Assembly (NCBI GenBank): GCA_035048485.1
Contig: CM068588.1
Coordinates: forward strand, 496,001-560,000
Direction of reading: 5' to 3'
DNA: 64,000 bases
Source: Pteria penguin
Lineage: Eukaryota; Mollusca; Bivalvia; Pterioida; Pteriidae
Below the pieces are notes generated by a model, which worked only from the letters and a program-made list of their open reading frames with translations, did not search any database and was not told where the DNA came from. Position 1 is the first letter of the stretch, and each line of letters begins with the position of its first letter. Position numbers and translations under genes: made by a program. Positions 1 through 64,000 of the stretch are shown here, piece after piece.

Positions 1-3000
1 TACATTGTCTATGGCTCTTGCTGAGGATTCGGATGATGTAGCCCTGTCGTTGTCTTCTGTTGTTGTGTTGTCCTGATTGGCTGCTTCTAGATCTCTCTTT
101 CGTGCCAGTCTGCGAGCCTGCAGACGTTTCTGAAGCTGAAAGTACCATTTTGTTCTTAACTATGAATAGTATGATAAAGAGATATGCTGTTGGACAAGTG
201 AAGAAATAGAACTAGAATCTATCGCTTGATGGGAAGCTTGTACAGAAATTCAAATTCCGCTGATGACAACAAAATAGATATACTTAAAATTACATACTAC
301 TTTTTATCTTCATATAGTTATAAGTCCTATGGAAAATATAAAGACACAACTCTTTTGAAATTCTATTTGACTGAGTCAAGATTGATACAACATCGACAAA
401 ACTTTTACAACATACTACCACATGATAAATACAAAACTGCTTGGTTAGTTGGATTAAAGGGGAGTTAATGCTGCTTTCAATCCTTTTTCAGTCACATGCC
501 ATCAAGGAAGAAAAAGATTACCAACATCTTAAAGATAGAAATGCCATCTAGAAATTGAATCCAGATCGCCTGACAGTCATTCAAGCACTTAACAACTATA
601 CAAAGTCTGCCCTAATGAATCCAGTCTCAATACATTATTATAAACCAGTTTAATGTGCAGTGTAACATTAAATAGTAACTTAATGTAATACAGAATCATT
701 AACTAGAATTTCAATGTAGCATTATACAATTAAAGAGCAAATTAACGCAGCACGTTACCATTAAATAGTAGTTTAATGTAACATTGTATCATAAAATAGC
801 AGTTTAATGTAACATCATATCAATAAATAACAGTGTAATGTTGCACTGTATCATTAAATAGCAGTTAATATGCCACTGTATCATCACTGGCAGTTTAAGT
901 AATATTGTACCATTAAACAGCAGTTTATTATACCATTGTATCATTAAATAACAATACAACGTGACATTGAATCATTAAGTAGCAGTTTAACATAACAATA
1001 AATCATCAGTCGTAATACCTCATTGCCCTGGTGAGATTTCTCCTTTTCTATCATCTCTTGCTGTTGTTTCTGCTGATCTCCAGCCATCACTACCATCTGC
1101 ATGGCCGTCAGTTGCTCAGTTTCTTTTTCTATATTCTGATTTTTTCGAGCTTTCACCCTCTCCAGAATTTTCTGTCTTTGCGATTCCATGTCTGCCACTA
1201 TTCTCTACAGTAAATGATTAAATGTGAACTCAATATCATTACCTTATGTCTTAAACAATAAACAACAAGAAGGTATCGCGGCAGTTGCATATAGATTAAG
1301 TGACTTGTTTATTTATTGTGTAATGCCACACAAGGATAATACATGTATTTCATGTACAGTACTGTGGTAGGCAGTGTTTAGTAATTGATTGATTATTGTT
1401 TTATGTCACTCCACGATTATTTCACGTATATGGTGATAGCATCTGCTTGATGCATTGCATAGAAATTTCTACCCTTGCAATGGACCCAACCGAAGCAGTG
1501 AGGGATCTTTTATGTGCAAAGCCCACCATGACACAAGACCTTGGTTTTTACTGTCCCTTTCCTGGAGTACTCTTACATGACATTTGATTTTTAAAAGGAG
1601 AAACTCTGAAGTATTTCTCTGAGGAAAAATGTACATGTATTTACACAACATCTGCAGTCTACTTTTAAGATGTCACTAATTAACAACCATATCCTCTAAA
1701 TCATTAATTAGTGAAAATCTACCAGCCCCATAGATCTGGAAGGAATGTCTTTCCTACCTTTTTCTTCTGCATTTGTTGACCTTCTAACTGGCGTAAGGCA
1801 TTCTGAATTTCCTCTTCAGTCTGGTTATTAGCTCGAGCTGTGAATAACAAAATGTCAAAATCCTTACCTAATTACAATGTAGAACATATCAACATTAATA
1901 ACACATTTATATGTATTATAGTTCTTATGTTTTTCTTAAGCCATATATAGAACTACTTAACACTTCCTTAAAGTAACATCTGAAATTGTTTCTTTAGATA
2001 GATAGTTAGGGAGTTGATTCAAAATAGAAAGAGCCAACAAGTTTTAACATGCAATGTTATATTATATAATTTACATGCTTTTTACAACATATATACAGTA
2101 AATGTCATATACATCAAGCCTAAATGATACACATGTATGATATATTGAGCTATCTAGTCACTAACAGCATCTTTACAAATACTACAAACACTGGACACCA
2201 ACCAAACTGACATTACAAGTGTTATAAATTGTTTATGATTTGGTCATTATATCAAACACAACATCATTACATTCATCATGAAATACAACTCCAGACTATC
2301 TGCATTCAACATACAGGATTAATTGTATACTGTAACATCTAGTATGTAAAATGTATATCATAGTAAAATTTTAAAATCTAAAACCACTCCGGCAAATTAA
2401 TCACACTAGCGATATCTACTTTGCATAATAATATCCTCCTTGGCTATTTTAAAAACATATCATTTAAACTCTTTTTTTGTAGCCATTTTTTAATCTTCCA
2501 TTTTCACAGTTTTCCTGTGACACAAGCCAAGCATTTCACCACCACACCAAGCCTGCCCATGTTTTACTTGAAGAAGCACAGCCATAATCAAGTAGTTAGA
2601 TACAAGAAATTATTTGAGTACAAGTTTGAAAAGATAATGCATATAATTGACAAAATAAACAAATTAAATACATCATGTAGACTACAGTTCAAATTCCTGT
2701 TACATTATTTGTTCACAAACAAACATGTCATAAGCATGCACAACAAAATTCACCTGTTTTACCTGTAGGGGTAAAATAAACATTAAATTATACATAATGG
2801 AATCTGATATAAGTTCTCTGTGTTATATACTGTTCATTTAAACATGACAACTTTGTTATCATATTATGATTTATTTCTGAAAAATTGCAAATGTAGACAA
2901 CAGGTTTTTCCTTTCTCCTTCCATACATCTACTCACCCTCTAGCTGATTAAATTAATTTCAGCACCTAAAGCGACTTAAATGTCATCATTAATTCCCAGA

Positions 3001-4060
3001 TTTCTTAACTGCAGAGTCTTAATTCATATTGAAATAATCCATATTTATATACATACCCTTTAAGTATCTTCCTTACCATAATAATAGGAATTCAGGAAAA
3101 TTTTATACAGTTTTATATAGAAAACTCAAAAACTTGAAAATCCCTGGAAACTCAAAGTATTATCATGCAGTCTCAACTAAATTTCTATTTATTTTATTAA
3201 CAACAAAAAACCTTTGAAAATCGAAAACTATTGAAACTCAAAATGATTTCAAAAGCCCTTATTGAAATTCAACTGTGTATCTGTGTGATATACATCATTA
3301 CATGTACTTTTAAACCCAACACATTAGGATCAACTTGTTCTGTGTTCACATCAGCATTTAAACCAACAATTTTACTCGAGATAGTTTTATCACGGTGTTA
3401 TTCTAATCACAGAAATGGAGTCAGCTGGTATCAGAAATTTTATGAAGGAACTTTATTGTCTGTCGTCCCTGTGTCACTCTCTCTCTTTGCAGTGGACACA
3501 TACTACACGTATACTATTATTCTAAAGAACAACTATTTCTACTTACCATCTCGTATCAAAGCTTGCTTTTCTTCCTCAAGTTCCCTCATGGAATCTTTTG
3601 TCATATTTTCCAAAGCCTGGAGATCTTCTGCACTGGTGTCCTCCTCGGGTGACAGACTGAACAGAATTGCCGTTAAGTTGTCAAACCAACCTTCCCGTCT
3701 TCCAAGTCTCTGTACTTGTTTCATTTGAATCAATGTAGCTTCCTCCTGAAAAAAATGTGTTATTAAGTATAAAATTATCCTGTGTGTATATGACAATAGC
3801 AATTGATCTGCAACCAAAGTAAATATTTGCATGCATTACACATCCCCCTTCTCATACACAGAGCTGCAGCTACATACACATTTCTCGCACATTTTTTAAC
3901 TAACTTGCCTATGTATCAATTAATTGTTTTCTGGTATTTACCTGGGCCTCTAATAAGTTCCTGATTGCCCTGTTCTCTGCATTTTGCTTCTCCTGAAGGT
4001 TAGCCAGTAAGGTCAAGGAGAGGTCATCTTCAGATAATGCAGGATTCTGTTGCCGTTCCA
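1..4060 (-). CDS. C-terminal charged coiled-coil tail (E40-E44), truncated by the window edge
   Basis: E40 (DDLSLTLLANLQEKQNAENR), E41 (199 bp; contains the degenerate LQALENMTKDSMRELEEEKQ, possibly the remnant of a sixth signature), E42 (80 bp), E43 (186 bp; MESQRQKILERVKARK) and E44 (LQKRLQARRLARKRDLEA followed by a low-complexity Asn/Thr/Ser stretch). E44 is open to base 1, so the protein continues to the left of the window. E42 contributes only 26 full codons. No stop codon or polyadenylation signal for this gene is present. Confidence 0.83.
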
Positions 4061-7000
4061 CTGATATGTAATAGACAGACCTTATATCACATGTAGAATA
4101 AAGGACAAATTCTCAATATGATCAATCCTCATACAAGGTCACCAGGTCAATGACCTTGGTGTAATTAGAAAGAGCTTTATAAGTGGATGCATGTCACATA
4201 TGAAGATCTCTGATGGTTCAAAATATGGTGAAGGTTAAATTTGACAAAAGACAGAAACAAACAAACAAACAGACAAACAAATTTATTGATCTGGGGACAT
4301 AAAAATTCAATATTTACAATTATCTTTCTGCCTCAGTTTGAATAAAAGTGAGTGTAGTCATTAAAAGCTTTGACAACTATAAAAACTATCACCTACATTC
4401 TAGCTTGAAAACTGTAACATCAGAAAGAACATTCCTCTGCTCCTGTCGACGAACTGCTACGTCTTTATAAAGTTTATCTCGACCTTGTTTGGACAGCTTG
4501 TCTTCCTGTACATCTGCTACTTGCTGGCTTGTCTTTTTCCAGTTTTTATGAACTTGTTCCAGTTGGGTTAATTGTGTTTTTAACTCCTTAGATATGAAAT
4601 TAAATGTTTTGAATTAATATCAATTATAGCTGCAGTACTAAAGGTATTTTGAATAGTTTTAAAAAATGTATTATCTTAGTAGATATGTACTGGACCAGTC
4701 TGACTAAAAGCAGAGCTTAACATGCTCCATTTATTGATTTATCCCAGGTGAAGGTTTGGAGAAACCCCCAGAGGATAACATTCTAGTGACCCTGGTTCAT
4801 ATACCTCAGATGTAACCTCATTTATCCCAGATGAAGGTTTGGAGAAACCCCCAGAGGATAACATTTTAGTGAACCTGGGTCATATACCTCAGATATAATC
4901 TCATTTTGAATAAACCAGAAGTCACATAATGTTCTGTATACCATATAAACAATGAGGTTATGTTATCTATTAAGAAAAGAAAGGATAATCAGGTTTTACT
5001 CCTGTACCTATAACAGGCCATGCTGAGCACAAAAACTGACCACAAAAGTGACAAGAACGTGACCCACATGCAGCTTCCTCCAGACCTTCTTCAAATTGGT
5101 AATAACAGAAACAAGTTAAAGTCAAATTTAAATGACTGGTACTGGAAAACTATCTAACTGAATATATTTCTGTTTCATTACAAGTAAATATGCACAATTC
5201 GTGCAGACATATTCATCCAGTGATCACATCATTGTAAAGTACAATATTCAATGGTATGTACATTAATTTGTCATCCTGATATTTCTGCTGAGATACAAAT
5301 ATGTTGATATATCAAGTGTGGGTGTAAAAACCAAGCGAGTATGTTATGGTCAAGGTGAAAGAGAAGACATACAAATACAATCAACAACAGGCTACTTAAG
5401 TTAAAAAGGTACTGTCCTTCACAGCCTGAATTTACAGCCATTGAGAAGAAAATCATTCATCTGCTATCTTTGTAGGCTTCCCAAAGATATAAACTTTTCT
5501 TTAATACAAGAATTTAAAACTTTACTTGTGCAAAGATCATGTATTATTTATAAAATAAAATGAATTCTTGTGAGGTGCACATAAATTGTCCATATTTGCC
5601 AAAATGCATGCGCAATAATTTATTCCAAAGCGAGACGTAAACTAAAGTATCAGCAAAATGGAGAAAGTGAAAAGGAAACACAGACAAAATTTATTGTGAA
5701 TAAAGACGTCCTTGTCGTTTTAATGTGGTCACATGATTGATGGCTCATGAATATTCATTATCTAGGTGTGAAATTGCAGAGAAATCACAATATTTCAGAC
5801 ACAGGTATCTCGTTAATGGTACAATATTTTCAAAAGATTTTTGTAAATCTTCGAAGTTGTGTCTAATAAATACATAAAATTGTTTGGACTTTAAAACTTG
5901 TAGCAAGTTTCAAAACTTATAAATCTGCTTATGGATAGTGTTTCATTGATAGCTGAGATAAGTATAACAGGACTATTGTAGCTTATCAACCTGTGAGTTC
6001 ATTTTCTTTGCTGACTTGATGAGCGAAGTGTTTCCTTGGGCTGCTGAAATAAGATCTAATAAAGCATCTCTTTCCTCTGCTTGACGGAGATCCACAGCAT
6101 CCAATATCGCTGAATGTAAGGCCACAAGACCTGTAACAGGTAAACAACAACATAAATATATATCAAATCAATATCGCTGAATGTAAGGCCACAAGACCTG
6201 TAACAGGTAAACAACAACATAGATATATATCAAATCAATATCGCTGAATGTAAGGCCACAAGACCTATAACAGGTAAACAACAACATAAATATGTATCAA
6301 ATCAATATCGCTGAATGTAAGGCCACAAGACCTATAACATGTAAACAACAACATAAATATATATCAAATCAATATCGAAGAAGTACCAAACCGTTAATCA
6401 TTCTCAAAGTCCAAGGACAGATACAAAATCGTGTAAGTTGAAAAAAAAAACTGTTGTGAATCCCGAAATACTGAAAAATTCCGATGTGAGACCAGGTGCC
6501 CAGGGAGAGTAAGCGTCTCCTGTTTGCATGCAATCACAGCAGTTCTTAAGAAACATGTCAAAATGAGTTCTACAGAGATTTTCACTGGTTCATAACAGCT
6601 ATCAGATAATATATACAGAATGATACTGATGCACAAAATGAAAACTTAAAACATATTTAGATTTCAGGGTGTAAATTAAAGGATTCGGGCACTTTTAAGA
6701 TGACAACACAAAGAAGAGTAGAAATGGTGGTATTTCAAATTTTGTACCTTCTTGTTCTACAGCATCATTCATGGCATCTTTTTCATCATTCAGTCTCAGT
6801 TTCTCTTCTATACTTTCTGCTTTTTGCTTCCGTTTCTGTCGCCTGGCTTCTAGCCTTTCTTTTGCCAATGCCTTATTCCTTTCTTTTTCATTTAATATTC
6901 TGTGATGATATAATCAAAACTATAATAGTAAAACCTGCTTAATGGTCAAAGTAAAACCGACTGTAACGATCAAAGTAAAATGTGCTGTAAAGCTCAAAGT

Positions 7001-10000
7001 AAAACCTACCATAAAGCTCAGAGTGAAACCTGCTAAAATCATCAAAGTAAAACCTGCTGTAATGGTCAAGTAAAACCTGCTGTAATGGTCAAGTAAAACC
7101 TGCTGTAATGGTCAAAGTAAAACCTGCTGTAATGGTCAAGTAAAGTAAAACCTGCTGTAATGGTCAAAGTAAAACCTGCTGTAATGGTCAGGTAAAACCT
7201 GCTGTAATGGTCAAGTAAAACCTGCTGTTATGGTCAAGTAAAACCTGCTATAATCGTCAAAGTAAAACCTGCTGTAATGGTCAAGTAAAACCTGCTGTTA
7301 TGGTCAAGTAAAACCTGCTGTTATGGTCAAAGTAAAACCAATAGGAACTCAACACCAGTCCTGTTTCATTTAATTGTTGTACAAGTATGTAATGCTAAGA
7401 CTACTGCACTACTAGGTACATGGTGGTGCACAGCACCTGCCTGCAGGTACACAGCACAGAAATTTCTACGCCTGTAAGGGACTTACAGGAAACAATGAGG
7501 GATCTTTTACATGATAGTATCCACCCTGAAAAGGAACTGTGGTTTGAACTGTATCATCCTAATAAAAGAACACTGACAAGTCATGTGCTGGACTCGAATC
7601 TTGGACACTTCAGTCCCAAGTTCAGGAGCCCATTTCATCAAACAGCATCACTCCTGGCGTAGGCTTAGTTTGGCGTAAATACCTGCCTAGACTAAATTTC
7701 CAACTAAATGTATTTTGCATTTCATCAAACAGCGTAACTCTACGATTAGCGTAGCTTTAGTCGAAACTCTACGCCAACCTCCTACCTCTAACAAGTGTTG
7801 GCATAAATCAATGTAATGACTTCTAGATTTCTTTCATGTCTTCATGTAGTAAATAGTACAATATACTATCCACATTTAACCAGAAACATAGTCTGCCTTA
7901 CATAAATTTGCTAATTTTATTTTTAGGGGAGGGTGTTACTCGTCTTAAATATCGATACATTATTATACTAGATTGAAAGAAAGGGGAGGGAGGATTCTCT
8001 TTCTCTATTTCGTTGCAATTCATGATCCACCTGACTTTATAGATCTATGTGGACACATATGTACTTATCGGTTAATCTCTTTCATTTGATGATATTCGAA
8101 AATTTACACATATTGATGAAACGGGCTCCAGCAACCTACCAGCTGCAGTATGCTGGCACTGTAGAGGGAGCATGAGGATGTGATTATTGATGAAAGGCTT
8201 GATTGTTCTTTGCAATGGGCTTTAGGCCAAATATACATGAGTATTCAAGAAGTTGTGTACTTTAAACATATCTTTGTCATATTTGTTTTAATTTGAAAGG
8301 AAATGTTATGATAAAAGCTTCGGATGTTGACACTGACAGAATGGCGTTATGGAGAGTCTATCAAATCTGTATCTCTTAATATCTTAACACTCTGGTTCAT
8401 TAGGCACACAAATAGAACAATTGTTACTGCTTCAACTTCATAGAACTGCACAACTGAAATCTCATTTTACATCCAGAATGTATTGTTGCTCCCTAAAAGC
8501 AAATATATGAAACAAAACATTTACGTTTGTTTATGGAGTTCCTCTGCCTCCTTGCCCATCGCCAGAATAAGAGCTGCTGCATCCAGTTTGTCCTCTCGCT
8601 TCAGTCGCCGTTGATCATATTTCAGTTTAGCAATGGCAAGTTGCCGCTGGCGTTCCTGATCTATACGATTATGCTGTCCCTTCAGCATGGCTATCAGAGC
8701 TGCCTTTTCATCCTCAAGCATCAGTTCTAAATTCTCCAACACATTCTGAGTTGTAATTGAGATATATTCCAAAGTCAATTGAAAGTATATATTACACTGC
8801 TCATAATTATTCATTGAATTTAAAATTACATCATCATTGTTATTTAAATATGTAAATACTTATAGCCATTTTCCGTAACACTTTGCTCCCTTATTCAAAC
8901 ATAATTGACATGCATGATGCTAGATTTACTTCAAACTTCACACGTTGGCATTTCATAAACGTCTATATTCATCCAATGTATACTCATACAAAAACAAATC
9001 CAGCACTCTTGGGCAGGGTCCATTACTGCAGTAGGACCATTCCTTGAAGGACTTTGACTACATGGCAATATAATGATTTTTCACCCCTTAAATCTAAGTT
9101 TGTGTCCCTGTTAGAGCAAGGATAAAGGGCTGTCTGTGTACCTGCTTTCAGTCAAGAGTCTTTTGTAGTTACTCTAGCTTCCTCCTACAAATACACTGGC
9201 TGCCACCATACAGGTGAAATAATTCTGTTGTGGTGATATTCTCCACCAACAAACACTGGCTACCAATATAGATAAAGTAAGTCTGGTGTGGTGTTATCTT
9301 CCATTAATAAAAACTGGCTGCCACCACATACTAGGTGAAACAATCGTGGTGTGGTGTTATCCTCCTCTAATAAACACTGACTGCCACCATATAGGTGAAA
9401 TAATTCCTGGATGGAGAACATTAGTCACAATAGTTGGAAAAATGAAAATATTATGCATTCAAGTGTCTCAAAACTTAGGGAGGATTTAGAAATAACAGAA
9501 AGGAATTTGATTGTGCTATTTATACCCTTCTCCTTTTCCTGCCCTTCTCCTTCTCTTCTTGATCCAGTAACCCTTCTAATGTTGAATCATCTGTAGGTAA
9601 TCCTGCCTCTTCTCTTTCCTTCTTCAATTCTTCCTTTCTTCTTTCTCTTTCTTCTGCTGAGTCACCTTTGTCCATCTCTCCCAGAAGTTTATCTAGTACT
9701 ATGAACATAAAGTTAATTTAATGAATAAGAATACTGACCAATCACATGTTTGGACTCATGTCATGTGATCTTATTTTACAAACAAAAACATACACATTAA
9801 CTATGTTTTGTTTGTCTGACAATATATGCATTTGTATATAGTGGTAATAACTACAACAAAGCTTTTACTACACTTTCACCCTGTATTATGATTAGCGGCA
9901 TAAACAAAATCTTGGATGGTGCCGCTATGTCATAGATGTTGGCTACCTTCTGCTTCCATATTGTGGTATATAAATGAAAAATTTTTGAAAGCTGCATAAA

Positions 10001-13000
10001 ACCCATTCAAACAAACAACAAACTTCAACAAAAACATTCTTGACCAGCTCTGAATTCCTCAACAATACTGTCTGGTAGCTGTTATCCCCATCTGCAAATG
10101 TTAAATAATTCAACGAAACAATACATTTGAGGGAAATTCAATTTACATCTATTTATCGTAACTCATCATCACAATCTCTAAAAAAAAAAAGCACTAATTT
10201 TGAACAACACAAACACTATAGAACACTTCAAGTAGATTTGAAAGGGGTGAATGGAAGTCGTTCTGATAAGTTAACCTACCAGACAAGCAGAAGTCAAAGC
10301 CAGAAGTTGATTATGCAAACTATATAGTTATGTGGAAAATGGAATTGAATTAATGATTGCCATATCTTGGCTATTACCCACCAAATGCAGCTCAAGATGT
10401 TTCCACTGAAAAGTTCTTATCTGAATTTATTTTGATTTTCCTTTTTGAAAGGCAAATATTCTGAATTTATCACTAAAACAATTATGATACTGGTAGATAG
10501 AAAATAAAAAGAATGGGGGAATATTTTCTCAAAAATTTTTCTTGATGTTAATTTTCTTGAGAAATTTTTTGACAGGAGTGATTATGTACAAATAGTGAAG
10601 TATTTACGTCACAATGGCATGGCTTAGATAGTTATGGTCATCTCAGAATAGCAATATCCTACATTCATATCATTTCAATGCAGATATAATTACCTGCTTT
10701 ATAATCTATGACCTATGATCATACTTTACATACCTTCATCGTTCTCCATTAGCTTCTCAAAGAGAGCTGCAGCTTCCTTATCCCTGCCTTCCTCTCGTAA
10801 TGTCTTTTCCTTCATCTTTAGCTCAGCTAGCTTTTTCTGCTTCTCTTCATCTGATAACTTATTCCATTCCTCTTCTCCCATTTCTTCAATTAGTGCCTGC
10901 ACACAAAATAACACATATTATTTCAAAATGAGTGAAAGAGGCAAAAGCACAAAAACAAATGTTAAACCTGAGTCTCAAGTGGCCTATACTATTTACCTGA
11001 AACATCCTTCAAACTTCTGCTATTAATGGCCAGGTCTTTGACAAGTAAAGCTAAAAATTGTATTGATGTACAAGTAGACTTTTTAAACATAATCAAATCT
11101 GCCCCCTTTTTTCCCTTTTTCTATAATTTTATAATGATTTCTAGTCTCATACACTGTACTAACACTTTAAATAAAAGTGATCCTATTCTTAACATTGTAT
11201 ATATTGTCGTACCCCTTTCTTAATACATTGCACTACACATATTACTTCGTGTTTAACAGACATACCTCTTTCCTCCCCCCTTTTTTTTCTGCATACATCA
11301 TACTTACTGCCTGAAGAAGTTTATCTTTCAATGCATCATATTTATCCTCTAATGCCTGAAGCAGCTTTGCATCCTCATCTTCTTCAGGGGTTGTTTTGCC
11401 CAATATCACTTTAGATACATTGTCATGAAGACTTTCTTTATCCAATGAAATTTGGTGTTTTATCATGTGCTGCAATGTAGTCACGTCCTAAAACAAAAAT
11501 ATTATCTCCTGCATTCAGAAACATAACGTACAATAACACATCACTTGAGCTCAATGTCAAATGTCATCATAATAATCCTCCATTATCTGTCTCTTTACAA
11601 AATCTGTTGAAAATGTCTCATGTCTGACATGATGAAAAAACATTGTTAACAATGTCTAAGAAAATCCTTGACATGAACAAAGTAACCTTTGAACTTTTTT
11701 TTTGGCATTTTCTAATACAAGAAACTTGCTGAACTGTGAAAACATCTTACTGACTACAACTGAGAAAACACTTTTAAAGGCTCACTGACAAATTTTAGAG
11801 AAAAAATAACATGTAGTAAGAGTTTATTTATGATTTTGGGGAAAAAATTGAGACATAAGAAAGATTTTCTTAAAGAATTATGAGGAAGCTCTGACATATC
11901 ATGAATAAGCTGTATGAATATTGGTATGAACAATTGTTTATATGAAGTTTAAACTCTAAGATTTGTATTGCTACTTAGTACAACTATTTACCTTATCATC
12001 AAGCTCGTTCAACAGAACTCTAGCCTCATCATCCTGAATGAGTTGGAGGTCACAGATGAGATTGACCTTGACCTGGTCCTCTGACAAGTTTTCTCCCTCT
12101 GCCTGTCGGGATGCTATCATGTATGCTGCTGCTTCCTGAAGCATGAAGATATGAATATAAAATTGCTAATAATCATTGGAAAACAGAAACACTCAATGGA
12201 TGAAATGATAATTCCGAAACTTGTATTTTTGTGCCTTGGTTAAGAGACAGCAGTAGAAAACACAAGTCTATAATAGGTTGTAAAAATTTCTTAGATTTCA
12301 GAGGGAAGCGCACTGGTTATTATAATAAGAAGAATACTCTGTTACAAAGAGTAACAGAGTGTTCTTCTTCTTAATATAATAGGTTGTTGTGATATTAGTC
12401 TTTGTCTCGGTGATCCAATGGAGATAACTTGTTTTAGTGGTTAGGTACAGCCAATCCGTGACTGTGCCACTACTTTTCAAAGACTGGTATAACTTCCTAC
12501 TTCTTCGTTCCAATACATCTTAAAACAAGATATGTTTGTGAAACACAAATGCCCCCGGCAGCAACAAAGTCCAAATAAGGCAAATTTTGAAATGTAAGTC
12601 AAAGGTCACAGTCAAGGTCACCAGATCAATGACCTTGGTGTAATATGAAAGGGCTTTATCAGTGAAAAATGCATGCCAAATATGAGGTATCTATCTTTCA
12701 TGGTTCAAACATTATAGCGAAGGTTAATGTTGACAACAGACAAACAAACAAACAAACAGACATGTCCAAAACAATATGCCTCTGATTTATTGATCTGGGG
12801 GCATTAAAATGGTTGAAAGTGACATAAAACAACTGACCTTAAGAATATTTTCCTGCTGGACAGGGTCTGGGTGCGGTGACTGACGCCACAGTCTGTGCAC
12901 CTCTGTAAGTTCTCTTAGTTTCTTGTCTCTCTCGGCTTGAGACAGTTGCTTACAATCATTTCCGAGATCACTGCTCATGTCCAAGATCTTAAATGAAGAA

Positions 13001-16000
13001 TAAAAACCTGGTAAGTATGTATTTATGTGCTTAATACTTAACACGGCTTTACTTTTATAGCCAAAAGTGCATAACACAATGCTTGCAAAGTATTTACCAT
13101 ACCAGAAATGCCATAAAGTACAGTTACTATGTCAACTTAAAAAAGAAAATTTAAAAAAAAGTGGAAAAATCCATTTAAATGTCTTTGAAAACAATGAAAA
13201 AGGTACTCAAAACATTGATAAATCATACATGGAATTTATTTTGGAGATAGAGTTGAAGTGAAATAATAATAATTTGGTCTTATCTACAGTTCTATACAAA
13301 TATATCTACCCATGAGGCATGATCTACAGCAATGCCTCCTGCTTAGGTGTCATGACATCAAAACTGGCCTATCATTTTGACCTGGACCTTATAATGTAGT
13401 CCACAGTTTACCTTGATGAGACAGTCTCGCTCGTGCTGATGCCTCTGATCCAGCACAATGTTCAGAGCTTCTTTCAGTTTACCTTGATGAGACAGTCTCG
13501 CTCGTGCTGATGCCTCTGATCCAGCACAGTGTTCAGAGCTTCTTTCAGTTCAGCCTTGTCTGTAGACTCTACGTTAACATCCAGTGATTCTTGTGTGGTC
13601 TTTCCTTCTCGTCTCTTCTTCCTGATGGCCTCCAGTCTAGTGCGTGCTAACTCTTGTTGTCTCAGTCTCTCTTCTTCACTCATTGCTCTTCTCCTACAAT
13701 ATGCAATGCTCATCATACAAAAACCATTAACAAAATATCAATTGCATTCACTCAAAAATGATTATTTTACATGTACTTCATTTCTCTTTAATTCTTTTTT
13801 TCACGTTGTTTCATACTTTTCTATTTGGTGTTTTTATCTGCCTGTTCTGTACCCATACAATCCTAATCTCATGCTTTCTTTACTGATACTCACTGTTTTT
13901 CATTCTGGTCTGCCAGTCCAAGCACAAGTGCTGCAGACTCAAATTTGTCCTCATTTCTAGCCTTGCGTTCATCTCGCCTCAGCTTCATCAGTTGTAACTG
14001 TCGAGCTTTCTCTTTTGAGAATTGATCAGACCCTTCGTTCAGCTGTTGTAACAACTCTGCCTTCTCCTACAGTTATACCAGAATATACATTACTGCTAGA
14101 GTAAATCTTTATGAAAATTTCTACATAAGAAACATCAACAATGTACATTTTTGTCAAAGATTTTAACATTATAACTCTTATTTCTGGCTATATCTGATAA
14201 TCTGTTGTTTCATGTCCTGAGCAAGTATGCAACAATATGAGCTATAATGAACATCTCGGCCCTGAGTGAGTAAGCATGCAGTCAAGTGAGCTATAACGGA
14301 CATCTCGGCCCTGAGCAAGAATGCAGCAAAGTGAGCTGTAATGGACATCTCGACCCTGAGCAAGCATGCAGCCAAGTGGGCTATAATGGACATCTCGGCC
14401 CTGAGCAAGCATGCAGCAAAGTGAGATATAATGGACATCTCGGCCCTGAGCAAGCATGTAGCTAAGTGAGCTATAATGGACATCTCGGCCCTGAGCAAGT
14501 ATATAGCTAAGTGAGCTATAATGGACATCTCAGCCCTGAGCAAGTATGCAGCAAAGTGAGATATAATGGACATATCGGCCCTGAGCAAGTATGTAGCCAA
14601 GTGAGCTATAACGAGCATCTCAGCCCTGAGCAAGCATGCAGCCAAGTGAGCTATAATGGACATCTCGGCCCTGAGGAAGCATGCAGCCAAGTGAGCTATA
14701 ATGGACATCTGGGCCCTGAGCAAGTGTGCAGCCAAATGGGCTATAATGGACATCTCGACCCTGAGGAAGCATGCAGCCAAGTGAGCTATAACGGGCATCT
14801 CAGCCCTGAGCAAGCATGCAGCCAAGTGAGCTATAATGGACATCTCCACCCTGAGCAAGTAAGCAGCCAAGTGGGCTATAATGGACATCTCGGTCCTGAG
14901 CAAGAATGCAGCAAAGTGAGCTATAATGAGCATCTTGGACCTGAGCAAGCATGCAGCAAAGTGAGCCATAATTGATATCTTGGCCCTGAGCAAGTAAGCA
15001 GCCAAGTGAGCTATAATGGACATCTTGGCCCTGAGCAAGCATGCAGCCAAGTGAGCTATAATGGCTTTAAATAAGAGTTATATAATTCAACATTGAGGTC
15101 ATTCAGTATGTTACCATGGCATACTTTTCACCATGAAAATGAAGTGGTGTTTAAACTATCAAAGAAACTTGAATTCCTGCTGTATAAATGTATGATTCCT
15201 ACAAAGTACCTCCTCAAATCGATGTTCCAGGTCCAAAAGAATGTTTCTCCTCTTTTTCTTTTCTTCTTCTTCTTCTTTTGCCACTTCCTCTGCCTCTAGC
15301 TGATCACACTCTTCCTCGGTCATTCATATTCAAGGAAAATATTTATGTTTATTCAAAATGTACGTATAAAAAGATGGTGAACTTAGAGGGGAGCCCAGCC
15401 CCAAAATATTACATAGGTTCGTTTCACGTTTTTGAAAACAATAGCATTTATTAGAATATAAACATTTTATTCTTTTTTTGTTTTGCTTGACGTGTCCTCT
15501 TGCTACTGTGCACTCACCTTTCTGAAATCCTGGATTTGCAAATTACAGGTTGTTACAGTAATACTTTGAATTTTTTTCTCTTTTCAAAACACGCTATATC
15601 TAATACACTGTCGTTAAAACTAAATTAATGTACTTATGCACAATAAGGCCATATCTAACACAATGCCATTAAAACAAAAAATTTTATTATTTGTAGACCA
15701 TCAGAAGTAGCAGTATACAAAGGGGTGACACAGTACAGATTTATTTATTCCTGAGTAACCACTGATTTTGGAAGAGGTTTTTTTTCTATCAGTGTTTAAG
15801 CCTTTTACCTACAATGCTTGAATTGCATTGCATGTAAACGAATACTGGTCAGAAACAAGAAGTTCTGACTAGGCCCATAAAGAACAATCTAAAATGAAAC
15901 ATCAATTACAAAGATAGTATCATCCATGTAAGGGAATAGATAGGAAGATTCCTAAACATTTCCGGCTGAATAATTTTTTTGCATCTATTTAGGATATAAG

Positions 16001-19000
16001 CACACTCTCACCTTTTGCTAATCTTTGTTTTCGTCTCTGTAGCCTCTCTTTCATTTTACGTTCTTGTTCCAGTTTTGTGTCTCCCATTAATTTCTTTAAG
16101 GCTTCCTGATTATCCAAAGCATCACCTAGAATGAATGAGATGACAATTCCAGTGACATATCAACTCCTGTTGGTCACAACATATATTGAAGATGATTGCA
16201 AATTGATGCTTGAAAGTAAAACCAAATTATTTAGAATTCTATATATCATGAAGAATTGTTGAAATCTTTGTTATGAAATGTTTACCCAATATCTGAGATA
16301 ACTCATCAAATTTCCCCTCTCTTTTCAGCTGTTTCTGTAGGAGCTTCATCTCTGCTAGCTTTCTCTGTCTCTCTAACTCAGACATTCGTTGCCACTCTGC
16401 TTCACCATACTAAATGAAAGGAAAATTCTTCTTTCATACGAATTCTATTTATAAACAAGATGAATCATAGGATGTCAACATAAAGCAATTAGGAGAAGAA
16501 ATTCTACTGGAAATTATCACTCCTTTTTGTACAAGGACAAGGAAATCTCAGCAGAGTGTAAACAATTTGCAGTTCAAAACCAGCCATGTGGTGAATTAAT
16601 TTTTTCCTCTGACCCATTTGTACAAAGCTGATGATATATATGACTTTGTAAATAGCAATTCTTAACTCTGACATGCATAAATGGAAACTGTATACATTGT
16701 CACAGTGATTTTACTGTATATACATTATGACATTTCTGTATATACATTGTGACCTTACTGTATATAATGGTACATTGTAACATTAATATATTACATACAT
16801 TGTGACATTATTTTATATACATTGTGACATTACTGTATATACATTGTGACATTTCTGTATATACATTGTGACATTACTGTATATACACTGTAGCATTACT
16901 GCATATACATTGTGGCATTACTGTATATACATTGTGACATTACTGTATATACGCTGTAGCATTACTGCATATACATTGTGGCATTACTGTATATACATTG
17001 TGACATTACTGTATATACACTGTAGCATTACTGCATATACATTGTGGCATTACTGTATATACATTGTGACATTATTGTATCTACATGTGACATTACTGTA
17101 TATACACTATGACATTACTGTATATACATTGTGACAATACTGTATCTACATTGTGACATTATTGTATATACATTGTAACATTACTGTATATACACTGTAG
17201 CATTACTGTATATACACTGTGACATTACTGTATATACATTGTGACATAACTGTATATACATTGTGACATTACTGTATATACACTGTAGCATTACTGTATT
17301 TACATTGTGACATTACTATATATACATTGTGACATTACTGTATATACATTGTGACATTACTGTATATACACTGTGACATTACTGTATATACACTGTAGCA
17401 TTACTGTATATACATTGTGACATTACTGTATATACATTGTGACATTACTGTATATACATTGTGACATTACTATATATACATTGTGACATTACTGTATATA
17501 CATTGTGACATTACTGTATATACACTGTGACATTACTGTATATACATTGTGACATTACTATATATACATTGTGACATTACTATATATACATTGTGACATT
17601 TCTGTATATACATTGTGACCTTACTGTATATAATGGTACATTGTAACATTAATATATTACATACATTGTGACATTACTGTATATACATTGTGACATTACT
17701 GTATATACACTGTGACATTACTGTATATACATTGTGACATTACTATATATACATTGTGACATTACTGTATATACATTGTGACATTACTGTATATACATTG
17801 TGACATTACTATATATACATTGTGACATTACTGTATATACATTGTGACATTACTGTATATACACTGTGACATTACTGTATATACACTGTAGCATTACTGT
17901 ATATACATTGTGACATTACTGTATATACATTGTGACACTACTGTATATACACTGTAGCATTACTGTATATACACTGTAGCATTACTGTATATACATTGTG
18001 ACATTACTGTATATACATTGTGACACTACTGTATATACACTGTAGCATTACTGTATATACATTGTGACGTTACTGTATATACACTGTGACATTACTGTAT
18101 ATACACTGTAGCATTACTGTATATACATTGTGACATTACTGTATATACATTGTGACATTTCTGTATCTACATTGTGACATTACTGTATATACATTGTGAC
18201 ATTACTGTATATACACTGTAGCATTACTGTATATACATTGTGACATTACTGTATATACATTGTGACATTACTGTATATACATTGTGACATTACTGTATAT
18301 ACACTGTGACATTACTGTATATACATTGTGACATTACTGTATATACACTGTAGCATTACTGTATATACATTGTGACATTACTGTATATACATTGTGACAT
18401 TACTGTATATACACTGTAGCATTACTGTATATACATTGTGACATTACTGTATCTACATTGTGACATTATTGTATATATATTAAGACATCACTAATGTTGA
18501 GATGATCTTCTGAGGGTAGAAGACAGACTTATCCCTGTATCAGTTAACACGTCAATGATTCAGTTTGAGAGAACAATCAATTCTCTCTAACAAACACATC
18601 CACATACATATGCATATCTTTTAATCTATTTTAGTATAACATAGCCACCATTTACTGTTACATGCATTTCATGTGGACAGCCAGTAACCTCACCTGTTTC
18701 ATGAGAGCATCGGCCAGAAGTTTATCCCGCAGTGCATCATATTTTCCTTCCAGAGCCTCTATGACGTCTGTTTCTGTGGGCTCCTGTGAGACACTGGTGG
18801 AGAACACCACGATATCCACATTGTCTGCTACATTAAACTTCCTCTCACTCATAAGTCTGGCTTGAATACCACACAGCTCTTCATCCGTCTGTCGAATAAT
18901 TCAGTTATTTTCATAAGAGATCAATGATTGATTACAAAAAAATCCCAATTTAAGCAAATAAGAAAATCTGCATTTTGATATTAAGTGATCTACATTGAAA

Positions 19001-22000
19001 AACTAGGGCACACTAGGTGTAGTGATTAAGAGCTTAGCTTATAGTACAAAAGATTCGGGTTCGACTCCCGGACTGTGCCACTATGTTTAAGAGGTTGTTT
19101 ACCTCTTACTTCTATGTCACAACATGACTGAAACAATGTTGAAAACAGTAAACCCGAATAAAACAACATTCAAAAACTCATAATGCTTTGTTGAATTCAA
19201 AAATGATACAAATTCAAATATGATATAACACATAGGCCTTAACTTTTACAGAAATACCACTAATACATCAACTTCACATCCAAATTTTGTAATTTCTAAA
19301 AACTCCTAAAACAGATCTCTTTCTTCCCCTACAATTTTACTACACAGATACATTAAATGCTTTGTTCACATATCAATGAAATTTTGCTTTATTACTCAAC
19401 AGACAGATACGAACTTTCAATTGATATGCCAAACATTTATCTTCCTGAATCTAATCTTTGGCCCTTGACAACTACTCCCATCTTATCTCACAGATCTTAC
19501 TACAATAATTGGCTTACAATTGAAGATAGACTGCGTAATATTTTCTCGGCTTCACCATCTTATTCCACAAATCTTACTACAATAAATGGCTTACTATTGA
19601 AGATAGACTGCGTAATATTTTCTCGGCTTCACCACTTTGTGTCTGGAGTAAATCAGCAACGAGAAATTCATTCACTCTGGTGTCTCCAGCCTCAGCCTTT
19701 TGTTCTAGACTCAAGCGATGACGGCACAACTCTTTCTTTACGACAATCCCCTCAGCAAACAGTTTCTCATGCTCCTTCATTTTATCTATGAATGACAAAA
19801 ATTAAAACATAACAGGAAAGATAAACACATCATTTTCGTTTTTAAGACTATCTGTTAATTTTTCATGAGAGTAAATTCTAAAACACAATGCTACAAAGGT
19901 GAAAAAATATGCAAGGCAGATTTCTGATAACGAGCAACAACTGTTCAAAGTACATGCATGAGCCATCATATGAATCACAATGACCTGAATCTTGGTGTAG
20001 ATCATAAAATTTTATGCGATCATAAGCAACATTTTGATATTATCTTACCCTGAGGAAACTGTTTCTTCTGAGATCTGATTTGATGAAGTCTATCTTTCTT
20101 CTGCTGTTGTGACAAAGAAATGGTCTCTTGAAGCAGGGCAGGGTCTGGTGTGCCAAGAAGCAGTTGAGTGAAGTAATCTTGTTCAGAAAGATGTTTTAAT
20201 TCTAATAGTTCCATAACTGACCTCTGAAAATATCAGAAAACTATGTAAAACTAAAGACACATTGTTGTAAAAGCAAAGCAATGTCACAGATTTCAAGGGA
20301 TGTTGCAGTTCACTTTTTCCAGGGATGTCAGAAGGGACATTTGTGACATGCCAGAGACAGAACTGTTGTTTTTGTGTAAAATATATCTGCAAATTAGGGA
20401 ATTATCACTATCGATACATAGATTAGCTAATATAATTAAAAAGAAGATGTCAGTTTTATCAAAGTAAAGGTCTGACACCATGTATCACAATATACTGATA
20501 TGTGCCTAACAATGAAGGAATTTGTAGACACTAACATTCATGCTGATTATTTAAATAACCGTCTGACATTTCAATCATGGACAATGTATTATGGTGATGC
20601 ACACCTGCTAGAAATGAGTTCTGAAGACAAACTGGGAGCAGAATATATGTGTTGAAACTTTTCCTCACCCCAACAACAGAACAAACACTGTGGATTAACG
20701 TTTTGATACTGGGTATACAGTCTAGTCTTTTGATTCTTTAAAGCTTGGAAAAGGATACAACAAATTCAACTGAACTTAATGACACTTGTGGCCTAATATT
20801 TACTGCTTGTGACTTTCCGATGTGAGGATGTGTACACAAGTGGCTTTGACTATATTACTGACTATCTCTTACCATTTGTTGGTGTCGACTTCCTCTGTTG
20901 ATCTCATCAGTAAACATATGTCGAGATGTCTGCTTCTTGGAATTTACGCTCATCCTGTATTTGGCTATATCCTCGTATCTCTGTCTGTCTCTTATCAGTC
21001 TAAAAGGAGTACATAGTCTTACACTTATCAGTCTAAAAGAATTACATAGTATTACACTTATCAGCCTAAAAGGATTACATAGTATTACACTTATCAGTCT
21101 AAAAGAATTACATAGTATTACACTTATCAGTCTTAAAGTATTACATAGTATTACACTTATCAGCCTAAAAGGATTACATAGTATTACACTTATCAATCTA
21201 AAAAGATTACATAGTATTACACTGATTTAAAACATGTAAATTCACACAATACGTAGAAAACAAATTATACAGATATTGTTTTATCAGATTGAACCCTAGT
21301 ACATGTAATACCCCTTGTCTTCTTAAAGGGTTAAATCCCTTTATTCTATACAACTGCAGATTTCAATACTGATTATTTGAACAAATTAGGTAGAGGCATT
21401 ATGGAAAATAAGGCAAAAATATTTATCCAAAAAAAATTAACACATTACATGGACAAGACAAAATCTCAAATACATATTTACCTTTGGCTAAAGTGAAACT
21501 TGAATCATAATTTGTAAAGTAAATCGTTATTTCAGGGTACAGATATACTTCTACCTTGGGACATGCATTGTATATTAATTTACAGCATATTGCATTACCT
21601 TGCCCACAAAATATACAGTGCAGGTGACAAGAACTTGGGAAGAATCGGACATTTTATCAAAGTGATATTGCCACTAATAACTTAAGTTGCCTTTTACTTC
21701 TGTCAAATTAGAATAAACAATGTTATATCAAATCAAGTCAAATCTGTAGAAGGAGATACCATTTTAAAGCATTACCGTGAAGTATAGTATTTAATGGTCT
21801 GCATGGACTCTGACTTGTACAGCTAAATTTAAAAATGCAAAGTCTTTTATTGAAAGTTATTAGTACTCTCCTAATTTTTACATATTTGTATGTGGACCCT
21901 AGTATTACCTTGGTTTTGTAGACTCTTGCTGTCTTTCAGCTAAACCCACCAGTTGTGAAGCTGCAGAGAACTTGTTGTCACGGCAACCAAGGAGCTTTTC

Positions 22001-25000
22001 CCGATATAGTCTTATGAGATGGATCTGTTGATCTAGATCACTCATGTAATCCACTTGTAAACCTACGAAAAGTAAACGGCATGCTACAAAGCGCAGGTGG
22101 AAAACATTACAGCTTAAGGTCATACACAATACCTGTAAAACTTCTTGTATATCAATATGTCAAGTACCAGTACATGTATACAGTGCATGTACATTTACTT
22201 TGCTTAAATATTACAAATCTTTTTATTTCCCACGAAGCCGGTGTGGCCTAGTGGATAAGTTGCTCGGCTCGTGACCCATAGGTCCTTGGTTAAACTCCCA
22301 CCCTAGGCACACCAGTGTTCTGTCTTTCGGATGAGACAGAAAAACTGAGGTCCCATGTCCCGATAGGCATGGCATGTAAAAGATCCCTCACTGCTTGGGG
22401 TAGGTCAGTTGCAAAGGTTTAAATTTGTATGCAATGTATCAGGCAGATGCCGTCACCATACACGTGAAATAATCATGGAGTGACGTAAAACAATAATCAA
22501 TTAATCAATCAATCATTCAACTTTATTTCCTGTGACTTTATTTTTGCAAGAATCTCATTTTGAAATTAATTGCAAGGCATACTTATAACAAAAAGCATTT
22601 AAACAAACTACAAAATATTATCTTACATAATTTCAACATTAAAGTCAAGCAATACAGATGCTCGATATTGTCACAGTCTAAATCATTAAGGGATCTGAAT
22701 ACATACATGAAAATTAATTCATTTCATTTATATATCTTTATCAATTCTACATATGTACCTTTCAATTTCTGCATTAATAGTTTTTTCTCGACGTCAAATC
22801 TTTTCCAGAGGTCTGCCAGCGCATTGTACATTTTCTCTGGTGGAGGTTCATTGGCTTCTGGAACTTCTTCATCTTATATGATAAAACATATAAATTACAA
22901 AAATTTGGTTACAGATTATTAAAACGATATAGATTATTAGAATGTAGTATTCAAAATGGTTACCCAGACAAGCTGCCATTCTAGACATTCTAATTTTTAT
23001 ATTTCAGGACCCTTTAAAAGGCAATAGTCACTGTACTTTTCTTCATTTAAGTGATATCAAATAGTTTAAACCTGACAAATTTCTGCCAATGAAAGAAAAG
23101 GTAAAAGATATTTCATAAAAGTTACGTTACACTATAATTCATTATTTCCAACTAAGAAAAAATTTCATTATACAAATATAACAGTGTTATTTTTATTCAC
23201 TCTTATAAAAATACTAAAAAAAACCTGAATTGATATAGAATATACCAGTTTTTAACATTGAAAATATTTTAATACATTGAAGATTTGATCCACATTATTT
23301 CTTTGTTGAAAAAGATAAATTTGCCTTTCACTCTTCTCAACTACATGAAAGGATGGACAGGAAATCTCCTTGTAAACCCTTTCATTTGCCAAACGTGACA
23401 GGTTAAGTAAATTCAAGGATGGTATTTTCTGCCTTGTCACTTGGATACCTACCATCTGTTGAGGATATGAGCTGTAGGAAGTCATCACGTGCCATTCCCA
23501 TCAAACTGTTCACATTCTGATCCAGTTTGACCCCTCCTTGAATCTCAATCAGACCTACATTGTTGCCTGAAGCACACAATATGACACATGTAAAATACAC
23601 ATAATGACACATGTAAAATACATATAAATGACACATGTAAAATACAAATAATGACACATGTAAAATACACATAATGACACATCTAAAATACACAATGTCT
23701 TAATGACACATGTAAAATATATTGACACTCCTAAAGTACACAAAGCCGGTGTGGCCTAGTGGATAAGGTGCTCGGCTCGTGATCAAGAGGTCGCGGGTTC
23801 GACTCCCGCCCGGGGCACACCGGTGTTCTGTCTTTCGGATGAGACAGTAAAAACCAAGGTCCCGTGTCTCGGTAGGCGTGGCACATAAAAGATCCCTCAC
23901 TGCTTCGGGTGGGTCCGTTGCAAAGGTCTAAATTTGTATGCAATGCATCAGGCAGATGCCGTCACCATATACGTGAAATAATCGTGGAGTGACGTAAAAA
24001 AACAATAATCAATAATCCTAAAGTACACAAAATGACACATAAAATAAACACTAATTTTAAAAATACACAAAAAGACAAATTTAAAAATACACATTGACAA
24101 CTAAAATACACATAATGACACACAATAATACACACAGTGACACATGTACATAAACTTCTTCCATCCTTTTTTAATGTAATTTCAATTCAGTTCAAACGAT
24201 GAGAATTACTATACCATGCATAGTAGTGTGTTTGTATTATTTCAAGTTTAAATCAGTAGACTCAGTGCCTGATAAAAAAAAAAAACATTAGTCTTTGCCA
24301 ATAAAGTGAAAAACTGGGTAAAGAAAGCAATAAATGCACTACCTAAAAATGTGTTCTCTCAAATAACAAGCCAAACAGAAAATCAAGCAAGCAATGTCAG
24401 GAATTTCACAATCTACTGGTACAAATGTCATTATATTTTCCTGAATATCTGCCATTAAATATGCTTAACAATCTCAACAATGATATACCACAGAAGAATA
24501 CATATAATAGTATAAAACTATAATGAAACAAAGTTTAATTTAGAAACTCTTACAGTGGTTTAAAGGAATCAACTTCCTTCTAGAAAGTTCCTTATATATG
24601 ATCTTTATGTATTGGAAATCAGGCCTAGAAATTCCTTGAGAATGATGATATGTGTAGATAGGACTGACAATATCAGAGGCTACCATGTGACTTAGGGGCT
24701 GACAATATCAGGAGCTACCATGTGATTTAGGGGCTGACAATATCAGAGGCCACCATGAGACTTAGGGGCTGACAATATCAGAAGCTACCATGTGACTTAG
24801 GGGCTGACAATATCAGAAGCTACCATGTGACTTAGGGGCTGACAATATCAGAGGCTACCATGTGATTTAGGGGCTGACAATATCAGAAGCTACCATGTGA
24901 TTTAGGGGCTGACAATATCAGAGGCTACCATGTGATTTAGGGGCTGACAATATCAGAAGCTACCATGTGATTTAGGGGCTGACAATATCAGAGGCCACCA

Positions 25001-28000
25001 TGTGACTTAGGGGCTGACAATATCAGAAGCTACCATGTGACTTAGGGGCTGACAATATCAGAAGCTACCATGTGACTTAGGGGCTGACAATATCAGAGGC
25101 TACCATGTGATTTAGGGGCTGACAATATCAGAAGCTACCATGTCATTTAGGGGCTGACAATATCAGAGGCTACCATGTGATTTAGGGGCTGACAATATCA
25201 GAAGCTACCATGTGATTTAGGGGCTGACAATATCAGAAGCTACCATGTGATTTAGGGGCTGACAATATCAGAGGCTACCATGTGACTTAGGGGCTGACAA
25301 TATCAGAAGCTACCATGTGACTTAGGGGCTGACAATATCAGAAGCTACCATGTGACTTAGGGGCTGACAATATCAGAAGCTACCATGTGACTTAGGGGCT
25401 GACAATATCAGAAGCTACCATGTGACTTAGGGGCTGACAATATCAGAGGCTACCATGTGACTTAGGGGCTGACAATATCAGAGGCTACCATGTGACTTAG
25501 GGGCTGACAATATCAGAGGCTACCATGTGACTTAGGGGTTGACAATATCAGAGGCTTCCATGTGACTTAGGGGCTGACAATATCAGAGGCTACCATGTGA
25601 CTTAGGGGCTGACAATATCAGAGGCTACCATGTGACTTAGGGGCTGACAATATCAGAGGCTACCATGTGACTTAGGGGTTGACAATATCAGAGGCTTCCA
25701 TGTGACTTAGGGGCTGACAATATCAGAGGCTACCATGTGACTTAGGGACTGACAATATCAGAGGCTACCATGTGACTTCATACAGAAACACCCTTTACCT
25801 GCAGTCTGCAGCTGTTTAATCTGTTGGTTGCAGGATGCTATGTGATGCTGTCTTTCTCTTACTGACATTTTCTCCCATTGAGTGGCTCCATGTTTATATC
25901 TCAAAGCCTCATTAATCAAGCCCTCCTTCAGACTTTCATACTTCAGCTCTAGTGCCTAGACAAGAAGATATTTTAGAACTGCAGATGATTCTTACCTTGA
26001 ATATAAACTGCTATGATGTTTACACATATATACATCAAGCTTTGTACTGAATTTTGCTCATGTGAATCTTGAGTTTAAATCATAAATGTTCTCTTCATGA
26101 AACAGAAAAATAAAAAAATTAAGCAAAATCACTCTATATCCACAAGTTTTAACCACATAGCCTTTATCAAGAAGTTACATGACTTTTTTATGCTAGGAGC
26201 TTTTCCCAGAAGTCATGAATTTCATATTTTCATAAAACACTTAATAATGGTGAAGTGTGGACACTTTCTATATATAGGCTGTTTGTGCTTATTATTTCAT
26301 ACAGATTACCCTTTTGGAGAGTTATAAGGAAGAATCTGCTTATCAATCATCACCTGAAGTAACTCCTTCTGATGCACTTTACTTTCACTTTGCAGCAGTA
26401 CAACAAAGACATTACTCTGCACTCTTAAGTCCCGAGCTTCCCTTTCCTCTAACTGCTTGTTTTCCAATTCCTCTTGTTCCTATAAAGATACAATTTTACA
26501 CAATATTTACAATGTAAAAAAACAAAAATCAATATCTCAAATTTTTAATGTTATATGCCACATCATTTGAAGTCAAAATGTATATAATGCTGGCCTTTCC
26601 ATTTATCAAAATTGCAAGTTTACACAAGTTGAACGCAAGGAATTGTGGTCCAATAATCAAAATAGGACCGTGTGCTGCAGCTAGGGCAGACTGAGAGTTA
26701 CTAACCAGATATGTGATACTGGACAGAATGAATTAGTCACAAGATCTGTTATGCTAAACACAATGAGAGTTACTCACCAGATCTGTAATGCTAAACACAA
26801 TGACAGTTACTAACCAGATCTGTAATGCTAAACACAATGAGAGTTACTCACCAGATCTGTAATGCTAAACACAATGAGAGTTACTCACCAGATCTGTGAT
26901 GCTAAACACAATGAGAGTTACTCACCAGGGGCGAGTTTTACTAAAGGTTGTAAGCCCAAACGTAGACGTAGACGTAAACTCTGCTAATATGATATTTGTC
27001 TCCTCCTTGGAGAGTTCCAAACGGAACGGAACTTTTTACAATGTAATTATGTATGAACATAGACTTCAAGAAAAATTCAATTGACGTACACGTAAATTTA
27101 GTCGGAAAGTTTACGTCTACGTCTACGGTTGGGCTTACGATCTTTAGTAAAACTCACTCCAGATCTGTAATGCTAAACACAATGAGAGTTCCTCACCAGA
27201 TCTGTAATGCTAAACACAATGAGAGTTACTCACCAGATCTGTAATGCTAAACACAATGAGATGAGAGTTACTTACCAGATCTGTAGTGCTAAACACAATG
27301 AGAGTTACTCACCAGATCTGTGATGCTGGACAGAATGAGAGCTATTTCTTCATCTTGTTCCTCCTGCAATTCCTTTAATAGAGAGATATTCACATCCTCC
27401 TTGTTAGGTTTTCTTCTTGTTTCAGATTCTATCTTCTGACGACGACACACAAATCGTATTGCTACTGCCTCCTCCAAGATGTTGATATTCTCATGCTGGT
27501 CATCTGTAAATATTAGATGATAAAGATATTCAAGATAATGATGATTCCAGTCACATATATGACCTAATGTGAAGGTCAAAGGACAGCCAAAATTCAAGTA
27601 TGATATTATTGTAACAAGTGACACAGGCCATCAAGTTTTACCCTGATTATGACCTGAATTTCTATGCATAATTTTTATCTTGTAGTAATGTTACTTCAGT
27701 AAACGCTATATGTAGACTTAACAAGGAAATTCAGAGAATTGTGGTTCCCCGCTTTCGGCCACACCTTACGGTTAAAAAGTTACATTGCAGTAAGTCAAAG
27801 GTTATGGTCAAGGTCACATGATGAAAAATTTTGGTACTAATGGAAAGGTATTGCAATTAGGAAACATATGCCAAATATGAAGGTCCTATGTCTTACGGTT
27901 AGAAATTTAAGACCAAGATTAAAGTTTTTGTGACAGACGAACAGACAGATAGACAGACAGACGCACAGACGAATGAGATTTAATGTCCCCAAGCTTTTGC

Positions 28001-31000
28001 AAAAAGTGGGGACAATTACTTGAGAAGCTTTCTCTGTAAGGTATCTGTATTTTTACCTATTCAAGTAAACACTATCTTTGCATTGTGAAAATGATGTTTG
28101 CTATTATAATTTTCATCAAGTTTTACATCAGATTTATCAGCTCATTTAGTGCACAAGTTTTGCTAGGACAGTTTCATTAATATCAAAGTAACTGCTTACT
28201 TTTATGAGGAATTACTTCCTGTTTATTCAGATCACTTTATCAATCCTTTTGGCACTACCAATTTTTTAATGCAAAGCTCTAGATCATTTATACCATACAG
28301 TTTCATCTTTGATATATAAATTTATAATTTTGCCACCATCCATCTTTGTGTAATATGGGAAATATCTCATATGTCAAACAATGATTCTACTGCTTAACTT
28401 TTATTGTCTATTCAGAACTATATTTTAACTGTCCTTCTTGTGTACTTGCATACATATATCTACCACTGTATGTATTACGCAAAACTCATCATTTTATTAT
28501 ACTAGTTGTAAGGACAGCTCATATACTTTGTCATTATTGTTAAAGTTTCGACTGTGGTTTGTCACATGATTTATTTTGGATACTATATACGACAGCTTGA
28601 TCCACAGTTTTCTGAGATACCTTTGTCTGATACAAACATCTACTAGCATCTAAAAGCCAAACTCTACGGGCAATACATTCTGTCCAACATAGAAAACAAA
28701 TTAACCAGCGAATACTGCTCAACATCAGCTTTATTCAAATACTTTTCTTATAGATTATGATACAAAATAGAACAATATGAATACTAACCCATTATTTCCA
28801 ATCACATCAGATACAAAACTAAATCCTCATTGAACATTGTCTATATATTGTACACATTACACATAAGGATGATTAAAGATATGTTCCTCAACGATTGTTC
28901 ACCTTTACTTCCGATGAGAGATTAAAAGATTAACAGTGTAATCCTCCCCCTCCCTTTCCATGTTGATTAAGACTGTCTGTTTTACACGCAGAAACCTTGA
29001 TTAAAAAGTCACACTCTGTCAGATGGATAGCAGGATAGGCATACAATATCATACAGAAGTACAAAGAAAATCAAATGAAGTTAAACCTGTATGATCATGG
29101 TCCCAATCCATAGTAATGACACAGTCATGTAAAAAATTTAGGTATGATAAAACTGCAAGCAACAGTATTCAAGACATGCCTGGGACACCACTTGTGACAG
29201 GTAGACTTAAAGGAAGAAGACAAAAACAGAAATGGATGACAAAGAGATAGATGACTAAAAAATACCGGTAGTAGCTAAAATTGTACTCAAATAACTGAAG
29301 TCCTTAATGGTCCAAAGACATAATACCCACTCTGCTTTAAAATCACTTCCCATTTAAGTTGAATTTTCAAATCCTGAAAGTCTAAATTGTTAGGTGTAAA
29401 TGTACATGGATATGACTTTGTACCTGAATGTTTAAGGTCCAGTTTTCGTCGTTTAGCATGCAGTTCAGCTAGCCTCTGTTTTTTCTCTTCTTCTGTCATC
29501 ATTCCTGCTGCCTCTGTCAGGTCATCTATCGTGTCATCCTGCAGTAAAGCCAGCATTTGCTCTCTTTCATCATCGTGCCTCAGGATCACTTCTCGTAAGT
29601 AGGCCATCTGCCAGCCTGTTAAGTCACCTAACCAAAGAAAGTACACAATATCTATTCATTCTATTTAAGATTTTTTTTTCTATACATTCATAAGATATCA
29701 CTGTTTGTAAATGACACATTTCATCTGGAGCTCATTTATGTCACAAACATAATGATCTAAAATAAACAGGTCAAAACAATTTGATGTACAGTAATTAAGT
29801 TCTAATAACATTATTGCTTAATTTCTGAGCAAAATTGGTCCCCGTCAATACCTTGTGTAGAAAGTGCCTCTTGATAATTTTCATGTAGTATGGACAAGGT
29901 TTGTATTAAAATAAAGTTTTCAATATCTGTAAGATATTTGCAAGATATTGATGTATCTTCTAGGAGGCTACATGTGTATAAGGTGTAAGTTTTGGACACA
30001 AGATACAAGTTACTCTCAGTGAGGCACTCATATGGTATAATGTCTTAAATAGATCATGTCTTTTGTATAGTACGGTCAAACTTTGATAACTTTAATGTCA
30101 AAATCCCCAGGAAACTTGAAATAATCCTGCGGTCCCAATAACTTTACTTTTTATTTTAACAACAATACAGAGACTTCGAAAACTCAAACCTACCGACACT
30201 CGAAGAGATTTCAAAAGTCAATTACACTTAAAGTTATCCAAGATTGACAATACATTGCTTAATTAGCATGCTAATGTTGTCATGTTTAGTAGCTACACTT
30301 CTCTTTTGGGGATGGCAAAGCTTACCGCTACTGCAACCTTAGTCAAAGCAATTCCATCTAGGGTAATTAGTTCAGAACAACATGACTTAGAATTCTCAAG
30401 TTATAAACCACGTTCCTCCTCACTATGTCCAGGGTACCATGTTCCTCCTCACTATGTCCAGGGTACCACGTTCATCTTTACTATGTCCAGGGTACCACGT
30501 TCCTCCTCACTATGTCCAGGGTACCACATTCATCCTTACTATATCCAGGGTACCACGCTCATCCTTACTATGTCCAGGGTACCACGTTCATCCTTACTAT
30601 GTCCAGGGTACCACGTTCATCCTTACTATGTCCAGGGTACCACGTTCATCCTTACTATGTCCAGGGTACCACGTTCCTCCTTACTATGTCCAGGGTACCA
30701 CATTCATCCTTACTATGTCCAGGGTACCACGTTCATCCTTACTATATCCAGGGTACCATGTTCATCCTTACCTTGCTCAGGTCGTGGTGTCCTGTCTACT
30801 TTCTTCTCAAACAAGTCACTATGAAGAAGCCTTGAGCTCCGCACATGAATTCTCTTCTTTGCTAACTCATGTTGTCGAATGTTATCACCAGCATGTCTGT
30901 AACAGAAATTATTAAAGCTTGCAATAAGTACTTTAAAGTACACAATCTAAGACAATATAAAAGAAACAAGAGAACAGCAAAATGGAACTTCCCCTCACAT

Positions 31001-34000
31001 GAGCTCTACTTTTGACCTTTGACCTTTAAAATCAATAAGGATCTTTTTCTCATCATATAAACAAACACAAAAAGTTGATCAATCTTTATTACTAAACATG
31101 TCTTGTGGAATGTCCCCAACGTGATAGACAGTTTTTAGCACAAATAAACTGATGGAATGACTGACACGTGTGGTGTATCTTTGTTCCCTCAGAAATGTAT
31201 TGCATGAGAAAATAAGGCTATTCTATCAGTACAAAATCTTAATATATCAAATAAAGAAGATTAAAACAAACTGAAAGAGACAAATTACCTTAGTTTGTAG
31301 GGGTTATAATGATCAAATATGTAAAATACAAGCATAACTAGTGTCATTAGACTGTAGCACTGACAACAATGTATGACGGTGGACATTCATGATTCTCTCA
31401 CAATCAGGAGTGAAACTAGGTTCATGGGAAGAGTAAGTTAATAAAAATCTTACACAGAAACAAGGGGTGTTTAAGGTTTCATGAAAGAAAGATAAATTTC
31501 TATAACGGGCTATATAAACAGTACTGCTATGCATGATACAGAACATTTCTCATTCATAGCATAAAAATATAGGTAATAAGGTATTATTATGAAATTAATA
31601 ACTTTATGCCTTGATTTCTGAAAAAGAGAAAATGGATGGCATTTGTTGTACTTTAATTAGAAAGATCTTCAAGAGTTGTCAATGTACGAATACTTCTTAT
31701 TTTGTCTGAATGTGTTGTGGTTGACAAATCTGACCCAGAACACCAAAGTAGAGTTCACAACTGGTGCAATGTCACTGTGCACTCATGGCAATGTACCATT
31801 ATAGATATTCATTGATTCGAGTAGATAAGAAGCGAGACTGTGTGCTCTGGACAGATAAGCATCTACCACTTAGCAAGCTTCACCCGTCATGAAAGTCCAA
31901 AACATACAAACCACACATAAATATATTGTATAGGAATAGAACCCTCACTTAAATAATAGGGTCCATGTATCCATGAAGTAAGTATTCCCTGCTTGGCCAG
32001 CTGCGTCCTCCATACTAATGTCTTACCTAGAAGATAGGACAGCTTCCACCCTCTCCAGTAGACCAACATAGCGAGCTGCAACCTCAAAGTCTTCCTCCGT
32101 TTGACTGGCAAATGTTTCTAGCCGGAGCTGAAGGATTTTAAGCCGCTGCTGCCTAATGGGAAGACTTTTTGTGTCTTTTCTTTTCAGCCACTCAAGCAAT
32201 ACTTCTTGTTCATTATCAAAACGTGATACTAGGTCAGCAAGGATATTGACTGGATCAAAGCTACCATGAGCCATCTCATCTGAAAAACAGTGCACATATC
32301 TTATAGATACTACAAGCAGTCAACAAATAAATGAAAGGATCTACAAAGGAAGGTAGGGAGACTTCATACAGCCAAAAGTTGAAATGTTTATATGTTCTTT
32401 CATAAAACAAGAGTGAAATATAACAGCTTTTTCAATATTGAAATTACTATCATATGATCTTTATCTCTCCCAATAAAAATTCTTTGTGTTTTTAAGGAAT
32501 TAACTACAATACTATGTGCAGTATTACATGTATACACAAGGAAATAAAATGTAGTTTTTTCCATCCTGCAACTGGAGCTATGCACTACCTAATACCTAAG
32601 CAAAACATTGATTCTGATTTTTTACCTGATTGATTGACCCCCATAGTGTACACTTCAGCTTATTGTCATATATTGTGTCTTACCTTGTATCACACCTGTC
32701 TCATGCTGCTTTAACATCCGAGCATAAAATTCTCCTTTCTCTTCACCTATCAACTTTCTCAATGAAGGCAACATCTGAAAATCAAAAAATTACAAGCTGT
32801 GTTAGTGAAACACTAATGCCCCCAGTGGCAACAAAGTACGAAAACTTATTCTTAGCATGAAGGTCATTGTCAAGGTCAAAAGGTCATCGACCTTAGAGTC
32901 ATTTGAAAGGGCTTCATTAGTTGAGTACACATGTCAAATAAGAAGTCTCTATCCCTCACTGTTCAAAAGTTGTGGCCAAGGTTAAAGTTGACAACAGACA
33001 AACAGACATGGCAAAAACAATATGCCGCTGACCTATTGATCCACGGACATAAACCATTAATCAATTAAATATAATCAAACCAGATGTAACTCATTTGGTT
33101 CATTAAGATGACAAGTTTAGTATCTCTGTAAGAAACCAAATGAGTTACATTCCAGAAATGTGGTGATTGCAGATGTGCATATGAACAGATGGTCAGATAG
33201 ACGGACATAGGAGTTAATGGATGGATAGACACAATGAAAGCAGCATATGTCCCTTCAACTTCAATGACTTTGAGAGAGCACAATAGGATGAGTGATAATC
33301 AGTTTTATAAGTCCTACCTTTGCTTTTCCTCGAGGTCCAATCAAATCATCCAGATCTGAAAAGTTACCCTCTCCTCTTAACTTTATTTCATTTTTCTTTC
33401 TTTCCTTGATTTCTTTTCTTTTGTCTTTATCTGACATTCTGAAATTAAATATGTAATGTCAGTGGTGAAATTCCTCCCCTATCTTTCTCTTTATTGACTC
33501 TCTTATCACATTCTTACAATTCTATCTACACTACTTTACCACTTGTATTAGTTTCTTATCACTATAATTACACTTCTATAAACTCTTTATTTTATTGTAA
33601 CATTACCATTTGCTTTACTTTCTTACTCAACACCACTTTACCATTTGCTTTACTGTCTTACTTCAACACCACTTTACCATTTGCTTTACTTTCTTACTTC
33701 AACACCACTATACCATTTGCTGTAATAGTTTCTTACTTCAACACCACTTTACCATTTGCTTTACTTTCCTACTTCAACACCACTTTACTATTTGCTTTTC
33801 CTTTCTTACTCAACACCACTTTACCATTTGCTTTACTTTCTTACTTCAACACCACTTTACCATTTGGTGTAGTAGTATCATACTTTAACATCACTTTATC
33901 ACTGATATTAATTTCTCACCTTTTCCAGTCGATGCCTTTCTCATCTCTCAGTCCCATGATGATAACTCTCTCTCGTAATGCATCATATTTCTCATCCAGG

Positions 34001-34280
34001 GCAATCATGTACTCTCGTTCATCCTCAGTGATCTCCAGAGTTCCTAGTATCACATATGCAATGTTGTCAAAGTGTTCCTGTCTCCTCACCTTATTTTCTG
34101 TTAATATCAGATGCACCATTTCCTCTGCATTCTACGAAGTCACAGAAAAAAATGTTTAACAACTTCATGAGAAATTGTGTAATAAACTGTATCAGTACAA
34201 GAACCGACCAATCATTTCTATTATGATCATATTTTATCATAGAGCTTTTTCCTTGCCCATCCCCTTCCTTCTATCATACC

Positions 34281-34320
<40 letters not shown>

Positions 34321-37300
34321 GGAAGAACAACTCATAAATCATTATGAAATTTATCATAATATTGCTGTGCGTTGTTGGAAAATCAATGAAAACCACGAAA
34401 ATCAAGAAAAATTAGACAACAATAAAATTTTCCAATATACAGCATACAATTCAATATGCCCTGGTAAGTCACAGATTTTAAGATTTGTTACATTGTTTAA
34501 AATTATTGTCTCACCTTGGAATGTATCTCCTGAATTTTAAGGTGGAATTCCACTTCCTGTCTTTGCATCAGGTCAGCTAGGACACTGGCATTGGTTTCCT
34601 CCTCAGAGATTTTAGGACTAGTATCTTGTAATTCTTGCTTTCTGTTCTCGTAGTACAGTGCCACAGCTGGAAAATAGGAATTCTCTTTTTAACGTAAAAA
34701 ATATCTAAAGTGCAGCATGAAGCATGTAGCAGAGTGCTTTTCCTGCTACTATACCTTAGTCTAGCCATCTACATGTATAAATGCGTAGTGGCATCAGTTG
34801 TGGTATTAACATGTCATCATCGGCAAGTATTCCGCTCAGGTGGCATTTGCCTATCATCTATTTAGCACCATATAAAACCAGCCATAAACTCTGATCTTAT
34901 AAATCTTCATGGCTTGGAGGAGGTTTTATTTTACTCTTAATTTATATGTACAAGTATAAAACTAATGATATACTTATGGGTGATAAGTACTATGTAGCAC
35001 TTGTTTAATAACATAATCTTCACTTTGTCTGAACTCACCCTCTAACAAAATTCTGTGGACCATTTTGGGATCAGGAGAACTGCTATTTTTCCAGTTTCGA
35101 TGCTGATTTCTCAGACCCTTGAGAGCTCTGGTACGTTCCTGCTCAGTGATGGACTTAGCATCAACCTTCTGCCCTGCAATATCTCTACCTTGTAACATAT
35201 GAATCAAAGCTTCCCTCTCATATAGATGTTTCTGTACAATCTCTGCAACATATTTCTGCTGGATGTTGACCAAGCCAATGTCAGTTAGATCTTCTACGTC
35301 CACCTCGTCCTTGGGGCAGCGTCTCTGTTTACGACCTTTACGGAGAGACAAACGTTCAAGGCCAAGTTTTTCACAACGTATTCTATCCCAATCTAGTAAT
35401 CTGTTACAATGAAAACAAAAGTTATACAAATATCTGAAAAAAAGATAACAACAAGAATCATAAAGATCAGACATTGCACATAATTCTTAATTTTAGTAGA
35501 ATTAATATTTTAGTGTACTTAGCACTGTCCCAAGTCTGCTAATTTATAACTATGCTGATAATATCAAGAAGCTCTACTTTGAGCTGAGCCAGTATAACTC
35601 AACTGGCTAGGTGCTGGGTTCAAGTCCTGCACATGGCTTATCAGTGTCCTGTCTGTCTGATGAGACAGTAAAAACAGAGGTCACCTGTGATGGTAAACAT
35701 GGCACATAAAAGATCCCTCAATGCTTCTGGTGTGTCCAGTGCAGAGGTGTGTATTTCTGTGTATTGCATAAAGTAGATACCATCGCCATATAAAAGCATT
35801 AAATGTAAAATAAGAATCCAACAAATAAATCCACTTTCAGCTTTTGTGCTTAAAATTTCAATGCACAGATAGACACATCTGTAAAATAACGTTACCGGTA
35901 GCTATAAATCTATGGCCTTACAATGGCCTACCTGTAATGTAACTTTAGAGGTTCCAGTGCTATACACTCATGGCCTTACAATGGTCTACCTGTACAGTAA
36001 CTTTAGAGGTTCTAGTGCTATACACACATGGCCTTACAATGGCCTACCTGTACAGTACCTTTTGAGGTTCTAGTGCTATACACTCATGGCCTTACAATGG
36101 CCTACCTGTACAGTAACTTTAGAGGTTCTAGTGCTATACACTCATGGCCTTACAATGGCCTACCTGTACAGTACCTTTTGAGGTTCTAGTGCTATACACT
36201 CATGGCCTTACAATGGCCTACCTGTACAGTAACTTTAGAGGTTCTAGTGCTATACACTCATGGCCTTACAATGGCCTACCTGTACAGTAACTTTAGAGGT
36301 TCTAGTGCTATACACACATGGCCTTACAATGGCCTACCTGTACAGTAACTTTAGAGGTTCTAGTGCTATACACACATGGCTTTACAATGGCCTACCTGTA
36401 CAGTAACTTTAGAGGTTCTAGTGCTATACACTCATGGCCTTACAATGGTCTACCTGTACAGTAACTTTAGAGGTTCTAGTGCTATACACACATGGCCTTA
36501 CAATGGCCTACCTGTACAGTAACTTTAGAGGTTCTAGTGCTATACACACATGGCTTTACAATGGCCTACCTTTACAGTAACTTTAGAGGTTCTAGTGCTA
36601 TACACACATGGCCTTATAATGACCTACCTTAAAGAGGAACTACATAAAGTGACTTTACAATTAAGTGTCCCAACCCAAGCTCTTTCCACTCATAAACCAA
36701 TACAGTGATGCTCCGTTTATCCGGACACGTTTGTTCCCGGCTGATTTGTCCGGATAAACGGATTTTCCGGATTACCGGATCATAGTACCGGTACATTAGA
36801 TGTTAAAGAATCTTATTTCTTGATAAAAGAAGGGTGTACACAGTACAAATTAAAGCACAAGTAATAATCCTTACATGCGTTTAATTTGTATACGAAGAAA
36901 TATATATCTATTACGTATTTCAATGTATTAACATCTTTAGTAAATTGTACATTAATTGCAGCAAAACTTCTGAAAACTGCATCACTTTCAACTCACTGTT
37001 CTCTCTTTAAATGTTGACAGCTGCCTTTGTATATACCTCGCGCTTAATTTCACTTGTGTCGAGATCAGAGTGTTTATCTAACGTCCTGCTGTGTCATACA
37101 AATTTAGAATTGAAAAGCATTTATGTCCAGATAAATTTATACAGTGTTCATGTTTTAAATATAAAAATTTTCCATAACTATAAAACAGAAGAATAACTAA
37201 AAGTTAAAACTTCTCTACAAAATAATGTAATAAGCACTAAGTAAGGATACGTTATCAATTATCGATCTGAGACAGAAGAGTGACGTTACCTAAAGTGTGG

Positions 37301-40300
37301 TTAAAATCTAAAGTCCCAATTTTTAAATTAACAATGTAAGCTGCCAAATCGGCAATTTACTTTTATTTACTATCATTCAACTAACAGTAATCTTCATTTC
37401 TGACGTGAGCGTGTACTGACTCATTAAAAAGCAATCATCAATGACCGCTAACATGACGTTTGACTGTATCACAATCGGTCAGTTCTTAATTGGATAGGTA
37501 ATTAACATACCATAGGAAGGTGACCAGGTAAACGCGTCGTTTAACTGTTAAACAAACAATCGGCGCAGAAGAGAGAAGCAGTGTATTAATTAAACTGCAG
37601 TTATTTGCTACAGCTACGTCCAGAAAGCAAAATTTTGTCCAGATTATCGGAGCAAATTTCATGAACTTTTGGAATTCCGTACCCGAATTTCCTTGTCCGG
37701 ATCCAGAACGTGGATTTCTGGATTACCGGATCAAACTATCACTTGGGAAATCCGGAAGTGGATTTTCCGGATAAACGGAGCCCGGATTAACGGAGCATCA
37801 CTGTAATTGTTAAATTTTTAGTCAAAGTAGTGTAAATACTAATGACGGAAATGAATTTTTTTTTCTTCTGATTTTGATGTAGATGCATTTCATTCTTCTG
37901 TATTTTCTGTTGTTTCCATTCTCTAACCATACCTGTCAGATTTGTATTCTTGATCTCGTTCCGCTATTCCTATTGCAATAGCAGCATGTTGGAAGCCATC
38001 TTCGTCTCCGATCAACAACTGTTGTCGGGAAAGTCTGCTGTTCTCCATTGTGAGGACAGACATAGAACCTCCTTGAGACTTGACATGTGAGAGAAGGAAC
38101 TCTTTCTCCTCCTTGCAGCGTTTATAGAGTGCACACAAGGCACTTCCACAAGTATGGCTACCTACAAACATTTTAGACCAATGCAATGCTGATGTGATTT
38201 ACAAACAGTATCATATTAGTTCCCGACAAACATTTTAGATAAACATCAAATACAATACAAATGATCAACTTGATTTGTAAATGAGTCATAAAGAATTTAT
38301 GGTTAGAAAACATGAAATATTAAAATGAACTATATCTATATGAAGTATCATAGCATCTTTAGTAAGAATCGCACCATCTAATGTTGCCATATACTGGGAC
38401 TGTATCGTCTGGCTGATCTCCAGTCTGGTATACCCTTGTGCTGTCATCGTTTTCACTTTCTCTAACACTTCCTTTTTATGTTCCACATCTATATTTCGTA
38501 TCTCTCCCATCAAAGATAGAAGAGTTCCATTCATTGGCATGCCAGCTCCAGAAAGGGAGAAAACCTCCTCCTCAAAGTTGCCATGTCGACGCAGTTGTCT
38601 TTCTTGTTTACACAGTTGTTCATATATTTCTGGTTGATCGCCTTCCAAAGCTAAAAACATAGTCATGTAACCTTTTTTATACTTATCTCTCAAACAGTGG
38701 GTGGGACAGTCAATATATAACAGTATAACAAAGTTTCTGCAATATACAGAGGGTACAAATTATTGATGTATATAACCTGTCTAGCAATTCATTCTAGACA
38801 GCAAATGTGAACGCCAAGGTTACTTTGTTAGATAAAGCTAACATATGTTATACAGAAGCCGGTGTTGCCTAATGGATGAGGTGCTCAGCTTGTGACCTAG
38901 AGGTCCCAGGTTTGACTCCTGCCCTGGGCAAACCGGTGTTCTATTTTTTACAGTTATACATTAAAACAGGGTCTGTAATTTGCATCATGTGATTACTGAG
39001 ATCTTGCATGGTCGTCTGCTTCTGCTACAATGTTAGAGCATTGAAATATCAGCTACGTAATAATTTGAAATGTTAACTGAGAAAACCTTCTTATATGACA
39101 TTTCAATAAAAAGGACATATCATTCTTATTTTTAAATACAAATAAGGAGAGAATTAACAAATTCGTTCCATTTACTTATATCAGTAAGGCGTTGATTTGC
39201 TCAGAAGAACCATTGCGACAAAAAATTACAAATTGGTTTTGGAAAATAAAATAAAATAAAAGAATATTTACAGACATCTATACTTTGTGCAAAAATTAAA
39301 CCCTTAAGTATAGGCATATTTATTTTTCATTGTGCTATTGAATATATGTATGTTTTCATTTTCAAAACTCCATAGGCCTTGTGACACATCTATACTGCCC
39401 CAACTCATGTTGAATAATTGTCCAGTAATTATCGTTCCTCACTGGAAAAAGAATGTAAATCTACAAAGATTGGAGTGTTTTCTTACTGGAAGCCATCTTG
39501 GCCATCTCCATCAGTAATTTTTCTCTCAGCAGGTCGTACTTTGTATCAAGCATTTCCAGGATTCTGTTCAGTGTGATCTGGTTGGTAGGTTTGCTTATGG
39601 TTTCTGCGTCATCAGCCTCGAGGCCGTCATCAAACAACATGGCTTCTACACCTTGCTTCTTCCATCTGTAATCAGATTACGTAGGAGACTTCTGATCTCT
39701 GTAAACTACCTCCAAAATGTTTAGCACATATAGACATGTGTTTCACATATTATTGTTTAGTTGTATTTAGTAACACTTGCAGTTTACAAGTTTGGTCTTA
39801 CTTATTACTTAAGCCAGTTTCTTTTTAGTATGACCTTGCCAGTTTCTTATCAACATGGTCTTACTTACTTGGCCAGATTCCTATTAGCATAGTCTTACTT
39901 ACTTAGCCAGTTGCTATTAGGCTAGCACAGTACTTATATCGCCAGTTTGTTATTAACATGGACCCTACTTTGCTAGTTTCCTATCAGCATGGCAAAGTCT
40001 TACTTACTTGACCAGTTTCCAATCAGTAGCATGGTCTTGCTTACTAGGCCACTTTACTAATAACATAGCGAGATTCCTATAAACACGGTTTTACCTATTT
40101 AACCAATTTCCCATTCACCATAAACATGGACCTTACTTAGCCAGTTTCCCATAACCGCATTGTGTTACTTGGTTAACTAGTTTGAAATTGGTATGGTGTA
40201 ACTTGTCAGTTGTCAGTTTCTAATCAACAGCATGGTGTAACTAATAGCCAGTTTCCTATCAGCATGGTGTTACTTAGCCAGTCTCTTATCAACAGAATGT

Positions 40301-43300
40301 ATTGCTTAGACAGTTTCCCATTTACAGAATGTTACTTTGCCAGTCAACTATCAACAGCATGGTGTTACTTAGCCAGTTAACGATCTACAGCATGGTGTTA
40401 CTTACTTATTTGGCTTTCTGTTAGCATGGGCCTTACTTAGCCAGTTTTATTAGCATGGTATTACTTACTTAGCCAGCTTTCTATTAGCATGGTGTTACTT
40501 AGCCAGTTTCCTATTAATATGGTATTACTTACTTAACCAGCTTCTTATTAGCATGATGTTACTTACTTACCCAGCTTCCTATTAGCATGATGTAACTTAA
40601 CCAGCTTCCGATTAGCATGGTGTTACTTAGTTAGCCCGTTTCCTATTAGAATGGTATTACTTACTTAACCAACTTCCTATTAGAATGATGTTACTTACTT
40701 AGCCAGCTTCCTATTAGCATGGTGTAACTTAACCAGCTTCCGATTAGCATGGTGTTACTTACTTAGCCAGCTTCCTATTAACATGCTGTAACTTTACCAG
40801 CTTCCGATTAGCATGGTGTTACTTAATTATCCAGCTTTCTATTAGCATGATGTTACTGACTCAGCCAGCTTCCTATTAGCATGGTGTTACTTATTCAGCC
40901 TGTTTCTGTTAGCATTATCTTACTCACTTAGCCAACTTCCTATTAGTATGATGTTACTTACATAACCAGCTTACGATTAGCATGGTGTTACTTACTTAGC
41001 CATCTTCCTATTAGCATGGTCTTACTTACTTAGCCAGTTTCCTATTAGAATGGTATTACTTACTTAACCAGCTTCCTATTAGCATGATGTTACTTACTTA
41101 GCCAGCTTCCTATTAGCATAATGTAACTTAACCAGCTTCCGATTAGCATGGTGTTACTTACTTAGCCATCTTCCTATTAACATGGTCTTACTTACTTAGC
41201 CAGTTTCCTATTAGAATGGTATCACTTACTTAACCAGCTTCCTATTAGCATGATGTTACTAACTTAGCCAGCTTCCTATTAGCATAATGTAACTTAACCA
41301 GCTTCCGATTAGCAATGTGTTACTTACTTTGCCAGCTTCCTATTAGCATGGTGTTACTTACTTAGCCAGTTTCCTATTTGAATGGTATTACTTACTTAAC
41401 CAGCTTCCTATTAGCATGGTGTTACTTACTTAGCCAGCTTCCTATTAGCAGGATGTAACTTAACCAGCTTCCTATTAGCATTATGTTACTTACTCAGCCA
41501 GCTTCCTATTAGCATGGTGTTACTTACTTAGCCAGCTTCCTATTAGCATTATCTTACTTACTTAGCCAGCTTATGATTAGCATGGTGTTACTTACTTAGC
41601 AAGCTTCCTATTAGCATGGTGTTACTTATTTAGCCAGCTTCCTATTAGCATGGTGTTACTTAACCAGCTTCCTACTAGCATGGTGTTACTTACTTAGCCA
41701 ACTTATTATTAGCATGATGTAATTTAACCAGCTTCCTATTAGCATTATGTTACTTACTCAGCCAGCTTCCTATTAGCATGGTGTAACTTAACCAGCTTCC
41801 TATTAGCATGATGTAACTTAACCAGCTTCCTATTAGCATGGTGTTACTTACTTAGCAAGCTTATGATTAGCATGGTGTTACTTACTTAGCAAGCTTCCTA
41901 TTAGCATGGTGTTACTTGTTTAGCCAGCTTCCTATTAGCATGGTGTTACTTAACCAGCTTCCTACTAGCATGGTGTTACTTACTTAGCCAACTTCCTATT
42001 AGCATGACGTAACTTAACCAGCTTCTGATTAGCATGGTGTTAATTATTTAGCCAGTTTCTATTAGCATTATCTTATTTACTTAGCCAGCCTCCTATTAGC
42101 ATGGTGTTACTTACTTAACCAGCTTCTTATTAGCATGGTGTTACTTATTCAGCCAGCTTCCTATTAGCATGGTGTTACTTGACCAGCTTCCTATTAGCAT
42201 GGTGTTACCTACTTAGCCAACTTCCTATTAGCATGAGGTAACTTAACCAGCTTCTGATTAGCATGGTGTTACTTATTTAGCCAGTTTCTATTAGCATTAT
42301 CTTACTTACTTAGCCAGCTTCCTATTAGCAAGGTGTTACTTACTTAGCCAGCTTCCTATTAGCATGGTGCTGCGTATAATCATGGTATTCCTGCAACTCT
42401 GCATGTTCATCCTGAAGCGTAAAATTCAATTATGAGTAAAAGTAGGCAGAGAAGTTTGTAGAAATTTGACACAGATGTTTCTGAGAAAATGCATAAAGCA
42501 CCACATGAGAATCCAAAACACAGTGGATATTCAGGGGTTAATTCACCAGTGCTGGTTCACAACTCTTTATCAAATCACGGTGTTTTGTGTATTTTCTCCA
42601 TTAACACACTGATCAAGACCTTAAAGTTTGTATAGGTAATTTGTGAATACAATCTCAAGGCATCAGAACACTGTACTATATATTGCTTCAACAAATATGG
42701 TATATGACAAGAATAAGATTCAATGTTTTCATGTTTTCTGTAAATGAATAGCAAGGCTAATTGTACACTGCATTTAATCAAATGTATTGGAGAAAAAGCA
42801 CAAAACACAGGGGAAAAATCGTGACCTATAACATGGAGAGAATGCAGATGTTTATTTTACCTATGCTAGCTCACACCTTAGTATAAAACCACCATGTTTT
42901 GTATATTATTTCTAAATTTACACCTGAATTATATCATCAGGACCATTGTGTTTTATACAAAAGGTCCAAAACACCTGGACTGTACTGTAAGAGTAATCAA
43001 TTAAGGTTACTGTCCCTTATTAGGCTTACAGTGATGCAGGGTGAGTGTGAATCTGCTACATCAACAGGATAACAATATCATTACAAGTTTAATTAAATGT
43101 CAAAAATTCATTTCAGTGATGAAGTAATAGTTAATTTTACATACATAAAAAGTTTATATTCATTGGCTAACTGATTTGATCTTTATAAAACCATTATTCT
43201 CTTTCTTGAAACATAAAATATGGCCTGCATCTTAGAGAACAGACAGTTTGATATATCAGGTAAGTAGTTAGCCTGCAGTGTAAGTGATATAAATCCTGTT

Positions 43301-45251
43301 TTTATGATTATGCCAGAAACTGTTGAAATCTGTTTAAAATTCTAACACCTCCATCTTCAACAGGTTAATCAATGTAGTCTATAAATAAGTATACTACCTC
43401 CAGAGTCTTGTAGGAGTTGATTTCTTCCTGCCTGAATTTCCTCTGTCTGCCATCTATTTTCTCACCCTCTTTCTGAATCTGTTCTAAGGTAGCTGGCTCT
43501 CCTTGAGGGAAATCACACAGCCAAAGACGAATCTCATCAAAGCAAACATCTGCTGAGGGTACTTCACGAGAACTCAGGAACTGTTCCCATGTGTACATGG
43601 AGAACCTACAGTACCGGTAACAAATCACTTTCACACACACCAAGATTATAATTGTTTAATAGATACTAACGGTTCACTTAATAAGATGATTACTTACATG
43701 GCTTCAAAATAAAATTTACATTTTTGTTCTAAATAAATATAAAACACATATACATGGATCTGTAACAGGCAGGGTGAAAAATTAAGGCCGGACCTGGAAA
43801 TTGAACCCAGAACCTTCCGCTATGAAGGCAGATGCTCTGACCATTGAACTATCCGAGCCGATACTGGCATCCGTCACACTTCCCCCCTGCCAAAAGTTTC
43901 AAAACCTCGAACCCCAACAAAGAAATTATCCAGGTCACAGCACCAAATTCTGTAACAGGCAGGGTGAAAAATTGTGGCCGGACCCGGGAATCGACAGATG
44001 TTCTCACCACTGAGCTATCCAGACCGATACCGGCATCCGTCACATATCAATGTAGGGTTAGATAACTTATGATGCTCATGACCAAATCTGTGAAAATTCA
44101 AAGAGTAAATATTTGTAGAGTAAACTAATAACCCAATTGACCTAAAAGTAAGAGATAAAGAACCCATCTTAGGACAAGAGCTATGCCTGAAGAAGATACT
44201 CCATAGTTTCAGAATTATTTACAAACATCTGTCAAAGTAAATTTGAAGTGTATAATTTGGGGCAGAACAAAATCACTGAAAACTGGGCTTGTGATTCTGG
44301 GAAAACCTTAAAAATGACCATTCTTTAATAATTCTCATTTTCTACACCGAGTACCTTTCTCCATGAAATTCCTTAAAAAGAAGGAGGGCATCTTTGAGAC
44401 TGATTCTGTCAGTTCCTTTGTCGTCTAGCGCCTGGAAATCCCAGTAAGCCTGTTCCTCTGCTGAGCGTCGTCGTTCTATCTCCTCAAGGACATCTAGAAA
44501 CTCACTCCTAAAATAACACAATGAGTTGAGTCCGTCAACATACTCAAAAACTCACTCCTCAACAATGCAATGAGTTATATAGTCAACACTCTCAGAAACT
44601 CACTTGTAAAATAACACAATGAGTAACTCAGTCAACATACTCAGAAACTCACTCCTCAAACAATGCAATGAGTTGAAAATTCAACATTCCCAGAAACTCA
44701 CTCCTGAAAAAATATGATGAGTTCTAAAATTTACACACTCAAAAACTCACTCTTGAAAGAATGCAATGAGTTATGTACTAATTACACACTCAGAAACTCT
44801 CTTTTGAAACAATGCAATGAATTATGTAGACTATACACTAAGAAACTGCTTCCTGAAACAATACAATGAGTTATAAATTCTACATTCTCAGAAACTCACT
44901 CCTGAAACAATGCAATGAATTATAGAGTCTGCTTACTAAGAAACTCGCTTTTGAAATAATCTAATGATATTTCTTTCATATTTCATTAACATATCAGCTT
45001 GAAATTAGTATCATTTTTTAAACTATTGTTATATTAATCACCCAAGACTTACTTATGGACTTGACCAGGTACTCGACATGCCTGAACAATAGCTGCCTGA
45101 ACATGCTCATGTGATGTGGGTACAAAGTGAATCTTTTGTAGGAGTTCCAGCACTTGGCTCTCTATTATATATCCTTTACATGCAGTATCTACTGTATCAA
45201 AGATGGCACTAAAATCATGGATACCCATGGCTGCTATCCACACAGGACAAT
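1..45251 (-). CDS. Giant EF-hand / coiled-coil super-repeat protein gene, 44 exons traced, C-terminus outside the window
   Basis: Exons in transcription order: E1 45053-45251, E2 44355-44507, E3 43398-43605, E4 42344-42411, E5 39487-39665, E6 38375-38650, E7 37933-38161, E8 35039-35400, E9 34515-34666, E10 33920-34131, E11 33318-33438, E12 32684-32774, E13 32027-32279, E14 30772-30896, E15 29424-29627, E16 27313-27503, E17 26354-26479, E18 25799-25955, E19 23453-23566, E20 22759-22872, E21 21909-22062, E22 20873-20999, E23 20049-20223, E24 19595-19785, E25 18694-18888, E26 16286-16409, E27 16012-16125, E28 15210-15295, E29 13894-14066, E30 13483-13693, E31 12838-12987, E32 11992-12135, E33 11308-11487, E34 10734-10896, E35 9526-9698, E36 8525-8745, E37 6748-6899, E38 5991-6130, E39 4397-4586, E40 3942-4060, E41 3547-3745, E42 1758-1837, E43 1019-1204, E44 1-135. 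Each has GT-AG borders, and overhangs match at all 43 junctions (about 7,316 nt, 2,440 residues). Least certain are the E28 acceptor and the E6 donor (GTGCGA). The true start is unresolved: E1 has a strong acceptor but also an internal ATG in good context (GCAGCCATGG). Family not recognised; no signal peptide or membrane segment seen. A structural or ciliary/cytoskeletal role is only a guess. Confidence 0.88.
640..1005. repeat. Degenerate ~30-bp minisatellite in the last intron seen
   Basis: About twelve diverged copies of AGTTTAATGTAACATTGTAT followed by CATTAAATAGC. It ends about 15 bp from the E43 donor. Confidence 0.75.
1384..1565 (-). mobile_element. SINE fragment (tail and body)
   Basis: It matches the body of the SINE at 23,743: ATTTCACGTATATGGTGA, GGACCCAACCGAAGCAGTGA and AGGGATCTTTTATGTG, in reverse orientation, starting with the TTGATTGATTATTG tail. 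The tRNA-like head is missing. Confidence 0.75.
1838..3546. other. E41-E42 intron
   Basis: AT-rich, unique-looking intron sequence. I see no element or conserved signal. The plus-strand open frame at 3231-3728 partly overlaps E41 antisense and is not supported. Confidence 0.6.
4122..4315 (+). mobile_element. Partial AAGGTCA-type dispersed repeat
   Basis: It contains GGTCACCAGGTCAATGACCT, then TGGTGTAATTAGAAAG, ATGTCACATATGAAG and ACAAACAAACAGACAAAC. The same order is seen in the complete copy at 12,537-12,806. Confidence 0.65.
4397..11487 (-). CDS. Super-repeat 5 (E33-E39), about 400 residues
   Basis: E33 carries QALEDKYDALKDKLLQA, the best-conserved signature, then E34 EEEWNKLSDEEKQKKLAELK. 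E35 is highly charged (EERERRKEELKKEREEAG). E36 combines LEDEKAALIAMLKGQHN with KLDAAALILAMGKEAEE and ends on two overhanging bases like its counterparts. E37 gives ERLEARRQKRKQK. E38 (DLRQAEERDALLDLISAAQG) and E39 (LEQVHKNWKKTSQQ) parallel E30/E31. The E38 acceptor region is repeated four times in the adjoining intron. High density of Lys, Arg, Glu and Gln suggests continuous helix. Confidence 0.87.
4738..4905. repeat. Two-copy tandem duplication, ~84 bp unit
   Basis: The segment starting ATTTATCCCAGGTGAAGG and ending ATACCTCAGATGTAACCTC occurs twice head to tail with few differences, within the E38-E39 intron. The rest of that intron (4906-5990) shows nothing I can name. Confidence 0.8.
6104..6374. 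repeat. 67-bp tandem repeat spanning the E38 acceptor, four copies
   Basis: Copies begin at about 6106, 6173, 6240 and 6307. Each unit holds the first 25 or so bases of E38, its CAG acceptor (CTGTTACAG on the coding strand; CTGTTATAG in the two distal copies) and 40 bases of intron. Only the copy at 6130 continues into the rest of the exon. Confidence 0.92.
6938..7345. repeat. ~23-bp minisatellite in the E36-E37 intron
   Basis: About eighteen copies of AAAGTAAAACCTGCTGTAAT followed by GGTC, with copy-length variation. It starts about 40 bp from the E37 acceptor. Confidence 0.9.
7395..7525 (-). mobile_element. Diverged SINE fragment
   Basis: The pieces ATGGTGGTGCACAGC, GCACAGAAATTTCTACGCC and ATGAGGGATCTTTTACATG echo the SINE body seen at 1,384 and 22,237. 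It is poorly preserved. Confidence 0.45.
7625..8129. mobile_element. 505-bp MITE-like element with 17-bp terminal inverted repeats
   Basis: The left end GGAGCCCATTTCATCAA and right end TTGATGAAACGGGCTCC are inverted copies with one mismatch. The phrase CATTTCATCAAACAGC recurs internally about 100 bp in. There is no open frame for a transposase. The family is not known to me. Confidence 0.7.
9190..9400. repeat. ~57-bp degenerate tandem repeat, about four copies
   Basis: Units contain AATAAACACTGGCTGCCACC and GGTGAAATAATTCTGGTGTG with TTATCCTCC. It lies in the E35-E36 intron. Confidence 0.75.
9699..10733. other. E34-E35 intron
   Basis: AT-rich intron. I see nothing in it beyond short poly-A runs. 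Confidence 0.55.
11992..18888 (-). CDS. Super-repeat 4 (E25-E32), about 400 residues
   Basis: E25 carries EALEGKYDALRDKLLADAL, then E26 AEWQRMSELERQRKLAEMKL. E27 is strongly basic (MKERLQRRKQRLAK). E28 is a short Glu/Lys exon whose coding strand contains a GAA/GAG run; its acceptor at 15,296 is chosen because only that AG keeps frame with E27. E29 gives EKAELLQQLNEGSDQF and FESAALVLGLADQNEK (two-base overhang). E30 gives ERLRQQELARTRLEAIRKK. E31 gives WRQSPHPDPVQQENILK, and E32 VNLICDLQLIQDDEARVLL. Order, motif spacing and several splice phases match repeat 5, its closest relative. Introns within this module hold the 45-bp and 22-bp arrays. The E30 donor region is duplicated in tandem just downstream. 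Confidence 0.87.
12317..12375. repeat. Hairpin-forming inverted repeat
   Basis: ATTATAATAAGAAGAATACT continuing CTGTTAC is mirrored by GTAACAGAGTGTTCTTCTTC continuing TTAATATAAT, with a loop of about six bases. It looks like a small foldback insertion in the E31-E32 intron. Confidence 0.75.
12537..12806 (+). mobile_element. AAGGTCA-type dispersed repeat, complete copy
   Basis: It opens with AAATGCCCCCGGC and closes with GGGGGCATTA, giving a short terminal inverted repeat. Inside are GGTCACAGTCAAGGTCACC, GGGCTTTATCAGTG and a CAAACAAACAAACAGACA stretch. Related copies lie at 4,122, 27,770 and 32,802. Confidence 0.7.
13405..13546. repeat. 71-bp tandem duplication of the end of E30 with its donor
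   Basis: Copies run 13405-13475 and 13476-13546, nearly identical. Each contains the exon end encoding LNTVLDQRHQHERDCLIK and the donor CAAG/GTAAACTG. Reading past the first donor meets TGA at once, so the distal copy is expected to be intronic. Confidence 0.92.
14215..15065. repeat. 45-bp minisatellite, about 19 copies
   Basis: The unit reads GAGCAAGCATGCAGCCAAGT then GAGCTATAATGGACATCTCG then GCCCT. The period is divisible by three, so long open frames appear on both strands (up to 290 residues). They have no splice or start context and lie in the E28-E29 intron. Confidence 0.95.
16690..18480. repeat. 22-bp minisatellite, about 80 copies
   Basis: The unit is TGTATATACATTGTGACATT then AC, with ACTGTAGC variants arranged in a loose higher-order pattern. 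It fills most of the E25-E26 intron and ends about 210 bp from the E25 donor. Confidence 0.96.
19005..19085 (+). mobile_element. tRNA-derived SINE head fragment
   Basis: It has A-box-like TAGTGATTAAGAGC and B-box-like GGGTTCGACTCCC in tRNA spacing, but the acceptor stems do not pair. This is a retroposed head rather than a tRNA gene. Confidence 0.5.
19490..19643. repeat. 77-bp tandem duplication of the end of E24 with its donor
   Basis: Two copies (start about 19490 and 19567) each carry the exon end encoding AEKILRSLSSI and the donor (ATA/GTAAGCC and ATT/GTAAGCC). The proximal donor at 19594 keeps frame with E25. The distal copy is out of frame if used. Confidence 0.9.
19595..25955 (-). CDS. 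Super-repeat 3 (E18-E24), about 345 residues, the most diverged copy
   Basis: E18 fuses two segments that other modules encode in separate exons: the signature ALELKYESLKEGLINEAL and the ATQWEKMSVRERQHHIAS segment (elsewhere split, as in E25/E26 and E33/E34). E19 and E20 are short exons (114 bp each) with few charged heptads. E21 has DNKFSAASQLVGLAERQQE, the AA..[VI]G[LI]AER motif, ending on two overhanging bases. E22 (127 bp) is the basic-helix counterpart and begins exactly at the edge of a 33-bp tandem array that repeats its acceptor. E23 (TPDPALLQETISLSQQQKKD) and E24 (KMKEHEKLFAEGIVVKKEL) complete the module. The shorter length and the fused E18 show lineage-specific remodelling after duplication. 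Confidence 0.85.
20991..21221. repeat. 33-bp tandem repeat spanning the E22 acceptor, seven copies
   Basis: Copies start at 20991, 21024, 21057, 21090, 21123, 21156 and 21189. On the coding strand each ends TTTTAG (or TTTAAG) followed by [AG][CT]TGATAAG, the first bases of E22. The array is open in the E22 frame throughout and would encode LISVILCNSFR-type 11-residue repeats if an upstream acceptor were used. Confidence 0.94.
21231..21908. other. Rest of the E21-E22 intron
   Basis: AT-rich sequence. I see nothing in it beyond the flanking array. Confidence 0.5.
22237..22513 (+). mobile_element. tRNA-derived SINE, full length
   Basis: The head GCCGGTGTGGCCTAGTGGAT carries an A-box; the B-box region is diverged (GGTTAAACTCCCA). 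Then come GTTCTGTCTTTCGGATGAGA, AAAAGATCCCTCACTGC and CATACACGTGAAATAATC, with an AATCAATCAATC tail. It shares about 270 bp with the copy at 23,743. Confidence 0.9.
23579..23742. repeat. ~22-bp tandem repeat next to the E19 acceptor
   Basis: About seven copies of AATGACACATGTAAAATACA, beginning about 12 bases beyond the acceptor at 23567. The SINE at 23,743 has inserted into the array, whose remnants resume at about 24,017. Confidence 0.85.
23743..24016 (+). mobile_element. tRNA-derived SINE, best-preserved copy
   Basis: Head GCCGGTGTGGCCTAGTGGAT, B-box GGGTTCGACTCCC, body TTCGGATGAGACAGTAAAA, and 3' portion CACGTGAAATAATCGTGGAG in variant form with an AACAATAATCAATAATC tail. The A- and B-box spacing fits an internal polymerase III promoter. 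Confidence 0.9.
24660..25778. repeat. 35-bp minisatellite, about 32 copies, next to the E18 donor
   Basis: The unit is TGTGACTTAGGGGCTGACAA then TATCAGAGGCTACCA, very homogeneous, with C/T and A/G variants forming blocks. It stops 20 bases from the E18 donor (25,797-25,798). Confidence 0.96.
26354..34131 (-). CDS. Super-repeat 2 (E10-E17), about 440 residues
   Basis: E10 carries the signature IALDEKYDALRERVI, followed by DWKRMSDKDKRKEIKERK across the E10/E11 junction, the W..MS..[DE]K..K segment shared by all modules. E12 and E13 supply NILADLVSRFDNEQEVLLEW and then FEVAARYVGLLERVE, which is the AA..[VI]G[LI].ER motif, again ending on a two-base overhang. E14 follows with HAGDNIRQHELAKKRIHVRSS, the basic helix counterpart. 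E15 (MMTEEEKKQRLAELHAKRRK) and E16 (EDVNISLLKELQEEQDEEIA) mirror E31/E32. E17 is a 42-residue charged helix. The donors of E14 and E16 each lie inside tandem arrays. The protein is predicted helical and rich in Glu, Lys and Arg with heptad-like spacing; coiled coil is an inference from composition. Confidence 0.86.
26690..27320. repeat. 37-bp minisatellite built from the E16 donor region
   Basis: The unit is ATCTGTAATGCTAAACACAA then TGAGAGTTACTCACCAG, about 11 copies. On the coding strand each has CAGATCTG/GTGAGTAAC, identical to the real E16 end and donor at 27311-27312. A transposon at 26,928-27,160 interrupts it. Confidence 0.94.
26928..27160. mobile_element. Foldback MITE inserted in the 37-bp array
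   Basis: The left arm begins GGGGCGAGTTTTACTAAAGG and runs on through AAGCCCAAACGTAGACGTAG. The right arm is its inverse and ends CTTTAGTAAAACTCACTCC, so arms are about 55 bp. The array resumes in register on the right; CCA occurs at both edges and may be a 3-bp target duplication. Confidence 0.85.
27770..28010 (+). mobile_element. AAGGTCA-type dispersed repeat, diverged copy
   Basis: It contains GGTTATGGTCAAGGTCACAT, ATATGCCAAATATGAAGGTC and CAGACAGATAGACAGACAG, closing near TTTAATGTCCCCAAGC. The remainder of this intron (28,011-29,423) shows nothing I can identify. Confidence 0.6.
30408..30775. repeat. 29-bp minisatellite ending in the E14 donor, about 12 copies
   Basis: The unit is CATCCTTACTATGTCCAGGG then TACCACGTT. 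Its CATCCTTAC is the inverse of GTAAGGATG, the intronic part of the E14 donor, so every copy carries the donor core. Open plus-strand frames of 136-180 residues come from the repeat. Confidence 0.93.
30897..32026. other. E13-E14 intron
   Basis: No element recognised. AT-rich sequence. Confidence 0.5.
32802..33055 (+). mobile_element. AAGGTCA-type dispersed repeat, near-complete copy
   Basis: It starts GTGAAACACTAATGCCCCCA and contains ATTGTCAAGGTCAAAAGGTC, GGGCTTCATTAG, GTTGACAACAGACAAACAG and a terminal GATCCACGGACATAAAC. It aligns in order with the copy at 12,537. Confidence 0.7.
33085..33153. repeat. Short inverted repeat
   Basis: TGTAACTCATTTGGTT and AACCAAATGAGTTACA are exact inverses separated by about 35 bases, immediately after the dispersed repeat. 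Confidence 0.75.
33600..33905. repeat. 36-bp minisatellite, about eight copies, near the E10 donor
   Basis: The unit is TTTCTTACTTCAACACCACT then TTACCATTTGCTTTAC. It ends about 15 bases before the E10 donor. Confidence 0.92.
34287..34316. repeat. (AT)n microsatellite
   Basis: About 15 AT dinucleotides in the E9-E10 intron. Confidence 0.95.
34515..39665 (-). CDS. Super-repeat 1 (E5-E9), about 400 residues
   Basis: Opens in E5 with the module signature MLDTKYDLLREKLL. E6 gives a charged helix (LCKQERQLRRHGNFEEE), matching the W..MS..E..KLAE segment of later modules. E7 holds the FQHAAIAIGIAERDQE motif and ends with a two-base overhang, as do its counterparts E13, E21, E29 and E36. E8 is the largest exon (362 bp). 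It combines the LSLRKGRKQRR basic stretch, VAEIVQKHLYEREALIHMLQ and WKNSSSPDPKMVHRILLEA; the last part aligns with WRQSPHPDPVQQENILKEA across E31/E32 of repeat 4. E9 (VLADLMQRQEVEFHLKIQ) leads into the next signature. The best evidence for this module is this internal homology, since no outside family is recognised. The intron between E8 and E7 holds the 58-bp array and a 1.1-kb pogo-like element. Confidence 0.86.
35588..35822 (+). mobile_element. SINE variant with a different head
   Basis: The body matches the 23,743 family (TGATGAGACAGTAAAAACAG, GGCACATAAAAGATCCCTCA, ATACCATCGCCATATAAAAG). The head is AACTCAACTGGCTAGGTGCT with GGGTTCAAGTCCTGC, unlike the usual GCCGGTGTGG head. Confidence 0.7.
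35925..36640. repeat. 58-bp minisatellite, about 12 copies
   Basis: The unit runs CTATACACTCATGGCCTTAC, AATGGCCTACCTGTACAGTA, ACTTTAGAGGTTCTAGTG. It lies in the E7-E8 intron, not touching a splice site. Confidence 0.95.
36703..37803. mobile_element. Non-autonomous pogo/Tc1-like DNA transposon, 1.1 kb
   Basis: Ends are CAGTGATGCTCCGTTTATCC and its inverse (CAGTGATGCTCCGTTAATCC read from the right), flanked on both sides by TA. Subterminal copies of TCCGGATAAACGG lie near both ends. The interior has no open frame above about 60 codons, so any transposase must act in trans. Confidence 0.85.
38651..39486. other. E5-E6 intron with a SINE head
   Basis: A partial SINE (GCCGGTGTTGCCTAATGGAT, then GGTTTGACTCCTGCCC) sits at 38856-38944. 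Nothing else recognised. Confidence 0.6.
39780..42370. repeat. 34-bp minisatellite, roughly 75-85 degenerate copies, built from the E4 donor
   Basis: On the coding strand the unit is CACCATGCTAATAGGAAGCT then GGCTAAGTAAGTAA. The copy at the right edge is the true end of E4: exon to GGCTAA, donor GTAAGTAA at 42,336-42,343. Copies become more degenerate toward 39,780, and a 30-bp variant lacks four bases. Confidence 0.94.
42344..45251 (-). CDS. N-terminal block (E1-E4): paired degenerate EF-hands and linker
   Basis: About 209 residues. E1 has a helix-loop-helix around FDTVDTACKGYIIESQ: the loop keeps Asp at position 1, Gly at 6 and Ile at 8 but has Gln, not Glu, at 12. E2 has a second around LDDKGTDRISLKDALLLF: Asp at 1 and Ile at 8 are kept, but the usual Gly at 6 is Asp and position 12 is Asp. 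E3 continues with SADVCFDEIRLWLCDF. Both loops lack part of the standard calcium ligand set, so this may be a structural EF-hand pair that binds calcium weakly or not at all. The last 26 nt of E4, encoding HANRKLA, are themselves one copy of the 34-bp minisatellite that fills the next intron. Phase agrees at every junction (E4 leaves two bases, E5 supplies one). A still earlier exon probably lies right of 45,252, because the E1 acceptor is preceded by a good pyrimidine tract. Confidence 0.85.
42412..43397. other. E3-E4 intron
   Basis: No repeat or element recognised. AT-rich sequence. Confidence 0.5.
43760..44050 (-). mobile_element. tRNA-like SINE, two partial copies in tandem
   Basis: On the minus strand GGCTCGGATAGTTCAATGGT (A-box) and GGTTCTGGGTTCAATTTCC (B-box) form a tRNA-like head. 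The phrase CTGTAACAGGCAGGGTGAAA recurs at 43761 and 43951, and GATACTGGCATCCGTCACA twice. This family is distinct from the GCCGGTGTGG SINE. Confidence 0.65.
44505..44955. repeat. ~58-bp degenerate tandem repeat spanning the E2 acceptor
   Basis: About eight copies contain AGAAACTCACTCCTGAAACA with ATGCAATGAGTTAT. On the coding strand each holds TTTCAG or TTTTAG followed by GAGTGAGTTTCT, which is the E2 acceptor and its first exon bases. Confidence 0.9.
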
Positions 45252-46576
45252 CTAACAACAACAAATAAAAAAAATCATTTTGAGCATTGTTACCCATTTG
45301 CTGTTAATGCCAAATTAGTAATTTATTTCACCTACATGATGAAAGCCAATCAGGACTTAGTGACCAAAGCAATAGAAAATATTTGTGTAACCCACTGACA
45401 TTCAATACAGATATTGCAGTCTAAGATAGTGTCCAGAAAGCTGATCATCAGTCAGTTGGACATCCATCTAAATGGTAGAAAGAGGTTTGCTGGGTACAAT
45501 TCCCAGTCTGGCCATATATTTTCACCTTGCTTGTTACAAAATTTAAGATTTCAGCAACTCTCATCAGAGATGGCTGAATTTGTGCAGAGATCACAATGAG
45601 AGGAGGATTCATGAGGAAGGAATCTGACAGACTAGGGCATCAAATGAGATGGAGAGTTGTGGGATGTAATCCCAGTATGACCATACATTTTCCATTCTGC
45701 CTGTTACACCAACATTATTGTACACTAGCCGGTTTTCACACCTGTCATGGCTGAAGACAAAACCAAGACATGACAAAGGTGAAACTTTCACTAAAAGAAC
45801 ACACCGAGTTCAAACTTACTGGTCCCAACAACTTGACTTGAGGCACCGGTACCGGTTGTTCTACTTCATGCCAAATTATTTCACTTACATAGTAATGTTG
45901 CCTACCTGATGTATTACACAGAAATTTTATCCCTGCAATAGACCCATCCAGAGATGCAAGGAATCTTTTACATGGCAATGTCTACATTAAATGATTAATG
46001 ACACAGGGCCTCAGTTTTTACTTTTCCATTCATGAAACAAGATATTGACATATGGCAAGTCTTGATTGAACCTAGGTTTCCTCAGCCACATGCCAATTTT
46101 TTTAAACACCCAGCTAAATGCACAATTAAGAGCGTGACAGCTCGCAATACTCAAGAGAAATAAAAGCTTGTTGTATATCTTGTACATGTATATATTGATG
46201 TCAAAGATAGCTAATATACACGTATCTATATTATATACATCTGGCAAGGAGATAAATCAATACATTACATGTAGTTAGAGTGTGTCTGATGCCAAATAAA
46301 TGTATAATATGTTGCTATAGTGTGATCATGCCAAATGTAGGTACTAGTATTGTAGGCTGTATTTAATTCACAATGCCAAATAGCCAATGCAAGTCTAACT
46401 CCATGAAGATAATGACTGGATCATAACAAACATATTTTGATTTCGTTTCATTAAGAAGGACTCAAACAATTTTCGGAATGGAATTGTGGGAAGTATCATG
46501 ATACACTATATATCATGTTATTTGGCCTGTAGTCTCTACTGATGCTTTATGCTGTGTTGTTTTATTTCATCAAATA
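45252..46576. other. Upstream of the first exon seen
   Basis: Part of an intron or the 5' flank of the giant gene. A weak SINE remnant (about 45902-46018, minus orientation: AGACCCATCCAGAGATGCAA, GGAATCTTTTACATGGC) is the only thing I recognise. I found no convincing earlier exon. Confidence 0.5.
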
Positions 46577-47143
46577 CAGTACAGCCTACGCGGATTACAC
46601 ATTTTCCGCTCTGCCGCCGCGGACAGTTTAAGTTTATAGTGGAAAATCACCGCAACCGTTGCGGTGATTTTTCGCGGCGAACCACCGCAATCTATCTCTC
46701 TTTCCATATCCGAGAGCCATAGCAAATGCTCTGACCCGCACTTAACCATCGTGACCCATCGCAATCGCCGCAACCCACCGCAATCCCACCGCGACCCATC
46801 GCAATCGTCGAGTCTGGTATTAAAATCATCGCTACTCATTGCAATTATCAGGCTTTGTATTGCATTGAAAATTTAGATATTGATTATTGTAAACTTATTT
46901 ATAACATAGTTTGCAAAAATAAATATTTTAAACTTTCAATTAAACATTGTATTGATATGCGATATCGTCATGTCTTTTTATCGCCGTATATCATGGAAAT
47001 TGCATGTATAGCAATGCCCTCATTTGCATTTTCTTATAGAAGCACATAAATAAGAGCACTTTTTATCAGGGAAGCTTGCTTTTTAATATATATATATATT
47101 GTTAGCAGAGACCATATGTTGCACAGAAGGCCTCGCCTTATAA

Positions 47144-47274
47144 CACCAGAGACATAGAGTCCCTGTATATACCATTATATAAGATGTCCCAGTGCCAGTA
47201 TATACAGTCTCCCCCATGCCAGTACATATACAATCTTCCCCGTGCCTCTATACACCTTTATATATGTCTCTGAT
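47144..47274. mobile_element. CAGAGACATA-family element with a long loop
   Basis: CCAGAGACATAGAG on the left and TATATATGTCTCTG on the right, about 100 bp apart. Flanks ATAACAC and ATAACAT resemble a 7-bp target duplication with one mismatch. Confidence 0.55.
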
Positions 47275-47290
47275 AACATTTTTATAGATT

Positions 47291-48419
47291 CAGGGGCGGC
47301 TCCAGCCTGGGGACACGGGGGCACGTGCCCCCCCCCCCCCGGCAGTGCCCGCCGAAGGGGGCACCATTGTCTGTTTTAGGACCTATTTACTGCATTTCTG
47401 TCTAAAATTTCCAAAATTTCGCTTGCTTGCTTCGCTCGCCAGTTATTCTCTCGTATTTCTTTAAATTTGCAGTCGAAAAAAATTGTTGACTCGCTTCACT
47501 CATGATTAATTTCATGATAAATCTCCCCTGATCCCCGTTTATGATCCATAATATTTTCCAGAGGGAAGCGAAATATATGTGCAATCCAAATTAATATCCA
47601 GCACACAAATGTTTGGTCACTTGGCCTCTGGCGAGTAAAATCGTATGGCTACTTGTACATCGTGTAGCAAATGTTACAAATGTTCGAAGCTACGCGCTGT
47701 ACAAGATGGATTTTACTTATCCATACTATTTTACTCAAATACGTCTTGTACATCGTGTAGCTTCAGTACAAATTTTTGAAACGCTTGTACTGAAGCTACG
47801 CGATGTACAAGATGGATTTCACTTCTAGGGCTCATTTCTAGAATAGTTTATTTTCACAACGTATTTTGTATCTCCAAAAGTCTCAAATACAGGAGCTCCC
47901 GTGGAGTGGGACTTTGCACCTTGTTCCCCTACCAAGGATCTACCCTACATCCACCGGGGACCTATAGGCAGTCCCTAGACCCTGTGCCGAGTTTTACGCC
48001 TCCTCCAACTGAAAATCTGGGTCCATGCCTGATAAAATTTCCGTGAATTAGAACAAAAGGGGCCTAATATGGCACACACGATTTTGCAAGATTTTTGTCA
48101 TATCTTCTCAGGAAAACCCCATCCCCACCTATGGGAGAGAGGGAGGGGTGAACATGATAATTCTTGATCGAAAATATTACGACAGTTTCTTCCGATTTCA
48201 GAGTTTTTGCGGAATATTTGAAGTCAAGAAAATGTTGATGAATACTGCAAAAAAGAACGCCAGATTGCACCATTTTGCCTCATTTTTGCCAAATTTTCTC
48301 GGGGGAGGCCCCCCCGAACCCCCACCTATGGGAGGGGCGGACCCCTCCCCATTCGGTCCTTCGGGCCTCAATTGTGAGGCCCCCCCCCCTCGGCACATGA
48401 TGTTCTGGATCCGCCCCTG
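47291..48419. mobile_element. hAT-like element, 1.13 kb
   Basis: The ends CAGGGGCGGCTCCAG and CTGGATCCGCCCCTG are near-perfect inverses of the type common in hAT elements. C- and G-runs lie just inside both ends. No clear target duplication and no transposase were seen. Confidence 0.6.
47634..47811. repeat. Double foldback
   Basis: The second hairpin (47745-47811) pairs CTTGTACATCGTGTAGCTTC with its inverse over 27 bp with one mismatch and a 13-base loop. The first (47652-47705) pairs 17 bp with two mismatches, and its flanks GAGTAAAATCGTATGG and CCATACTATTTTACTC pair again outside it. Confidence 0.85.
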
Positions 48420-49233
48420 AGACTCCTGCGCAAATCGTATACGTACTCTTTCTCTGAGCAAGGAGTCAAAATTCATCCAAAGGAGTAAAATTTCAATAAA
48501 CGGATATTCGTCAAAATTAACATTTTAAGTGTCATATTCATTACGTTTTGTTACACTATCTTTAATTTCAAAATATTTTCCCAAGAAGGACATATACTAA
48601 AGTTTTATAAATCGGCATACATCAACTGTAATTTACTCAAATATAATGGTGGCACTGTTGATATGATATAAAGATTCTGTTGATGTATTTCCTCCGAATA
48701 TATATAACTTTCTCTTATTTCAGTTTAGCTCGCATTATAGCACTGAATCTAGACTCTTATCCAATCCATCATAAGTGAGATATGAGACTCATATTCTATT
48801 GTAATGCAGTTCATATCTTTACTTACGACAAACTGGTAATACCCTGTTGGGGATAAATTTAGAATCATGAAAATAATAGCAATGTTTCGGATGCAAGTAT
48901 TTAACGTCGAGGACAGTATTCCTCTCCCCCAATTGGAACATCTCGCTCTTTATCTCTTAAAACTTTGAAGTGTCCGACCCCTTTCCTTTACTTCATTCAG
49001 GTATGTTGCCAATGGTAACTACCACCCAATACCTGTGTGTAAAACCCACAAGGGTTTCGCTTCCCATGTCAACAACCTTTCCGCTTCGCAATGACTCGAG
49101 GTACATTCGTCTCGCTGCGGGTATCCGGGTATTCTCCAACATGCAGTGACTTCGGCGATCAGGTAGCACGTCCCCAAGTGTAATCACGTGACCTGACCGT
49201 ACTGCCAAAAAGTGTGGAAATCTTTAGTCAAGA

Positions 49234-49271
49234 CAGAGACATATATACACAAATGTGTATATATGTCTCTG
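49234..49271. mobile_element. CAGAGAC palindrome, 38 bp
   Basis: Perfect 18-bp arms starting CAGAGACATATATACACA, with a two-base loop. Flanked by exact GTCAAGA on both sides. Confidence 0.8.
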
Positions 49272-49410
49272 GTCAAGAGTTGTAACAATTCACTCCCGGT
49301 CTACGGCATCAACTTCAGTTTTGAGTTTAATAGTTAGATGCAGGTTATGTCATTGAGCTGTGATTCTCATCCTTAAAACTTGGAATGTTTATACAAATTG
49401 TCAGATATAC

Positions 49411-49447
49411 CTGAGACATATATACTTTGAAAGTATAAATGTCTCTG
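49411..49447. mobile_element. CAGAGAC-family palindrome, diverged
   Basis: CTGAGACATATATACTTT and AAAGTATAAATGTCTCTG, imperfectly paired. Flanked by exact GATATAC on both sides. Confidence 0.7.
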
Positions 49448-49944
49448 GATATACGTACTACATAAAGTATATATGCATATTTAATAATGAACTTGTTAAT
49501 ATTATAAAAAGTTGAGAACCTATACGTAAATACTATCTATGTAATTTCAGGAAGAGATGGCCCTGAATCTGCTAGTTGGCGTCTGCCGACCGTTGCCACT
49601 GTTTTCTATATTTTTCATCTTATGTTGCCCTATTCTTGATGTCGGACTGGTTAAATGACCTAATTTGTATCATATTTGTTGGGGGATAAGTCTCGGGATT
49701 TATCATCGCTGTCTACGAAGAATCCGATATTTTGAATCTTATTTTTGCAAAGTGCGGTCATATAAAATTCGAGGAATGAAAGAGAGTCATCATATAGTTC
49801 ATCAAAGTTGCATTACGGTCTATGATAAACACCGAGTTTATCTCTCAGGTCATCCTCGGAATGTTTCAGGATTATCTTCATTTAGATCTTAGTGTGATGT
49901 CATGCCGACTTCGAGAATAAAAAAGAAAAGCTAGCGTGCTAGAC

Positions 49945-49960
49945 CATATATATGTCTCTG
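49945..49960. mobile_element. CAGAGAC-family remnant, one arm
   Basis: CATATATATGTCTCTG without the CAGAGAC arm, flanked by exact GCTAGAC on both sides. Confidence 0.6.
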
Positions 49961-50214
49961 GCTAGACTATCCAGTGTTTTACCACTAGATCAGGACCCTT
50001 TCGGTTTAAATATACCACCTCAGGCGCTAAATAGTGAACAGGGTATTGTCATATTTAATCCTAATGAATTAACAGGGTATTCAATTTCCGCCAGGAAAAC
50101 GGGAGTTATTCCCAGGACAGCATCAAGCACCCTCAAGTCTGTATATGATTTTCTTGTATCAAAATCCATCTCTACTACATTTTCCCGGCTGAAAATATAA
50201 TCAGGAACTTATAC

Positions 50215-50487
50215 ATGATTGATTGATTAATTTTTGTTTAACGTCACACTATAAATATTTCACGTATATGGTGACGGCATCTGCCTGATGCAAGGCATAC
50301 AAATTTTGACATTTGCAACGGACCCACCCGAAGCAGTGAAGGATCTTTAACGTGCCATGCATACTACGACACGGGGCCTCGGTTTTACTGTTTCATCCGA
50401 AAGACAGGACACCGACATGACCGGGACTCGAACCCCGGCCTCCCGACCACCAGGAGGCGAGCGCGATACCACTATGCCACGCCGGCT
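50215..50487 (-). mobile_element. tRNA-derived SINE, full length
   Basis: Reverse-oriented copy: tail ATTGATTAATTTTTGTTT, body CACGTATATGGTGACGGCAT and AAGCAGTGAAGGATCTTTAA, B-box inverse GGGACTCGAACCCC, head inverse TATGCCACGCCGGCTT. The A-box spacer differs from the copies near 23 kb. Confidence 0.88.
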
Positions 50488-50583
50488 TCGGACAATATCT
50501 AATATAAGGCCCTGATCAAACTGAACAAAAGAATTAAATATCTAGGAAACACCACGTACGTGATAGACTATCAGGTGTTTCTG

Positions 50584-50714
50584 CCATGTTCCAATTTTTT
50601 AATTTACTTGGAGGTGGTAAACACAAAAATTAAAGCATGACAACTAGTTGTCATGTTTTAATTTTTGTATTTAACCATCCTCCACCCCCAAGTAAATTAA
50701 AAATTTAGAACATG
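50584..50714. repeat. 131-bp near-perfect palindrome
   Basis: The left arm starts CATGTTCCAATTTTTTAATT and the right arm ends AATTAAAAATTTAGAACATG. The centre is CAACTAGTTG. Arms pair along the whole length with scattered mismatches. Confidence 0.9.
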
Positions 50715-50747
50715 CATATTACCACGGTCTGTTACACGACTGAAATC

Positions 50748-50931
50748 ATGCGTGGATCCAGAATTTTTTGTCAGAGGGGGTCCAGCCAAAAAAGGTAAAT
50801 TTTTCTCTTAGACGAGGGGGGTCCAACCCCAAAAATGCCCAAATATTACCTTTTTTTGGTAAAATTTTCGGATTCCAGGGGGGGTCCAGACCCCCCTAAC
50901 CCCCCCCCCCCCCTCTGTATCCGCGCATGGA
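50748..50931. mobile_element. hAT-like MITE, ~184 bp
   Basis: CATGCGTGGATCCAGA on the left and TCTGTATCCGCGCATG on the right, with G-runs and C-runs inside the ends. GAAAT flanks both sides. Confidence 0.65.
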
Positions 50932-50964
50932 AATAACGAGTGACACTATGTCGATGCATGACAC

Positions 50965-51003
50965 CAGAGACATAGACTACTTTCAAAGTAGTCTATGTCT
51001 CTG
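50965..51003. mobile_element. CAGAGAC palindrome, 39 bp
   Basis: Perfect 19-bp arms starting CAGAGACATAGACTACTTT around a single base. Flanked by exact ATGACAC on both sides. Confidence 0.82.
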
Positions 51004-51075
51004 ATGACACATCGAACACAACAACTTAATTTCTAAGAAACAAAACGCGCTTGATAGAACATCGCGTATTAATTA

Positions 51076-51120
51076 CCAGAAAGATAGACTACTTTCAAAG
51101 TAAAGTAGTCTATGTCTCTG
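51076..51120. mobile_element. CAGAGAC-family palindrome with altered left end
   Basis: CCAGAAAGATAGACTACTTT pairs with AAAGTAGTCTATGTCTCTG. I see no clear target duplication. Confidence 0.6.
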
Positions 51121-51377
51121 TCACCATTCGATTGGGTAGTTACTTAATAGTTATCTGCCCTTTACCGGTAGGTATCCCGATCGTATCCGCCATTACGGTA
51201 CTGAAAAAAGTTATCGAGATAGAAAAAATAGACCTATGAGCGTAGTGATTAAAACAATATTTACGTTTATTATTGTTTAGTTAAATGATCTGATCGGTGA
51301 CTGTGATTGAAAATTAATAAACGTGTTTGTTTTTATAGTCTATCATGAATTTCAGTTTTAAATTAAGATATAAAAAA

Positions 51378-51399
51378 CCAGACATACATATGTCTCTGG
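51378..51399. mobile_element. CAGAGAC-family palindrome, ~22 bp
   Basis: CCAGACATACATATGTCTCTGG. Flanks AAAAAAC and GAAAAAC match in six of seven positions. Confidence 0.55.
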
Positions 51400-51491
51400 A
51401 AAAACAGAAAAGGAACTTTCCTAACTTGGTCACCCAAGCTAAGTAATGAATTATGTATTTATGTATTACAGATTAATTAGATAATAAGTAT

Positions 51492-51532
51492 CAGAGACAT
51501 AGACTACTATCAAAACCTAGTCTATGTTTCGG
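51492..51532. mobile_element. CAGAGAC-family palindrome, ~41 bp, diverged
   Basis: CAGAGACATAGACTA and TAGTCTATGTTTCGG. The right end has drifted and no target duplication is clear. Confidence 0.55.
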
Positions 51533-51995
51533 CAAATATCAATATCAATAATATCTTCTTGTTATCCATATCAGATTCTCGATTCGACTCTAAGTCGAAA
51601 TGGTATATATCTTTGCAAATTAATTAAATCTTTAATACTTACATTAAATATTCAACAAAATATTTCATATATATATTATATATGACAGAAACCAGCACAC
51701 CATATCATAAACGAGGATTTTTCGTAACTTTCACTCAGATGGAATATGACTTTAAATTTCAGTATTTCAGAATTGTTGTTTTCGGGGATGAGAAACATCA
51801 TCATCTACTTAACTATTTCCAAATTGAGACTACTCTATTATGCAAAACCTGGAGTTGAAAGTTTCAGAAAATCCTTTAAAAATTTCGTATATGATCTCTA
51901 AGGTAATAAACTGCAGTATTAGGGCTGTGAAAATTGAATACAACTCTACTTCGTAACCGAAACAACTTGTCAAAAATAACTTAATTTACTTAACA

Positions 51996-52158
51996 ATGGC
52001 GGATTTAGGAGGAGCGGAGGGGTGCTCCCCCCCCCCCCCCGCCCCCCAACAGTGACCCAAATTCTACCAAAACTCTGTAATTTAGTCCATTTTCGGCTAA
52101 AATTGACAACATTCGTCCTTTGATCCCTCGGCAAAGGGAGTGATGGATCCGCCACCGG
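51996..52158. mobile_element. hAT-like MITE, ~163 bp
   Basis: ATGGCGGATTTAGGAGGAGC on the left with GTGATGGATCCGCCACC on the right. A C-run lies inside the left end. Confidence 0.55.
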
Positions 52159-53388
52159 ATAAAGAACGAAGATCAATTCACTATGCTTTACTTCCCTCGT
52201 GTATGCAATGTTAATTGATTTGCTCCAATCAACATACACGTGTATCAATTATAGTCTTACGGAAGATGGGGTTAAACAGCTGACATAAATCCTGTAAGTT
52301 TATTGCGTAATACGGACGACAGTTTCTGGAAAGTCGCTTTCACTTTTGCCAAGGATACCTGGACTGAGATATTATTTACCACAGGTGACAACCTGGTTTT
52401 ACACCTATTACACAATCCATTTTTTGTCAGTACAAGCTTAAAGGAAAGTGTTTTAATATATCTGAATCTCTTCTACATATCATCATTCTGTTTCTAAAAC
52501 CCAACAATGAACACCGTAACTTTGAATCTATCACCTGATAAACTTCAAGCGTAACAGGCATTTTTTTGCACACAATGACTGGGACTAGACAAATACTTCG
52601 CCAGTACTTTGACAGAGGACCTTGAGGACACCGAGTCGCCTGGCAATGAAGCCTCTCAGTCCACAATTTGAAGGGGAACACGAATGCCCAGACTGCTTTT
52701 CATGACCCTGCGTGATAGATGATCGCAACCGACAGATGTGGTGACCAGAATCAGACGTCCCTCCTCACCATCGTAATCCGGCATAGCAAGAGAGAGAACC
52801 TATACAAGAAGTGCTGGACAATGCTATGCCATCGTGTTGTGTGGGATGATTCTCGATATTTAGATAGAAAGACTCGGAAAGTCAGTCTGAACAGAAGGCG
52901 AAACAGATTTGTATGGCAGTCCCATGGATATTGGGAGGATATTATGCCCAATTGTGTATTTCGTAAAGTACAGGAGAAATATCAGCTTATGTCCTCAAAC
53001 TCCTTCAAAATAAAACTCTCCAAATAGAGATCAAAACAAACAAATACATCAAACACCCCACCCCCTAAAAAGTAATAAAACCAATTAAAATGAAAAAATA
53101 AAATACAACTAGAATCTTCATTACTGCACTAAAGAATGTACTTTCTATTACCAATTCAAATCCCACACATTGTTTACATCAAACTATAGCATGTTCACAC
53201 CTCCCGATTACCATGCGCTTCCAGGCATACCCAATACCCCGATTACCAAGCGCCTCTAGGCAAATACCCCGAGCTGGAGACAAGCAGTGATTTCGGCGAC
53301 CAGTTAAACAACGTCCCCAGCTTAATCACGTGACTTCAACCGTACGGTCAAAAAGTTTCCCCTTTAAACTCGATATCATGGGAATAAT

Positions 53389-53406
53389 CAGAGACTTCTG
53401 TCTCTG
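53389..53406. mobile_element. CAGAGAC palindrome, only 18 bp
   Basis: CAGAGACTTCTGTCTCTG: 7-bp arms and a 4-base loop. Flanked by exact GAATAAT on both sides. Confidence 0.65.
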
Positions 53407-53922
53407 GAATAATTTAATTTTAATAGATCAGTACTAAACAGTCAGTTATTCCAGGAATATGCGTCCCTGATTATTCATAAAAAACTCACATTATTAGCAG
53501 TAAGATTGGATATATCTCTGTTTGCGTTAGGTTTTGTAAAGTAATGTTATCAAGGCAATGGCAAATAGTCTGTATTTCAGTCATAATTACAGTCAAGACC
53601 GCAAAAATGCATAACGACTTATTAAAGATACAAATGATGAAAAAAAAAGATACCAGTAGATTGTGTAATCTGATGGAAGGACTTATAAATTTGTGTAAAA
53701 GTCCTTGGCTGATGATATGAGACTAGGCTGATGATAGCTACCGTAATAGTCACGTGATCAGAAGATGACCGCGTACGTGTATTACGCGTAGGAATGGTCT
53801 ATATTTAAAGTAAACTTTAAAAGCACAAATTCAAGAGATAGATAAGAACAGTTATATAAAGCGATCACGATTGATCAAGTTGTTTGCGACAATAATTCAG
53901 ATTCATATAGGTCGGTTTCAAC

Positions 53923-53952
53923 CAGAGACATACATACACATGTATGTCTCTG
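53923..53952. mobile_element. CAGAGAC palindrome, 30 bp
   Basis: Perfect 13-bp arms CAGAGACATACAT with a 4-base loop. TTTCAAC occurs on the left edge and, offset by one T, on the right. Confidence 0.7.
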
Positions 53953-54117
53953 TTTTCAACCATGTAAACCAATAAGACAATCACGTTTCAATTACTGATT
54001 TTTTTTTTGTAAAGAACGTATAAACAAGATAGGTCCTTGTTTTTCTTTTTTTCCTTGAAATCAATTTGTTTAATTTAATTCTAAAGAATTTCTTTCATAT
54101 CGCGTGCCTACGGACAT

Positions 54118-54300
54118 ACTGGTAGTTACCAGCTAAGATCAGTTACCGGCTACTACTTTTTTTTTTGTCTTTTGAAACGTGATTTTATGAGATTTTTTTT
54201 CACGTGATTGTCTGCAATACACAGAATACATATGAATTCATGGTTTGAATACCCTTGATAACGTAGTAGCCGGAAACTGGTCTTAATCGGGGACTGGTCC
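54118..54300. mobile_element. MITE-like element with ~34-bp inverted ends
   Basis: The left end contains AGATCAGTTACCGGCTACTA and the right end GTAGTAGCCGGAAACTGGTC, which are inverse with few mismatches. About 105 bp of AT-rich sequence lies between. Confidence 0.7.
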
Positions 54301-55055
54301 TTCGACAGTATACTTCTACATAAATTCTAAGATTTTATTATAAATAAAGGAAAATCGGAAATGACCTATTCTATAAATTACTTGTCAAATTAATGACCAC
54401 TACTTTTGTACATTATTCATAAGACATACCCGCTGTGCGAAATACGATTTCAGCTTTCCTTTTTTGCTAAGATAGCATTTCCAAATTAATCACAATAAAA
54501 GATATGTTCATTAATTCATATACAAGTAACATTTATTAAGAGCGACAGTGTTCGAACCGTTGTAACACATTACCCTTTTAAAGTTAATGCAATTGCGTAT
54601 AATATTCTATTTTACTAACGAATAACTTTTAGATGTATTGTTTATAGAGAGCATTTCACATCAAAATATAAGATACTTAAGTCAAAGTACATTAAATTTA
54701 ATAGACCCTTAGCTCCCGTAAGTGGAATATAAATAGGACCTGGACGAATTTTAAAGTATGGCTATTGAAACATTACAAAGTATCGCAGGTATCCCAATAC
54801 AAGATTCTGCAACGATGATAACGATTGCGGTGGCCCGCCGCGTTTTTGTCTTCAAGTGCCTGCGGCGATATGACCAACTGCGGTGACCCGCGATGGACTA
54901 TTCAATCTCCTGTCACGACAGTAAAAATTACGGTGGGTTGCGATGGATTTGAACGTCCACCGCAATCTTATTTTGCGGTGGGTTGCGGTGATTTCCCACC
55001 CAAAAATCGGTTGCGGTGATGGGTGGAAAGTGAGGAATCCGCGTAGGCTGTACTG

Positions 55056-58000
55056 TATGGAATAAAGCAAATAAAAATTAATAAAAGCATACAAATATAT
55101 TATCTTTCTCTAAACAAACAGACATCAATTACTAGATCGAGGCAAATATATTCTTCGATCCCTGATCAAGGGCCTACATACAATGTACAATTATTCACGA
55201 AAATATCAGGATATTACTGAAATATCAAAAGTATATAACTCTTAAACTAAACTCTTTCACTCAATGTTTAATGAATGTTTTCAGTTTACGAGTAGAACAC
55301 AAAATGAGAAGAGATAGAGGAAATTCGCGCATCACTCTATTTATTATTACAAACTGTCATGTCATGCAGCGTTATTCAAATTATTACTGATACTTTATTG
55401 GTTGCAAAGCAAAACTGAATGATATATATTGCATATTTACCACGCCAGCAAACGATTTAGTAATCATTTACGATATGTGTACATAAAAGCTAAGGAAGCT
55501 CATGACGTCATCTGTTATTACCCTTTCAGTCACGTGTCTATACTCGCTGAGAGTGCGATTGCCGGAATGGTTACGGAATTTAACTATCTACATTCTACCA
55601 GGGAATATTTTATGTTCTGTGAAATAAACATTAGCTTGTTTTAAAGGAATGAAGAAATAGAGAGAAAGAATACATATACCTACCGGTCGTCGTATATATA
55701 TGCAGAGAATGAAACATAATATACACAGATCACAGGTCAACATCATTTTAAACACATGAGCAAAAAATATAGTTGGCATTATATGTAAACTAGAATATGA
55801 AAATCACTAGAATTGTATTGTTGAAAGAAAGGTTTCTTCGGCACTTATGATAGTTAAATACCGTTACAAAACTAATTATCGCGTGGAATCAATATTCACA
55901 ATCTACTGAAAAATAATTTTAAGTCAAAATAATTTAAATGAAACATTACATGCACAGAGCATAGACCAAAATCATTTAACAAAAAGGATGAAAAGATAGA
56001 TACAGAAACAAAGTTAGGAAGTATACTGGTTCAAAAACTAAGCATATTGGGTTAAAAGAGTCTGGCCATTTTTTCATATGCAACTTGTAACACAAACAGA
56101 CAATTAAGCATTTTAAAAAGCAGATAGAAATTAGACTTAAAACGAAATTGTCAGTATTTAGATGACTGGCAGTTACAGAACAAACATAACAACTTACAGA
56201 AGCAAATGCGCATGCTGAATTTAAATTTAAAATAAGCATAGAAGGCATTTAATTTGATACAGGAGCAAACAAATGCATAAAATATACATGAATACATAAA
56301 CGAATGTAAAAAGTTTTAAGTTATTCAGCAGGATTAAGCAGTGGCAGATTTAGAGGGGGGCAGTCCGTTTCACCCTTTTCGCCACATATTTGTAAATTAA
56401 AATTCAGATTTGGCACCAAAATGGCTGAGTAGTTTGACTATACACATCCCCCCCCTTTCGGAAATCCTGAATCCGCTACTGTTAAGGTATTGATTCCCGT
56501 TCCAATGTGATATAAACGATTTGAAATGATTAAAATTATTTGTTATCCTAAATTCATTTGTACTGCTGCTGTATATCTGAATGAGTTTTTGCCATATTTT
56601 GATGATCTTATAGGTGGAAAGATCTGCAAATTGTGATAACCTTGTTTTAATAACAGTGTTCAACTATTATTAATTAGTACCAAACCCAATTTGTCTTATA
56701 ATGTTACAATTTAGTAATATTTGTCTTGTAGTATAAGTATAGTGCCAAATCCCAATTTGTCTTATATTAATGCAATTTCAGTGACATTTATATTATAGCA
56801 TACATATAGTGCCAACTATATTTTTGTTTTAATAAGTGCTTTTATGTGGATTGTTAAAACTTCTTTCACCTTTTTTACATTAATGACAATCTTTTACCAT
56901 TTATCAATTATTTTTAACGTAAACTATGTATGCATATAGGAACGTATAATCATATAATAGCACCAAATCTAATACATTATAAAGATAGCAGATGTGGTAC
57001 ATTATAGGTGTTCATATAGTTACCATTGACAAGTATTGTAACCTTTAGCTTTACTCTTTGATTTTAGACTATGCTGTAAATATTAAAACTTATCTATTTT
57101 TATAGCACTGTATTTACATATTTATTGATTGATCACAGTAAATATGTTAATGTCGGTCTTAAGAGCCCAATAGAGCTTATATGTGTATATGTTCTACGTA
57201 ATCCTAACATGCCGACTATAAATAAAGCTTTAGTATTTGAATTGATTTGAGACACTATGATAGATGGTGGGTTACTTTCAATCTCTTGTATAAATCTCCA
57301 GTTTTACCTTGAGCCCGCTCACCCCTTTTAAATCCTAGGTCCAGCATATTTTGTAACACGCCTTTAAAAATTATCTGCTACCTTTTGAAATACTGAACAA
57401 ATGTAGTGTCGTTTTAATCACTTCAGCTTTTCAAGTTCCTGTCAAATGTCACAAAATACTATTACTTAAAATTCACTCAAATTCAGACGACAGCAGGGTT
57501 CTAAGTTTGAATCTACCGAATATATGTACAACTTAAATTAAATAGGGTCTGGCTCAATAGACGAAACGTTTTTGTTTACAGTGTACAAACAACATTTTCG
57601 AAACAACTGGCGCACAGTTAACGATCGATCCGGGACCCCCTCTTCCCGGCCTCCGCGTGTTAAAAACCAAGTTTTCAATATTCATCAAGTTTTATCTGAT
57701 GGGTTCCTTGGAGTACCTTATTTGAGTTGTTCGGTTGTTGGTTCAAACAACACCAAGATTATTCCACTTGTATGGCGATGACACCTGTCAGGTGCATGAC
57801 TTCATATTTTTCCTCATCCGAAACAGGTGAGGATATGAAGGCGTCTTAAACGTGCCACTGCACACCGTGAAAATGGGCCTACGTCTACACATGGCCTATC
57901 ATCTGAAGTCGGACAGATAGAGAAGAGGGTAGAGGATGATACATTTAGACAAATCCAATCCGACAGCCGAAATCGACAGGGTCATCAGATATGAAATTCA

Positions 58001-59000
58001 GTGAAATAAACCACTGGGCTAACCTGCCTCCTAAAAGTTTAGCACAGAACTTAATCTAGAATCTTTTGTGGTATTGACACGGACGAAAAGGTACGCATAT
58101 TTATTTTCTATTAATATTTAAGGATCTGTGCGATACGTATTTTAAGTTCCCCTATTCTGAGTATATAAGATAGTGTCATTTAATATGGTATATTTGTACT
58201 GAAATGCAAACGAGCACACGTCTAGTCGCGATCGTGTACTCATGTACATATCATTACAAAAGTATCAGAATAACACATGGACATCGATGGCGGATGTGGC
58301 TAACCAAACAGGAGATGCTCACTCCTCCAGGTTTCTCTTCTGATTTTATGGGATCCATGGATGTTCATAGATACATATCCGTCACTACCACAGTTACAAA
58401 GCTACTTGCATATTTTACCGGCTTCGAAAGATTTTTTACTCAAAGTTGTCAGTTCTTTGGAACTCGGGAAGCGAGGGTATATAAACATGAGCAGACTTTA
58501 CTAACGTCCATTGTCTTAGAAATCCATCGAAAGGAGTGAAAAGAGTGGTGATGTCAAACTGTTCATATACATCTATAAAAGTAGATCTAATTATTGATTA
58601 AAAATCAACGATTTAATGAAAATTAAAAGGATTGGGGTTTCTTACTTCATGTGACACGCGCGTATGGCAAGGGGAAGAGGCAGGAAGAACACAAGTGAGT
58701 TTGTGTCCCTCACCCATTTCGCAGAATAGTTTCATAAAAATACAAATTTTTATAAAAAAAATCATCAAAAATAGTCCAAAATGTGCGATTATTAATCATA
58801 AAATCATTAAAACATTTCCCAGAAATGGTATTTTCTTGCTTTTCGGTTTTGCCATTCCACCTTTTCGGACTCGGCTACACCGTTATGTGTATTTTGTCTT
58901 TGTTTCATACATACGGAATTCCGATTTGTTCATTTACAAAACATCAAGATAATTTAGCATATTGAATCCTTTCTTTAAACGGTGTTATTTCACATTTTGG
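55056..59000. other. Intergenic region or upstream intron
   Basis: AT-rich. A small hAT-like MITE sits at 56337-56482 (AGTGGCAGATTTAGAGG and AATCCTGAATCCGCTACT). A CRE-like TGACGTCA at about 55,505 and CACGTG at about 55,532 lie close together. Nothing else is recognised, and no open frame looks like an exon. Confidence 0.5.
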
Positions 59001-59136
59001 ACAGTATCTGACGTAAAACAATTACGACGTCACTAATTTCTCATAAAACGTCACTTGTGGATTATCATTTCACCAAGTTTTAGATCGGTTTCCATAGAAT
59101 TTGATGACATCATAATTGTTTTACGTCAGATACCGT
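59001..59136. mobile_element. 136-bp MITE with ~30-bp inverted ends
   Basis: ACAGTATCTGACGTAAAACA on the left pairs with TGTTTTACGTCAGATACCGT on the right. CGACGTCA and TGACATCA continue the pairing inward. Confidence 0.8.
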
Positions 59137-59209
59137 CCCTGTGTCACCAAAAGGCCGAATACAGGGAAGGCATCAGCCTGAATCAAGTCTAAATTATGAC
59201 CTAAAGCAG

Positions 59210-59484
59210 TTGATTGATTGATTTTTGTTTAATGTCACACCACGAATATTTCACGTATATGGTGACGGCATCTGTCTGATACGGGGCATACAAATTTTGA
59301 CCTTTGCAACGGACCCACCCGAAGTAGTGAGGGACCTTTAACGTGCCATGCATACCACGACACGGGGCCTCGGTTTTTACTGTCTCATCCGAAAGATAGG
59401 ACACCGGCATGACCAGAGCGGGAATCGAACACCGGCCTCCCGATCAGGAGTCCAGCGTGATACCACTAGGCCACGCCGGCTTGA
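59210..59484 (-). mobile_element. tRNA-derived SINE, full length
   Basis: Reverse copy closely matching 50,215-50,487: tail TTGATTGATTTTTGTTTAAT, body GGACCCACCCGAAGTAGTGA, head inverse CACTAGGCCACGCCGGCTT. A short further remnant lies at 59,800-59,890. Confidence 0.88.
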
Positions 59485-59884
59485 CCTAAAGCAGTGTGGG
59501 TCTTTTATTTGCTAACATGTATCCATTATACAGGACTACACAGGACAACACAGTACAAACAAGATGTAAACAGACATAAACAAAGAGACAAATGAAAAAT
59601 CGCCAGAATCTGGTAAATCAATGTATTCTCCTGCAAAATAGGGTGGAGGGTTGAATTTTTGGTATCTCTAAACCCCATTGTAAGCATGTTATCAAGTCAT
59701 TTCTGCTCTGAACTAATGATAAAAAACATTGAGAAGTTTACCTGATCTAGTAGAACAGGTAAGTAAAAAGATTGTTTGCTTAATTCTTGTTTTCTATCAG
59801 TGGCATTTCACTTAAGAATTTTGCAATACACCCACCAAAAGCTGTGAGGGATCGTTTATGTGCCACTACTACCAAGACACAAGA

Positions 59885-60735
59885 CAGTAATCTCTTGGTC
59901 ATGTGCTAAGCTCTGGTTATGAGCTAATATCTCGGTCATACGGCAAACTCACTTATGAGCTAATATCTCGGTTATGAGCTAATCTCTCAGTCATGCGTTG
60001 AACTCTCGGTTATAAGCTAATCCCTAGGTTATGAGCTAATCTCTCAGTCATGAGTTAATCTCTCAGTCATACATTGAACTATCAGTTATAAGCCAATCCC
60101 TCAGTTTTCAGCTAATCTCTCAGTCATGTGTTAATCTCTGGGTTGTGAGCTAATCCTTCAGTCATGAGTTGAACACCCAGTTATAGGCTAATCCCTCAGT
60201 TTTGAGTTTATCTCTCAGTCATGCATTAATCTCATGGTTATGAGCTAATCTCTCAGTCATGAGCTAAACTCTCGGTTGTGAGCTAATCTCTCAGTCATGT
60301 GTTAAACTCTCGGTTATGAGCTATTCTCTCAATCCAGCGCTAATCTCTCAGTCATGCATTAATCTCTGGGTTGTGAGCTAATCTCTGTCATGCGTTGAAC
60401 TCTCAGTTATAATCTAATCCCTCAGTTTTGAGCTTATCTCTCAGTCATGCGTTAATCTCTCAGGTGTGAGCTAATCTCTCGTTTATGAGGTAATCTCTCA
60501 GTCATGAGCTAAACTCTCGGTTATGAGCTAATCCCTCAGTTTTGAGCTTATCTCAGTCATGTGTTAATCTCTCAGTCATGAGCTAAACTCTCGGTTGTAA
60601 GCTAATCTTTCAGTCATATGTAAAACTCTCGGTTATGAGCTAATCTCTCAATCATGAGCTAAACTCTCGGTTAAGAGCTAATCTCTCAGTCATGAGCTAA
60701 ACTCTCAGTTATGAGCTAATCTCTCAGTCATTAGC
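59885..60735. repeat. ~20/40-bp minisatellite beyond the CAPZA 3' end
   Basis: Diverged copies of GAGCTAATCTCTCAGTCAT and GAGCTAAACTCTCGGTTAT alternate, giving a 40-bp higher-order period. Confidence 0.9.
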
Positions 60736-60841
60736 TAAGTATCTAACCAATAGAGCTATGCTAACTCCAACAAAGAGTGAACTGAACATGCTGCCATAAT
60801 GATATGGCAAGGAAGAACACCAATACAATCTATTCATTGCA

Positions 60842-62709
60842 TTTATTAAAATATTATGGTGGAAATTTGCAATATTTGAATTAGTAATAAGTTGTCTACA
60901 CACTGCAGAATTTGGATCATGAAATTCTGCAAATAAAGCAAAGAAATAAGATATACATGACTCTCTCATGCTAAATCTTAAATACCAAAATAAAATTCTG
61001 AAAATTATACAGCTTCATGTCTTAAGATACATGGATGGCTGATACATCACAGTAATTAAAGATAGCTTTCACTTACACATTTTCCTGAATCTGGTAACAA
61101 AATGATAATTTCAAAAACTTCTATAATTTATGACAAATATCTATACTTTTTCCATGTAATTGCAAGAAATTCAAAAGCATCAATTTGCTGAGTTCACATA
61201 TAAAGTTTGCTACAAATAGACTAAGACACTACAATATGTATAGTACAAGAGTCTAGAAATAAATTAAATTATAGCAAGATGAAAATGAACACTTGCATCA
61301 TCTACATTGTTGGAGTTTGCAATATACAGCATTTAACCGATCAGAGGTTGTGTTTCTTAGCATCTACCCAATCAGAGGTTGTGATACAAAACATCTTTAT
61401 AGAATAATTGTTTCCCTGCCATCTTCTATGAATGTAATGATGGAATTGATCCTTTAGTTTTTGTATAAGGACACAGTGTTCACAAAGATTTTCTTAAACA
61501 ATTATGCAAAGTAAGAGTCCAGTGAATGGAAAAAAACTTACAAAAAATGAATCTTGTGACAGACAAAAGTATCAAACAAAGGAAGACAATAATATTTAGT
61601 ATTTCTAGCAGGGGATCAGCTACAAAATTAAATAAAATGGAATATAAGTCGATTTAAAATATGAAATTTATAATTGTAAAGTATTGCAGTTCTTGTCTGA
61701 CCTATCTTATCTACAGGATGCAGTAAATTTGAATATTCATTTTACAGGGAGAGGGGAGTAACTGTAAAAGGGAGACAATCTCTGGTTTTTTTTGGCATTC
61801 AGTTCACATCTGTTTTTTTCAGTATATTCTTGATATCAATAATCCATGTCAGCTAATAGGTCTAAAGTCGTAAAGAGCTTGTATTTACATGGTGTCTTAT
61901 GACGCATCATATATATATTGAAAAAAAAAACTCTATTTATTTTCCTATTTTTCAATATAAACCAAAATCATGAAATCTTAGAATTTCCTTGAAATCCTAA
62001 TATTCTCACATCAAACTGGAATAAAAATTTGAAGACTAAAGGAAATCAAAAATTTAAAAAGAAAACTATTACACATATCCATACCTAAACAATATAATGG
62101 CAATCAAATTCTGAAGATGTACTCATCTATATGGAAATTAAAGCGGACATGTTCTAAATATGCCAAGGATGCATAAAAACACTTTGTCACCATATATACT
62201 TACTGGTAGTAAATTTCACTTTTCATACGACATACATATACCGTTCTAATTAATGATACAGTAATAAAACAATTATTGGAAACTGTCATAATCTCAAAGT
62301 CAGTCATCATCAAAGACTACATACATCATAAAAAAGCAACAAAATTAATTCCTTGATCCTAGAAAAAAAAAATCCATAAATCATCAGTACTACACATTGC
62401 ATTATTATCTCAGGCATTAATATTCCGTACTAGCCATGGCAAGCTCTTGTAACTGTCAGAAAAGTCTCCTATTCAAACTTAGAGTCAAACTGCTCCTTCC
62501 CTACCTAATTCCATGGAAAAATTCATCATGTTCATCATGACTGAATGTTCACAGTAATGTCCTATCCCCCTCTTCCATCATCTTCCAGACTGTTTATAAG
62601 AGACCACTGTGACAGAACCATAATATACATACAGAGAGACTTCCCTGTACACATGTAAATATATATATGTATATGCATAAATTGGTTACAGCTAGGAGTG
62701 TGTATGGCC
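60842..62709 (-). other. CAPZA: Probable CAPZA 3' untranslated region
   Basis: This is AT-rich sequence with no coding signal, following the CAPZA stop. AATAAA signals on the minus strand occur at 61936-61941 and 60842-60847, so the transcript could end about 0.8 or 1.9 kb after the stop. A minisatellite begins just beyond the second one. The end point is an inference. Confidence 0.45.
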
Positions 62710-63781
62710 TCATTGATTCTTCAGTGCACTGCCGATTTTGTAACCAATTATTTTGTTCCAGTCTATCTTGGTACGTGTCACAGGTAACTGACGTCTCAGA
62801 GCTTTGAAGGTAGTGTCTGACATTGTAACATAGTTCTCAGAAATGGCTTTCTGCAAAGAGAAGATGAAATCTATTATAACTTTTGTCACTATATTTGACT
62901 TTCAGGAAATCTGTACCTGTATTGTGGAGGATAATTTCTGCATGGTTGGAAAATTATTCTGCTCAAGGTAGTCTGAAAGACCCGACTAGATACTGTGATT
63001 TAGATGGATCGAGTTTGGGTTTTGTTCTGCGATTTGGATGGTATGAGGCTGGGCTTTTATTCTGTGATTTGGATGGATCGAGTTTGGGTTTTGTTCTGTG
63101 CTTTGGATGGTATGAGGCTGGGCTTTTATTCTGTGATTTAAATGGTTCAAGACTGGGTATTGTTATGATTCAAGACTGGGTTTCATTTTTTTGGTTTGGA
63201 TGGTCTGAAGCTGGGTTTTGTTCTGTGATTTGGATGGGTCAAGGTTGTTCTGTGATTTGGATGGGTCAAGGTTGGTTTTTTTTCCAGACACAAACCTGTA
63301 TGAAAATACAGATTTTTCCTAGGTAATCCCCTAAAGGATCCAGTAGGCACTTATACATTTCGCTTGAAACCTATAATTCATTAAAATGATCACTTTAAAA
63401 TGACATACACAACCACTATTCCTGTACAAAAATCAGTGGTTTTCTTATCATACTCCAAGTGGAGCTACATGGATTTTATCAGCAGAAGAATTTATTTAGC
63501 ACTGTTCCAGGTTTAGTTGAAATCAATGCCTCTCGATAAGAAGGAGCATAATGGTTGCAATGAGAAGACAGGCTAGGCATGACTAAACACAATTACATTA
63601 AAGAATGAAGGACAAATAAACTAAAAATTATTATGCCCATTGTGGTACAAGCAAGGAATGGATACAATTAATTTCAACCAAGAAAATATTTGGTGCCCTA
63701 TGATATCCTTGCACTTACCTGATAGTCTCCCTCGGCAGATGCCACTATCTTCTCAAACTCTTTCGCCATCTGTTGTTCTGA
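62710..63781 (-). CDS. CAPZA: F-actin-capping protein subunit alpha, last two coding exons (5' part outside the window)
   Basis: Exons 63719-63781 and 62710-62850 join in phase 0 and encode 67 residues to a TGA stop at 62710-62712. The protein ends [17 protein letters not shown], then [11 protein letters not shown]. The [17 protein letters not shown] block is the highly conserved C-terminus of CapZ alpha subunits; the preceding [16 protein letters not shown] also fits the family. CapZ alpha pairs with the beta subunit to cap the barbed ends of actin filaments. Its C-terminal amphipathic tail is known as part of the actin-binding tentacle. Both exons have good sites (donor GTAAGTGC, acceptors TTTTAG and TTTGCAG). 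The gene lies upstream of the giant coiled-coil gene in the same orientation, with 17 kb between. The upstream exons should lie right of 64,000. Confidence 0.95.
62995..63290. repeat. Degenerate tandem repeat in the last CAPZA intron
   Basis: Variants of GATTTGGATGG followed by a GGGTTTTGTTCTGT stretch recur about five times in 0.3 kb, with a roughly 69-bp higher-order period. A 147-residue plus-strand open frame across it is a by-product of the repeat. Confidence 0.8.
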
Positions 63782-64000
63782 CTAAAACCAAATAATAAGA
63801 GATCTTTAAATAAAAAACAATAAACTCGGAATTCACTATATATCGGTCTCCTTACCTTCTTCTGGTGAATTTATTAGAATTGGTAATGTTAGCTAGGTAA
63901 AATCCATCTTACTCTATAACCAATATATGAAAAATTACAATAAACAAAGAATTATGTCATAGCGTATACACATGTATAACATATAGCGTGCTTCTGGGAA

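What the first reader, a model, noticed from the sequence alone, without database searches (positions are those of the whole stretch)
46900..54000. A family of tiny CAGAGAC...GTCTCTG palindromes with 7-bp target-site duplications
About ten short hairpins (18-45 bp, plus one with a 100-bp loop) share ends CAGAGAC(ATA) and (TAT)GTCTCTG but differ in their centres. Exact 7-bp direct repeats flank five of them: GTCAAGA (49,234), GATATAC (49,411), GCTAGAC (49,945), ATGACAC (50,965) and GAATAAT (53,389). Near-matches flank three more. Direct repeats that differ from copy to copy but keep the same length are the mark of transposition rather than chance or conversion. An 18-bp unit would be about the smallest transposed element possible, essentially two end sequences with no interior. 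I know no named family with these ends and sizes.
Basis: partly seen in the sequence, partly recalled or inferred. Interest (0 to 1): 0.88.

Follow-up and report, generated by a model that had tools for sequence, protein, structure and literature searches.

The report
Scars left by departed P-like transposons
The tiny palindromes are most likely not miniature jumping genes but repair scars left where much larger P-element-like transposons were cut out of an animal genome, and more than two thousand such scars survive as a record of past jumps.

Summary
In detail: ten short CAGAGAC...GTCTCTG hairpins, five with exact 7-bp flanking repeats. It is genome-wide: 2,397 exact-ended pairs in an 838-Mb genome, reversed control 0. 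In 50 sampled sites, 26 have exact 7-bp and 5 exact 8-bp flanking repeats; mismatched flanks match in 2 of 2,450 pairs.

The interpretation, a minimal transposed unit, is not supported. The same outer letters end 1.5-1.9-kb elements with 7-bp duplications and a 6.8-kb element carrying a P-type transposase, which sits in a copy of the window's own repeat at a site that is empty in the window. In intact ends the outer stretch (mostly 17, also 19 or 20 nt) runs into AGAGACTGGAAACT. The palindromes stop within about one base of that block: 292 have full 17-nt arms on both sides, 1 match runs two bases further on both. That fits a P-type staggered cut, then end joining with filler. Of 50 sampled scars, 42 have different centres.

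So these are excision footprints of a P-superfamily transposon. Notable are the scale, and that the inner cut seems to follow an inner motif rather than a fixed 17-nt count. Cleavage itself was not tested.

The parts
47147..47272 (.). CAGAGACATAGAG...TATATATGTCTCTG, 126 bp; probably a footprint with long filler or a much shortened derivative; flanks ATAACAC/ATAACAT
   Evidence: 7 bp, 1 mismatch; apart from its ends, no long match to L047, L090 or L106
49234..49271 (.). 38-bp footprint, 17-nt type-A arms each side with AAAT between them; duplication GTCAAGA at 49227-49233 and 49272-49278
   Evidence: 14 of 20 copies of the host repeat have the empty site with GTCAAGA (5) or its one-base variant (9) once
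49411..49447 (.). 37-bp footprint of the CTTTC-bearing end type; duplication GATATAC at 49404-49410 and 49448-49454
49945..49960 (.). 16-bp form of a 22-bp footprint (without AGAGAC on the left); duplication GCTAGAC at 49938-49944 and 49961-49967
   Evidence: 22-bp form, CAGAGACATATATATGTCTCTG or a one-base variant, in 9 of 20 copies of the host repeat
50965..51003 (.). 39-bp footprint, type-B arms; duplication ATGACAC at 50958-50964 and 51004-51010
51077..51120 (.). 44-bp type-B footprint with a changed left end; no clear duplication
51379..51398 (.). 20-bp footprint; flanks AAAAAAC/GAAAAAC
   Evidence: in L068 the site holds three GAAAAAC copies and an extra 17-nt arm
51492..51532 (.). 41-bp type-B footprint, right end changed; flanks differ at 2 of 7
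53389..53406 (.). 18-bp footprint with 7-nt arms; duplication GAATAAT at 53382-53388 and 53407-53413
   Evidence: same site in L047 has centre TTAC instead of TTCT
53923..53952 (.). 30-bp footprint; 8-bp duplication GTTTCAAC/TTTTCAAC
   Evidence: exact 8-bp repeat at the same site in L047
53075..53081 (+). ATAAAAC, the unoccupied target of the 6,842-bp transposase-bearing element that sits at the matching place in L047
   Evidence: L047 flanks align to window 54498-53075 and 53083-51858 at 94-95%; element L047:1442-8283 has duplication GTTTTAT

Best explanation
The palindromes are excision footprints of a P-superfamily cut-and-paste transposon. An element of 1.5-6.8 kb with inverted ends CAGAGAC...(17-20 nt)...AGAGACTGGAAACT inserted and duplicated 7 (sometimes 8) bp. 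The transposase later cut one strand at the outer end and the other at or one base past the start of the inner AGAGACTGG block, so each flank kept a single-stranded tail of the outer 17-21 nt. The two tails, being inverted copies, were trimmed, filled (often with AT) and joined, leaving duplication-palindrome-duplication. Shown: duplications, empty sites, intact elements, a transposase with P-type domains inside an element with these ends, the sharp arm limit, site-specific centres. Inferred: the staggered cut, the end joining, and that this transposase is the one that acted. The cluster in the window was then copied as the surrounding repeat multiplied.
For: Intact elements: CAGAGACATATATACACAG has 530 places, 100 listed; among those, 23 neighbouring pairs within 8 kb face each other, 22 of them 1,528-1,956 bp long and one 3,995 bp; 21 of the 23 have the exact inner block at both ends and 2 at one. 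L090 (1,928 bp, 7-bp duplication GTTTTAC) and L106 (1,531 bp, TACTAAT) have 32-bp inverted repeats. L047:1442-8283 (6,842 bp, GTTTTAT) shares their right end at 88-93% and encodes PF21787, PF21788, PF21789, with PDB 6p5a P-element transposase at E 2.1e-11 for the second reading frame. Arm limit: of 100 arms in 50 sites none needs more than one base past the inner block's start (two at +2 and +3 are one filler base followed by the other arm); 292 two-sided full 17-nt arms against 1 place reaching AG on both sides. End types with outer lengths 17, 19 and 20 before the same inner block. Centres: 42 distinct of 50; of the 50 two-sided full-arm scars displayed, spacers are AT 19, ATAT 14, A 4, others 13. 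The Drosophila P transposase cuts 17 bp inside its 31-bp repeat (PMC7776569, passages).
Against: No excision was observed and no individuals were compared. The left end of the one transposase-bearing element matches only 19 bp and lacks the inner block, and its transposase is split over two overlapping reading frames, so this copy may be dead. The first reading frame matches no solved structure at E 1, and no THAP domain was found. 39 of the 100 listed CACAG ends lack the exact inner block; some of these are scars, the rest were not read. Scars outnumber intact ends (2,397 pairs against 496 ends), which needs many jumps per surviving element. The first A of the inner block is also the first base of AT filler, so the cut could be one base later. 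My pattern fixed 10 bp at both ends, so stronger trimming was not sampled, and one search counts only arms that run on at both sides. At shared sites the repeat copies mostly show one form with small changes, not several repair outcomes.
Confidence: 0.92

Rival explanations
1. Minimal transposing units: the 18-45-bp palindromes themselves are moved in trans by the transposase.
For: Constant ends and true 7-8-bp target duplications; presence or absence at the same site among repeat copies; some centres recur, e.g. AT or ATAT spacers.
Against: 42 distinct centres in 50 sites; they lack the inner AGAGACTGG block that 21 of 23 facing pairs of intact ends carry at both ends; unequal trimming of the two arms; the recurrent centres are those expected from AT filler; constant 10-bp ends are partly imposed by my search pattern.
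Confidence: 0.04
2. Short internal-deletion derivatives formed by interrupted gap repair rather than by end joining of cut tails.
For: Internal deletion is common in P elements (recalled); the 126-bp unit at 47147 could be one; the 1.5-1.9-kb elements without long reading frames look like deletion derivatives.
Against: Deletions should end at many depths past the inner block; only 1 place has both arms continuing AG with a spacer of up to 30 nt, against 292 with full 17-nt arms on both sides, and in the 50 sampled sites no arm needs more than one base past it.
Confidence: 0.03
3. Palindromes spread only as passengers of a large repeat (segmental copies), with no transposon history of their own.
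For: The window stretch is a repeat: 40 copies scored at 94-100% over 341 bp, 1,045 first-look candidates; most window sites are shared among the fetched copies.
Against: Only one pair of the 50 sampled sites shares flanks, and only two others have weak flank matches to the window's repeat region; occupied against empty copies at 49234 show an insertion within the repeat.
Confidence: 0.01

Closest known systems
Drosophila P element and its end-joining excision products
   Same: P-type transposase domains; about 31-bp terminal inverted repeats; cut 17 bp inside the end on one strand (PMC7776569 passages); footprints with tails and AT-rich filler (the latter recalled, not read here)
   Different: 7-bp rather than 8-bp duplication in most sites; outer stretch of 17, 19 or 20 nt depending on end type; over two thousand scars in one genome
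Galileo (P superfamily, Drosophila)
   Same: 7-bp, occasionally 8-bp duplications (PMC4168063 abstract and passages), as here; transposase of the P kind
   Different: Target consensus GTATTAC there; long internally repetitive inverted repeats (PMC3573991 abstract in the listing); the word footprint does not occur in PMC4168063
Zebrafish Pdre2 / THAP9
   Same: P-type element of an animal with transposase-dependent excision (PMC10983969 passages)
   Different: 13-bp ends CATACCTGTCAAC, 8-bp duplication; excision by zebrafish THAP9 in S2 cells gave larger flanking deletions
Bivalve THAP9-like proteins (Mytilus, Ylistrum, Pecten, Argopecten, Crassostrea)
   Same: The 13 best named bivalve hits are 46-54% identical to the 622-aa L047 frame over 74-89% of it; best hit of all P0001, unnamed, 72% over 99%
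   Different: Their ends and footprints were not examined here

Membership tests
P superfamily of DNA transposons | Transposase with P-type RNase H domain and GTP-binding insertion | tested here: met
   PF21787 E 3.7e-20 (frame 1), PF21788 2.3e-20 and PF21789 1.9e-10 (frame 2); 6p5a E 2.1e-11 for frame 2, no PDB match for frame 1 at E 1; the two frames overlap out of phase in this copy
P superfamily of DNA transposons | Terminal inverted repeats (31 bp in Drosophila P, 13 bp in Pdre2) | tested here: met
   32 bp in L090 and L106; 34 bp in the type-B element L107/L108; 19 bp in the transposase-bearing L047
P superfamily of DNA transposons | 7-8-bp target-site duplication | tested here: met
   five intact elements: GTTTTAT, GTTTTAC, TACTAAT, ATGTTAA exact 7 bp; L107/L108 8 bp with 1 mismatch
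P superfamily of DNA transposons | THAP DNA-binding domain (usual in P and THAP9 proteins; not shown here to be universal) | tested here: inconclusive
   none in the 622-aa frame nor in 10 of the upstream minus-strand frames (frames); short exons could be missed and this copy may be decayed; none of the 120 listed relatives shows a THAP domain in its precomputed Pfam column
P superfamily of DNA transposons | Staggered cut 17 nt inside the 5' end, leaving 3' tails | tested here: inconclusive
   inferred from arm limits; not assayed; length appears to be 17-18 in type A but 20-21 in type B
Miniature transposon (MITE) moving as a unit | One consensus copied to many sites | tested here: not met
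   42 distinct centres of 50
Excision footprint | Target duplication plus element termini limited by the cut position, with variable junctions | tested here: met
   the cut position itself is inferred

The most novel reading that the evidence does not exclude
In this P-type family the inner strand cut is placed by an inner motif (a second CAGAGAC-like block, C|AGAGACTGG) rather than at a fixed 17 nt from the end, so families with 17-, 19- and 20-nt outer stretches share one kind of transposase and leave tails of matching length; and, because jumps were repaired often by end joining, the genome keeps a readable log of thousands of individual excision and break-repair events.
Probability: 0.5. 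Interest if true: 0.7.

Novelty: new variant of a known kind. Interest (0 to 1): 0.55.

Why it matters
P-element excision scars are known from Drosophila genetics mainly as single events (recalled). Here a natural genome holds over two thousand candidates, with intact elements beside them, so jump history, repair outcome (trimming, filler, spacer spectrum) and the placement of the unusually long staggered cut can be read from sequence. It also warns that short palindromes with perfect target duplications need not be transposable elements. My searches of the paper library listed no such genome-wide record, judged from the titles and abstract openings of the rows listed (one search listed 15 of 79 papers, 15 of 187, 20 of 21); papers of subscription journals are mostly not held.

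Tried and rejected
Considered and rejected: hAT, Dada, Mutator and other superfamilies by duplication length, from memory; the P-type transposase in an element with these ends decided it. Of the 30 loci that PF21787 brought in (L016-L045), none shows facing ends of this kind within its own 3.2-3.4 kb; single look-alikes occur, e.g. one exact CAGAGACATA in L036. Three places were widened: L016's became L047 (ends found), L020's became L046, and C5:40875589 became L048 (neither has facing ends). The other loci were not widened, so their ends are unknown. An early search for type-B scars followed within 200-260 bp by another end gave 5 matches, four of them apparent copies of the window's 50965 scar (judged from the 80 letters shown), and no short intact element. 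The left end of L047 is single-copy, which first suggested no other copies; one search then showed the shorter family. Comparison at shared sites across repeat copies mostly showed one form with small changes, not several independent repair outcomes. The interior of the 126-bp unit at 47147 has no clear source in the three elements. Ten upstream frames of L047 gave no THAP domain. Paper search failed for a short term and was not repeated in that form; one search used related terms and found 0.
Full report
What was checked. The window is G000:C9:496001-560000 of an 838-Mb genome in 49 contigs. The best named relatives of the transposase found here are from bivalves (Mytilus, Ylistrum, Pecten, Argopecten, Crassostrea), so the animal is probably a bivalve mollusc; I did not identify the species.

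The observation. Ten hairpins with CAGAGAC...GTCTCTG-like ends lie at 47147-53952. Five of ten have exact abutting 7-bp direct repeats, two have one mismatch in 7, one has one mismatch in 8, one has two mismatches in 7 and one has none. Random spaced pairs in the window match at 7 bp in 0.235% of 400,000 trials. The pattern with 10 fixed bases at each end occurs at 2,397 places in the genome, and 0 times when reversed. I obtained flanks for the 50 places that one search listed, all on contig C1: 26 of 50 have an exact 7-bp repeat, 5 of 50 an exact 8-bp repeat, 36 of 50 have 7 bp with at most one mismatch and 9 of 50 have 8 bp with at most one mismatch; exact 5, 6, 9 or 10 bp do not occur among the 50. 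Left flanks set against right flanks of other sites match exactly at 7 bp in 2 of 2,450 pairs and with at most one mismatch in 26. Only one pair of the 50 sites shares flanks (L008/L009).

Empty sites. The hairpin stretch is itself part of a repeat: one search scored 40 copies of a 341-bp piece at 94-100% identity out of 1,045 candidates. Among 20 fetched copies (one being the window), 14 lack the 49234 palindrome and have the target once, 6 have the palindrome (one with a 6-bp insertion in it) between two copies of the target. That is direct evidence that the 7 bp were duplicated on insertion.

The source elements. The best PF21787 hit of the genome lies in L047 (G000:C4:9455000-9464500). L047:1442-8283 is 6,842 bp with perfect 19-bp inverted ends CAGAGACATATATACACAG and 7-bp duplication GTTTTAT. 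Its flanks align at 94-95% to window 54498-53075 and 53083-51858 in reverse, so window 53075-53081 is the unoccupied target. It encodes PF21787 in a 622-aa frame and PF21788 plus PF21789 in an overlapping 276-aa frame; the gene is therefore not one open frame here, and I left it so. The second frame matches the solved Drosophila P transposase 6p5a at E 2.1e-11; the first has no match there at E 1. No THAP domain was found in the first frame or in ten upstream frames. The first frame has 78 matches in the genome, only one of them full length (L047 itself); the next best is 82% identical over 337 residues with one stop. The exact 19-mer CAGAGACATATATACACAG has 530 places; of the 100 listed, 23 neighbouring pairs within 8 kb face each other, 22 of them 1,528-1,956 bp long and one 3,995 bp; three neighbouring pairs have another orientation. 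Of the 100 listed ends 61 have the exact inner block AGAGACTGGAAACT, and of the 23 facing pairs 21 have it at both ends and 2 at one; the other 39 ends include scars such as C1:19019100 and were not read further. Two elements were read: L090 (1,928 bp, GTTTTAC) and L106 (1,531 bp, TACTAAT), both with 32-bp inverted repeats and no reading frame over 91 aa, and both sharing the right end of L047 at 88-93%. L047's left end departs after 19 bp and lacks the inner block, a point against taking it as an intact donor.

End types. Type A ends read CAGAGACATATATACAC then AGAGACTGGAAACTC. Type B ends, read at two elements (C1:69236945-69238086 and C2:20591973-20594780), are CAGAGACATAGACTACTTTC then AGAGACTGGAAACT (both ends of the first) or one-base variants AGAGAATGG and AGGGACTGG (second); their duplications are 8 bp with one mismatch and ATGTTAA. 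Searching CAGAGAC-N(3-33)-AGAGACTGGAAACT gave 496 places; most of the 100 shown have 17-nt outer stretches, others 20 nt, 19 nt (CAGAGACATATATACTTTC, CAGAGACATAGATACTTTC) and a few between 15 and 23 nt; two longer rows are nested double counts. The pattern itself demands the block, so these rows show the spread of outer lengths, not how often the block is present; for that.

Where the scars stop. I compared both arms of the 50 sites with four outer stretches plus the inner block. Of 100 arms, 4 stop exactly at the inner block, 31 have one further base (A, which is both the first base of the block and of AT filler), one has two and one has three further bases, both explained by a single filler A followed by the other arm; 63 stop earlier. 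Fourteen arms are best assigned to type B; seven of them reach 19 nt or more and none 22. So in type B the tail can be longer than 18, in type A I see no case that must be. Genome-wide, 292 places have full 17-nt type-A arms on both sides with a spacer of up to 30 allowed; only 1 place continues with AG on both sides, in a pattern that asks for slightly less of the outer ends. One-sided continuation was not counted genome-wide. Of the 50 full-arm places shown, spacers are AT 19, ATAT 14, A 4, ATATAT 3, and others 10 including none 1; none is longer than 8 nt (rows). Among the 50 sampled sites 40 have filler, 7 are blunt and 3 overlap (these class counts depend on treating that A as filler).

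Reading. Outer letters of the element, a sharp limit tied to an inner block, variable trimming, small filler and an intact target duplication are what a P-type cut followed by end joining would leave. The review PMC7776569 (passages) states that the Drosophila enzyme cuts 17 bp inside its 31-bp repeats on one strand and that donor breaks are repaired by recombination or end joining. The AT filler seen in Drosophila footprints is recalled, not read. The 7-bp (some 8-bp) duplication matches Galileo, another P-superfamily member (PMC4168063 abstract and passages).

Numbers. Scar pairs (2,397, exact 10-bp ends) exceed intact ends (496, exact inner block, a few counted twice), and CACAT ends (1,769) exceed CACAG ends (530). 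All are exact-match counts, so sequence-diverged copies are missed. In cut-and-paste movement each jump can leave a scar without raising copy number, so about ten scars per remaining element is plausible (inference).

The bolder part. Because the same inner block follows outer stretches of different length and the scars follow the block, the inner cut seems set by a motif, perhaps the second CAGAGAC formed at the junction C|AGAGAC. This rests on 14 type-B arms and very few type-C arms and needs biochemistry.

What is not settled. Whether the family is still active; which transposase acted; the exact cut to one base; why several scars lie close together (5 of 49 neighbours on C1 within 10 kb against 1.3 expected, and ten in 7 kb here).

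Noticed in passing
window about 48360-51900 and 51858-54498: This stretch belongs to a large interspersed repeat with at least 40 copies at 94-100% identity over the 341-bp probe and 1,045 first-look candidates; its nature was not determined.
   Followed up: partly
L046:72-2837(+) with 3649-6096(-); L048:53-1595(+) with 3104-5002(-): Two other P-type transposase loci lie tail to tail with reading frames carrying Pif1 helicase domains (PF05970 and PF21530 in L046, PF21530 in L048), suggesting a P-like lineage that carries a helicase gene; L047 has a convergent 333-aa frame without a Pfam match.
   Followed up: partly
G000:C2:33084918-33085045: Four type-B 20-mers in the same direction at 36-bp spacing, perhaps a tandem array of half-footprints.
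   Followed up: no
L068, site matching window 51379: Three copies of GAAAAAC with an extra 17-nt arm between two of them, as if a second insertion or a repair duplication struck the same target.
   Followed up: no
L003:1487-1545: The palindrome's flanks are inverted (CGTAAAATACAAAC / GTTGGTATTTTACG) instead of direct repeats, perhaps a rearranged excision.
   Followed up: no
L047:551-600 and 1100-1130: The segmental copy carries the same two scars as window 53923 and 53389, the latter with a different 2-base centre.
   Followed up: partly
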